Shown here piece by piece: positions 1-35,302 of a DNA stretch of 35,302 nucleotides. Positions within the stretch are counted from its first letter, which is position 1. Every line of letters begins with the position of its first letter. The DNA is from Clostridia bacterium. GTDB taxonomy: Bacteria; Bacillota; Clostridia; Christensenellales; Aristaeellaceae. The DNA lies in NCBI GenBank assembly GCA_017532155.1, contig JAFXJP010000033.1:1-35302 (forward strand), written 5' to 3'. The notes beneath the pieces were generated by a model, which did no database searches, was not told the DNA's origin, and saw nothing but the letters and a program-made list of their open reading frames with translations. Made by a program: the position numbers and the translations under genes.

Positions 1-393
1 ACCATGCCCGAGGGCGATTACGAGGGCGCTGGTGAGACCATCACCATGAGCGTGCAGAACTGGTACTACTGCCTGAACGGTCTGGCTGAGTCTGAAAAGC
101 AGGCCAAGACCTACAACTGGGGCGCTGGCTTTGCTCCCGTTGAAACCCGCCTGATGATCCTGTCTGCTCTGGAAGAGCTGACCATCAAGGAGTCCCGTTC
201 TGTCATGCTGATCGCTGACGGCGGCGGTTCCTTCCTGGGCGCCAAGTTCTCCTACTTCTCTGAAGACGAGCACACCTTCATGGGCTTCGGCGGTCTGCGC
301 TACATGAACGTTGAATACACCGACGCTGAGTGGGCTGATTACGTTGCTTCCAACAACAACGACCTGTCCGCCGAGTACAAGAAGTCCGAGTAA
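1..393 (+). CDS. Oligopeptide ABC transporter substrate-binding protein (C-terminal part)
   Basis: This is the 3' end of a gene that begins before the window; the reading frame is open from base 1 to the TAA at 391-393, giving about 130 residues. It has no recognisable catalytic motif. It is rich in aromatic and acidic residues (NWYYCL, FSYFSEDE, YTDAEWADYV) and ends in a charged tail. Identification rests mainly on context: an OppB-type permease, an OppC-type permease and two OppD/OppF-type ATPases follow on the same strand, and the binding protein commonly leads such operons. The product would be an exported lipoprotein that captures peptides and delivers them to the permeases, but its signal peptide lies outside the window. 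Codon choice is strongly biased (CTG, AAG, TCC, GCT), as expected for an abundant protein. The family is inferred; the partial ORF is certain. Confidence 0.6.
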   Translation, partial: TMPEGDYEGAGETITMSVQNWYYCLNGLAESEKQAKTYNWGAGFAPVETRLMILSALEELTIKESRSVMLIADGGGSFLGAKFSYFSEDEHTFMGFGGLRYMNVEYTDAEWADYVASNNNDLSAEYKKSE

Positions 394-710
394 TTTTAGG
401 TTCTAAAATTATTTTGATTCAATGAATGCGAACGGCGGTGAGCCCTTGGCTCACCGCCTGTTTGCAACATATGTGACAAATGTTGTCAAATAGTGAATTG
501 TCCCAATTGAAGCAGTAATTAACTGGATATTACGATGAATAATCCAAGCGACCGGTTTTAAACGGCTGCAACAGCAGCTGTATGGATGTTTTTTGAGCAT
601 CGGATTGACGGCGGCGCGCAGATTTATTCTTCACGCAGAGCCGTGCAATAAGCTGCTTTCTGGCTCAGACACTGTGAATTGGAAAACAACAAAACAGAGG
701 AGAAAAACCT
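394..710 (+). other. Gap between binding protein and permease: hairpin, palindrome, weak promoter
   Basis: This 317-bp stretch holds no convincing gene. It contains a perfect hairpin at 434-458, listed separately. A 15-bp palindrome, TGACAA-ATG-TTGTCA, lies at 474-488. A weak promoter-like pair, TTGAAG at 507-512 and TACGAT at 531-536 with an 18-bp spacer, follows it. A small GCTGC-AACA-GCAGC hairpin sits at 565-578. The ribosome binding site AGAGGAG (696-702) of the next gene closes the gap. It probably separates a highly expressed binding-protein gene from less expressed permease genes. Confidence 0.5.
434..458 (+). promoter_or_regulatory. Intra-operon hairpin after the binding-protein gene
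   Basis: GGCGGTGAGCC (434-444) pairs perfectly with GGCTCACCGCC (448-458) around a CTT loop. The sequence after it (TGTTTGCAAC) is not a proper U tract, so it is unlikely to be a full terminator. A stable hairpin at this place in an ABC operon usually protects the 3' end of the binding-protein mRNA or causes partial termination, so that more binding protein than permease is made. That role is inferred. Confidence 0.6.
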
Positions 711-1718
711 ATGTATATGTTTAAATATGTGTCGAAGCGCTTGGGTTTGATGTTGCTGACATTCAGCATCATCTTTACGATGTGCTTTGTACTGATCAAG
801 CTTCTGCCAATCCCCACGACTGCGCTTCCCGGACAAGATCCCGAGATCGTAATGAAAACGCTTGAGGGCCGCGGCTGGATCACCAACATAAAAGAAGGCT
901 CCAACGGTGTCTGGACTTATGACAGAGTGCCTATCATGCTCCAGTTTGGTATCTATCTGAAGAGAATCATCACCCAAGGTGACTTCGGTATTGCTACCAC
1001 TTACGGCGAGTATCTTAATATGAATCTTTGGCAGGTATTTGTAAACCACCTGCCCCCGACGATCCTGATTAATATTTATTCCACCCTGATCGGTGTTCCC
1101 ATCGGTCTTGCGCTGGGTATTATTGCCGCTTTGAAGAAGAACAAGTGGCAGGACCAGGTAATCAACATTTTCATCATTCTGCTGATTTCCGTTCCTTCCA
1201 TCGTGCTGGCGCTGATGATTCAGTATGTGTTCTGCTTCAAGCTGGGCTGGTTCCCGCTTACGATGTCAGTCAGCAATGATTACTTCTCATGGCCGGTTTT
1301 CCGTTCTATGCTGCCTGCCGTATTTGCTCTGTGCCTGGGCTCCATCGCTGGCTACGCCCGTTACACCCGTGCAGAGCTGAGCGAGGTTCTGACCGGCGAA
1401 TTCATGCTGCTGGCAAGAACCAAGGGCCTTACCAAGAGGCAGGCCATCTATCGTCATGCGATGCGTAACTCCATGGTCGTCATTTTCCCCTCTATTCTGA
1501 GTGAGTTCGTTTCCGTTCTGTCCGGTTCGCTGATCATTGAAAAAATGTTTGGCGTCAACGGTGTAGGCGGTCTGTATCTGAACTCCATCACCTTCCAGGA
1601 TTATGACTTCTTCATGCTGCTGTCGGGCTTTTACACCCTGGTCAGCCTGACTGCAGGTATTGTTATCGATATCAGCTACGGTTTCATTGACCCGAGAATC
1701 AGAATGGGAGCGAAGTAA
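711..1718 (+). CDS. Peptide ABC transporter permease, OppB/DppB type
   Basis: A 335-residue inner-membrane permease, the normal length for OppB/DppB. It has an N-terminal membrane segment (about residues 10-31), a long extracytoplasmic stretch, then five further segments from about residue 115. The cytoplasmic EAA loop that docks on the ATPase is visible at about residues 230-245 (EFMLLARTKGL). The C-terminal end, IDPRIRMGAK, is typical of the family. The start at 711 is supported by AGAGGAG eight bases upstream; an ATG two codons later is possible. The gene ends in TAATG, so the next permease starts on its last base, a sign of translational coupling. It would form the membrane channel together with the following permease. 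The family is certain; the peptide substrate is inferred from the family. Confidence 0.93.
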   Translation: MYMFKYVSKRLGLMLLTFSIIFTMCFVLIKLLPIPTTALPGQDPEIVMKTLEGRGWITNIKEGSNGVWTYDRVPIMLQFGIYLKRIITQGDFGIATTYGEYLNMNLWQVFVNHLPPTILINIYSTLIGVPIGLALGIIAALKKNKWQDQVINIFIILLISVPSIVLALMIQYVFCFKLGWFPLTMSVSNDYFSWPVFRSMLPAVFALCLGSIAGYARYTRAELSEVLTGEFMLLARTKGLTKRQAIYRHAMRNSMVVIFPSILSEFVSVLSGSLIIEKMFGVNGVGGLYLNSITFQDYDFFMLLSGFYTLVSLTAGIVIDISYGFIDPRIRMGAK

Positions 1719-3295
1719 TGATGGATTATAATAATATTCCCATTGAAAAATTTCAATTTGCTACCAGAAATGACCTGTATCATGACAGCAAATTTGAAAC
1801 AAAGCCTGTGAGCTATTTTCAGGGAGCCTTCAAGCGCTTCAGCAAGAATAAGGGCGCTGTGGTCGGCGGTGTGGTCATCACCGTACTGGTGCTCTTTGCA
1901 ATCATTGCTCCCTTCTTCACGCCCTTCAAGCCTGCGTACTACGATATGGTCTACGCCTATGTCTATCCCAAGCTGAATGTGTTTGCGGAAAGCGGCATTA
2001 ATTTCTGGGATGGCTGCAAGGAGAAGAGCACGAACTACGTTGGCTACCTCAAGGACCTTGCCCTTGCTACGGAAACGGGCAGAGACGTCATCAAGAATGG
2101 CGAATATGAGGTCAGCGAGGATGGTTCTGTCTATACTTACCGCTATGATACCTATTACGGCGTCGGCTTTGGTAAGTATAAGACGATCTCTGCGGAGGAG
2201 TTTAAGGATATTCAGGAATATCAGAACAGGACCGGCAAACAGGTGCTGTATCCTGTTGTCAAGTCTTCCGACAGACCTTCTCTTGAAAAGAACAAGTATG
2301 ACGCCAACATCTACTATGTAGTTGAGAATAAGAAGGCCTCCACGATCCGTCCCAAGCTGGACAAGGAAGGCAACATCGTTCCCAACTACTGGAAGTATGA
2401 AGTTGGCAAGGCCAGCTCTACCATTCCCGAGTACAACTCTCTTCGTCTCGAAGGTGAGGACGGCTTTGAGGAGAACGGCAAGCAGTATTACTACGCTTAC
2501 GGCCGCAAGGTAGACGGCGGTATTGAGGTCAGAGCCGAATACTACGAATACTACATCTATCGCCACAACGAAGTGCTCAAGGATGGCATCACCGAGCCTA
2601 CCTTTATCTTCGGTACCACCCAGACTGGTAAGGATATCTTTGCCTGCCTGGCATATGGTGCGCGCTTCTCCTTCATCTTTGCAACGCTCGTTGCGATGGC
2701 CAACTTTATTTTCGGCGTGATCTGGGGATCTATCTCTGGTTACAGCGGCGGTAAAATTGACCTGACCATGGAACGTATTGCTGAGATTCTGGGTTCTGTG
2801 CCCACGATGATCGTCATTACCCTGCTGAAGTACCACATGGGTACGACAAGCCAGGTGATCGTCTTGTTCATAGCATTCTTCGCCACAGGCTGGATTGGTA
2901 TGGCGGGCAGAACGCGTATGCAGTTCTACCGTTTCAAGAACCAGGAATATGTTCTGGCGGCAAGAACGCTGGGCGCCCGTGACTCCAGAATTATGTTCAA
3001 GCATATTTTCCCCAACGGTCTGGGTACCATCGTTACCAGCGCTGCGCTGGTGATTCCCTCGATGATCTACTCTGAAACCAGCCTTTCCTATCTGGGTATC
3101 ATCAATCTGGAAGCCGGCAATACCACTTCTGTCGGTACGCTGATTGCGGCAGGCCAGCAGTCCATCATGGCCAATGCGGGCTATGTTGCGCTGTTCCCCT
3201 GTATGTTCCTGATTCTTTTGATGCTTAGCTTTAACCTGTTCGGCAACGGATTGCGCGACGCGTTCAATCCTTCCCTGAGAGGCACGGAGGATTAA
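1718..3295 (+). CDS. Peptide ABC transporter permease, OppC/DppC type, with large extracytoplasmic insertion
   Basis: At 525 residues this is far longer than the roughly 300 of ordinary OppC/DppC proteins. The first membrane segment is at about residues 46-66. The family motif that normally follows soon after (here GTTQTGKDIF) does not appear until about residue 299. The roughly 230 residues between them are hydrophilic and rich in Tyr, Lys and Asp, and should lie outside the membrane facing the binding protein. The rest is normal: five further membrane segments, an EAA loop at about 410-420 (EYVLAARTLGA), and a typical end (RDAFNPSLRGTED). GGGAG precedes the start, which overlaps the previous stop by one base. 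The insertion may be a docking or gating domain; I recognise no fold in it. Confidence 0.9.
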   Translation: MMDYNNIPIEKFQFATRNDLYHDSKFETKPVSYFQGAFKRFSKNKGAVVGGVVITVLVLFAIIAPFFTPFKPAYYDMVYAYVYPKLNVFAESGINFWDGCKEKSTNYVGYLKDLALATETGRDVIKNGEYEVSEDGSVYTYRYDTYYGVGFGKYKTISAEEFKDIQEYQNRTGKQVLYPVVKSSDRPSLEKNKYDANIYYVVENKKASTIRPKLDKEGNIVPNYWKYEVGKASSTIPEYNSLRLEGEDGFEENGKQYYYAYGRKVDGGIEVRAEYYEYYIYRHNEVLKDGITEPTFIFGTTQTGKDIFACLAYGARFSFIFATLVAMANFIFGVIWGSISGYSGGKIDLTMERIAEILGSVPTMIVITLLKYHMGTTSQVIVLFIAFFATGWIGMAGRTRMQFYRFKNQEYVLAARTLGARDSRIMFKHIFPNGLGTIVTSAALVIPSMIYSETSLSYLGIINLEAGNTTSVGTLIAAGQQSIMANAGYVALFPCMFLILLMLSFNLFGNGLRDAFNPSLRGTED

Positions 3296-3296
3296 G

Positions 3297-5528
3297 ATGA
3301 ATAGAGAAATTAAATTGTCTGTAAATGATCTTAAGATCTCCTTCCGTACAGACGCCGGCAAGGTGCAGGCTGTACGCAACATTTCCTTTGATCTTTACAA
3401 GGGCGAAACCCTGGCCATCGTTGGTGAGTCTGGCTCTGGTAAGTCTGTTACTTCCAAGGCTATCATGGGCATCTCTGCCGGCAACTCGATTTACGAGGGC
3501 GGCGAGATTCTCTATGACGGACAGGATCTGACCCGCATCCCCGAAGAGGAAATGCATAAGCTGCGCGGCGACAAGATTGCGATGATCTTCCAGGATCCGC
3601 TGTCCTCGCTGAACCCCATCATGCGCATCGGTAAGCAGATCACCGAGGCCATGCTGCTGAAGAACAAGGCAAACCGCAAGGAAGGCCGCGTTACCTTCAA
3701 CAAGACCCTGGCTGCGCTGTCTGAGACCATCAAGAAGGCCCTTGCCGAAAATCCCCAGCCTGGCGTTACGGCTGCGGATGTTGACAAGTATATCAAGACC
3801 TTTGACGCTTTCAACATTCAGGCCATCAAGCTTGAAAACAGCTACAATGACGCCCGTACCGCGGCAGAAGAAATGATCGCCGTGATCGAGGATCTGCTTT
3901 TCATGACTGAAAACAAGCAGAAGGTCGACGTGGTGTCTTCTCTGGGCCTTATCAAGAGCAGACTCAAGGAAATCAACGACAAGTACTTTGTTGCCGGTTA
4001 CGAGGATGCGCTGAAGGCTCATGCGGTTGCGGTTGAGGAGATCACCCGCGCTGAGCGTGCCAAGGTATCCGTGATTGACGTTGTCAAGAAACTGGTGGAT
4101 AACGGCGCGTCCAAGAACGAGGCCTCGCCCGAAACGGTTGAGACGCTGAAAGCGCTGAAGAAAACTGCTCAGGAGATGCTGAGCCAGCCTCAGTACAATT
4201 TCTTCCGGATCGGTTATTATGTGTACAAGCATCCTGAGACCGATCTGAGCCAGATGCCTGCCGATGCAGCTAACGAAATGACCGTCAAGTTCCTCAATGA
4301 GGACTTTATGGATTCTTTCATGGTGCTTGTTAAGCTGGCTGTGCAGTACTCCTTTGACAAGACCATCGAGCATAAGAAGAGCGCTGTTGAGGCGATTGAG
4401 AAGGCTATTGACTTCTTCAGAGCCGGCGACTTTACCGCGCAGGAGGCGGAGAAGACCTGCAAGTACGTGAATAGCAGCGTGACTGCGGCCATCGATCCGC
4501 TGGCGATTGTGAAGGATAACGTGGCTTATACTTGCGGCAGCTCGCTTGAGCGCGAAGTGAAAAAGTATTTCTTCTATGTGAAGAATAATCCCAAGGAAGA
4601 AGCCCGCTTTGCCCGTCAGACGGCTCAGAGAGAGGCGCTGCTGGCCAAGGGCAAGAAGGTGGACTGGAAGATCGTTCCCAAGTCCGTTATCGCGCTGGAT
4701 GTTCAGATTGCGGCCATCGTTTCTGTTCTTTCCCGCGTGATGAACAAATTCAAGGCAGACATTGAAGCTGCTGAAAGCTTTGAAGCGGATAAGCGTTGCC
4801 TTGAGATTATTGATTTCCTGAAGGAAAAGGCTTCTCAGGTTGTTTATACGCTGACCAAGCGGATCGCCAAGGAAAAGGCTATCAAGCTCATGGAAGAGGT
4901 TGGTATTCCCGAGGCGAGAATGCGTTACAGACAGTATCCCTTCGAATTCTCCGGCGGTATGCGCCAGCGCATTGTTATCGCTATCGCTCTTTCCGCCAAC
5001 CCCGATATTCTGATCTGTGACGAGCCCACCACGGCCCTTGACGTGACCATCCAGGCGCAGATTCTGGAGCTGATCAACCGTCTGAAGAAGGAGCGTAACC
5101 TCTCCATCATCTTCATTACGCATGACCTGGGCGTCGTTGCGAATATGGCGGACAGAATCGCTGTTATGTACGCGGGCAAGATTGTAGAATACGGCACTGC
5201 TGAAGAAGTGTTCTATAAGCCGCAGCATCCCTACACCTGGGCGCTGCTGTCCTCCATGCCCGACCTGGATACCAACGAAAAGCTGGATGCGATTCCCGGT
5301 ACTCCTCCCAACATGATTTATCCTCCCGTCGGCGATGCGTTTGCTGAAAGAAACAAGTACGCGATGGAGATCGACTTTGAGCTGCAGCCGCCTATGTATG
5401 AGGTTTCTCCCACGCATTATGCTGCAACCTGGCTGCTCCATCCCAACGCGCCCAAGGTGGAGATACCCAAGATCATAACCGAGCGTATCCGGCGAATGGA
5501 AGAAAGGGGAGGCGCCCATGCAGAATAA
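3297..5528 (+). CDS. Peptide ABC transporter ATPase, OppD/DppD type, with about 400-residue insertion
   Basis: A 743-residue ATPase, about twice the usual OppD length. Walker A is at 43-50 (GESGSGKS) and the Q-loop at 97-101 (IFQDP). The ABC signature comes only at 552-558 (SGGMRQR) and Walker B at about 571-576 (ILICDE). The normal Walker A-to-signature distance is close to 110 residues; here it is about 510. The insertion (roughly 121-522) looks almost wholly alpha-helical and charged, without membrane segments, and should be cytoplasmic. After it the canonical helix AIKLMEEVGIP resumes. The C-terminal OppD/DppD region is present (QPPMYEVSPTHY), but all four of its usual iron-sulfur cysteines are replaced (GDAFAERNKYAM, EIDFEL, YAATWL). 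GGAGG sits six bases before the start. The nucleotide-binding motifs look intact, so the protein is probably active. Confidence 0.92.
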   Translation: MNREIKLSVNDLKISFRTDAGKVQAVRNISFDLYKGETLAIVGESGSGKSVTSKAIMGISAGNSIYEGGEILYDGQDLTRIPEEEMHKLRGDKIAMIFQDPLSSLNPIMRIGKQITEAMLLKNKANRKEGRVTFNKTLAALSETIKKALAENPQPGVTAADVDKYIKTFDAFNIQAIKLENSYNDARTAAEEMIAVIEDLLFMTENKQKVDVVSSLGLIKSRLKEINDKYFVAGYEDALKAHAVAVEEITRAERAKVSVIDVVKKLVDNGASKNEASPETVETLKALKKTAQEMLSQPQYNFFRIGYYVYKHPETDLSQMPADAANEMTVKFLNEDFMDSFMVLVKLAVQYSFDKTIEHKKSAVEAIEKAIDFFRAGDFTAQEAEKTCKYVNSSVTAAIDPLAIVKDNVAYTCGSSLEREVKKYFFYVKNNPKEEARFARQTAQREALLAKGKKVDWKIVPKSVIALDVQIAAIVSVLSRVMNKFKADIEAAESFEADKRCLEIIDFLKEKASQVVYTLTKRIAKEKAIKLMEEVGIPEARMRYRQYPFEFSGGMRQRIVIAIALSANPDILICDEPTTALDVTIQAQILELINRLKKERNLSIIFITHDLGVVANMADRIAVMYAGKIVEYGTAEEVFYKPQHPYTWALLSSMPDLDTNEKLDAIPGTPPNMIYPPVGDAFAERNKYAMEIDFELQPPMYEVSPTHYAATWLLHPNAPKVEIPKIITERIRRMEERGGAHAE

Positions 5529-6777
5529 TAATGAAGTATTGCTGAAAGTGGACCACCTTTGTCAGTATTTTCGTTTAGGACGCAAGGATCTTAAGGCTGT
5601 TGACGATGTAAGCTTTGAGATCAGGAAGGGTGAGTCCTTTGGTCTGGTCGGCGAGTCCGGCTGCGGCAAGACCACAACGGGCCGTTCTATCATCAAGCTG
5701 TATAACATTACCTCCGGCAATGTCTATTTCAAGGGTGAAAGAATTGGCGCCGGCATCCGCTCTTACCAGGATGCTATCTCTGCTGCCCGTGCAGATGCTG
5801 CCAGCAAGATCAAGGCGCTCCGCGCTGAAAAGGATGCGGACGCCGCCAGAAAGGCCGAGATCCAGGAAGAGATCAAAAAGATCAACAAGGAGCTTGGCGC
5901 TGTCGTTGACAGAAACCGTGCTTTGATCAGAGATGCCAAGTCCAACACCAAGGACGTTGACAAGAAGTATGTCGAATCTCTGCTCCAGGCGCTGGAAGCT
6001 GAGTATGCTCAGAAGTTTGATGCTGCCGCCGGCAACACCGTGCAGCTTGCTGCGCTGAAGAAGGAATACAAGAACCGCTGCCGCGTGGCGAAGAAGAGCA
6101 AGCTCATCACCCAGATCCAGATGATTTTCCAGGATCCTATCGCTTCTCTTGACCCCCGCATGACCGTCCGCGATATTATCGCTGAGGGTCTGGTGATCAA
6201 GGGCATTACCGATAAGGACTATATCAACGAAAAGGTTTACGAGATTCTGGAGACGGTTGGCCTTGTGCGTGAGCATGCGGATCGCTATCCCCATGAATTC
6301 TCCGGCGGTCAGCGTCAGCGCATCGGCATCGCCAGAGCGGTTATTATGCAGCCTGATATGATCATTGCTGACGAGCCTGTCTCGGCTCTGGACGTGTCCA
6401 TTCAGGCGCAGGTTATCAATCTGCTGAACGATCTGCGTGAGCGGATGGGATTGACCATCCTGTTCATCGCTCATGACCTGTCGGTTGTTAAGTACTTCTC
6501 CGACCGAATTGGCGTAATGTACTTTGGCAAGATGGTCGAGCTGGCAGATTCCGATGAGCTTTTCAAGAATCCGCTTCATCCTTATACGAAATCTCTTCTC
6601 TCTGCTATTCCTCTGCCCGATCCGGTGTATGAGAAGCAGCGCACGAGAATCATTTACAATCCCATTGCGGAGCACGATTACAGGGTAGATAAGCCTTCGT
6701 TCCGCGAGATTGCTCCGGGCCATTTCGTGCATTGTAATGATGCTGAAGAGCAGAAGTATAAGCAGCAGCTCAAGTAA
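5518..6777 (+). CDS. Peptide ABC transporter ATPase, OppF/DppF type, with coiled-coil insertion
   Basis: A 419-residue partner ATPase. Walker A is at 45-52 (GESGCGKT), the Q-loop at about 204-207 (FQDP), the signature at 262-268 (SGGQRQR), Walker B with DE at 285-286, and the switch histidine in FIAHDLSVV. About 105 extra residues (roughly 80-195) lie between the strand FKGERIG and the Q-loop. They are rich in Lys, Glu, Ala and Arg with heptad-like spacing ([20 protein letters not shown]), so probably a coiled coil. The C-terminal piece ([12 protein letters not shown]) matches the Firmicutes OppF style. The start at 5518 overlaps the previous gene by 11 bases and has GGGGAGG five bases upstream. 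It is expected to form the ATPase heterodimer with the preceding protein and drive peptide import. Confidence 0.92.
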
Positions 6778-6792
6778 CAGGACGGAAAAACA

Positions 6793-7212
6793 GTGAAACA
6801 GGAAAAGAAAGCCACATTAAGAAACTACGGCATCTGCGTTGGCATTGAGGTGCTGATTGCCTTTCTGGTGATCTGGTCAAAGGGCTTTTTCGCGCATAGC
6901 CTGGCGGTGAACATCCAGATCTTATCCGATGCATTCTTCGTCGCCGGTATTCTGATGACGATGTTTGCAGGCATGATGTATATCAGCGGAGAAGGCGCGC
7001 TCATTGGCATCGGGTTTGTCATCAGGAATGTTTTCCTTGCCTTTATTCCCATGGGCAGGACCAGGCATGAGGTATATGCCGATTATCGTGCGCGCAAGCT
7101 CAAAAATGCCAAAAAGAGCAGCAACCGCTATCCTCTTGTAACGGGGCTTATCTTCCTTTTCATTGGAACAGTCTTCACGATTATTTGGCACATGGCATTT
7201 TATAACGTATAA
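6793..7212 (+). CDS. Small membrane protein, DUF3899-like
   Basis: A 139-residue protein with hydrophobic segments at about residues 12-30, 40-62, 70-85 and 115-136, separated by a basic loop (YRARKLKNAKKSS). The arrangement resembles the DUF3899 family of small Firmicutes membrane proteins of unknown function; this assignment is from pattern memory. The start is a GTG at 6793 with AGGACGG at 6779-6785 and only 15 bases from the end of the second ATPase gene, so it is cotranscribed with the importer. A strong terminator follows directly, making it the last gene of that operon. A role in transport is possible only by association. Confidence 0.7.
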   Translation: MKQEKKATLRNYGICVGIEVLIAFLVIWSKGFFAHSLAVNIQILSDAFFVAGILMTMFAGMMYISGEGALIGIGFVIRNVFLAFIPMGRTRHEVYADYRARKLKNAKKSSNRYPLVTGLIFLFIGTVFTIIWHMAFYNV

Positions 7213-7239
7213 GATGCACGAAGGGAATACCAAATGAAT

Positions 7240-7300
7240 AACACCCCATTTGCGAACAGGCAGGATGAATACCTGCTCTGGCAAATGGGGTGTTTTATAT
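7240..7300 (+). terminator. Strong intrinsic terminator of the peptide importer operon
   Basis: AACACCCCATTTGC (7240-7253) pairs perfectly with GCAAATGGGGTGTT (7281-7294). Inside lies a second stem, GCAGG/CCTGC. A T-rich tract (TTTTATATTT) follows. It ends transcription of the importer and the small membrane protein. Confidence 0.93.
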
Positions 7301-7320
7301 TTGCTTGACGAGAGGGAAAG

Positions 7321-7351
7321 GAGAGGCGCTTTGATCGGAAAGCAGCCTCTC
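7321..7351 (-). terminator. Hairpin downstream of the spore-protein genes (probable terminator)
   Basis: Read on the minus strand, GAGAGGC-T-GCTTT pairs with AAAGC-GCCTCTC around CCGATC, a 12-bp stem with one bulged base. It lies 12 bases beyond the stop of the downstream spore-protein gene. The following sequence (CTTTCCCTCTC) is only moderately U-rich, so termination may also rely on the large hairpin beyond it at 7240-7294. Confidence 0.6.
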
Positions 7352-7362
7352 AGCTACCCTTA

Positions 7363-7626
7363 TTACTTGCCGCTCATCTGGCGTTCCTGCTGCTCGATCA
7401 TGCGCTTGACCATATAGCCGCCGATGTAGCCGGCCTGACGGGAAGGCAGATCGCCGTTGTAGCCGGGCTTGAGGTTGATGCCCAGCTCGCTGGCGATTTC
7501 AAACTTCATGTTGTCCAGCGCCGCACGGGCTTCAGGAACGTTGATGTTGTTGGAATTGCTGGAGTTGCCGGAATTGTTCTGCTGGTTTTGGGTCGCGGGG
7601 ATCTGATTCTGCTGATTGTTATACAT
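7363..7626 (-). CDS. Small acid-soluble spore protein, alpha/beta type (copy 1)
   Basis: An 87-residue alpha/beta-type SASP. These proteins coat and protect DNA in dormant spores and are degraded by the GPR protease at germination. The diagnostic core is present: ALDNMKFEIASELGI, then KPGYNGDLPSRQAGYIGGYM and KRMIEQ. The N-terminus is an unusual low-complexity run of Asn, Gln and Ser (about residues 2-28), longer than in the neighbouring copy. The ATG at 7626 is chosen because GAAGGAG lies just upstream; an in-frame TTG further upstream would place the Shine-Dalgarno inside the gene. It follows the second copy by 26 bases, too little for a separate promoter, so the two are probably cotranscribed in the forespore. 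Confidence 0.95.
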   Translation of the reverse strand: MYNNQQNQIPATQNQQNNSGNSSNSNNINVPEARAALDNMKFEIASELGINLKPGYNGDLPSRQAGYIGGYMVKRMIEQQERQMSGK

Positions 7627-7652
7627 GATGATATTCTCCTTCAAAATTGAGA

Positions 7653-7859
7653 TTACTTGCCGGCCATCTGGCGTTCGGCCTGTTCGATGAGGCGCTTGAC
7701 CATGTAGCCGCCCACATAGCCGTTTTCACGGCTGGTGAGGTCGCCGTTGTAGCCGGGCTTGAGATTGACGCCCAGCTCTCTGGCGATTTCGAACTTCATG
7801 TTATCCAGCGCTGCGCGTGCTTCAGGTACGTTTACCTGATTGGAAGAATTCTGATTCAT
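7653..7859 (-). CDS. Small acid-soluble spore protein, alpha/beta type (copy 2)
   Basis: A 68-residue alpha/beta-type SASP, the usual family size. The core (VPEARAALDNMKFEIARELG, then KPGYNGDLTSRENGYVGG and MVKRLIEQAERQMAGK) is nearly identical to that of the downstream copy, so the pair arose by tandem duplication; only the Asn/Gln-rich N-termini differ in length. The start at 7859 has a strong GGAGGTG 11 bases upstream. It binds spore DNA and gives UV and heat resistance, according to family knowledge. A weak sigma-G-like promoter is visible upstream at 7893-7921. A longer start upstream is unlikely because it would run through the Shine-Dalgarno. Confidence 0.96.
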   Translation of the reverse strand: MNQNSSNQVNVPEARAALDNMKFEIARELGVNLKPGYNGDLTSRENGYVGGYMVKRLIEQAERQMAGK

Positions 7860-7892
7860 TTTTTTCTTCACCTCCTCATTTCGGTACAGGGC

Positions 7893-7921
7893 TATTTTGT
7901 GCGGCATCGCCAAAAATACGC
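7893..7921 (-). promoter_or_regulatory. Possible sigma-G-type promoter for the spore-protein pair
   Basis: On the minus strand, GCGTA (7917-7921) and CAAAATA (7893-7899) are 17 bases apart. This resembles the forespore sigma-G pattern (G-A/T-ATA, 18 bases, CATnnTA) with one or two mismatches in each box. Placement about 35 bases before the SASP start fits. The match is weak. Confidence 0.3.
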
Positions 7922-7970
7922 TGGCAGTTTGTTGAAATGCAGGGAAAACAGGTAATTGTGAAAAGAGGAC

Positions 7971-7999
7971 TTGATATTTTGAAGGGATTAAGGTAGAAT
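7971..7999 (+). promoter_or_regulatory. Sigma-A promoter for xpt
   Basis: TTGATA (7971-7976) and TAGAAT (7994-7999) are separated by exactly 17 bases, with transcription expected to begin near 8006. Each box has one or two mismatches to consensus. The leader to the start codon is only about 50 bases, too short for a purine riboswitch. Confidence 0.75.
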
Positions 8000-8056
8000 G
8001 AGCATACGCTTTTTGAAGGCTTGAATGGTACGAAAGTAATTGGAGGCACAATCAAA

Positions 8057-8638
8057 ATGAAAGAATTGCGCGAAGCGATCCGCCGCGAAGGCAAGGGCAT
8101 TGGTCAGCACATTGTCAAGGTGGACATGTTCCTCAATCACCGCCTCGATACGCGGCTGATGTTTGATATGGGCCGTGATCTGGCCGATCATTTCCGCAAG
8201 GATGTACCTGATATTGTTCTGACGGTTGAAGCCAGTGGTATTGCCATTGCTTTGGCTACAGCGCACAGGCTGGGCGATATTCCGGTTGTATTTGCCAAGA
8301 AGAGCCAGGCCTCCAATCAGTCGGAGGATATGCTGACGGCCATGGCGCATTCCTTCACGCATGGCAACGATAATTGCCTGCGCGTGGATCGTCACTATCT
8401 GCCCAAGGGTAGCCGTGTGCTGATCGTGGATGATTTCCTGGCCAACGGTCAGGCTACCGAAGCGCTGATGAGCATTGTCCGTCAGGCGGAGTGCGAGCTG
8501 GTAGGCATTGGCATTGCCGTGGAAAAGGGCTTCCAGGACGGCGGCAAGATCCTGCGCGAAAAGGGTATCAACCTCAAATCCCTGGTGATTGTTACGGGCA
8601 TTGAGGATGGAAAAATCTGCATGGCGGATAATGACTGA
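8057..8638 (+). CDS. xpt: Xanthine phosphoribosyltransferase
   Basis: A 193-residue purine salvage enzyme that makes XMP from xanthine and PRPP in the cytoplasm; the length is normal for Xpt. The type I phosphoribosyltransferase PRPP loop is at about residues 122-134 (VLIVDDFLANGQA). Other family features are the N-terminal MKELREAIRREG, TVEASGIAIA and FAKKSQASN. The start at 8057 follows GGAGG (8042-8046); an in-frame upstream ATG at 8021 would add 12 residues without a good ribosome binding site. The gene is monocistronic: it has its own promoter and a terminator hairpin directly after it. In Bacillus, xpt is often controlled by a guanine riboswitch; none is visible here. PurR-like repeats were not recognised either. 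Confidence 0.95.
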   Translation: MKELREAIRREGKGIGQHIVKVDMFLNHRLDTRLMFDMGRDLADHFRKDVPDIVLTVEASGIAIALATAHRLGDIPVVFAKKSQASNQSEDMLTAMAHSFTHGNDNCLRVDRHYLPKGSRVLIVDDFLANGQATEALMSIVRQAECELVGIGIAVEKGFQDGGKILREKGINLKSLVIVTGIEDGKICMADND

Positions 8639-8668
8639 TTAGAAAATTTCTTTCCTAAATATGTAAAA

Positions 8669-8704
8669 AATGCCGGAGTGCTGTTGCATTTCGGCATTAT
8701 TTGT
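8669..8704 (+). terminator. Terminator after xpt
   Basis: AATGCCG-GAGTGC (8669-8681) pairs with GCATTT-CGGCATT (8686-8698) around a TGTT loop; this is a 13-bp stem with two G-U pairs. The trailing ATTTG is a short U tract, so efficiency is probably moderate. Confidence 0.7.
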
Positions 8705-8757
8705 GCCGAAAAAGATGTAAAACCTGTTGAGATTACGCGAAGTTAGCCGCCTGTGGC

Positions 8758-8786
8758 TTGATAAATTTCGCGCGGCCTGTTATAAT
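8758..8786 (+). promoter_or_regulatory. Strong sigma-A promoter with extended -10
   Basis: TTGATA (8758-8763), a 17-base spacer and TATAAT (8781-8786), with TG at 8778-8779 forming an extended -10. This is close to the best possible housekeeping promoter and drives the beta-propeller gene starting at 8831. Confidence 0.9.
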
Positions 8787-8830
8787 AAAGTGTATTATCC
8801 TGCCCAACGCAATTACAAGGAGTAGACAGC

Positions 8831-11626
8831 ATGGCTGATTTTGATGAAAGAAAAGAACTGCTGGACGAGCAGCGGAAAGCGGACAATCCCTTTCAGGTAA
8901 TGCCTGAGGGCTATGTGCGCCGCCGCCGCTCGGAGCGTCATAAGAGTGAGCTGGAATTGGCCGACGCGCCGATGTATGCTGTGGATGATAAGGAAGATGC
9001 GCTGAAGACCCGCGTGATGCCTGCCGTCCGCGCCCAGCAGGAGGAAGAATCCTTCCCGCAGGCTACGCGCGTGATGCCCGCTCAGAAGAATACCGAGGAA
9101 AAGGCGCAGCACAATCCTTACAGCCGCGAGGCACAGGAAAACGTGCGTACCTATGGCGAGGATGACCGCTATCAGGACAAGCGTTATAAGGCCAGCCAGA
9201 CGCAGCTGGAACAGGATCTGTATCCTGAAGACGACAATAATTATGATGATTATGGTGAATACGATGATGACGAAGAGCCGCGTCGCGTGTGGCCTGTCAT
9301 TCTCGTGTGCATCCTGCTTGTTTTGCTTTTGTTCGTGGCGGGGCTGATTTTCCTGCCTAAGCTGATGGCGCGTCCCGAGGATAATTCCGGCGTTGCGGGC
9401 GTATTATATTCTATCCGCGATTCTGCTGAGGATGCGCTGGCATTGGTGGGGATTAAGGAAGATCCTGCCGAAATCCATCTGTTCCAGACCAGCAATACCA
9501 TTGCTACGGTCGGCAATGAAATGAAATTCAGCATCACCACCACCAAGGCGGTGCAGAATGTGCGCATTCAGGATGAAAACGGCGCAGAGCTGATTGGCAC
9601 TGTGCAGTGCAAGGATGCGCCCAGCAATACCACCTGGGTGGTCACCGTGCGCTTTGATGCGCCTTTTACGGGCAATGTGTACGCTGCCGTGTGCGAGGAT
9701 AATGAATGGCATCTGACGCAGGGCATGATGACGCTGCTTGTCACTGCGCCTACGCCTACGCCCACACAGGCGCCCACGCCTACGCCTACGCTCGCGCCTA
9801 CCCAGGCTCCCACGCAGGCGCCTACGACGGAGCCGGTGGTGATTCTTCCCGCCGAGACGAATGCGCCTACCAACACGCCTGTCAGCACGACTTTTGTGGT
9901 GCCTGCTACGGTGGTTGTAACGCAGACGCCTACGCCTTCGCCCACGCCTACCCAGGCGCCTACGGCTACCCCGACGCCTACGCCCACACCTACTCCCACG
10001 CCTACCCCGACGCCGACCCCCACCCCCACGCCTACACCCACACCTACGCCTGTGCCGACCAATACGCCCATGCCCATCCTGGAAGCCGGCGCTTCTGATG
10101 CGGCAGATCCCGGCAAGCTGAGCCTGACGCAGAATGTGTATGTGGATGGCAAGAGCGTAAGCGAACTGGAACGCGAGACGGCGCTGAACATGAACGGCCC
10201 CGATGATTATGAAGTATATGATCTGGGTGTGTTTGCCTTCCGCGGCAACAGCTTCCGTCAGAATGCTGCTTTCGGCACGGTGGAAGTGGAAGAGGAAAAA
10301 CTCTCTGTCGAATGGAAATATGAGCTGGGCAGCCTGCGTACGGCTGACAGCGGCACGCTGTATGGCGTAGGCTGGACGGGCCAGCCGGCCATCATCAAGT
10401 GGCCGATTGAAGCGCGCACCCAGCTGATGAATATCAACGAAGAAAAGCGCAATGTCAGCGCCATGAAGGAAGTAATCTTCGGCGCGCTGGACGGCAAGAT
10501 TTACTTCCTGGATCTCAATGATGGTCAGCCCACGCGCGATCCTATTACGCTGGGTTATCCCATCAAATCCAGTGTGGCTATCAATACCCGCGGCATTCCT
10601 ATGCTGGGCGTTGGTCAGGCCATTTCCAAGCTGTCCAACAAGACGGGCGATATCGGTTATTACCTGTACAATCTGATGGATTGCGAGGAAATGCTCTTCA
10701 TCAATGGCCGCAAGTCTAATTCTCAGTCGCAGTATGCTACCAACGGCGCCTTTGACGGCTCTGCGCTCTTTGAGCGCAACAGCGCCGATACGCTGATCAT
10801 CGGCGGCGAAAACGGCCTGATTTATACCGTTGGCCTTAATACCTCCTTTGAGTACAATGACGAGAATTCCAAATTGAGCATCAATAAAGAAAACGTCGTT
10901 CTCAAGACCAAGTCCGCCAAGGAAAAGGATACCAACGTCAGCATCGAAACGAGCCTTGCAATGTATGATAAGTACATTTACTCTGCTGACGCCTACGGCA
11001 TTCTGCAGTGTATCGATTCTGATACCATGAAGGCCGTCTGGGCGGTGGATGTAGGCGATAATACCGACGCCGCCATCGCGCTGGACTTTGACGAAAATGG
11101 CGATCTGGGCCTGTATACCGGCAATACTTCCTACGCGCGTCTCAAGGGCAAAAAGCCTGTAACCATCCGCCGACTGGATGCGCTCACGGGCGAAGAAGTA
11201 TGGGCCTATGAGATTGACTGCGTGTATAACGCCGATCAGCTTTCCGGCGTGAAGGCCAGCCCTGTGATGGGTGAACACGAGATCAGCGATCTGGTGATCT
11301 TCACCGTCAATATGACGGGCGATAAGAATTCTGCCACCATCCTGGCTCTGAATAAGATGACGGGCAAGGTGGTATGGAAGCATGAAATGGATAGCCCGGC
11401 CATCTCTTCTCCTGTCGCTGTCTATAATGAAGCCGGGGAAGCCTGGATCATTCAGGCGGATCAGGACGGCAGACTGTATCTGCTGGAGGGCACTTCCGGC
11501 GATGTAAGGAATGTGCTGGATATCAAGGGTGAGATTCAAGCCTCGCCTGCTGTGTACAAAGATATGCTGGTCATCGGTACGTGTTCCAAGGATAATGCGT
11601 ACATGTATGGCGTTCGCATTGAGTGA
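8831..11626 (+). CDS. Membrane-anchored PQQ-like beta-propeller protein with Pro/Thr stalk
   Basis: A 931-residue protein in four parts. Residues 1-152 are charged and probably cytoplasmic, ending in an acidic patch (DDDEEP); the short motif TRVMPA occurs twice, at about 61 and 79. Residues 153-176 form one membrane segment. Residues 180-305 are a small outer domain, and 306-416 are a low-complexity Pro/Thr stalk (PTPTP units) that could cross the cell wall. From about 440 to the end there are blades of a PQQ-like propeller, e.g. LDALTGEEVWAYEI, LNKMTGKVVWKHEM and DGRLYLLEGTSG. No catalytic residues were identified; binding of carbohydrate, wall or protein is the likely role. AAGGAG sits eight bases before the start, behind a near-consensus promoter. 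The topology is well supported; the function is unknown. Confidence 0.85.
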   Translation: MADFDERKELLDEQRKADNPFQVMPEGYVRRRRSERHKSELELADAPMYAVDDKEDALKTRVMPAVRAQQEEESFPQATRVMPAQKNTEEKAQHNPYSREAQENVRTYGEDDRYQDKRYKASQTQLEQDLYPEDDNNYDDYGEYDDDEEPRRVWPVILVCILLVLLLFVAGLIFLPKLMARPEDNSGVAGVLYSIRDSAEDALALVGIKEDPAEIHLFQTSNTIATVGNEMKFSITTTKAVQNVRIQDENGAELIGTVQCKDAPSNTTWVVTVRFDAPFTGNVYAAVCEDNEWHLTQGMMTLLVTAPTPTPTQAPTPTPTLAPTQAPTQAPTTEPVVILPAETNAPTNTPVSTTFVVPATVVVTQTPTPSPTPTQAPTATPTPTPTPTPTPTPTPTPTPTPTPTPTPVPTNTPMPILEAGASDAADPGKLSLTQNVYVDGKSVSELERETALNMNGPDDYEVYDLGVFAFRGNSFRQNAAFGTVEVEEEKLSVEWKYELGSLRTADSGTLYGVGWTGQPAIIKWPIEARTQLMNINEEKRNVSAMKEVIFGALDGKIYFLDLNDGQPTRDPITLGYPIKSSVAINTRGIPMLGVGQAISKLSNKTGDIGYYLYNLMDCEEMLFINGRKSNSQSQYATNGAFDGSALFERNSADTLIIGGENGLIYTVGLNTSFEYNDENSKLSINKENVVLKTKSAKEKDTNVSIETSLAMYDKYIYSADAYGILQCIDSDTMKAVWAVDVGDNTDAAIALDFDENGDLGLYTGNTSYARLKGKKPVTIRRLDALTGEEVWAYEIDCVYNADQLSGVKASPVMGEHEISDLVIFTVNMTGDKNSATILALNKMTGKVVWKHEMDSPAISSPVAVYNEAGEAWIIQADQDGRLYLLEGTSGDVRNVLDIKGEIQASPAVYKDMLVIGTCSKDNAYMYGVRIE
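9748..10080 (+). repeat. Degenerate hexanucleotide tandem repeats encoding the Pro/Thr stalk
   Basis: Units of CCTACG, CCCACG, CCGACG and CCCACC recur through this stretch and encode alternating Pro and Thr. The densest block is about 9968-10053. Such tracts can change length by slippage, and because the unit is six bases the frame would be kept. On the opposite strand the same bases give a spurious Gly-Val repeat reading frame. Confidence 0.85.
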
Positions 11627-11638
11627 GGAAATTAATGG

Positions 11639-11669
11639 AAAAGAGAAGCCCAAACGGCTTCTCTTTTCT
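11639..11669 (+). terminator. Terminator between the propeller gene and glpK
   Basis: AAAAGAGAAGCC (11639-11650) pairs perfectly with GGCTTCTCTTTT (11656-11667) around CAAAC. The U tract overlaps the stem end. It lies only 22 bases before the glpK start, so glpK must be read through it or through an antiterminated form of it. Confidence 0.85.
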
Positions 11670-11691
11670 GTAATAATGAAGGAGTGTTTTT

Positions 11692-13194
11692 ATGAACAAG
11701 CGTTATCTGGTGGCTCTGGATCAGGGCACGACCTCTTCGCGTGCTGTCATCTTCACGGCGGAAGGCCGTATGCTGGGTGCAGCAGCGCAGGAATTCAAGC
11801 AGTACTATCCCAATCCCGGCTGGGTAGAGCATGATCCTGGCGATATCCTCGCTACGCAGATTGAATCTCTGCGCGCGGCTGTACGCCAGACGGGCATCGA
11901 TCCGGCGGAAATCGCGGCGATTGGTATCACCAACCAGCGTGAAACCACCGTGCTGTGGGATCGTCAGACGGGCAAGTGGCTGCACAATGCCATCGTGTGG
12001 CAGTGCCGCCGTACTGCGCCTTATGTAGAAAAGCTGCTGGATGCGGGTTATGGCGAGACCATCCGCCAGAAGACCGGTCTGGTGCCTGATGCATATTTTT
12101 CCGGCACCAAGCTGCAGTGGCTGCTGGATGCGCTGGATGTGCGCGACCGTGCCCGCAAGGGTGAACTGTGCTTTGGCACCATCGACAGCTTCCTGTCCTG
12201 GAACATGGTCAAGGGTCATCCGCATGTAACTGATGCGACCAATGCTGCCCGCACGATGCTGTTTAATATCCACACCCAGGAATGGGATGACGAGCTGCTC
12301 AAGATGATGGATATCCCGCGCGAACTGCTGCCTGAGGTGATCGACAGCTCGCATGTGATCGGTATGCTGGATGAGGATATTCTGGGCGTCGGCATTCCTG
12401 TGGCGGCTATGGCGGGCGACCAGCACGCCTCTCTCTTCGGTCAGGCCTGTTTTGAAAAGGGCATGGCCAAGAACACCTACGGCACGGGCTGCTTCATGCT
12501 GATGAACGCCGGCGAGGAATTCAAGCTGAGCGAAAACGGCCTGCTGACTACCGTAGCCTGGCGCCTCAACGGCAAGCCCACCTACGCGCTGGAAGGCAGC
12601 GTATTCATGGGCGGCGCGACCATCCAGTGGCTGCGCGATGAAGTGAAATTTGTGGAAAAGGCCAGCCAGAGCGAGGCCATTGCCACTTCCATCCACGATA
12701 CTGACGGCGTATATCTGGTGCCTGCTTTCACGGGTATGGGCGCGCCTTACTGGGATATGTATGCCCGCGGCACCATCTTTGGCATGACGCGCGGCACCGG
12801 CCGTGCGCAGATTGTACGCGCGGGTCTGGAGAGCATTGCCTATCAGAGCCACGACCTGTTCCAGGCGATGGCCAAGGACATTGGCAGCGAGCCCAAGGTG
12901 CTGCGTGTGGACGGCGGCGCGACGGCGAACGACTTCCTGATGCAGTTCCAGTCTGATATCATCAACACCACCATTCAGCGTCCTGCGGTGCTGGAAACCA
13001 CAGCGCTGGGCGTTGCGCTGATGGCGGGTCTGGCGGTTGGCGTATATACCAATCTGGAAGAGACGGCCAGCGGCTGGCATGTTGAAAAGCAGTTCTCGCC
13101 TGCGATGGATCCTGTCGAACGCAGCGAAAAGGTACGCGGCTGGAAGCGCGCTGTGCGTGCGGTGCTGGCCTGGGCCAAGGACGACGAAGAATAA
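11692..13194 (+). CDS. glpK: Glycerol kinase
   Basis: A 500-residue cytoplasmic FGGY-family kinase that phosphorylates glycerol to sn-glycerol 3-phosphate using ATP; the length is exactly typical. Visible motifs are the phosphate loop DQGTTSSR (residues 10-17), the substrate-site sequence TNQRET, the FGGY signature YFSGTKLQWLLD, GDQHASLFGQ, and the second signature region AGLESIAYQSHDL followed by DGGATANDF. GAAGGAG lies seven bases before the ATG. No glpF or glpD is adjacent, so the gene stands alone between two terminators. In Bacillus, glycerol genes are controlled by GlpP-dependent antitermination at a leader terminator; the hairpin directly upstream invites comparison, but no separate promoter could be seen. 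Confidence 0.97.
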   Translation: MNKRYLVALDQGTTSSRAVIFTAEGRMLGAAAQEFKQYYPNPGWVEHDPGDILATQIESLRAAVRQTGIDPAEIAAIGITNQRETTVLWDRQTGKWLHNAIVWQCRRTAPYVEKLLDAGYGETIRQKTGLVPDAYFSGTKLQWLLDALDVRDRARKGELCFGTIDSFLSWNMVKGHPHVTDATNAARTMLFNIHTQEWDDELLKMMDIPRELLPEVIDSSHVIGMLDEDILGVGIPVAAMAGDQHASLFGQACFEKGMAKNTYGTGCFMLMNAGEEFKLSENGLLTTVAWRLNGKPTYALEGSVFMGGATIQWLRDEVKFVEKASQSEAIATSIHDTDGVYLVPAFTGMGAPYWDMYARGTIFGMTRGTGRAQIVRAGLESIAYQSHDLFQAMAKDIGSEPKVLRVDGGATANDFLMQFQSDIINTTIQRPAVLETTALGVALMAGLAVGVYTNLEETASGWHVEKQFSPAMDPVERSEKVRGWKRAVRAVLAWAKDDEE

Positions 13195-13207
13195 GCGATA
13201 TACAAAG

Positions 13208-13237
13208 AAGGGAGCAGCGATGGCTGTTCCCTTTTTT
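13208..13237 (+). terminator. Terminator between convergent glpK and dapB
   Basis: AAGGGAGCAGC (13208-13218) pairs with GCTGTTCCCTT (13223-13233), with one G-U pair, around a GATG loop and followed by a T run to 13237. It serves glpK well. In the opposite direction the trailing TTCTTTG is weaker but could also stop the dap transcript. Confidence 0.88.
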
Positions 13238-13970
13238 ATTTGACGTCATCGAGCGTATAGCGTCCGGGCTTTTGCGATAGCAGCCAGCGCGCGCCATGCA
13301 GTGCGCCACGGGCAAAGATGCTGCGGCTTTCGGCGACGTGCGTGAGCAGCAAATGCTCGCCGTGACCATAAAAGCCTGCTTCATGGCTGCCGCACAGAGT
13401 ACCGCCGCGCAAGGCATGCAGGCCAATTTCATGCGCCTGGCGCTTTTGCAGCGCGGCGTGTCGGCCGTATACCGGCTGTGTTTGCGGCGTCGCAACGGCG
13501 TGATAAAGCAGCATTGCTGTGCCGCCTGGAGCATCGGCTTTTTGCGCATGATGGCGCTCGATGATCTCGATATCGAAATCCGGCAGCAGCGCTGCGGCGG
13601 CTTGGCAGAGCTTTTTCAGCGCATGGACGCCCAAACTGAAATTGGCCGACTGCAGCAAAGGAATATGCTGCGCAGCCTCATCAATCATGTGCTCGTGCGC
13701 GCGCTCAAGGCCGGTGGTGCCAATCACCAGTGGCAAGTGATGATCGGCGGCATATCGGAGCGTTTGCGGCAGATGCGCAGCATGGGAAAAATCGATCAGC
13801 AGATCGGCCTTTTCATGGCACAAAGCATAGGAGGAGTAGTGCGGAAAATCACCCTGCTCCTCCTTGTTTACGTCGATGCCTGCGATGGGAAGAAAGCCGT
13901 ATTGCCGGCAAAGCGCGGAAATTTCTTTTCCCATACGGCCAGATGCGCCTGAAATCAGCAGTTTGTTCAA
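13236..13970 (-). CDS. dapB: 4-hydroxy-tetrahydrodipicolinate reductase
   Basis: A 244-residue NAD(P)H-dependent reductase of the diaminopimelate/lysine pathway, forming tetrahydrodipicolinate; slightly shorter than the 250-270 common in the family. The N-terminal nucleotide fold is ISGASGRMGKE. The signature is EIIERHHAQKADAPGGTA at about residues 135-152, with Lys144 as the likely catalytic lysine. The usual Pro-Ser-Gly-Thr-Ala is Pro-Gly-Gly-Thr-Ala here. The start is a TTG at 13970 inside the TTGA that ends dapA, a four-base overlap that implies translational coupling. It is the last gene of asd-dapA-dapB. Its product also feeds cell-wall diaminopimelate. Identity is secure. Confidence 0.95.
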   Translation of the reverse strand: MNKLLISGASGRMGKEISALCRQYGFLPIAGIDVNKEEQGDFPHYSSYALCHEKADLLIDFSHAAHLPQTLRYAADHHLPLVIGTTGLERAHEHMIDEAAQHIPLLQSANFSLGVHALKKLCQAAAALLPDFDIEIIERHHAQKADAPGGTAMLLYHAVATPQTQPVYGRHAALQKRQAHEIGLHALRGGTLCGSHEAGFYGHGEHLLLTHVAESRSIFARGALHGARWLLSQKPGRYTLDDVK

Positions 13971-14854
13971 TTGATCAGCAGCCCCTTTTCCTGCATTGCT
14001 GCTTGTAGTATGCGCAGATGCTCCGCTTGCATGCGTACAAGCGGCAGACGCACATCGGGCTGCATGAGGGAAAGACAGGCAAGCGCCTGCTTGACAGGCA
14101 CAGGGCTGACCTCGATAAAAAGTGCCTGGATGAGGCGCTGCAGGCTCTTTTGCCGCGCTTCGGCTGTCTGGATGAGTCCCTGCGAGACTTCTTTAAACAG
14201 CTGTACGGTTTCGCGGGGCAAAAGGTTGGAGAGCACGGAGATCAGCCCCGATGCGCCCAGCCGCAGCGCAGAGACATTGCATTCGTCATTGCCGCAGTAC
14301 AGGGGCAGACGGCAGGCGCGCATGATATCCGCCATGGCGTTCAGGCTGCCGCCAGCCTCTTTAACGCCGACGATGTTTGGATGATGGGACAGTGCTTCAA
14401 TGGTATCGGGCTGCATGTTGAGCCCTGTTCTGCCGGGTACATTATAGAGGATGATGGGAAGATCTGTGCTGTCGGCAATGCGTGAAAAGAAAGAAATCAG
14501 GCCGGGTTGTGTGGTTTTGTTGTAGTATGGCGTGACGCACAGCTGCGCATCTGCGCCAAGATCACGGGCGATGCGTGCTTTTTCCAGCGTGTGGAGAAGG
14601 TGATTACTGCCTGTGCCGGCGATGACGCAGGCGCGGCCATTGGCGCGCTCGATCACGCGCCGGACAACGAGCGTCCATTCTGCGTCTGTCAGTGTGCTGG
14701 GTTCGCCGGTAGTGCCGCAAGCCAAAAGCGCCGGAACACCTGCGTCGATTTGTCTGTCGATCAGTGCGTCCAGCGCTTTGAGATCCACTTTGTCATTTGT
14801 AAAGGGTGTGACCAGCGCTGTGCAGACGCCGGTAAACACGGGAGTTGAGGACAA
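13967..14854 (-). CDS. dapA: 4-hydroxy-tetrahydrodipicolinate synthase
   Basis: A 295-residue TIM-barrel aldolase that condenses pyruvate with aspartate semialdehyde. The Schiff-base lysine is Lys165 (IVGVKEAGG), the catalytic tyrosine Tyr137 (ILYNVPGRTG), and the substrate-binding GTTGE lies at about 47-51. The length is normal. The start is a TTG at 14854, chosen because a strong AAGGAGGA lies six bases upstream and the translation then matches the family N-terminus (FTGVCTALVTPF). It sits between asd and dapB in pathway order. In spore formers, dipicolinate for the spore core is made from the product of this step, which fits the spore-protein genes nearby. Confidence 0.97.
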   Translation of the reverse strand: MSSTPVFTGVCTALVTPFTNDKVDLKALDALIDRQIDAGVPALLACGTTGEPSTLTDAEWTLVVRRVIERANGRACVIAGTGSNHLLHTLEKARIARDLGADAQLCVTPYYNKTTQPGLISFFSRIADSTDLPIILYNVPGRTGLNMQPDTIEALSHHPNIVGVKEAGGSLNAMADIMRACRLPLYCGNDECNVSALRLGASGLISVLSNLLPRETVQLFKEVSQGLIQTAEARQKSLQRLIQALFIEVSPVPVKQALACLSLMQPDVRLPLVRMQAEHLRILQAAMQEKGLLIN

Positions 14855-14888
14855 AGCGGTTCCTCCTTATGCAGTTGTTGTGGGGCGC

Positions 14889-15980
14889 TTAATCGCGGTG
14901 CTTGATGTAGCCCGCAGCGCACAGGTATTCAGCCGACAGCACGCCGCCGCCCGCTGCGCCGCGCAGCGTGTTGTGCGAGAGGCACACGAAGCGGTAATCA
15001 AACAGGCTGTCTTCGCGAAGCCGTCCGATGGTCACGCCCATGCCGTTTTCAAAGTCGCGGTCCAGTTTGGTCTGCGGACGGTTATCTTCCTCAAAATACT
15101 TGAGGAAGGGCGTGGGTGCGGAGGGGAGACCCAGCTTTTGCGCTTCAGTTTCCCAGCTGGCCCAGCGTGCCTTGATTTCGTCCATCGTGGGCTTATTGCG
15201 GAAGGTGACGCTGACGGCGGCCATATGGCCATCGCTGACGGGAACGCGCAGGCACTGGGCGCTGATTACAGGCGCTGTGGCATGCTCGATGGCGGTGCCT
15301 TCATCATTTACCTTGCCCCAGATTTTCAGCGGCTCTTTTTCGCTCTTTTCTTCCTCGCCGCCAATGTAAGGTATGACGTTATCGATCATTTCAGGCCAGG
15401 TGGCAAAAGTTTTTCCAGCGCCGGAGATGGCCTGATAGGTGCAAACGCTGATTTTTTCGATGCCGAAATCCATTAGCGGCGTGAGCGCAGGCACATAGCT
15501 TTGGATAGAGCAATTGGGCTTGACGGCCACAAAACCCGTTTCCGTACCCAGACGCTTGCGCTGCGCGGCGATCACGCGGGCATGGTCAAAGTTGATTTCA
15601 GGAATCAGCATGGGCACATCAGGCACCAGGCGGCAGGCAGAGTTATTGCTGACAACGGGCGTGCCAGAGGCAGCATACTTTTCTTCCAGCTCGCGCGTGG
15701 CGGCCTTATCCATGGCGATGGCGCAGAATACGAAATCAACCAGCTGATTCATGCCATCGATATCATAGGCGTCGCGCATCTTCACATTGCGGAATTTTTC
15801 GGGAATGGGGCAGTCAAAAGCCCAGCGGCCGCCCAGCGCTTCCTCATAGGTTTTGCCCGTGCTGCGGGGGCTGGCAGCCAGTGCAGTCACATCAAACCAG
15901 GGGTGATTTTCCAGCAGCAGTGCAAAACGCTGGCCCACCATGCCGGTGGCGCCGATGATGCCAACTCTATATTTTTTCAT
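14889..15980 (-). CDS. asd: Aspartate-semialdehyde dehydrogenase
   Basis: A 363-residue NADP-dependent dehydrogenase that reduces aspartyl phosphate to aspartate semialdehyde. The nucleotide-binding N-terminus is VGIIGATGMVGQRF and the catalytic cysteine is Cys157 (KPNCSIQSY). The sequence style (SPRSTGKTYEEALGGRW, ISGAGKTFATWPEM) resembles the longer archaeal/fungal-type branch rather than the classic E. coli form. The ATG at 15980 is preferred over an upstream in-frame ATG because GGAGGG lies just before it and the Rossmann motif then begins at once; the longer version would also start upstream of the predicted transcription start. It heads the asd-dapA-dapB operon under its own promoter. 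Confidence 0.95.
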   Translation of the reverse strand: MKKYRVGIIGATGMVGQRFALLLENHPWFDVTALAASPRSTGKTYEEALGGRWAFDCPIPEKFRNVKMRDAYDIDGMNQLVDFVFCAIAMDKAATRELEEKYAASGTPVVSNNSACRLVPDVPMLIPEINFDHARVIAAQRKRLGTETGFVAVKPNCSIQSYVPALTPLMDFGIEKISVCTYQAISGAGKTFATWPEMIDNVIPYIGGEEEKSEKEPLKIWGKVNDEGTAIEHATAPVISAQCLRVPVSDGHMAAVSVTFRNKPTMDEIKARWASWETEAQKLGLPSAPTPFLKYFEEDNRPQTKLDRDFENGMGVTIGRLREDSLFDYRFVCLSHNTLRGAAGGGVLSAEYLCAAGYIKHRD

Positions 15981-16040
15981 GAAGAATCCCTCCAAAGTCA
16001 TCCTATGCGGCAGAATGGCAATTGCTGCCGGAATATGATC

Positions 16041-16069
16041 ATGGTAGCACGGGGCGAGAGAGAAGTCAA
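16041..16069 (-). promoter_or_regulatory. Sigma-A promoter of asd-dapA-dapB, with leader hairpin
   Basis: On the minus strand TTGACT (16064-16069) and TACCAT (16041-16046) are 17 bases apart with an extended -10 TG. Just downstream, CGGCAG and CTGCCG (16008-16013 and 16025-16030) could form a hairpin in the short leader, and its loop contains part of the palindrome GCAATTGC. The leader of about 55 bases is too short for a lysine riboswitch. Confidence 0.78.
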
Positions 16070-16109
16070 TCAAACTGCGAATTGAGAGCAGAAAAAGAAC
16101 GAAAAGGGG

Positions 16110-18371
16110 TTATTTTCGGCAGAAAACGCGGCACAGCGCCAGGGAGAGCTTATGCCGGAGCGGCAGCCGCTCTTCCAGAGACTGATAGACGTCCCGTGCG
16201 CGGGAAAGCGTTTCCTGCTGCGCGGCATGGCGGCCATAGCGGACGGCGGAAATCTGCGCGGCAATGTCGGTCAGATGCGTGCCGAGCTGCTGCTCAATGC
16301 GGGCGGCATACTGCAGCGGAGTTTCAGCCTGATCGCGCCTGACGCCAAGACAGGCAGCGCAGCTGAGCGCAGCCTCCCAGAGGATGAGAAGCGCCTGCGT
16401 TTCGGTGCGTGCGCGCTGCGCACGGTAAAGCGGATGCGTGGCGCGAATGCGCATGGCCAGCAAGACCACCAACGCGAGGACGATAAGCAATAGCAACCAC
16501 GGCAGAGGGGTGTTTTCAGGATCGCTGCTTTCAGGCGGCGGAGAAGGCGGCTGCGCAGGGTCTGGCGTGGGGGTCATCTCATTTTGTTCTTTGGGCTCCG
16601 GCGTGGGCGTATGAGAGGACTCGGGCGCGGGTTCCGGAGTGGGAGAGGGCGCCTGAGCGGGCTCCGGCGTGGGCGTAGATGCGTCATCCTGCGGCGGTGT
16701 GACGGCATCACTATGGCCGGATTCGTTGACAACCGGCGTAGCGTCGAAGGTGACCCAGCCAACGCCGTTGAAGTATACTTCCGTCCAGGCGTGCGCGTCA
16801 TGGCCGGTCACATGCGCCAGGCCGTGTGCGTCAGGCTTGGCGATATAGCCTTCCACATAGCGGGTGGGCAGATCCAGCATGCGGCACATGACCGTCATGG
16901 CGGTGGCAAAATAGGTACAGTAGCCTTTTTGCTCGGCCAGCAGGAACCAGGAAAGAAAATCGACCGATTCCGGCGGCGACTCTACATCCAGCGCGTAGGC
17001 GTAGTGCGTTTGCAGATAATTGCGCAGCGCGACGGCTTTTTCAAAGGGCGTGGATGCACCTGCAGCTGCAGCGGCTGCGATATCAAAAATCTCCTGCTGC
17101 AGATGGGAAGGAAGTCTGGTGTAGGTGGGATAGAGCTTTTCATAAGCGGGATCCTGGACCTGGGCATTGCTGGCGACAAGCGCAGCCATGCCGGTATCGG
17201 TGGCCTTCATGGGCAGATAACGCACGGAATACGTATCGCCTTCGCTGAGGTTTCGGGTGATGAAAACCTCCGTGCCGGTATTGAAATAGGCAACCATATT
17301 GTCGCCCAAAGACAGCAAGCGGATACGCTGCGGCGTGAAAAGTGTGCTGGCATTGCCCGAAAGCAGGGTGACGGAAAGCTGCTTTTCATTTTGCGTGGAG
17401 ATCAGGGGATAGTTCGTATTGAACAATTCATCGCGGATGGCCCGATAATGCACGGCATGCCAGCCATAGCGGCGGGCGCTGACGGAATCATACCACATGC
17501 CGCCGGTGTATGTATCCAGAATTGCGCCGCGCAGATAGGCCGTTTCATCAGTTTGCACGGTCATGACGTCGCGGTCGCTGGGCATGGCAGCGCCGCCCAG
17601 CTGTGTTTCTCCCAGCGGCATCCAGCCGTCGCTGGCCAGCGTATAGCGCGAGCGCTCTTCGGTGAAAAAGAAATGATCGTCGATGGTATCGCGCAGCTTT
17701 TGCGCCAGCGTGGCAAAGGGCTCTGTTTTTGTGCCTTCTGCGGGGGCGAGCGCCAGGCTGAGGCAGGTAAACAGCGCGATCAGCGGCAGCGCCAGCGGAG
17801 ATATAAAGCGCGGCGGCTGATCGGGATCGGTGTTTTCATATTGATGCGTAACGGCATAATGCAGCGCCAGCGCCGGCAACACAGGCAGCATATACAGGCT
17901 GCTTTCATGCAGTCCCAGCATCCACTCCATTGTCAGCAGCGCCGCTGCGCCAAATACCGGCAGATACAGGCCGTTGTCGGGCGTTGTCATAGCGCAGCAA
18001 AGCAGCGTCAGCAGGACGCATAGCTGCGTGCAGAGCACATCGCCGTACAGATACAGCGCGGTATCGGCGCCGCTGAGCCATAGCTGCAGAATGCGGATGC
18101 AGGCAACAGTATCGCGCAGGAAGCCAACGCCAAAGGAATAGAGCAGCGCCTGCACGATGAAAAACAGAAGACAGCACAGCGGCAGCAGCCTTTTGCGCAG
18201 CAAAAATACGCTGCATACAAGCGAGACGGCAGCGGAAATGAGGCAGTATTGCGGAATCAGATGGGTTAATTGCGCGCCGTGCAGCAGCGGGAGGCCAAGC
18301 CCCAGCGACAATAATAGCATTACTGGCAGCTGCAGCACAGCGCGGGGGATGCGATTAAGCCGGCGTGACAT
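16110..18371 (-). CDS. Transglutaminase-like membrane protein (DUF3488/TgpA type)
   Basis: A 753-residue membrane protein. About six hydrophobic segments fill residues 10-220, followed by an extracytoplasmic domain with a transglutaminase-like core. The catalytic triad is Cys485 (KGYCTYFA), His527 (HDAHAWTEV) and Asp543 (VTFDATP). A Pro/Glu/Thr-rich linker at about 560-625 precedes a final membrane segment (PWLLLLIVLALVVLLAM) and a DUF4129-like cytoplasmic tail. Whether it acts as a protease or crosslinker is not established for most relatives. The ATG at 18371 has GGTGGAGGT just upstream and overlaps the DUF58 gene by 17 bases; an earlier in-frame start at 18410 lacks a binding site. It is the third gene of the common MoxR-DUF58-transglutaminase operon. 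Confidence 0.9.
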   Translation of the reverse strand: MSRRLNRIPRAVLQLPVMLLLSLGLGLPLLHGAQLTHLIPQYCLISAAVSLVCSVFLLRKRLLPLCCLLFFIVQALLYSFGVGFLRDTVACIRILQLWLSGADTALYLYGDVLCTQLCVLLTLLCCAMTTPDNGLYLPVFGAAALLTMEWMLGLHESSLYMLPVLPALALHYAVTHQYENTDPDQPPRFISPLALPLIALFTCLSLALAPAEGTKTEPFATLAQKLRDTIDDHFFFTEERSRYTLASDGWMPLGETQLGGAAMPSDRDVMTVQTDETAYLRGAILDTYTGGMWYDSVSARRYGWHAVHYRAIRDELFNTNYPLISTQNEKQLSVTLLSGNASTLFTPQRIRLLSLGDNMVAYFNTGTEVFITRNLSEGDTYSVRYLPMKATDTGMAALVASNAQVQDPAYEKLYPTYTRLPSHLQQEIFDIAAAAAAGASTPFEKAVALRNYLQTHYAYALDVESPPESVDFLSWFLLAEQKGYCTYFATAMTVMCRMLDLPTRYVEGYIAKPDAHGLAHVTGHDAHAWTEVYFNGVGWVTFDATPVVNESGHSDAVTPPQDDASTPTPEPAQAPSPTPEPAPESSHTPTPEPKEQNEMTPTPDPAQPPSPPPESSDPENTPLPWLLLLIVLALVVLLAMRIRATHPLYRAQRARTETQALLILWEAALSCAACLGVRRDQAETPLQYAARIEQQLGTHLTDIAAQISAVRYGRHAAQQETLSRARDVYQSLEERLPLRHKLSLALCRVFCRK

Positions 18372-19506
18372 AGCATACCTCCACCAAGCATTGCTGCAGT
18401 TGGGCCACATAAGGCCGGTCGTGTTCGCTGTCAGGCGTGCGCGTAATCAGATAAACACGCGCATTGGGCCCCATCTGGCGAATGTGCTTGACGCCCTCGA
18501 CGATGGCGGCGTTCAGCTGGGAAGTGATGATCACCGTAGCGCCTGTCTGACGCATGCGGCGCAGCTCCATGCGCAGCACACGGTCAAATTCGATGCCGCC
18601 GATAAAGGGCTGACAGGCCAGCATTTCCTGCAGATGCGGCACATCCTCTGTTTTGCTGGAATGGAATTCCTGCGAGGTGTCGCCGTAGAGCGGCATGCGC
18701 ACGGGCGACTGGGTTTTCAATTGCATGGCAACGACTGACAGCGCCGTTTCGCACAGCGCGTCGCGCAGCGTCAGGCGGTCGTCGGAGGATTCCTGCGCTG
18801 TGCCGGGCTGGCTGCAATCGAGCAGTACCAGCGTATCCGGCGGCGCCGGCGTTTCAAAGCGGCGTACAATCAACTCCCGCTTGCGGGCGGAAAGCTTCCA
18901 GTGCACGCGCTTGAGCGAATCGCCCAGACGGTATGCGCGCACATCCTCAGGGGAGGAAAGATCCTCTGTGGTGCGGTTTTGCAGCGAACGGCCGTCATCA
19001 TTGGAGAGAAAACGCAGCTTTTCCACATCGAAGGGGCGCGGCAGCACCAGAAACTGCGCCTTTTCCTTTTTGCAGCGGACACGCGCACGGAAAAGACCGA
19101 ACAGATCGTAGAAGGTATATTCCTGAATGCCGGTTTCGAACATGCCTGTATGCTGTGTGGGCAGGGACAGGAAAATCTCCTGAGAACGTCGCATGTGCGG
19201 CTGCGCGGTCAGATACAAAGAAGCATCGCCGCACTGCACTGTGATTTCCAGCGGATACACGGGCATGAGGCCGCGGCGGCTGATGCATATAATCCCATCG
19301 GCTTTTTCGCCGCGCAGCACGCGGGCGGCAGGCAGCGAGAAATCAAGGCGCAGCTGCAGGCGCGACAACAAAATGCTTGCCAGCGAAAAAAGCAGCGCAA
19401 GCATAATGAACAAGGCGGTCAGATAAAATATCCGGCCGCCCAGCGACATCCCGCACAAAAGCGCAGAAAGGGAGATCGCAAGCAGGGCTTGTCCGCGCGC
19501 CGTCAC
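18355..19506 (-). CDS. DUF58 domain protein (MoxR operon partner)
   Basis: A 383-residue protein with two N-terminal membrane segments (about residues 8-48) and a DUF58 / von Willebrand-like C-terminal part. The diagnostic DUF58 stretch reads DVRAYRLGDSLKRVHWKLSA, followed by RELIVRRFE. A beta-rich region between the two (about 50-160) should be outside the ATPase contact. A GTG start at 19506 overlaps the MoxR stop in GTGA, so the two are translationally coupled. DUF58 proteins are thought to be clients or adaptors of MoxR ATPases, but their biochemical role remains unclear. Confidence 0.92.
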   Translation of the reverse strand: MTARGQALLAISLSALLCGMSLGGRIFYLTALFIMLALLFSLASILLSRLQLRLDFSLPAARVLRGEKADGIICISRRGLMPVYPLEITVQCGDASLYLTAQPHMRRSQEIFLSLPTQHTGMFETGIQEYTFYDLFGLFRARVRCKKEKAQFLVLPRPFDVEKLRFLSNDDGRSLQNRTTEDLSSPEDVRAYRLGDSLKRVHWKLSARKRELIVRRFETPAPPDTLVLLDCSQPGTAQESSDDRLTLRDALCETALSVVAMQLKTQSPVRMPLYGDTSQEFHSSKTEDVPHLQEMLACQPFIGGIEFDRVLRMELRRMRQTGATVIITSQLNAAIVEGVKHIRQMGPNARVYLITRTPDSEHDRPYVAQLQQCLVEVCYVTPA

Positions 19507-20456
19507 GGCAGCTTTACGGGCACGGGCACGCTGGAGAGCAGCGACAAAAGAATGTTTTGTGCAGACTGCCCCTTCATGCGCGCTTCGGGCGTGAGAATCA
19601 AACGGTGTGAAAGCACAGGCAGCGCCATGCGCTTGACGTCATCAGGCAGAATATAATCGCGGCCTGCCAGCACGGCGCAGGCCTGGGCGGCACGGATGAG
19701 CGCAATGGCGCCGCGCGGCGACACGCCAAGCAAAAGCGCGGGATGGCTGCGCGTGCAGGCGGCGATCTGCGCCACATAAGAGCGCACCTCGCGGCTGCAG
19801 TATACGCTGCCAACCTCCTCCTGCATGGCGATAACATCACCGGCGCTGCACACGGGAGCAAGCGTCTGCAGGGGAGAAACCTGGCCGGAATAGCGCTCCA
19901 GCACGTCCATCTCCTCCTCGATGGAGGGATAGCCGATGGAAATGCGCAGGAAGAAGCGGTCCATCTGCGCTTCCGGCAGGGGATAGGTGCCGACAAAATC
20001 AACAGGATTCTGCGTGGCAAGCACCATAAAGGGCCTTGGCAGCGGATGGGTAACGCCATCGACCGTCACCTGGCCTTCTTCCATCACCTCCAGGAGGGAG
20101 GACTGGGTTTTGGGCGAGGTGCGGTTGATTTCGTCCGCCAGTACCAGCTGGCTCATGACAGCGCCGGGCTTGAATTCCATTTCGCCCGTCTGCAGCGAGG
20201 GCAGGGTAAAGCCGGTGATATCGCTGGGCATGACGTCGGGCGTAAACTGGATGCGCTTGAAGGAACAGTTGAGGGATTTGGCCAGCGCGGCGACAAGCGT
20301 GGTTTTGCCAACGCCGGGCACATCCTCAATGAGCACATGGCCTTTGCACAAAAGCGCGATCAGCGCCAGCTCGATGGCTTCATCCTTGCCGACAATGACC
20401 TTGCGAACGTTTTGCTGGAGGGAATATATCAAAGATCGTACCTGATTTTGCTGCAT
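19503..20456 (-). CDS. MoxR-family AAA+ ATPase
   Basis: A 317-residue cytoplasmic AAA+ ATPase, the normal length for MoxR. Walker A is at about 46-53 (VPGVGKTT), Walker B at 105-110 (VLADEI), sensor 1 at 147-150 (ATQN), and the family sequences FTPDVMPSDITG, NRTSPKTQSSLLE and GVSPRGAIAL are all present. MoxR proteins act as chaperone-like activators of partner proteins, usually encoded next door. Here the partners are the DUF58 and transglutaminase proteins that follow. GAAGGAG precedes the ATG, and a near-consensus promoter is present 44 bases upstream. It is the first gene of a three-gene operon. Confidence 0.95.
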   Translation of the reverse strand: MQQNQVRSLIYSLQQNVRKVIVGKDEAIELALIALLCKGHVLIEDVPGVGKTTLVAALAKSLNCSFKRIQFTPDVMPSDITGFTLPSLQTGEMEFKPGAVMSQLVLADEINRTSPKTQSSLLEVMEEGQVTVDGVTHPLPRPFMVLATQNPVDFVGTYPLPEAQMDRFFLRISIGYPSIEEEMDVLERYSGQVSPLQTLAPVCSAGDVIAMQEEVGSVYCSREVRSYVAQIAACTRSHPALLLGVSPRGAIALIRAAQACAVLAGRDYILPDDVKRMALPVLSHRLILTPEARMKGQSAQNILLSLLSSVPVPVKLP

Positions 20457-20499
20457 AAAAGCTCCTTCGGTCGAAAAATGTAGCGGTTGATTCCTTCAT

Positions 20500-20528
20500 A
20501 GTATACCCTGAACCGCCTGTTTTTTCAA
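20500..20528 (-). promoter_or_regulatory. Sigma-A promoter of the MoxR operon
   Basis: On the minus strand TTGAAA (20523-20528), 17 bases and TATACT (20500-20505). Five of six bases match consensus in each box. It directs transcription leftward into the MoxR gene and is divergent from the promoter at 20653. Confidence 0.85.
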
Positions 20529-20615
20529 TCTTTCTGCCAATTGCACGAAATATTTACATCCTCTGGCGGCAATGGGATAAATTTAGCATGCGCAAATGAA
20601 AGAAAAGTATAATTG

Positions 20616-20658
20616 TTTCACGTCTTTTCTTTATATTTGGCGTGAAATATGTTATAAT
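20616..20658 (+). promoter_or_regulatory. Extended -10 promoter flanked by an inverted repeat
   Basis: TATAAT (20653-20658) with a TG extension at 20650-20651 is the probable -10 for the gene at 20692; the -35 region (TTTATA, 20630-20635) is poor. TTTCACG (20616-20622) and CGTGAAA (20641-20647) form an inverted repeat that brackets the -35. This arrangement suits a dimeric regulator. Confidence 0.6.
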
Positions 20659-20691
20659 ATACTTTGTATTATGTCCATTGGAGGTTTGAGC

Positions 20692-21723
20692 ATGTTTGGA
20701 CGCATGATGAACAGCTATTATTATGGTAAAAGCGGCAAGGGCGACTATCGCAAAGAGGATTTGCCCAAGAACCGCTGGCAGCTTTTCTGGGAAATGCTGC
20801 GTGTGCGCCTGTCCGGCATCTGCCGTGTGAACCTGATGACGGTTGCGCTGTGGATCCCCATGATGCTGGTGATTATGCTGACGGTCAATTCCTTTGTGAC
20901 CATCAGTGGTATGGAACGTGTGACGGATGAAGCGACCGGCTATAGCTATACGGTGCTGGTGTATGATGATATCGTGGATGAAAACGGCAATGTGACGACT
21001 CCTGGCTGGACGACGCCTGTCAACGATGTGCTCAGCATGACGCTGCTGATGCTGATTCCCTGCATTCTGATTACCGGCCCTGCGCAGGCGGGCATGGCGT
21101 ACGTCATGCGCAACTGGGCGCGCGACGAGCATGCCTTCCCCTGGGCGGATTTTAAGGATGCGGTCAAGGATAACTGGAAGCAGGCGCTGGGCATTTCTGC
21201 CCTTACGGCGGTGCTGCCCTATATGATTTACATCGGCTATAATTTTTATGGTCAGATGCAGCAGGAGCAGGGCTTGCTCTTTATGGTGCCGCAGATGCTG
21301 ATGGTGATCATCGGCGTGATGTGGTGCCTGGCGCTGGTCTATTTCTATCCGCTGATGGTATCCTATAAAATGACCTTTGGCCAGCTGCTCAAGAACGGCT
21401 TTGTGATGGCCATTGCGCGGCTGCCTATGAACGTGGGCATTCGTCTGGCGACGCTGATTCCCACCATCATTGCGCTGGCGGTGATGCTGCTGAGCAACAG
21501 CTGGCTGTATGCGCTGCTGGGCCTGGCGCTGTATTATGTGATCTTTGGCAATGCCATGACGCGCTTCATCTTTGCCTCCTACACCAACGGCGTGTTTGAT
21601 AAATATATCAATTCCCGCATCGAGGGCGTGGAAATCAACCGCGGCCTGGCCAAGGAAGATGACGACGACTACGACGATGAGGACGAAGAGGAAGAAACTT
21701 CCTCTGTCAATCTGCCCCAATAA
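20692..21723 (+). CDS. Membrane protein, DUF624/YesL-like
   Basis: A 343-residue protein with about six hydrophobic segments (near residues 50-72, 115-137, 163-183, 197-222, 240-265 and 268-295). It opens with a polar N-terminus (MFGRMMNSYYYGKSGKGDYR) and ends with a very acidic tail (EEDDDDYDDEDEEEE is interrupted by only a few residues). Overall layout and the sequence RWQLFWEMLRVRLSGICRVN resemble DUF624/YesL-type proteins of Firmicutes, a family often found with carbohydrate genes but of unknown function. The ATG at 20692 is supported by GGAGG at 20680-20684; an earlier in-frame ATG at 20671 would swallow that site. The acidic tail might contact a cytoplasmic partner. Confidence 0.7.
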   Translation: MFGRMMNSYYYGKSGKGDYRKEDLPKNRWQLFWEMLRVRLSGICRVNLMTVALWIPMMLVIMLTVNSFVTISGMERVTDEATGYSYTVLVYDDIVDENGNVTTPGWTTPVNDVLSMTLLMLIPCILITGPAQAGMAYVMRNWARDEHAFPWADFKDAVKDNWKQALGISALTAVLPYMIYIGYNFYGQMQQEQGLLFMVPQMLMVIIGVMWCLALVYFYPLMVSYKMTFGQLLKNGFVMAIARLPMNVGIRLATLIPTIIALAVMLLSNSWLYALLGLALYYVIFGNAMTRFIFASYTNGVFDKYINSRIEGVEINRGLAKEDDDDYDDEDEEEETSSVNLPQ

Positions 21724-21725
21724 CG

Positions 21726-21767
21726 CGCATACTGCTATGCGGAGGTGATCAAATGCATCCGCATAGC
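21726..21767 (+). promoter_or_regulatory. Mutually exclusive hairpins over a ribosome binding site
   Basis: Three related elements lie around the start of the small gene at 21753. CGCATA (21726-21731) can pair with TATGCG (21736-21741), leaving most of the Shine-Dalgarno free. The overlapping GCTATGCGG (21734-21742) can instead pair with CCGCATAGC (21759-21767), a perfect 9-bp stem that captures the first bases of GGAGG and loops out the start codon. Only one can form at a time. Confidence 0.5.
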
Positions 21768-21917
21768 GATGAAATGTATTTGAAATATCAGGCCGCGCAA
21801 GAGCTGGGCCTGATGGAAAAGCTTTGCCGCGTGGGCTGGAGCGGCCTTTCTGCCCGGGAAACAGGGCAGATTGGCGGCATAGTGCGCCGGATGAAAACAC
21901 AGCGAAAGGAGCCGTAA
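21753..21917 (+). CDS. Short SASP-like spore protein (alpha/beta family, minor type)
   Basis: A 54-residue gene. GGAGGTGATC, an excellent ribosome binding site, lies seven bases before the ATG. The product contains QELGLMEKLCRVGWSGLS followed by ARETGQIGGIVRRM. The pattern ELGL-x-x-K-x-x-x-VGW, L-S/T-A-x-E-T-G-x-IGG is that of the minor alpha/beta-type small acid-soluble spore proteins of Clostridia, which share the TGxIGG half with classical SASPs but are shorter. If correct it binds DNA in the spore. It carries an unusual cysteine. It ends six bases before the methyltransferase start, so it is part of the operon beginning at 20692 or one of its own. The gene is well supported; the family assignment is from motif recognition. 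Confidence 0.75.
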   Translation: MHPHSDEMYLKYQAAQELGLMEKLCRVGWSGLSARETGQIGGIVRRMKTQRKEP

Positions 21918-21923
21918 CGGCTG

Positions 21924-22676
21924 ATGTATACCGCCTTTGCCTCGGTGTATGACCGACTGATGAACAACGTCGATTACGACAAATGGGCGCAGCATTATGC
22001 GTATTTGTTGTCTGCCGGCGGTGTTCAGCGCGGGCGGGTATGCGAATGTGCCTGCGGTACGGGCGCGCTGACGGTGCGCCTGGCTAAGCTGGGGTATCAG
22101 ATGACGGGCGTGGATCTCAGCCAGGAGATGCTCTCTGTGGCGGTGGAAAAGGCACGCAGCGCAGGTGTGACGGTGCCTTTTGTCAAGCAGGATATGTGCT
22201 ATCTTCAATTGCACCGCCGGCAGGATGCCATCCTTTGTACGTGCGACGGGGTCAATTATCTGACAAAGCCCGAGCGCGTGCGTACATTCCTCAGCGCAGC
22301 ATATCAGGCGCTCAAGCCCGGCGGCGTGCTGGTAATGGATATTTCTACGCCCTACAAGCTGCAGCATATCCTGGGCAACAACACGCTGGGCTGTCAGGAT
22401 GAGGACGTGAGCTATGTCTGGCAAAACAGCTATCATCCCCGCACGCATACGGTGGATTTGAATTTGTCCATCTTCGTGCGCGATGAAAATGGTACCTACA
22501 CGCGCTTTGAGGAAAAACAGACCCAGCGCGCGCATACCATGGAAGAAATGCAGAAATACCTGGAGGATACCGGGTTTACCAAGATACGCTTTTACGGCGG
22601 AGAGCGGAGGCGCGCGCCCAAAGAGACGGATCAGCGCTGGCATATCCGCGCCGTAAAGCCAAAGGAGAAAAAATGA
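21924..22676 (+). CDS. Class I SAM-dependent methyltransferase
   Basis: A 250-residue cytoplasmic methyltransferase. Motif I is at about residues 39-50 (VCECACGTGALT), the acidic end of beta-2 is GVDLSQEML, and the post-I motif region continues with VKQDMCYL. The style (YTAFASVYDRLMNNVDYDKWAQHY at the start is split as YTAFASVYDRLM and DYDKWAQHY) is typical of the small-molecule or uncharacterised methyltransferases often linked to ribosome-silencing or chaperone genes in Clostridia. The substrate cannot be told. Its last bases overlap the Hsp33 start in ATGA, so the two are translationally coupled. It begins six bases after the SASP-like gene, whose end supplies AAAGGAG as its ribosome binding site. 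Confidence 0.9.
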   Translation: MYTAFASVYDRLMNNVDYDKWAQHYAYLLSAGGVQRGRVCECACGTGALTVRLAKLGYQMTGVDLSQEMLSVAVEKARSAGVTVPFVKQDMCYLQLHRRQDAILCTCDGVNYLTKPERVRTFLSAAYQALKPGGVLVMDISTPYKLQHILGNNTLGCQDEDVSYVWQNSYHPRTHTVDLNLSIFVRDENGTYTRFEEKQTQRAHTMEEMQKYLEDTGFTKIRFYGGERRRAPKETDQRWHIRAVKPKEKK

Positions 22677-23569
22677 TTAATCAGCCTTTTAACGAACCGG
22701 ACGCCCTGCTGCGCATGGCCATCTGCAATGGCGAAGCGCGCGTGATGCTGATGCGTACCACCCAGATGGCGCAGAAGGCCGGCGATCTGCACAATGCATC
22801 TGACGTTGCCATTGCTGCCATGAGCCGTCTGATGACGGGCACGGCGATGCTGGGTGTGATGATGAAGGAAGATACCGCCAATACCACGGTCATCGTGGAT
22901 GGCGGCGGCCCCGGCGGACGCATGACGTGCGTGGCGCATGGCGGCAATGTGAAGATCAGCATGATCAATCCCAAGGTAGAGCTGCCTGCGCTGCCGGACG
23001 GCCGTCCGGATGTGTCGGGGCTTGTAGGCCGCGAAGGCATGCTGACAGTCATCCGCGACTATGGCGTGGGCGAGCCCTACATTGGCAAGACTGAGCTGGT
23101 TTCGGGCGAGCTGGGCGAGGATTTTGCAGCGTATTATACCTCCAGCGAGCAGACGCCCTCCATCGTGTCGCTGGGCGCGATTGTGCATGAGGGCATGGTG
23201 CTCTCTGCCGGCGGCGTGCTGGTGCAGGCAATGCCCGGCTGCAGCCGCAAGACGCTGGAGATGCTGGATATGCGCGCGATGCTCTTTTCCGGTATCAGCC
23301 GCGATTTGTTCGAAGATCCGCTCGACGACCTGGCTGATCGCTGGTTCCGCGACATGGATATGGTCAAGCTTGACCGCCAGCCGCTGCAGTATCGCTGCGA
23401 TTGCAGCCGCCAGAAGGCGCTGCGCATGCTCAAGAGTATTGGTCGCGAACAGCTGCTGGAGATCCTTCAGGAGGATCACGGCGCGGAGATGACGTGTCAT
23501 TTCTGCCATACCACGCATACGTTTGACGAAAACGATCTCAAGGCGCTGCTCGCCAGCGGGATGAATTGA
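22673..23569 (+). CDS. hslO: Redox-regulated chaperone Hsp33
   Basis: A 298-residue Hsp33, normal length. The C-terminal zinc-binding redox switch has all four cysteines: Cys242-Asp-Cys244 and Cys275-His-Phe-Cys278. The N-terminal domain shows the family sequences GTAMLGVMMK, VDGGGPGG and GNVKISMINPKVELP. Under oxidative or heat stress the cysteines form disulfides, zinc is released, and the protein becomes an ATP-independent holdase. In an anaerobe it would protect proteins during accidental oxygen exposure. It overlaps the methyltransferase by four bases. Identity is secure. Confidence 0.97.
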   Translation: MINQPFNEPDALLRMAICNGEARVMLMRTTQMAQKAGDLHNASDVAIAAMSRLMTGTAMLGVMMKEDTANTTVIVDGGGPGGRMTCVAHGGNVKISMINPKVELPALPDGRPDVSGLVGREGMLTVIRDYGVGEPYIGKTELVSGELGEDFAAYYTSSEQTPSIVSLGAIVHEGMVLSAGGVLVQAMPGCSRKTLEMLDMRAMLFSGISRDLFEDPLDDLADRWFRDMDMVKLDRQPLQYRCDCSRQKALRMLKSIGREQLLEILQEDHGAEMTCHFCHTTHTFDENDLKALLASGMN

Positions 23570-23586
23570 TGCGGCAGGAGGAATTG

Positions 23587-25176
23587 ATGCCCAACATCGT
23601 GTCGCTGGATATGCCTTCCGCTTACTGGAAGGAAAAGGCCCAGCGCGCCCGCCGGGCGGGGGACTGGGACGAGGCGGTGAGATTATACCGCGCGGCGCTT
23701 CGGAAAAATGATGACGCCGCTACCCGCCGCGAGCTGGCGGAAGTATTTGCTCAGATGCGCTCCTATGCGGTCAGCTGCCGGATATATCTTCAGAATCTGG
23801 CGCTGGACGCCAATGACACCGATAGTCTCTACGGCCTGGCGCGCAACTATTCGCTGATGGGCGATGAAAACAGCATGGCGGATCTGCTGGATCTGTATCT
23901 GCGCCTGGCTCCCTGCGGCGAAAAGGCGGATGCTGCCCGTGATATTTTGTGGCGTATGCCGCGTCCAAAAAAGGAAAAGAAGCGTTTGCGCCGTGCGCAC
24001 ACGCTGTACTTTCAGGCGCTGGATCGCATGAATGAGCCGGAAGAGGCGTTCCAGATTGCCAAAGCTGCCTGGCAGCGCGGGCATTTGCCGGAGACGGCGC
24101 AATTGCTGAGCGAACTGTACCTGCGCCGCGGAAAGACGGACAAGGCGCTGGAGCTTGCATCCTTTGCCAGCCAGCAGATGCCGGACGAAATGCCGGTCAG
24201 GCTTTTGCTTGCAAGCGCCCTGCATGTAAAGGGGCTGCACAACGCCTGTCGCGCGGCGCTGCACGAGGCTGAAGAACGCTGCCAGAATCATGCGCAGGTG
24301 GCGCTATTTTGTCAGCAGGCGATGCTGCTGGGCTGCGCGGATATGGCGGTAGAGGCCATGGAAAAGCGCGCGGAGGAGGCGCCCGGCAGCGCGGAAACGC
24401 TGCTTTTGCTGGTACTGGCGCTGCGCGCTCTGGGCGGTCAGGAGGAGCGTGTGCAAAAGCTTTTGCATACAATCGCTTCGATCGACGAAGAGGATCAGTT
24501 GGTGCGCGCGCTGATTGAGGTTCCGCTGGAGGAAGGCGACAGCGATCAGACACACTCCCTGCGGCTTTTGCAGTTTATGAGCGAAAAGCTGCAGATTGAC
24601 GAGGCGGCTGAGCGTGATCCTTACCTGATGCACAGCGAGCTATTGCGCCTGATGCGTGTGCCGCTGCCGGGAGTGAAGGAATTTGCCATCCGGCTGATGC
24701 TGCGCTTGCAGGATGAAGAGGCGCTCAGGCTTTCTCTGGTGGAGGATGATATTCCTTCGCCCGTCGTGTGGAAGATCGTTTCTGCGCTCAGGAAGATGGA
24801 TTCACCCATGCCCTGCTTTGCCAAAGTGGATGGCAAGGTGTGCCTGCTGCCGCCGCGCGAGAGACCGCCGTATGACGCTGATCTGCACGATCTGGTGCGC
24901 GATTTGCTGCGGGAATTGAAAGATCAGGTGGAGCTGAATGTGCTCACCCGCTGCGTGCCTGCGGCCTGGCGCATGCTGCCGGAGAGTGCGCGCAAGCATT
25001 ATTCGGAAGAAAAAGACGATGTGTGGCTGTCTGCTTTTGCGGCGTATGCGCTGTTGTGCGCGGGCAATGCCGAGGCAGCAGAGGCGCGCATCGCAAAAAG
25101 CCGCCGCCCGCTGAGAGTGGGCCGCGCCTATATGCAACTGATCAGGAGGACGAAAGAAACCCATGAAGTGCATTGA
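23587..25176 (+). CDS. TPR-repeat protein of unknown function
   Basis: A 529-residue, soluble, largely alpha-helical protein. TPR-like helices cover about residues 10-320, with units such as DWDEAVRLYRAALRKNDDAA and MRSYAVSCRIYLQNLALD. The C-terminal 150 residues are helical but not obviously TPR. There is no signal peptide or membrane segment, so it is probably a cytoplasmic scaffold. The ATG at 23587 is chosen because AGGAGG lies five bases upstream; an earlier ATG (23569) and TTG (23566) overlapping the Hsp33 stop would include that site. It overlaps the next gene by 14 bases. Its function is not recognised; context links it to the two repeat proteins that follow. Confidence 0.8.
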   Translation: MPNIVSLDMPSAYWKEKAQRARRAGDWDEAVRLYRAALRKNDDAATRRELAEVFAQMRSYAVSCRIYLQNLALDANDTDSLYGLARNYSLMGDENSMADLLDLYLRLAPCGEKADAARDILWRMPRPKKEKKRLRRAHTLYFQALDRMNEPEEAFQIAKAAWQRGHLPETAQLLSELYLRRGKTDKALELASFASQQMPDEMPVRLLLASALHVKGLHNACRAALHEAEERCQNHAQVALFCQQAMLLGCADMAVEAMEKRAEEAPGSAETLLLLVLALRALGGQEERVQKLLHTIASIDEEDQLVRALIEVPLEEGDSDQTHSLRLLQFMSEKLQIDEAAERDPYLMHSELLRLMRVPLPGVKEFAIRLMLRLQDEEALRLSLVEDDIPSPVVWKIVSALRKMDSPMPCFAKVDGKVCLLPPRERPPYDADLHDLVRDLLRELKDQVELNVLTRCVPAAWRMLPESARKHYSEEKDDVWLSAFAAYALLCAGNAEAAEARIAKSRRPLRVGRAYMQLIRRTKETHEVH

Positions 25177-26092
25177 TTTTGATAAGGCGTTTTCCATGTT
25201 TGCGATGAAGTATTTCAAGGATCACGCCAAGGATTATAAGAATTACGACGCGATGGAAGCGGCGATGCCCGAAGTGTACGACATCTTCCTGGATACGCCG
25301 GCGGATTTTCTGGCGCACCAGAAGCCCGGCGAGTATTTTGACGCCTGGGATGACGCCAAAACGCTCATCGACTGGATGGAGGATTATTTCAAGCAGCGCG
25401 TGCCTGTGCCGGATATGCTGCTCAACCGCATTGTAAAGCTGGGTGCGCCCGCCGAAAAGCGCCTGGTTTCCATGCTCAAAAAGGAGCGTACGCCCCAGGA
25501 GGCGCGCATGACGGCGGTGTCTCTTTTGCAGGAGCTGGTAAGCACAGAGCCGATGGAGATGTACATCGACTGGCAGAAGACGCGCGATGTGGATGACGAG
25601 CTGTGCGACGCGGCAGCTGAGAGCCTGGCGCAGATGGGCACCATGGCAATTGAGCCCATGCTCAAGGCCCTGCCCGAATGCAATGACGCCGGCTGCGAGG
25701 CGCTGTGCGGCGTGCTCAGTTATTATCCGGACGAGAGCGGCGAGGTGCTGAAGAATCTTTTGCGCCTGATCCGCAAGGATGACGCCAATATAGCGGTGCT
25801 GGCTGGTTATCTGGGCCGCCTGGGCGATGAAGGCGCACTTGAAACGCTCATTGACCTGGCTCTTGACACCGACCAGAGCTATCTCAATTACATCGAATTG
25901 CGCTCCGCGATTGAAATGCTGGGCGGCGACGCCCCTGAGCGCGATTTTGACGAGAGCGATCCCGAATATGAAGCGATGGCGCGTATGCAGCTGCCTTTCC
26001 GCAAGGAAGTGGAAGAGGACGAAGAGGAAGATCCCGATTCGCCCAATGCGCCTGAAATCCCCGACGGACCGATGGGAGACTATCTGCAATGA
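25163..26092 (+). CDS. HEAT-repeat-like protein of unknown function
   Basis: A 309-residue acidic, helical protein. Residues about 85-255 contain HEAT-like helix pairs (LNRIVKLGAPAEKRLVSMLK, AAESLAQMGTMAIEPMLKAL, AVLAGYLGRLGDEGALETLI). The C-terminal 50 residues are very acidic and Pro-rich (EVEEDEEEDPDSPNAPEIP) and likely disordered. The start at 25163 has AGGAGG 13 bases upstream, rather far. It overlaps the previous gene by 14 bases and the next by four (ATGA), so all three are made together. HEAT proteins are scaffolds; no partner or substrate can be named. Confidence 0.78.
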   Translation: MKCIDFDKAFSMFAMKYFKDHAKDYKNYDAMEAAMPEVYDIFLDTPADFLAHQKPGEYFDAWDDAKTLIDWMEDYFKQRVPVPDMLLNRIVKLGAPAEKRLVSMLKKERTPQEARMTAVSLLQELVSTEPMEMYIDWQKTRDVDDELCDAAAESLAQMGTMAIEPMLKALPECNDAGCEALCGVLSYYPDESGEVLKNLLRLIRKDDANIAVLAGYLGRLGDEGALETLIDLALDTDQSYLNYIELRSAIEMLGGDAPERDFDESDPEYEAMARMQLPFRKEVEEDEEEDPDSPNAPEIPDGPMGDYLQ

Positions 26093-27963
26093 TCTGTGAA
26101 CGTTGCAGAAAGGAAGCTACAAACGGCGCGCATATTTGCCCGCATTGCGGCTCCCCTCTGCGTCAGTACACCGGACAAAGCGGCGTTGCTGCCATGCGGC
26201 AAGGCCGTGCATATACGCCGCCGCCCGTGTATCAGAAGCCTGTTGACACGGAAAATGTGTTTGGCGATTCAGGCGCCAGCCGCTATTACGCGCGCAGCGC
26301 TTCCGCTGATCAGGAGCGTCAGGCGGGCACGGGCAGCCGTGCAATCAAAAAGCGCAGCGTGCAGCGCCATGCGCATGCAGTGCCTTCGCAGCACCACAAG
26401 AGCGGCGTGAATACTGCCATGTTGGTGGCGGTTTTGTGCTGCGTGATGATGGTGATGGCGGTTGGGCTGTTTATCGTGGCGATTCGTACCACGCCCGGAC
26501 ACCTTTTCCTGATGAACGCCGTGCAGGGCGATGAAGAAAAGGAAGCGCAGGTAGTGGTGATGATCGGCGAGGAGGCGGCAGCCAAATCGCTGTGGAAGAT
26601 CGGCACGGATCAGATTGATCAGGGCTATATCGACCGCTCGATCGAAATCTATCAGCGCGCATATGAGCTGTATCCTGAGATTGACGGCCTGTATGATTAT
26701 TTGCTGCTGCTGGCTGAGGCTTATGAGGCGGCGGGACGCATTTCGGATGCGGAGGGCGTGTACCATCTGCTCTATACAGAGGTGGACAAGCAAAACCCCT
26801 TGTCCTATCGCTATGCCATTTCCATCATGATGGATCAGGAGCGCCTGTTTGAGGCGACGGATCTGATGAAGCTGGCGTATGAGAATACCGGCGAAATGAG
26901 CTTTAAATCCCAGCGTGATCAGCTGGTGCCGCATGCACCGCATGCCTCGCTGCAGGCAGGTGCGTATATTCTGGAGCGCGAGACGGAGCTGTCTTCTGAT
27001 CAGGGGTACGATATTTATTATCTGATCAATGATGAAGAAAGCGAGCTGCCTGAGGGCGGCATCCTTTATACCGAGCCGATCCATTTGCCGGAAGGTGTGT
27101 ATAATATCCGTGCGGTGTGCGTATCTTCTGCGCTGATCAGCGATGAAATTGCTGTGAAGTACACGATCAACATGCCTTCTGCCGGTGCGCCCAAAGCGCG
27201 TCTGGCGCCGGGTGAATATGACCGCCAGCAGCGCGTATATCTCTATGCGCTGGATGCGGAAGGCAAGCAGAGCACCCTGGAAAAGGAAGGCCTGACGGTG
27301 TATTACACCATTGACGGCACCATGCCCAACAGCGATTCGCCCATCTATACGGACGAAGGCATTCTGCTGCCCGGCGGCCGTGTGAAGCTGCGCGCGGTGT
27401 CTGTCAATCAGTATGGCAAGGTATCCAATGAGCTGGTGATGGACTACCGTATCAATGTGCCGTATAAAAAGTTCTTCCGCGATGAGGAGGATCAGTTTAA
27501 GGGCTTTACTGTGGGCAAGACTACCTATGAGCAATTCAAAAAGCTGTATGGCGCCGGTCAGGAAGAGGAAATTGAGGACGCCAGCGTGATTTCCGGTAAG
27601 GGGATCAGAGTGACGTATGAATGGGGCGAGGCGCGCTTTGTGAAGGAAAGTGGCGTGATGTACTACATTAAGAGCGCCTATACCGGCATGATTGGCCCGC
27701 GCAATACAAAGGTTGGTATGTCTCTGAATGAAGTGACCTCGCTGTACCGCGATATGGGTCAGGTGGCCAATGCCAAGGGCAACCGCAGCCTGTATTATGA
27801 TGAGTATACCGGCACGGGCAAATACTGGAAGGAAAGCGATACCTTTGCCCGCGTAGAATACACCTTCACGCGCGAGGACGGCGGCGTGACAACGCTGACC
27901 TATCGCTTCAAGAGTGATCAGGTGACCAGCATCAGCATGCTCATTGACGGCGGCGAATTATAA
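26089..27963 (+). CDS. Zinc-ribbon membrane protein with TPR and chitobiase-type domains
   Basis: A 624-residue protein. An N-terminal zinc ribbon has CERC at 3-6 and CPHC at 17-20, followed by a disordered linker and one membrane segment at about 107-130. Outside the membrane there is a TPR-like region (about 160-260: SLWKIGTDQIDQGYIDRSIE), then two chitobiase/beta-hexosaminidase C-terminal-like beta domains (about 300-365 and 385-460; note VYYTIDGTMPNSDSPIYTD). The last 150 residues contain two repeated halves (GKTTYEQFKKLYG and GMSLNEVTSLYRDMG), possibly a BLIP-like or SmpA-like fold. The zinc ribbon is cytoplasmic and may sense or dock; the outer part may bind wall polymer. It overlaps the preceding gene in ATGA. 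Confidence 0.82.
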   Translation: MICERCRKEATNGAHICPHCGSPLRQYTGQSGVAAMRQGRAYTPPPVYQKPVDTENVFGDSGASRYYARSASADQERQAGTGSRAIKKRSVQRHAHAVPSQHHKSGVNTAMLVAVLCCVMMVMAVGLFIVAIRTTPGHLFLMNAVQGDEEKEAQVVVMIGEEAAAKSLWKIGTDQIDQGYIDRSIEIYQRAYELYPEIDGLYDYLLLLAEAYEAAGRISDAEGVYHLLYTEVDKQNPLSYRYAISIMMDQERLFEATDLMKLAYENTGEMSFKSQRDQLVPHAPHASLQAGAYILERETELSSDQGYDIYYLINDEESELPEGGILYTEPIHLPEGVYNIRAVCVSSALISDEIAVKYTINMPSAGAPKARLAPGEYDRQQRVYLYALDAEGKQSTLEKEGLTVYYTIDGTMPNSDSPIYTDEGILLPGGRVKLRAVSVNQYGKVSNELVMDYRINVPYKKFFRDEEDQFKGFTVGKTTYEQFKKLYGAGQEEEIEDASVISGKGIRVTYEWGEARFVKESGVMYYIKSAYTGMIGPRNTKVGMSLNEVTSLYRDMGQVANAKGNRSLYYDEYTGTGKYWKESDTFARVEYTFTREDGGVTTLTYRFKSDQVTSISMLIDGGEL

Positions 27964-27970
27964 ATGCATT

Positions 27971-28014
27971 TCATGGGAAGTGCGGCGGCTCGCTGCATTT
28001 CCCATGATTTTTTT
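27971..28014 (+). terminator. Very strong terminator closing the repeat-protein operon
   Basis: TCATGGGAAGTGCGGC (27971-27986) pairs with GCTGCATTTCCCATGA (27992-28007), 16 pairs with two G-U, loop GGCTC, then seven T. The Shine-Dalgarno AGGAGG of the next gene begins at the following base, 28015. Confidence 0.93.
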
Positions 28015-28024
28015 AGGAGGGCGT

Positions 28025-28708
28025 ATGCTCAGGGCACGGTTGCTGGCGCTGCGGGATGACGCGCATGCGGATTTTCAGCGCAGGCTTTTGCCGACAGTAA
28101 AGAAAGAAGCGATTATCGGCGTACCCACGCCGCAGCTGCGCACGGTGGCCCGGGAAATGCGCGGGACGGCAGCGGCAGAGCGCTTTTTGTCAACGCTGCC
28201 GCATGAAAGCTTTGAGGAAAACCAGCTGCATGCTTTTTTGATCAATGACGTACGCGATCCGGAGGAAGCGCTGCATCTGGTGGAAGCTTTTCTGCCCTAC
28301 ATTGATAACTGGGCAACCTGCGATCAGCTGCGGCCCAGGGTATTTTCCCGGGAAAAGGAAAAACTGCTGCAGAAGATTGAAGTGTGGATAGAGTCGGAGC
28401 GACCGTATACCGTGCGCTTTGGGCTGGAAATGCTGATGCTTCATTTTATGGACGAGGGGTTTGATCGGCGTTATCTGGTGTGGGCGGCGCAGGTGCAATC
28501 GGATGAATACTATGTGCGCATGATGGTTGCCTGGTACTTTGCCACAGCGCTGACAAAGCAGTATGAGGCGGCGCTTCCGTATATGGAAGAGCGCAGATTG
28601 CCGGCGTGGACGCATGCCAAAGCCATACAGAAAGCACTGGAGAGCCGCTGCATTTCGGCGGACCGGAAAGCGTATTTGCGCAGCTTAAAAGGACGGAGGA
28701 ATATATGA
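28025..28708 (+). CDS. DNA alkylation repair protein, AlkD-like
   Basis: A 227-residue protein of the AlkD-like DNA glycosylase family, built of HEAT-like helix pairs. Family features are VPTPQLRTVAREMR at about residues 33-46, the aromatic/acidic pair Trp96 and Asp100 in IDNWATCDQLRP, and DEYYVRMMVAWYFA at about 160-173. Related enzymes excise positively charged alkylated purines without flipping the base. The ATG at 28025 is close behind AGGAGG (28015-28020); an in-frame start at 27944 would lie in the previous gene and read through the terminator. No promoter is visible between the terminator and the gene. It overlaps fdhD in ATGA. Confidence 0.88.
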   Translation: MLRARLLALRDDAHADFQRRLLPTVKKEAIIGVPTPQLRTVAREMRGTAAAERFLSTLPHESFEENQLHAFLINDVRDPEEALHLVEAFLPYIDNWATCDQLRPRVFSREKEKLLQKIEVWIESERPYTVRFGLEMLMLHFMDEGFDRRYLVWAAQVQSDEYYVRMMVAWYFATALTKQYEAALPYMEERRLPAWTHAKAIQKALESRCISADRKAYLRSLKGRRNI

Positions 28709-29541
28709 AAATCGAGGATCTGTGCGGGCGGGGAAAGGCTACGCATGAGCAGGAGATTGTGCGCTGCGATCAGACAGGGATGCACAGGGAAACGCGGATT
28801 ATACTGCACGAAACGCTGATGCATGTGGAAATAAACGGCCAATTGGCAATGAAGCTGGTGTGTACGGCGGAGGATTTGTCTGAATTGATCGTGGGGCATT
28901 TATATTCTGAAGGGCGCATCAGCAGCGCGGAGGATGTAACGGAGATTTGTATCAGTGCGGATGGCAAACAGGCGCAGGTAAAGACTGCGCAGCCCATTGC
29001 GCTGTATAAAAAGCCGCTGGAGATACGCGCCTGCAATTGCGGTGAGGATGGCGTGATGGAGCGGGCGACAATTGCTGATGCAGATATTGCGCCGCTGCCG
29101 GATTTTTCGTGGAAGCCCGAATGGATTTATGATCTGGCGCGCGCTTTCCGCGAGGGCGCAAGGCTCTATCAATTGACGCACGGTATCCACAGCTGCTTTT
29201 TGATGCACGAAGGAAAGATCCTCTTCTGCTGCGAGGACATCGGCCGCCACAATGCGCTGGACAAGGCCATCGGCCGCGCGCTGATCGAAGGCATTGATTT
29301 AACGCAGTGCGTGCTCTTTTCCAGCGGCCGCATTCCGGATGATATGATTGAAAAAGCCATTCGCGCGCGCGTGCCGGTGCTGGCCAGCAATGCTGTGCCA
29401 ACCGATCGAGCGGTGGAGCTGGCCAGAGAATATCATGTGATACTGATTTGCACGGCGCGGGAAAAGGGCATGGATGTATTTTCCTGCCGGGAGTTGTGGA
29501 CAGCATCTGGCACAGCGCAAAATGACACTTGCACAGCATGA
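28705..29541 (+). CDS. fdhD: Sulfurtransferase FdhD (formate dehydrogenase accessory protein)
   Basis: A 278-residue cytoplasmic protein that delivers sulfur to the molybdenum/tungsten cofactor of formate dehydrogenase. Conserved blocks are ELIVGHLYSEGRI, CCEDIGRHNALDKAIGRAL (near 204-222) and LFSSGRIPDDMI. The active-site loop of E. coli FdhD is CGVC; here it reads CNCGEDG (Cys110, Cys112), so a first cysteine is kept but the second of the CxxC is an aspartate. Single-cysteine versions may be common in Firmicutes, but I could not check. The gene overlaps the AlkD-like gene by four bases, with GGACGGAGGA before the start. No formate dehydrogenase or molybdopterin gene is in the window. Confidence 0.93.
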   Translation: MKIEDLCGRGKATHEQEIVRCDQTGMHRETRIILHETLMHVEINGQLAMKLVCTAEDLSELIVGHLYSEGRISSAEDVTEICISADGKQAQVKTAQPIALYKKPLEIRACNCGEDGVMERATIADADIAPLPDFSWKPEWIYDLARAFREGARLYQLTHGIHSCFLMHEGKILFCCEDIGRHNALDKAIGRALIEGIDLTQCVLFSSGRIPDDMIEKAIRARVPVLASNAVPTDRAVELAREYHVILICTAREKGMDVFSCRELWTASGTAQNDTCTA

Positions 29542-29548
29542 ATTTGCA

Positions 29549-29577
29549 TTGACGAAATGTCGTTTGTTCATTAAAAT
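29549..29577 (+). promoter_or_regulatory. Sigma-A promoter of the epimerase gene
   Basis: TTGACG (29549-29554), 17 bases and TAAAAT (29572-29577). Five of six bases match in each box. It starts a new transcript just after the fdhD stop and about 50 bases before the epimerase start. Confidence 0.88.
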
Positions 29578-29631
29578 AGAGATAATCTAAGGAATATATC
29601 CGTTTTTGAACGGTCTAAGGAGGAAATCATT

Positions 29632-30621
29632 ATGAAGCGTCCTGTCAATATCTGCTCTGGTCAGTTCGGCGATCTGCCGCTGGAGGAACTGTGCAAGGTC
29701 ATGCACGAAATCGGCTACAACGGCATTGAGATTGCCACGCAGGCGCATCTGGATGTGCGCCGCGCCATCGAAAGCGAAGATTACCGCAACGAAGTGCTGA
29801 ATACCCTCAAAAAGTATGACATGCACATCGGCGCGATCTCTGCCCATCTGATCGGCCAGTGCGTGGGCGATAACTGGGATCCCCGCCTGGATAACTTTGC
29901 ACCCGCCGATTGCAAGGGCAATCCCGAAAAAATCCGCGCCTGGGCGATTGAAGAAATGAAGAACGTGGCCCGTGCGGCTAAGCTCCTGGGCGTCAGCGTT
30001 GTCACCTGCTTCCTGGGCTCTCCCATCTGGGCGTGGTGGTACTCCTTCCCGCAGACCACCCAGGAAATGGTGGACGCGGGCTTTAACAAGATCAAGGAAC
30101 TGTGGACGCCCATCTTTGACGTATACGATGAGTGCGGCGTCAAGCTGGCGCTGGAGGTGCATCCCACCGAGATCGCCTTTGACTATTACAGCACCAAAAA
30201 ACTGCTGGAGACCATCGATTACCGTCCCACCCTGGGCCTGAACTTCGACCCCAGCCATCTGCTCTGGCAGGGCGTGGATCCCCAGACCTTCCTGCATGAC
30301 TTTGCCGACCGCGTCTATCACGTGCATATGAAGGACGTGAAGGTACGTCGCGACGGCAAGGCGGGCATCCTGGGCTCCCATATCGAATTTGGCGATACCC
30401 GCCGCGGCTGGAACTTTGTTTCCCTGGGCCATGGCGATGTGGATTTTGACGGCATCATCCGCGAACTGAACCAGATGGGCTATCATGGCCCGTTGTGCGT
30501 GGAATGGGAAGATTCCGGCATGGATCGTATGTTTGGCGCTGAGGAAGCCTACGAATTTACCAAGAAGATCAACTTCGAGCCTTCTACCTTCGCCTTTGAC
30601 TCTGCGCTCAAGCGCGACTGA
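29632..30621 (+). CDS. Sugar phosphate isomerase/epimerase-type TIM-barrel protein
   Basis: A 329-residue xylose-isomerase-like TIM barrel. Metal-binding and catalytic candidates are Glu175 and His177 (ALEVHPTE), Asp206 and His209 (NFDPSHL), His232 (HVHMKDV) and Glu291 or Glu293 (VEWED). This family includes inosose dehydratases, ketose epimerases and related sugar enzymes; the exact substrate is not evident. It has no signal peptide. Codon use is strongly biased to frequent codons, its promoter is strong and AAGGAGG lies upstream, all pointing to high expression. The next gene follows after 15 bases and is probably cotranscribed. Confidence 0.9.
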   Translation: MKRPVNICSGQFGDLPLEELCKVMHEIGYNGIEIATQAHLDVRRAIESEDYRNEVLNTLKKYDMHIGAISAHLIGQCVGDNWDPRLDNFAPADCKGNPEKIRAWAIEEMKNVARAAKLLGVSVVTCFLGSPIWAWWYSFPQTTQEMVDAGFNKIKELWTPIFDVYDECGVKLALEVHPTEIAFDYYSTKKLLETIDYRPTLGLNFDPSHLLWQGVDPQTFLHDFADRVYHVHMKDVKVRRDGKAGILGSHIEFGDTRRGWNFVSLGHGDVDFDGIIRELNQMGYHGPLCVEWEDSGMDRMFGAEEAYEFTKKINFEPSTFAFDSALKRD

Positions 30622-30636
30622 TAAAAGGAGTACACC

Positions 30637-31443
30637 ATGAAGCAATTTGTTTCGTTGCTGTTGTGTCTGTTGCTGTGTGCTGGCTGCCTGGCGGAAGCGC
30701 CTGCTGTATTTGATCCTGCCTGGGCGGGGGAAGAATTTAATATGCCCGTGCCCAAGCCTCCTTTTGAGCAGCTGCAGGTGCAGCATCCGGACGATGAAAT
30801 GTATATGATCACGGCGCTGGATCCGGCAGAGGTCGGCGCAGTGTCGGATGAGACGGTGCTTGCCTATATCGAGCAGCTGAAAAAGCTGATTGCGTTTGAT
30901 CAGATCAACATGGAAGGCTTCTATCTGAACCGTTATGATGAGCCCAAGTATGGCTTTGGCGCCCAGACCGAAGAAGGCATTGTGGTGGAATTCGACCTGG
31001 GCCGCGGCGGCGGAAAAGGCGAGGCGGAGCCGGGATTTATCATGGTGCTTGTCTGGCCGGAGGAAATTGCGGCGGAAGAAGTGATTGAACCGGCGCTTGA
31101 CAGCACTGTCGCGATGGAAACGACATCTGAGCCGGAAACTGAGACGCCGGCGGAAGAAAAAGCGGAACTGGACATTGGCAATGCTGAATGGACGATGGAG
31201 GTCATAACAGAATCTAACGGCAGTACATATAAGCATTACGCCAGCAAGAATATCAGTCAGGAAATGGTAAATGCACTGGTTGATTATTTGAAGTCAAGGT
31301 ATACGTTGTATGAGGAAGCAAAGGACGAGCATTTCGATTTCTTTGGTTTCGAAAATGAAGAAACGTATGGCTCGCTGATCATCAACTACCAGCCTGGCAA
31401 AGAGAGATGCTTTGTTGATATTTTTGGAGACTTTGCGAAATAA
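30637..31443 (+). CDS. Secreted protein of unknown function
   Basis: A 268-residue protein with a clear N-terminal signal (MKQFVSLLLCLLLCAGC). A lipobox-like CAGC ends the hydrophobic core, but position -3 is Cys rather than Leu, so lipoprotein processing is uncertain; signal peptidase I could cut after LAEA instead. The mature part is acidic, with a Glu/Thr/Pro-rich linker (about 150-185: ETTSEPETETPAEE) joining two small domains. I recognise no family. AAAGGAG sits six bases before the start. It lies in one transcription unit with the epimerase, which may hint at an envelope role in the same pathway. Confidence 0.72.
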   Translation: MKQFVSLLLCLLLCAGCLAEAPAVFDPAWAGEEFNMPVPKPPFEQLQVQHPDDEMYMITALDPAEVGAVSDETVLAYIEQLKKLIAFDQINMEGFYLNRYDEPKYGFGAQTEEGIVVEFDLGRGGGKGEAEPGFIMVLVWPEEIAAEEVIEPALDSTVAMETTSEPETETPAEEKAELDIGNAEWTMEVITESNGSTYKHYASKNISQEMVNALVDYLKSRYTLYEEAKDEHFDFFGFENEETYGSLIINYQPGKERCFVDIFGDFAK

Positions 31444-31467
31444 GCGGCTGCAAAAGGGAGTGACGAT

Positions 31468-31869
31468 ATGCGACTGGACGGCGTGGGCATTTTTGTAAAC
31501 GATATGGCGACGATGGTGCGCTTTTATCGCGATGTGCTGGGCTTTGAAATCACTGAAGGCGAGGATGCAGAGAATGTGTATCTTGTCAAAGATGGTACGC
31601 TCTTTATGCTGTACGAGCGCAAGAATTTTGAAAAGATGACCAGCCGCAAATATGACTACCTTAAGGGCATCAACGGGCATTACGAAATTGCCCTGTATGT
31701 GGATACCTTTGAGGAAGTTGATGCGCAGTACGCGCGCGTTACTGCTTTGGGTGCGCAGCCAGTGCTGGAGCCCACTACCGAGCCCTGGGGACAGCGGACG
31801 TGCTATATTGCTGATCCTGAGGGAAACCTGATTGAGATTGGATCGTTTAACAGGCCATTTGAGAGGTGA
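31468..31869 (+). CDS. VOC (glyoxalase/bleomycin-resistance fold) protein
   Basis: A 133-residue protein of one VOC module pair. Family features are the opening GVGIFVNDMATMVRFYRDVL, GFEITEGE, HYEIALYVD and the ending ADPEGNLIEIGSF. VOC proteins use paired beta-alpha-beta-beta-beta units to hold a metal, usually His and Glu ligands; His71 (GHYEIA) and Glu123 (LIEIG) are candidates here. Substrate cannot be predicted; relatives include glyoxalases, dioxygenases and antibiotic-binding proteins. AAGGGAG lies just upstream. The acetyltransferase gene starts seven bases after its stop. Confidence 0.88.
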   Translation: MRLDGVGIFVNDMATMVRFYRDVLGFEITEGEDAENVYLVKDGTLFMLYERKNFEKMTSRKYDYLKGINGHYEIALYVDTFEEVDAQYARVTALGAQPVLEPTTEPWGQRTCYIADPEGNLIEIGSFNRPFER

Positions 31870-31876
31870 AAAATGC

Positions 31877-32407
31877 ATGGAAGGTTTTGCACTGATCAAG
31901 CCAAATGAAGAATATGTATCGCAGATCAAGGCGTACCGCGAGGAATTTCGCGATTGCCTGGACTGGATGCATGGCTCGGGCGGTTTGATGCAGATAGCCG
32001 ATCCGGAGGAGTGGCTGCGTTATGTAGCGCTGTGCGAAAATCCCGAGACGGTGCCGGATCATAAGCCCTCCTCCTCGCAGTTTATCTATGTGCGGTTAGC
32101 GGATCAGAAAATCGTGGGCATGATCAACATTCGCCACACGCATACCGAGCCCTTTGCCACCTGGGGCGGTCACGTCGGCTATTCCGTGTGCCCGTCGGAG
32201 CGCCGTAAAGGATATGCAACCCAAATGCTGCGGGCGGTTTTGCCGGAGTGCAAGAAGCTGGGGCTTGATCGCGTATTGCTGACGGCAGGCGATGAAAACG
32301 TCGCCAGCGTGAAAACGATCGTGGCCAACGGCGGCGTGCTGGAAGGGCGCGTGATGTCGCCCAAGCATCATGTGATAGTGGGCCGCTATTGGATTGAAAT
32401 CGAATAA
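31877..32407 (+). CDS. GNAT-family N-acetyltransferase
   Basis: A 176-residue cytoplasmic GNAT enzyme. The acetyl-CoA-binding motif is ERRKGYATQMLRAVL (about residues 114-128), with the preceding beta-4 GHVGYSVCP and the following VASVKTIVANGG typical of the fold. The substrate is unknown. The ATG at 31877 follows GAGAGGTG by eight bases; a longer start at 31832 would lie inside the VOC gene. A terminator comes right after it, making it the last gene of the unit that starts at 29632. Confidence 0.9.
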   Translation: MEGFALIKPNEEYVSQIKAYREEFRDCLDWMHGSGGLMQIADPEEWLRYVALCENPETVPDHKPSSSQFIYVRLADQKIVGMINIRHTHTEPFATWGGHVGYSVCPSERRKGYATQMLRAVLPECKKLGLDRVLLTAGDENVASVKTIVANGGVLEGRVMSPKHHVIVGRYWIEIE

Positions 32408-32411
32408 AAAA

Positions 32412-32441
32412 ACCGCTCCGGATGATCCGGGGCGGTCTTTT
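32412..32441 (+). terminator. Bidirectional terminator between convergent genes
   Basis: ACCGCTCCGGA (32412-32422) pairs with TCCGGGGCGGT (32426-32436), one G-U pair, loop TGA. On the plus strand CTTTTATT follows; on the minus strand a run of seven T follows. It serves both the acetyltransferase gene and the convergent metallopeptidase gene. Confidence 0.9.
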
Positions 32442-32997
32442 ATTGCGGCAGTCTGCGGATGAGCGCAGGGCCGTTTTTCTTCAGCCATAGCTGGCTTTTG
32501 CGGTAATCGGGCACGATTTTTTCTACTTCAGCCCAGAATTTGAATGAGTGGTTCATTTGCCTGAAGTGGCACAGCTCATGGATGATCACGTATTTCTGTA
32601 CTTCGGGCGGGGTGAGCATCAGCAGGCAGTTGAAGCTGAGATTGCCTTTTGCAGAGCAGCTGCCCCAGCGGGATTTCTGATGGCGGATGGTGATGCGTCC
32701 GCAGGATATGCCTAAGTGATTTGCGTAGTATTTGACGAGAGGGATGAAATTTTCTTTTGCCTGATTGGTCAGAGATTCCAATTCGCCGGCGGTAAAGGGG
32801 ATAACAGGCGGCGCGCTTTTGATTTCAAGCAGCTTATTCTCAATCCAGTTTGCTTTTTTGCAAACAATTTCATGAATGGATTTTTCGCTTGCAATTAGCG
32901 GGCAGCGCACCTCCACCATGCCGTCAGGCAGGATGCGTATGCTGACGGATTTGCGGCGGATGCGGATGATCTGATAAGAAAAAGAAAGCTCCTGCAT
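32440..32997 (-). CDS. YgjP-like (DUF45) metallopeptidase
   Basis: A 185-residue YgjP/DUF45-type protein. The zinc motif is His140-Glu141-Leu-Cys-His144, followed by His150 in MNHSFKFW, the layout expected for this family. The middle sequence KSRWGSCSAKGNLSFNCLLML is also diagnostic (split as KSRWGSCSAKGNL and SFNCLLML). The family is predicted to be zinc peptidases; some members are encoded with restriction-modification genes, but none is present here. GAGGAG precedes the ATG and a good promoter lies upstream. Confidence 0.92.
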   Translation of the reverse strand: MQELSFSYQIIRIRRKSVSIRILPDGMVEVRCPLIASEKSIHEIVCKKANWIENKLLEIKSAPPVIPFTAGELESLTNQAKENFIPLVKYYANHLGISCGRITIRHQKSRWGSCSAKGNLSFNCLLMLTPPEVQKYVIIHELCHFRQMNHSFKFWAEVEKIVPDYRKSQLWLKKNGPALIRRLPQ

Positions 32998-33049
32998 GGC
33001 GTCTCCTCAAAAAAATAATTGGACTGGTTGAAAACCGCCCAACAGATAC

Positions 33050-33078
33050 ATCATAACACAAGAAAACCGGCTTGTAAA
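33050..33078 (-). promoter_or_regulatory. Sigma-A promoter of the metallopeptidase gene
   Basis: On the minus strand TTTACA (33073-33078), 17 bases and TATGAT (33050-33055), with a TG extension. Five of six bases match in each box. Confidence 0.85.
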
Positions 33079-33164
33079 GGGTTTGAATATAATTTCTCCC
33101 TATTGCAAAAAACGCTCCTGTGAAACTTTGGACATTCTGCCGTCTATGCAAAATGGTGCAGGTA

Positions 33165-33173
33165 TGGTATATT
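33165..33173 (+). promoter_or_regulatory. Extended -10 promoter of the putative non-coding RNA
   Basis: TGG followed by TATATT (33168-33173); TATTAT two bases on is an alternative. No good -35 is present at the expected distance, so recognition would lean on the TG extension. The transcript would begin near 33180. Confidence 0.5.
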
Positions 33174-33242
33174 ATAGACACAAGGAAGAGGTGATACCAG
33201 TGAACAGGTAAAACCCCCGGGGTTCAGAAATAGATAACCAAA

Positions 33243-33381
33243 GGACCAACGGAAGCAAAAAAAGCAAGTAGGACCGACGAAAGCTAATTGAGCCAGTAGG
33301 ACCGAATCAAAAACAAGAAGCAGGTTGGACCAACGGAAATCTAAAAAAAGGCTGAACCGACAGACGGAAGCTTTCAGAAAA
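33243..33381 (+). repeat. Five degenerate 28-base units with GGACC core
   Basis: GGACC begins at 33243, 33271, 33299 and 33327, exactly 28 bases apart, and a diverged copy (GAACC) begins at 33354. The consensus is GGACCRACGGAARC, about seven variable A-rich bases, then AGCAAGTA. Because 28 is not a multiple of three, the periodicity is not that of a protein repeat. Confidence 0.85.
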
Positions 33382-33535
33382 GAAAGATTTCAAGAAACCC
33401 TTCCAAGGCGCAAAAGTGCGAAAGGATCGTGTAAAGAAACGATCAAGAGGGAAGAAAGCAGGAAATGAGCTGAAAGAGTCCGGCTGAATCTGTAGAAAGA
33501 GAGGTTGACTATATAGTGGATATCAAGATAGCAGC

Positions 33536-33593
33536 GAAATAACCCTTGGCGGTCAAAGTGATTAGTTGAACCGTCAAGGGTTATTTCATTTTT
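33536..33593 (+). terminator. Strong terminator of the putative non-coding RNA
   Basis: GAAATAACCCTTG (33536-33548) pairs perfectly with CAAGGGTTATTTC (33575-33587). A GGTCAA/TTGAACC inner stem with a bulge extends it. ATTTTT follows. It has no upstream protein gene on this strand, so it implies an RNA product. Confidence 0.92.
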
Positions 33594-33607
33594 GGGGGTA
33601 AAAAGGA

Positions 33608-33636
33608 ACGAGCAGCCGAAACTGCCCGTGTTTTTT
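33608..33636 (+). terminator. Second, bidirectional terminator before trxB end
   Basis: ACGAGCAG (33608-33615) pairs with CTGCCCGT (33622-33629), one G-U pair, loop CCGAAA, then six T on the plus strand. On the minus strand TCCTTTTT follows, so it can also terminate trxB. Confidence 0.82.
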
Positions 33637-34573
33637 ATTTTTGGCTGTCTACATAGCTGCAGGCAGCAACTGCGGCAACTGATCCATCCGCCGCAGCCGT
33701 GGTCAGCTGGCGAACGGTCTTGACGCGGCAATCGCCCGCCACGAAGATGCCAGGCACATTGGTGCGGCAATCTTCACCTGCTACGATGAAGCCCTGCGCA
33801 TTCAGATCGATCAGGCCACGGAAGGGCTCGTTATCCGCCATGCGGCCGATGCACACGAACAGGCCTTCTACCGGCAGGGCAGATTTTTCACCTGTTTCGG
33901 GATTGGTCAATTCAACGCCGGTCAGCTGGTTTTCGCCCTCCAGCGCGGTGACCTGACGGGACGTAAGCAGGCGGATATTGCTGCGCGCCTGCATGGCGTC
34001 GATCTCCTTTTGATCGCAGGTAAAATGATCAAACAGCTGAACAACGGAAACGCTCTTGCACAGATCGCTGAGGAAAACGGCCGCCTGCGAAGCGCTGTTG
34101 CCGCCGCCGACCACGGCCACATCCTGGCCCTTGTGGAAGGCGCCGTCGCACAGCGCGCAGTAGGAAATGCCATGGCCCACCAGCTGCTCCTCGCGCTCCA
34201 CGCCCAGGGGGCGGTGCTTGGCGCCGCTGGCGATGATCACCGCCTTGCCGGTAAACTGCTTTTTGCCGGTGTCGGCCACGAAAAGATCAGCTTCCTTGCG
34301 AAGCGATACGATCTCTTCCAATTCGATTTCTGCGCCCAGATCCAGTGCCTGACTGAGCAGCGCATCGGTCAGCTGATTGCCGCTGACGGCGGGAATGCCG
34401 GGGAAGTTATCCACGCGCGGGGAAGAAGTGATCTGCCCGCCGAAGGTTTCCTTCTCAATGATCAGCGCGCTCTTGCCGGCGCGGAGGGCATAAAGGGCGG
34501 CGGTGAGCCCTGCCATACCGCCGCCGATGATGAGAATATCCGCAGAGGGTGTATTCATCATAAAGTGATTCAC
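33635..34573 (-). CDS. Thioredoxin reductase-like flavoprotein
   Basis: A 312-residue FAD-dependent reductase of the TrxB family. The FAD fold is at about 13-22 (ILIIGGGMAG) and ATGDC-like FVAGDCR near the C-terminus. The redox pair is Cys139-Ala-Leu-Cys142. The second dinucleotide motif GGGNSASQAA is present. The NADPH-specificity motif, HRRxxxR in E. coli TrxB, is absent; the aligned stretch reads VVQLFDHFTCDQKE. NADH, ferredoxin or another donor is therefore possible. The start is a GTG at 34573 overlapping the reductase stop in GTGA; an in-frame ATG at 34561 is an alternative. Its likely client is the redoxin domain encoded directly upstream. Confidence 0.92.
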   Translation of the reverse strand: MNHFMMNTPSADILIIGGGMAGLTAALYALRAGKSALIIEKETFGGQITSSPRVDNFPGIPAVSGNQLTDALLSQALDLGAEIELEEIVSLRKEADLFVADTGKKQFTGKAVIIASGAKHRPLGVEREEQLVGHGISYCALCDGAFHKGQDVAVVGGGNSASQAAVFLSDLCKSVSVVQLFDHFTCDQKEIDAMQARSNIRLLTSRQVTALEGENQLTGVELTNPETGEKSALPVEGLFVCIGRMADNEPFRGLIDLNAQGFIVAGEDCRTNVPGIFVAGDCRVKTVRQLTTAAADGSVAAVAACSYVDSQK

Positions 34574-35302
34574 GCTTTCTGATAAGTTTCGATAAAGCCC
34601 TTGATGTTGGAGGCGTTGGCGTACAGCGTAGTCTGTCCGCCGGAAATCACCGCCAGCGTGGGCGCCTGCTGCACACCGTATTCACGGGTGAGGCCGGCGT
34701 GCTCTTCCGCATCAATCTTTTCGTAGGAGATACCGGCCTTATCCAGCAGCATGCAGGCCATGCGGCAGTTGGGGCAGGTCTTGGTGGTGAACAGCAGCAG
34801 ACGATCCTGCTGGGGCGCGGCCACGGGAGTAGGCACGGATACGCCTTCGCCGGACAGCGGGCCAACGTGGGTCAGCTTGGAGTTGGCAATGTTGTACACC
34901 TTGCGATCCTTGAACTCCTGAGACTTGCCGGTGTTCCAGTTCTGCACGGGGCGATAGTAGCCGGTGATGCGGCTGTAAACCTCGGTCTTGCCGCCGCACT
35001 CGGGGCAGGTGTACTGTTCGCCTACGAGATAACCATGGTTCTTGCACACGGAATAGGTGGGAGACATGGTGTAGTAGGGCAGGCGATAGTTCTCGGCGAT
35101 CTTGCGGACCAGGGTGGCCGCGGCGCGCCAGTCAGGCAGCTTTTCGCCCAGGAACGCGTGGAACACGGTGCCGGAGGTGTAGAGGATCTGCAGTTCGTCC
35201 TGGATGTCCAGCGCGCTGAAGATATCCTCAGTGTAGCCGACAGGCAGATGAGAAGAGTTGGTGTAGTAGCTGTCGCCGTTCATGTTGGCGGTGATGATGT
35301 CG
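34570..35302 (-). CDS. nrdD: Anaerobic ribonucleoside-triphosphate reductase with C-terminal redoxin domain (C-terminal part)
   Basis: The C-terminal 240 or so residues of a class III ribonucleotide reductase; the frame is open to the window edge. Visible NrdD features are SSHLPVGYTEDIF, YTSGTVFHAFLGE, a zinc site (SVCKNHGY and TCPECGG) and the glycyl-radical region SRITGYYRPVQNWN. After a short Pro/Ala/Gln linker there is a complete glutaredoxin/thioredoxin-like domain (RLLLFTTKTCPNCRMACML, CPNC active site, cis-proline in QAPTLAVI). NrdD makes deoxyribonucleotides without oxygen, using a glycyl radical installed by NrdG. The fused redoxin suggests it is reduced by thiols rather than formate. 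Its stop overlaps the reductase start, so both proteins are made together. Confidence 0.93.
   Translation of the reverse strand, partial: DIITANMNGDSYYTNSSHLPVGYTEDIFSALDIQDELQILYTSGTVFHAFLGEKLPDWRAAATLVRKIAENYRLPYYTMSPTYSVCKNHGYLVGEQYTCPECGGKTEVYSRITGYYRPVQNWNTGKSQEFKDRKVYNIANSKLTHVGPLSGEGVSVPTPVAAPQQDRLLLFTTKTCPNCRMACMLLDKAGISYEKIDAEEHAGLTREYGVQQAPTLAVISGGQTTLYANASNIKGFIETYQKA

What the first reader, a model, noticed from the sequence alone, without database searches (positions are those of the whole stretch)
33165..33593. A roughly 410-nt structured non-coding RNA with no recognised family
The region has a promoter-like extended -10, no plausible protein gene, and a strong terminator with nothing else to terminate. 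Between them lie several independent helices, among them a three-way junction (33400-33454) and a 7-bp long-range stem (33221-33227 with 33352-33358). The size and ornate layout recall large clostridial RNAs such as raiA, OLE or ROOL, yet I cannot match it to any of them from memory.
Basis: partly seen in the sequence, partly recalled or inferred. Interest (0 to 1): 0.82.

Follow-up and report, generated by a model that had tools for sequence, protein, structure and literature searches.

The report
Stand-alone RNA with two mini-ORFs
The stretch is one copy of an RNA family that the RNA library does not list, common in one group of gut bacteria; its two ends carry tiny start-stop reading frames kept by evolution, so it probably works by engaging ribosomes rather than by making a protein.

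Summary
Relatives show a family: 122 of 136 genomes of one genus match, 112 of 400 of that genus's family, 6 of 300 of the window's own family, and only the window's genome of 398 across the phylum. The middle (GGACC repeats, long-range stem, three-way junction) is the least conserved part and almost absent in some copies. Conserved are a divergent promoter pair, Shine-Dalgarno 1 with a 2-3-codon ORF1 (window GTG AAC AGG TAA, 33200-33211), Shine-Dalgarno 2 with an ORF2 of about 8-9 codons (33516-33542), and an 18-bp hairpin whose 5' arm holds the ORF2 stop codon. The hairpin covaries (12 of 18 pairs), and at the stop it changes among TGA, TAA and TAG with one TGG exception, so pairing and termination both seem selected. 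No particular gene lies downstream. Most likely a stand-alone regulatory RNA whose level or 3' end is gated by translation of ORF2; that mechanism is inferred, not shown.

The parts
33050..33078 (-). divergent promoter TTTACA-17-TATGAT, facing the YgjP-like gene
   Evidence: a divergent promoter of at least 9/12 in 67 of 76 copies, 14.8% of shuffles
33021..33040 (-). hairpin just after the divergent start (GGGCGGTTTTCAACCAGTCC), then T-rich; attenuator or early terminator of the divergent transcript
   Evidence: read and the alignment; in 45 of 76 copies a terminator within 75 nt, 0.33% of shuffles (the window's own copy, with a bulge, is not scored as a terminator by that script)
33094..33139 (+). 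two upstream boxes (family consensus TTTTgcACAA and TTTTaTACAA, 22-23 bp apart), degenerate in the window; putative activator site
   Evidence: 46 aligned promoters, 9 others left out for lack of an anchor
33165..33173 (+). extended -10 TGGTATATT; start of transcription expected near 33180 (inferred)
33188..33195 (+). Shine-Dalgarno 1 (GAGGTGAT)
   Evidence: complementarity to the 16S rRNA end is recalled, not tested on this genome
33200..33211 (+). ORF1, GTG AAC AGG TAA (fM-N-R)
   Evidence: 2-3 codons in 77 of 81 copies with the box, 28 distinct short sequences
33221..33227 (+). 5' strand of the long-range stem GGTTCAG
   Evidence: unchanged in G143; predicted
33242..33338 (+). 28-nt direct repeats with GGACC(A/G)ACG(A/G)AAGC core
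   Evidence: absent from G143
33352..33358 (+). 3' strand of the long-range stem CTGAACC
33361..33486 (+). helix 33361-33377/33470-33486 enclosing the three-way junction
   Evidence: I2; in G143 the changed positions stay or become paired, by one-sided changes only
33494..33505 (+). Shine-Dalgarno 2 (AGAAAG-A-GAGGT)
33516..33542 (+). ORF2, GTG GAT ATC AAG ATA GCA GCG AAA TAA (fM-D-I-K-I-A-A-K)
   Evidence: frame with stop just before CCC in 86 of 88 copies; stop in the hairpin arm at the same place in 22 of 23 loci
33536..33587 (+). terminator-like hairpin, arms 33536-33553 and 33570-33587; 5' arm holds the ORF2 stop codon 33540-33542
   Evidence: 18 pairs, 12 with compensatory change, 99.0% of cells paired
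33589..33593 (+). U tract TTTTT after the hairpin
   Evidence: at least 6 T in 10 follow the hairpin in 82 of 114 copies

Best explanation
It is one copy of a stand-alone RNA gene family of gut Clostridia. The RNA starts close to a strong Shine-Dalgarno site with a 2-3-codon frame, carries an optional structured cargo of very variable length, and ends with a second Shine-Dalgarno site, a frame of about 8-9 codons and an intrinsic-terminator hairpin whose 5' arm contains that frame's stop codon. Supported by comparison: the family, both frames, the covarying hairpin, the promoter pair, the lack of a dedicated downstream gene. Inferred: a ribosome finishing ORF2 sits on the base of the hairpin, so translation opens the 3' hairpin (read-through or exposed 3' end) while loss of translation lets it close, so that the terminated RNA accumulates when translation is impaired; ORF1 holds a ribosome at the 5' end without letting it run through the cargo. 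The RNA would thus report translation status, with the cargo as the acting part where there is one.
For: Family and distribution. ORF1: 2-3 codons in 77 of 81 copies with many different codons (MYR, MYT, MI, MW, MKK, MTS, MQR) and all three stops. ORF2: 86 of 88, 28 of the 29 loci (in the 29th, L155, the box was missed by the pattern but the frame is seen), and 22 of 23, where many hairpin sequences are quite different (CCCGGAC, CCTGTACC, GCCGATCC). The stop varies as TGA 87, TAA 19, TAG 8 with matching changes in the opposite arm (columns 57/156 and 58/155). Neighbouring genes differ; 24 of 59 are on the other strand, and so is the trxB-like gene of the window. Strong SD sites near a 5' end are known RNA stabilisers in bacteria without RNase E (PMC3997798, passages).
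Against: No expression data. With no gene downstream, read-through would have no obvious product; a second terminator within 98 nt is found in only 42 of 114 copies and may serve neighbours. ORF2's peptide is not wholly free: an acidic residue stands at position 3 in all 70 distinct 30-nt ORF2 sequences and at position 2-4 in the divergent ones, and TTA, GAT, AAG are almost fixed, which gating alone does not need. Copies almost without cargo (13-14 nt from the ORF1 stop to the second SD box in L161 and L163; L195, L199 alike) leave the acting part unknown. In at least two divergent copies a base of the stop codon is unpaired or mismatched in the hairpin (L180, L199, by eye). Whether a ribosome can reach ORF2's stop before the polymerase leaves the terminator is not known. 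Copies are related and were found with models built on these columns, so counts are not independent events.
Confidence: 0.38

Rival explanations
1. Ribosome-guarded stable RNA: SD1/ORF1 blocks 5' exonuclease, SD2/ORF2 with the hairpin blocks decay from the 3' side; the mini-ORFs merely park and recycle ribosomes so that the cargo in between stays folded and long-lived.
For: SD1 lies about 8 nt from the expected start in the window (start inferred); strong SD sites near the 5' end stabilise RNA in bacteria lacking RNase E, even without a start codon (PMC3997798, passages); the interior differs between copies, about half sharing one hairpin.
Against: Stabilisation does not need start and stop codons, still less a stop fixed inside the hairpin arm; copies almost without cargo exist.
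Confidence: 0.25
2. Minigene-like sink: frequent initiation on the 2-3-codon ORF1 gives peptidyl-tRNA drop-off and ties up tRNA or ribosomes, a brake on growth (like the lambda bar minigenes, recalled).
For: Strong SD plus ORFs such as M-I-stop, M-W-stop and M-Y-R(AGG)-stop; several copies in many genomes.
Against: ORF1's last codon is not restricted to rare codons; ORF2 and its hairpin are unexplained.
Confidence: 0.13
3. Cis-acting attenuator for the gene downstream, as in antibiotic- or amino-acid-controlled leaders.
For: Leader-type anatomy: small ORF whose stop meets a terminator; 35 of 59 neighbours on the same strand (crude ORF calling, 57 of 116 copies skipped).
Against: 24 of 59 neighbours are on the other strand, as is the trxB-like gene of the window; no recurrent gene seen in that list; some same-strand neighbours have a promoter-like sequence of their own (SUG784, L070, by eye).
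Confidence: 0.05
4. Regulatory RNA activated by a LytTR-type response regulator, like VR-RNA under VirR or RNAIII under AgrA, acting by base pairing; mini-ORFs secondary.
For: Tandem boxes 22-23 bp apart just upstream of -35 resemble the layout of VirR boxes (PMC2838878, PMC4963840, passages); stand-alone RNA of similar length; 13 of 16 carriers tested have a LytTR protein, the window's genome three.
Against: Box sequence matches the VirR motif only in part; carriers G523, G563 and G588 show no LytTR protein, while non-carriers G643-G649 have 7-15; LytTR is common anyway, 43 of 48 genomes.
Confidence: 0.1
5. Purely untranslated RNA; the boxes are protein-binding motifs that look like start and stop codons.
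For: TTA, GAT and AAG of ORF2 hardly vary.
Against: ORF1 varies in its codons yet ends after 2-3 in 77 of 81 copies; the hairpin positions at the stop hold stop triplets, one TGG apart, in the 88 copies.
Confidence: 0.04

Closest known systems
Leader-peptide attenuators (e.g. rli53/lmo0919, whiB7/wblC, ilvB leaders)
   Same: Short ORF upstream of a conditional terminator (PMC11550727, passages).
   Different: Here two mini-ORFs, stop codon inside the terminator arm, no dedicated gene downstream, several copies in many genomes.
STAB-SD and other 5' stabilisers of Gram-positive mRNAs
   Same: Strong SD near the 5' end (PMC3997798, passages and reference titles).
   Different: Start and stop codons are conserved too, and a second SD-ORF sits at the 3' end.
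VR-RNA (C. perfringens) and RNAIII (S. aureus)
   Same: Stand-alone RNAs of a few hundred nt with tandem regulator boxes upstream and, in RNAIII, a small ORF (partly recalled).
   Different: Co-occurrence with LytTR proteins is imperfect; interior not conserved; ORFs of 2-3 and about 8-9 codons.
Dual-function small RNAs (SgrS, SR1 type; recalled)
   Same: Regulatory RNA that also carries a small ORF.
   Different: The encoded peptides here are very short and variable, so unlikely to be the product.
raiA, OLE, ROOL, GOLLD
   Same: Large stand-alone RNAs of Clostridia and relatives (recalled).
   Different: No Rfam match; conserved ends and variable middle.

Membership tests
raiA / OLE / ROOL / GOLLD or any other Rfam 15 family | match to the covariance model | tested here: not met
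   0 matches in the window at gathering; 5 far sub-threshold ones at E up to 10 in 32900-33800; 20 related loci at E up to 0.1: six mir-2363 hits and one EF3314_EF3315 hit, all far under their cut-offs
6S RNA | match to RF00013 | tested here: not met
   the genome's only 6S match is elsewhere, G000:C50:3879-4070, 41.1 bits, E 5.2e-7, under the cut-off of 46.4
tmRNA / tRNA | ARAGORN prediction | tested here: not met
   0 genes in L001, L033, L034, L035
CsrB-type CsrA decoy | csrA in the genome | tested here: not met
   PF02599 not found in G000, 82.5% complete, despite 11 GGA in the element
Leader-peptide attenuator | small ORF abutting an intrinsic terminator | tested here: met
Leader-peptide attenuator | dedicated downstream gene on the same strand | tested here: not met
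   window: trxB-like gene on the other strand; 24 of 59 neighbours on the other strand
VR-RNA / RNAIII type (LytTR-activated) | tandem direct repeats about two turns apart upstream of -35 | tested here: met
   sequence agreement with the VirR motif only partial
VR-RNA / RNAIII type (LytTR-activated) | cognate LytTR regulator in carriers | tested here: inconclusive
   present in 13 of 16 carriers tested, not found in G523, G563, G588 (drafts, so absence is not certain); also present in most non-carriers
Type III toxin-antitoxin RNA | tandem repeats with a toxin gene right after the terminator | tested here: not met
   repeats in the window, but the next gene is trxB-like on the other strand, and the repeats are absent from G143
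STAB-SD 5' stabiliser | longer RNA half-life with ribosome bound at the SD | not testable with these tools
   needs RNA decay measurements

The most novel reading that the evidence does not exclude
A new class of RNA device in gut bacteria: a chassis of two non-protein mini-ORFs and a stop-codon-in-terminator hairpin that couples ribosome engagement to the fate of an interchangeable RNA cargo, present in several paralogous copies in many genomes, so that ribosomes act as regulators of a non-coding RNA rather than as its readers.
Probability: 0.3. Interest if true: 0.9.

Novelty: new variant of a known kind. Interest (0 to 1): 0.74.

Why it matters
One genus of gut Clostridia carries this RNA in 122 of the 136 genomes searched, with up to 8 matches per genome (some matches may be reverse-strand echoes of the palindromic hairpin), and Rfam 15 named it in none of the 20 related loci tried. 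Its conservation pattern is unusual: start and stop codons and a terminator are kept in register, while most of the peptide and the interior drift. If translation gates the RNA, it would be a stand-alone sensor of ribosome activity and would show that leader-peptide logic exists detached from any gene.

Tried and rejected
CsrA decoy (GGA motifs): no csrA found. 6S RNA: the candidate is elsewhere in the genome. tmRNA/tRNA: none. Phage or plasmid origin: no match of the window's copy in phages or plasmids, no match of two exact patterns in IMG/VR and one with a third (L099). LytTR/VirR control: layout fits, co-occurrence is imperfect. A fixed place beside the YgjP-like gene: in the 6 other genus members where that gene was found a fuzzy pattern saw no element. 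A query to the plasmid collection used wrong coordinates of L075, covering only the 3' end and the downstream gene; it still led to Vescimonas fastidiosa, and its Parabacteroides hit is a flavin reductase gene, not a member. The first DNA search listed 79 of 150 genomes at E up to 1; below 1e-6 only the own genome, G143 and G045, the rest being short stretches that I took for chance, not each examined. Pattern hits without a 3' box were treated as chance: L042 and L044, L008/L037, L011, L026, L039; L040 has only a poor 3' box, 43 nt on. Literature searches (listings seen) showed no description of this RNA; the 3161 intergenic candidates of PMC8040213 (passages only) could not be checked, since supplements are not open here, so it may be among them.

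Rows dropped: from 90 R1 matches the two weakest (L139 134-221, and L089 1469-1559 on the reverse strand of a member) before the counts on 88. L138 fails my SD pattern but by eye has the same ORF2; L098 reads through at TGG. L152, L153, L154 and L157 are copies already in the first set, so the 114 are not all distinct (74 distinct ORF2 sequences). L200 is the same copy as L158, and L155 was without a box found. In one search three ORF1 pattern hits (L181, L189, L190) were judged spurious for lack of an SD; 13 of 23 have a credible ORF1, 11 of them 2-3 codons, two (L182, L198) 8 codons. In one search, 29 of 88 copies have no 5' box in the stretch examined; ORF1 counts do not cover them. Some of the weakest of the 46 hairpin matches (4-5 mismatches) are probably chance.

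Full report
What was given. The finding is a 410-nt structured RNA at 33165-33593 with a promoter-like start, no protein gene and a terminator with nothing to terminate. The region lies between a YgjP-like metallopeptidase gene on the minus strand (32440-32997; the name is my reading of the sequence, NCBIfam gave no family) and a thioredoxin-reductase-like gene on the minus strand (33635-34573; TIGR01292 at 313.4 bits against a cut-off of 343.45). No ORF of 60 aa or more lies on its plus strand.

Check of the observation. Rfam finds nothing in the window at gathering thresholds, and up to E=10 only five far sub-threshold hits. The stretch 33180-33600 folds with z -7.15 and, without the terminal hairpin, 33180-33531 with z -3.41. 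Direct repeats of 28 nt with a GGACC core occupy 33242-33338.

Relatives. A DNA search of 150 genomes of the family gave, below E=1e-6, the own genome, G143 of the same genus and G045 of another genus; the other matches, up to E=1 in 79 genomes in all, are short. Aligned, these copies share only their ends: the 5' box GGTGATACCAGTGNACAGGTRA and a 3' part from AGAAAG.GAGGT to the hairpin. In G143 the repeat domain is replaced by about 30 nt, yet the long-range stem GGTTCAG/CTGAACC is kept. G045 carries two copies in tandem, each with its own promoter and hairpin, and a third cut by a contig edge.

Size of the family. A covariance model of the 3' part (R1, 5 sequences) found matches at E<=0.01 in 122 of 136 genomes of SUG784's genus, up to 8 each, and in 6 of 300 genomes of the window's family, in 3 of 50 genera. 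Some matches are reverse-strand echoes of the palindromic hairpin, so matches overstate copies. A second model from 88 copies (R2) matched 112 of 400 genomes of SUG784's family and 1 of 398 across the phylum, the window's own; these large scans used stricter filters that lose weak matches. Vescimonas fastidiosa MM35 (Oscillospiraceae) has a copy on pMM35_01 between a TetR gene and spoVAC. One genome, G1385, has five copies within about 3 kb. The family thus looks lineage-bound, and the window's copy sits in a family where it is rare; whether by transfer or by loss elsewhere was not tested. Twenty related loci gave no Rfam family either.

The two mini-ORFs. In 88 copies (the two weakest of 90 matches left out) an SD-like box AGAAAG.GAGGT is followed 5-10 nt later by ATG or GTG and a frame of 8-10 codons that stops directly before CCC of the hairpin in 86. 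Of the two others, L138 was missed by the SD pattern though its frame is there by eye, and L098 has TGG. In 29 further loci 28 had the box and all 28 the frame (four of them repeat earlier copies). Pooled: 114 copies, 74 distinct ORF2 sequences, stops TGA 87, TAA 19, TAG 8; codons 4, 6 and 7 change amino acid freely, while TTA, GAT and AAG hardly vary. The best test is 23 loci, 20 of them taken from the low-scoring end of the list: 22 have the stop inside the hairpin arm in the same place although the arm sequence has often changed, and the peptides differ widely (MTDFKRDRK, MEPTFEAE, MIEPKHFEK, MRDPNIHHG), with D or E at position 2 to 4 as the main constant; in L197 the stop comes two codons later. 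ORF1 is even clearer: of 81 copies with the 5' box 77 have a frame of 2-3 codons, in 28 different sequences and with all three stops; the divergent set adds 11 of 13. Copies without a recognisable 5' box (29 of 88) are outside this count. Neither peptide looks like a product; what is conserved is above all the act of starting and stopping.

The hairpin. On 86 distinct rows the 18-bp helix is paired in 99.0% of cells; 12 of its 18 pairs show changes on both sides, and slid controls for the whole structure fall to 31-53% paired. The alignment was fitted to this structure, so the numbers lean towards it. Pairs at the stop codon change G-C to A-U in 19 rows (column 57) and A-U to G-C or G-U in 7 (column 58), keeping a stop triplet with the one exception above. 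A shorter outer helix between CCAAGA of ORF2 and the U tract is weaker (84.7% of cells). A U-rich tail of at least 6 T in 10 follows the hairpin in 82 of 114 copies, so it is probably a terminator; the window has 5 T.

The middle. From the ORF1 stop to the second SD box there are only 13-14 nt in L163 and L161, and L195 and L199 are similarly short (29-32 nt from the 5' box, ORF1 included, to the start of the 3' model); other copies have several hundred. About half of the copies (46 of 88, up to 5 mismatches, the weakest doubtful) share a hairpin with loop GCU and stem such as UCCC/GGGA or UCUC/GAGA, whose arms covary: 37 of 44 distinct segments form at least 4 pairs, against a mean of 23 and a maximum of 28 in 200 partner shuffles. 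The window's middle is of another type; only G143 shares its 3' part.

The promoter side. Forty-six aligned promoters (9 more could not be anchored) share an extended -10, a -35 and two boxes (TTTTgcACAA, TTTTaTACAA) 22-23 bp apart upstream of it. Further upstream a divergent promoter scores at least 9/12 in 67 of 76 copies (14.8% of shuffles), followed within 75 nt by a terminator in 45 (0.33% of shuffles). The box layout recalls VirR boxes (PMC2838878 and PMC4963840, passages read), but co-occurrence with LytTR proteins is imperfect: 13 of 16 carriers tested have one, G523, G563 and G588 show none, non-carriers G643-G649 have 7-15, and 43 of the 48 genomes have some. These are drafts, so absence is not certain, and I do not file it there.

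What it most likely does. Downstream genes differ and 24 of 59 clear neighbours are on the other strand (crude ORF calling, 57 of 116 copies skipped, the window's own among them; its neighbour is on the other strand), so it is hardly a leader of a gene. The strict place of ORF2's stop inside the terminator arm points to an interplay of the ribosome with that hairpin: a ribosome ending ORF2 would keep the hairpin open. I therefore favour translation-gated termination or decay of a stand-alone RNA, with ORF1 as a 5' anchor. Guarding the RNA ends by ribosomes is the next best; strong SD sites near a 5' end stabilise RNA in bacteria lacking RNase E (PMC3997798, passages). None of this is shown by expression data, and the match of the SD boxes to this organism's 16S rRNA was not tested.

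Comparison and novelty. Each element has a precedent: leader ORF plus terminator, SD stabiliser, dual-function RNA. The combination, detached from any gene, in several copies with interchangeable interiors, matches none that I found (search listings), with the caveat that large candidate lists such as that of PMC8040213 could not be opened. I call it a new variant of a known kind and leave the bolder reading as the novel case.

Noticed in passing
window 33021-33078 (-) and the upstream side of other copies: The divergent promoter is often followed almost at once by a terminator-like hairpin with a recurrent leader (AAATTTGTTGGGC or similar). In the window and in L085, L088, L089 it precedes a gene start, elsewhere it may make only a tiny RNA.
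   Followed up: partly
window 32440-32997; L048, L088, L089: A YgjP-like metallopeptidase gene lies divergently upstream of the element in the window and G143 and, by likeness of the predicted protein, in two loci of the other group.
   Followed up: partly
window 34570-35283 (-): The ORF next to the thioredoxin-reductase-like gene joins the C-terminal part of an anaerobic ribonucleotide reductase (NrdD) to a glutaredoxin/thioredoxin-like domain; it lies at the window's edge.
   Followed up: no
L202 (G1385:C56:18500-23000): Five copies of the RNA within about 3 kb on one strand, a local array.
   Followed up: no
L086 upstream of the element's 3' part: A long purine-rich middle with imperfect repeats (read by eye, not measured).
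   Followed up: no
G643-G650, relatives of SUG784 without a match: Eight non-carriers with consecutive handles; seven of them (G643-G649) have 7-15 LytTR proteins, more than any of the 16 carriers tested.
   Followed up: no
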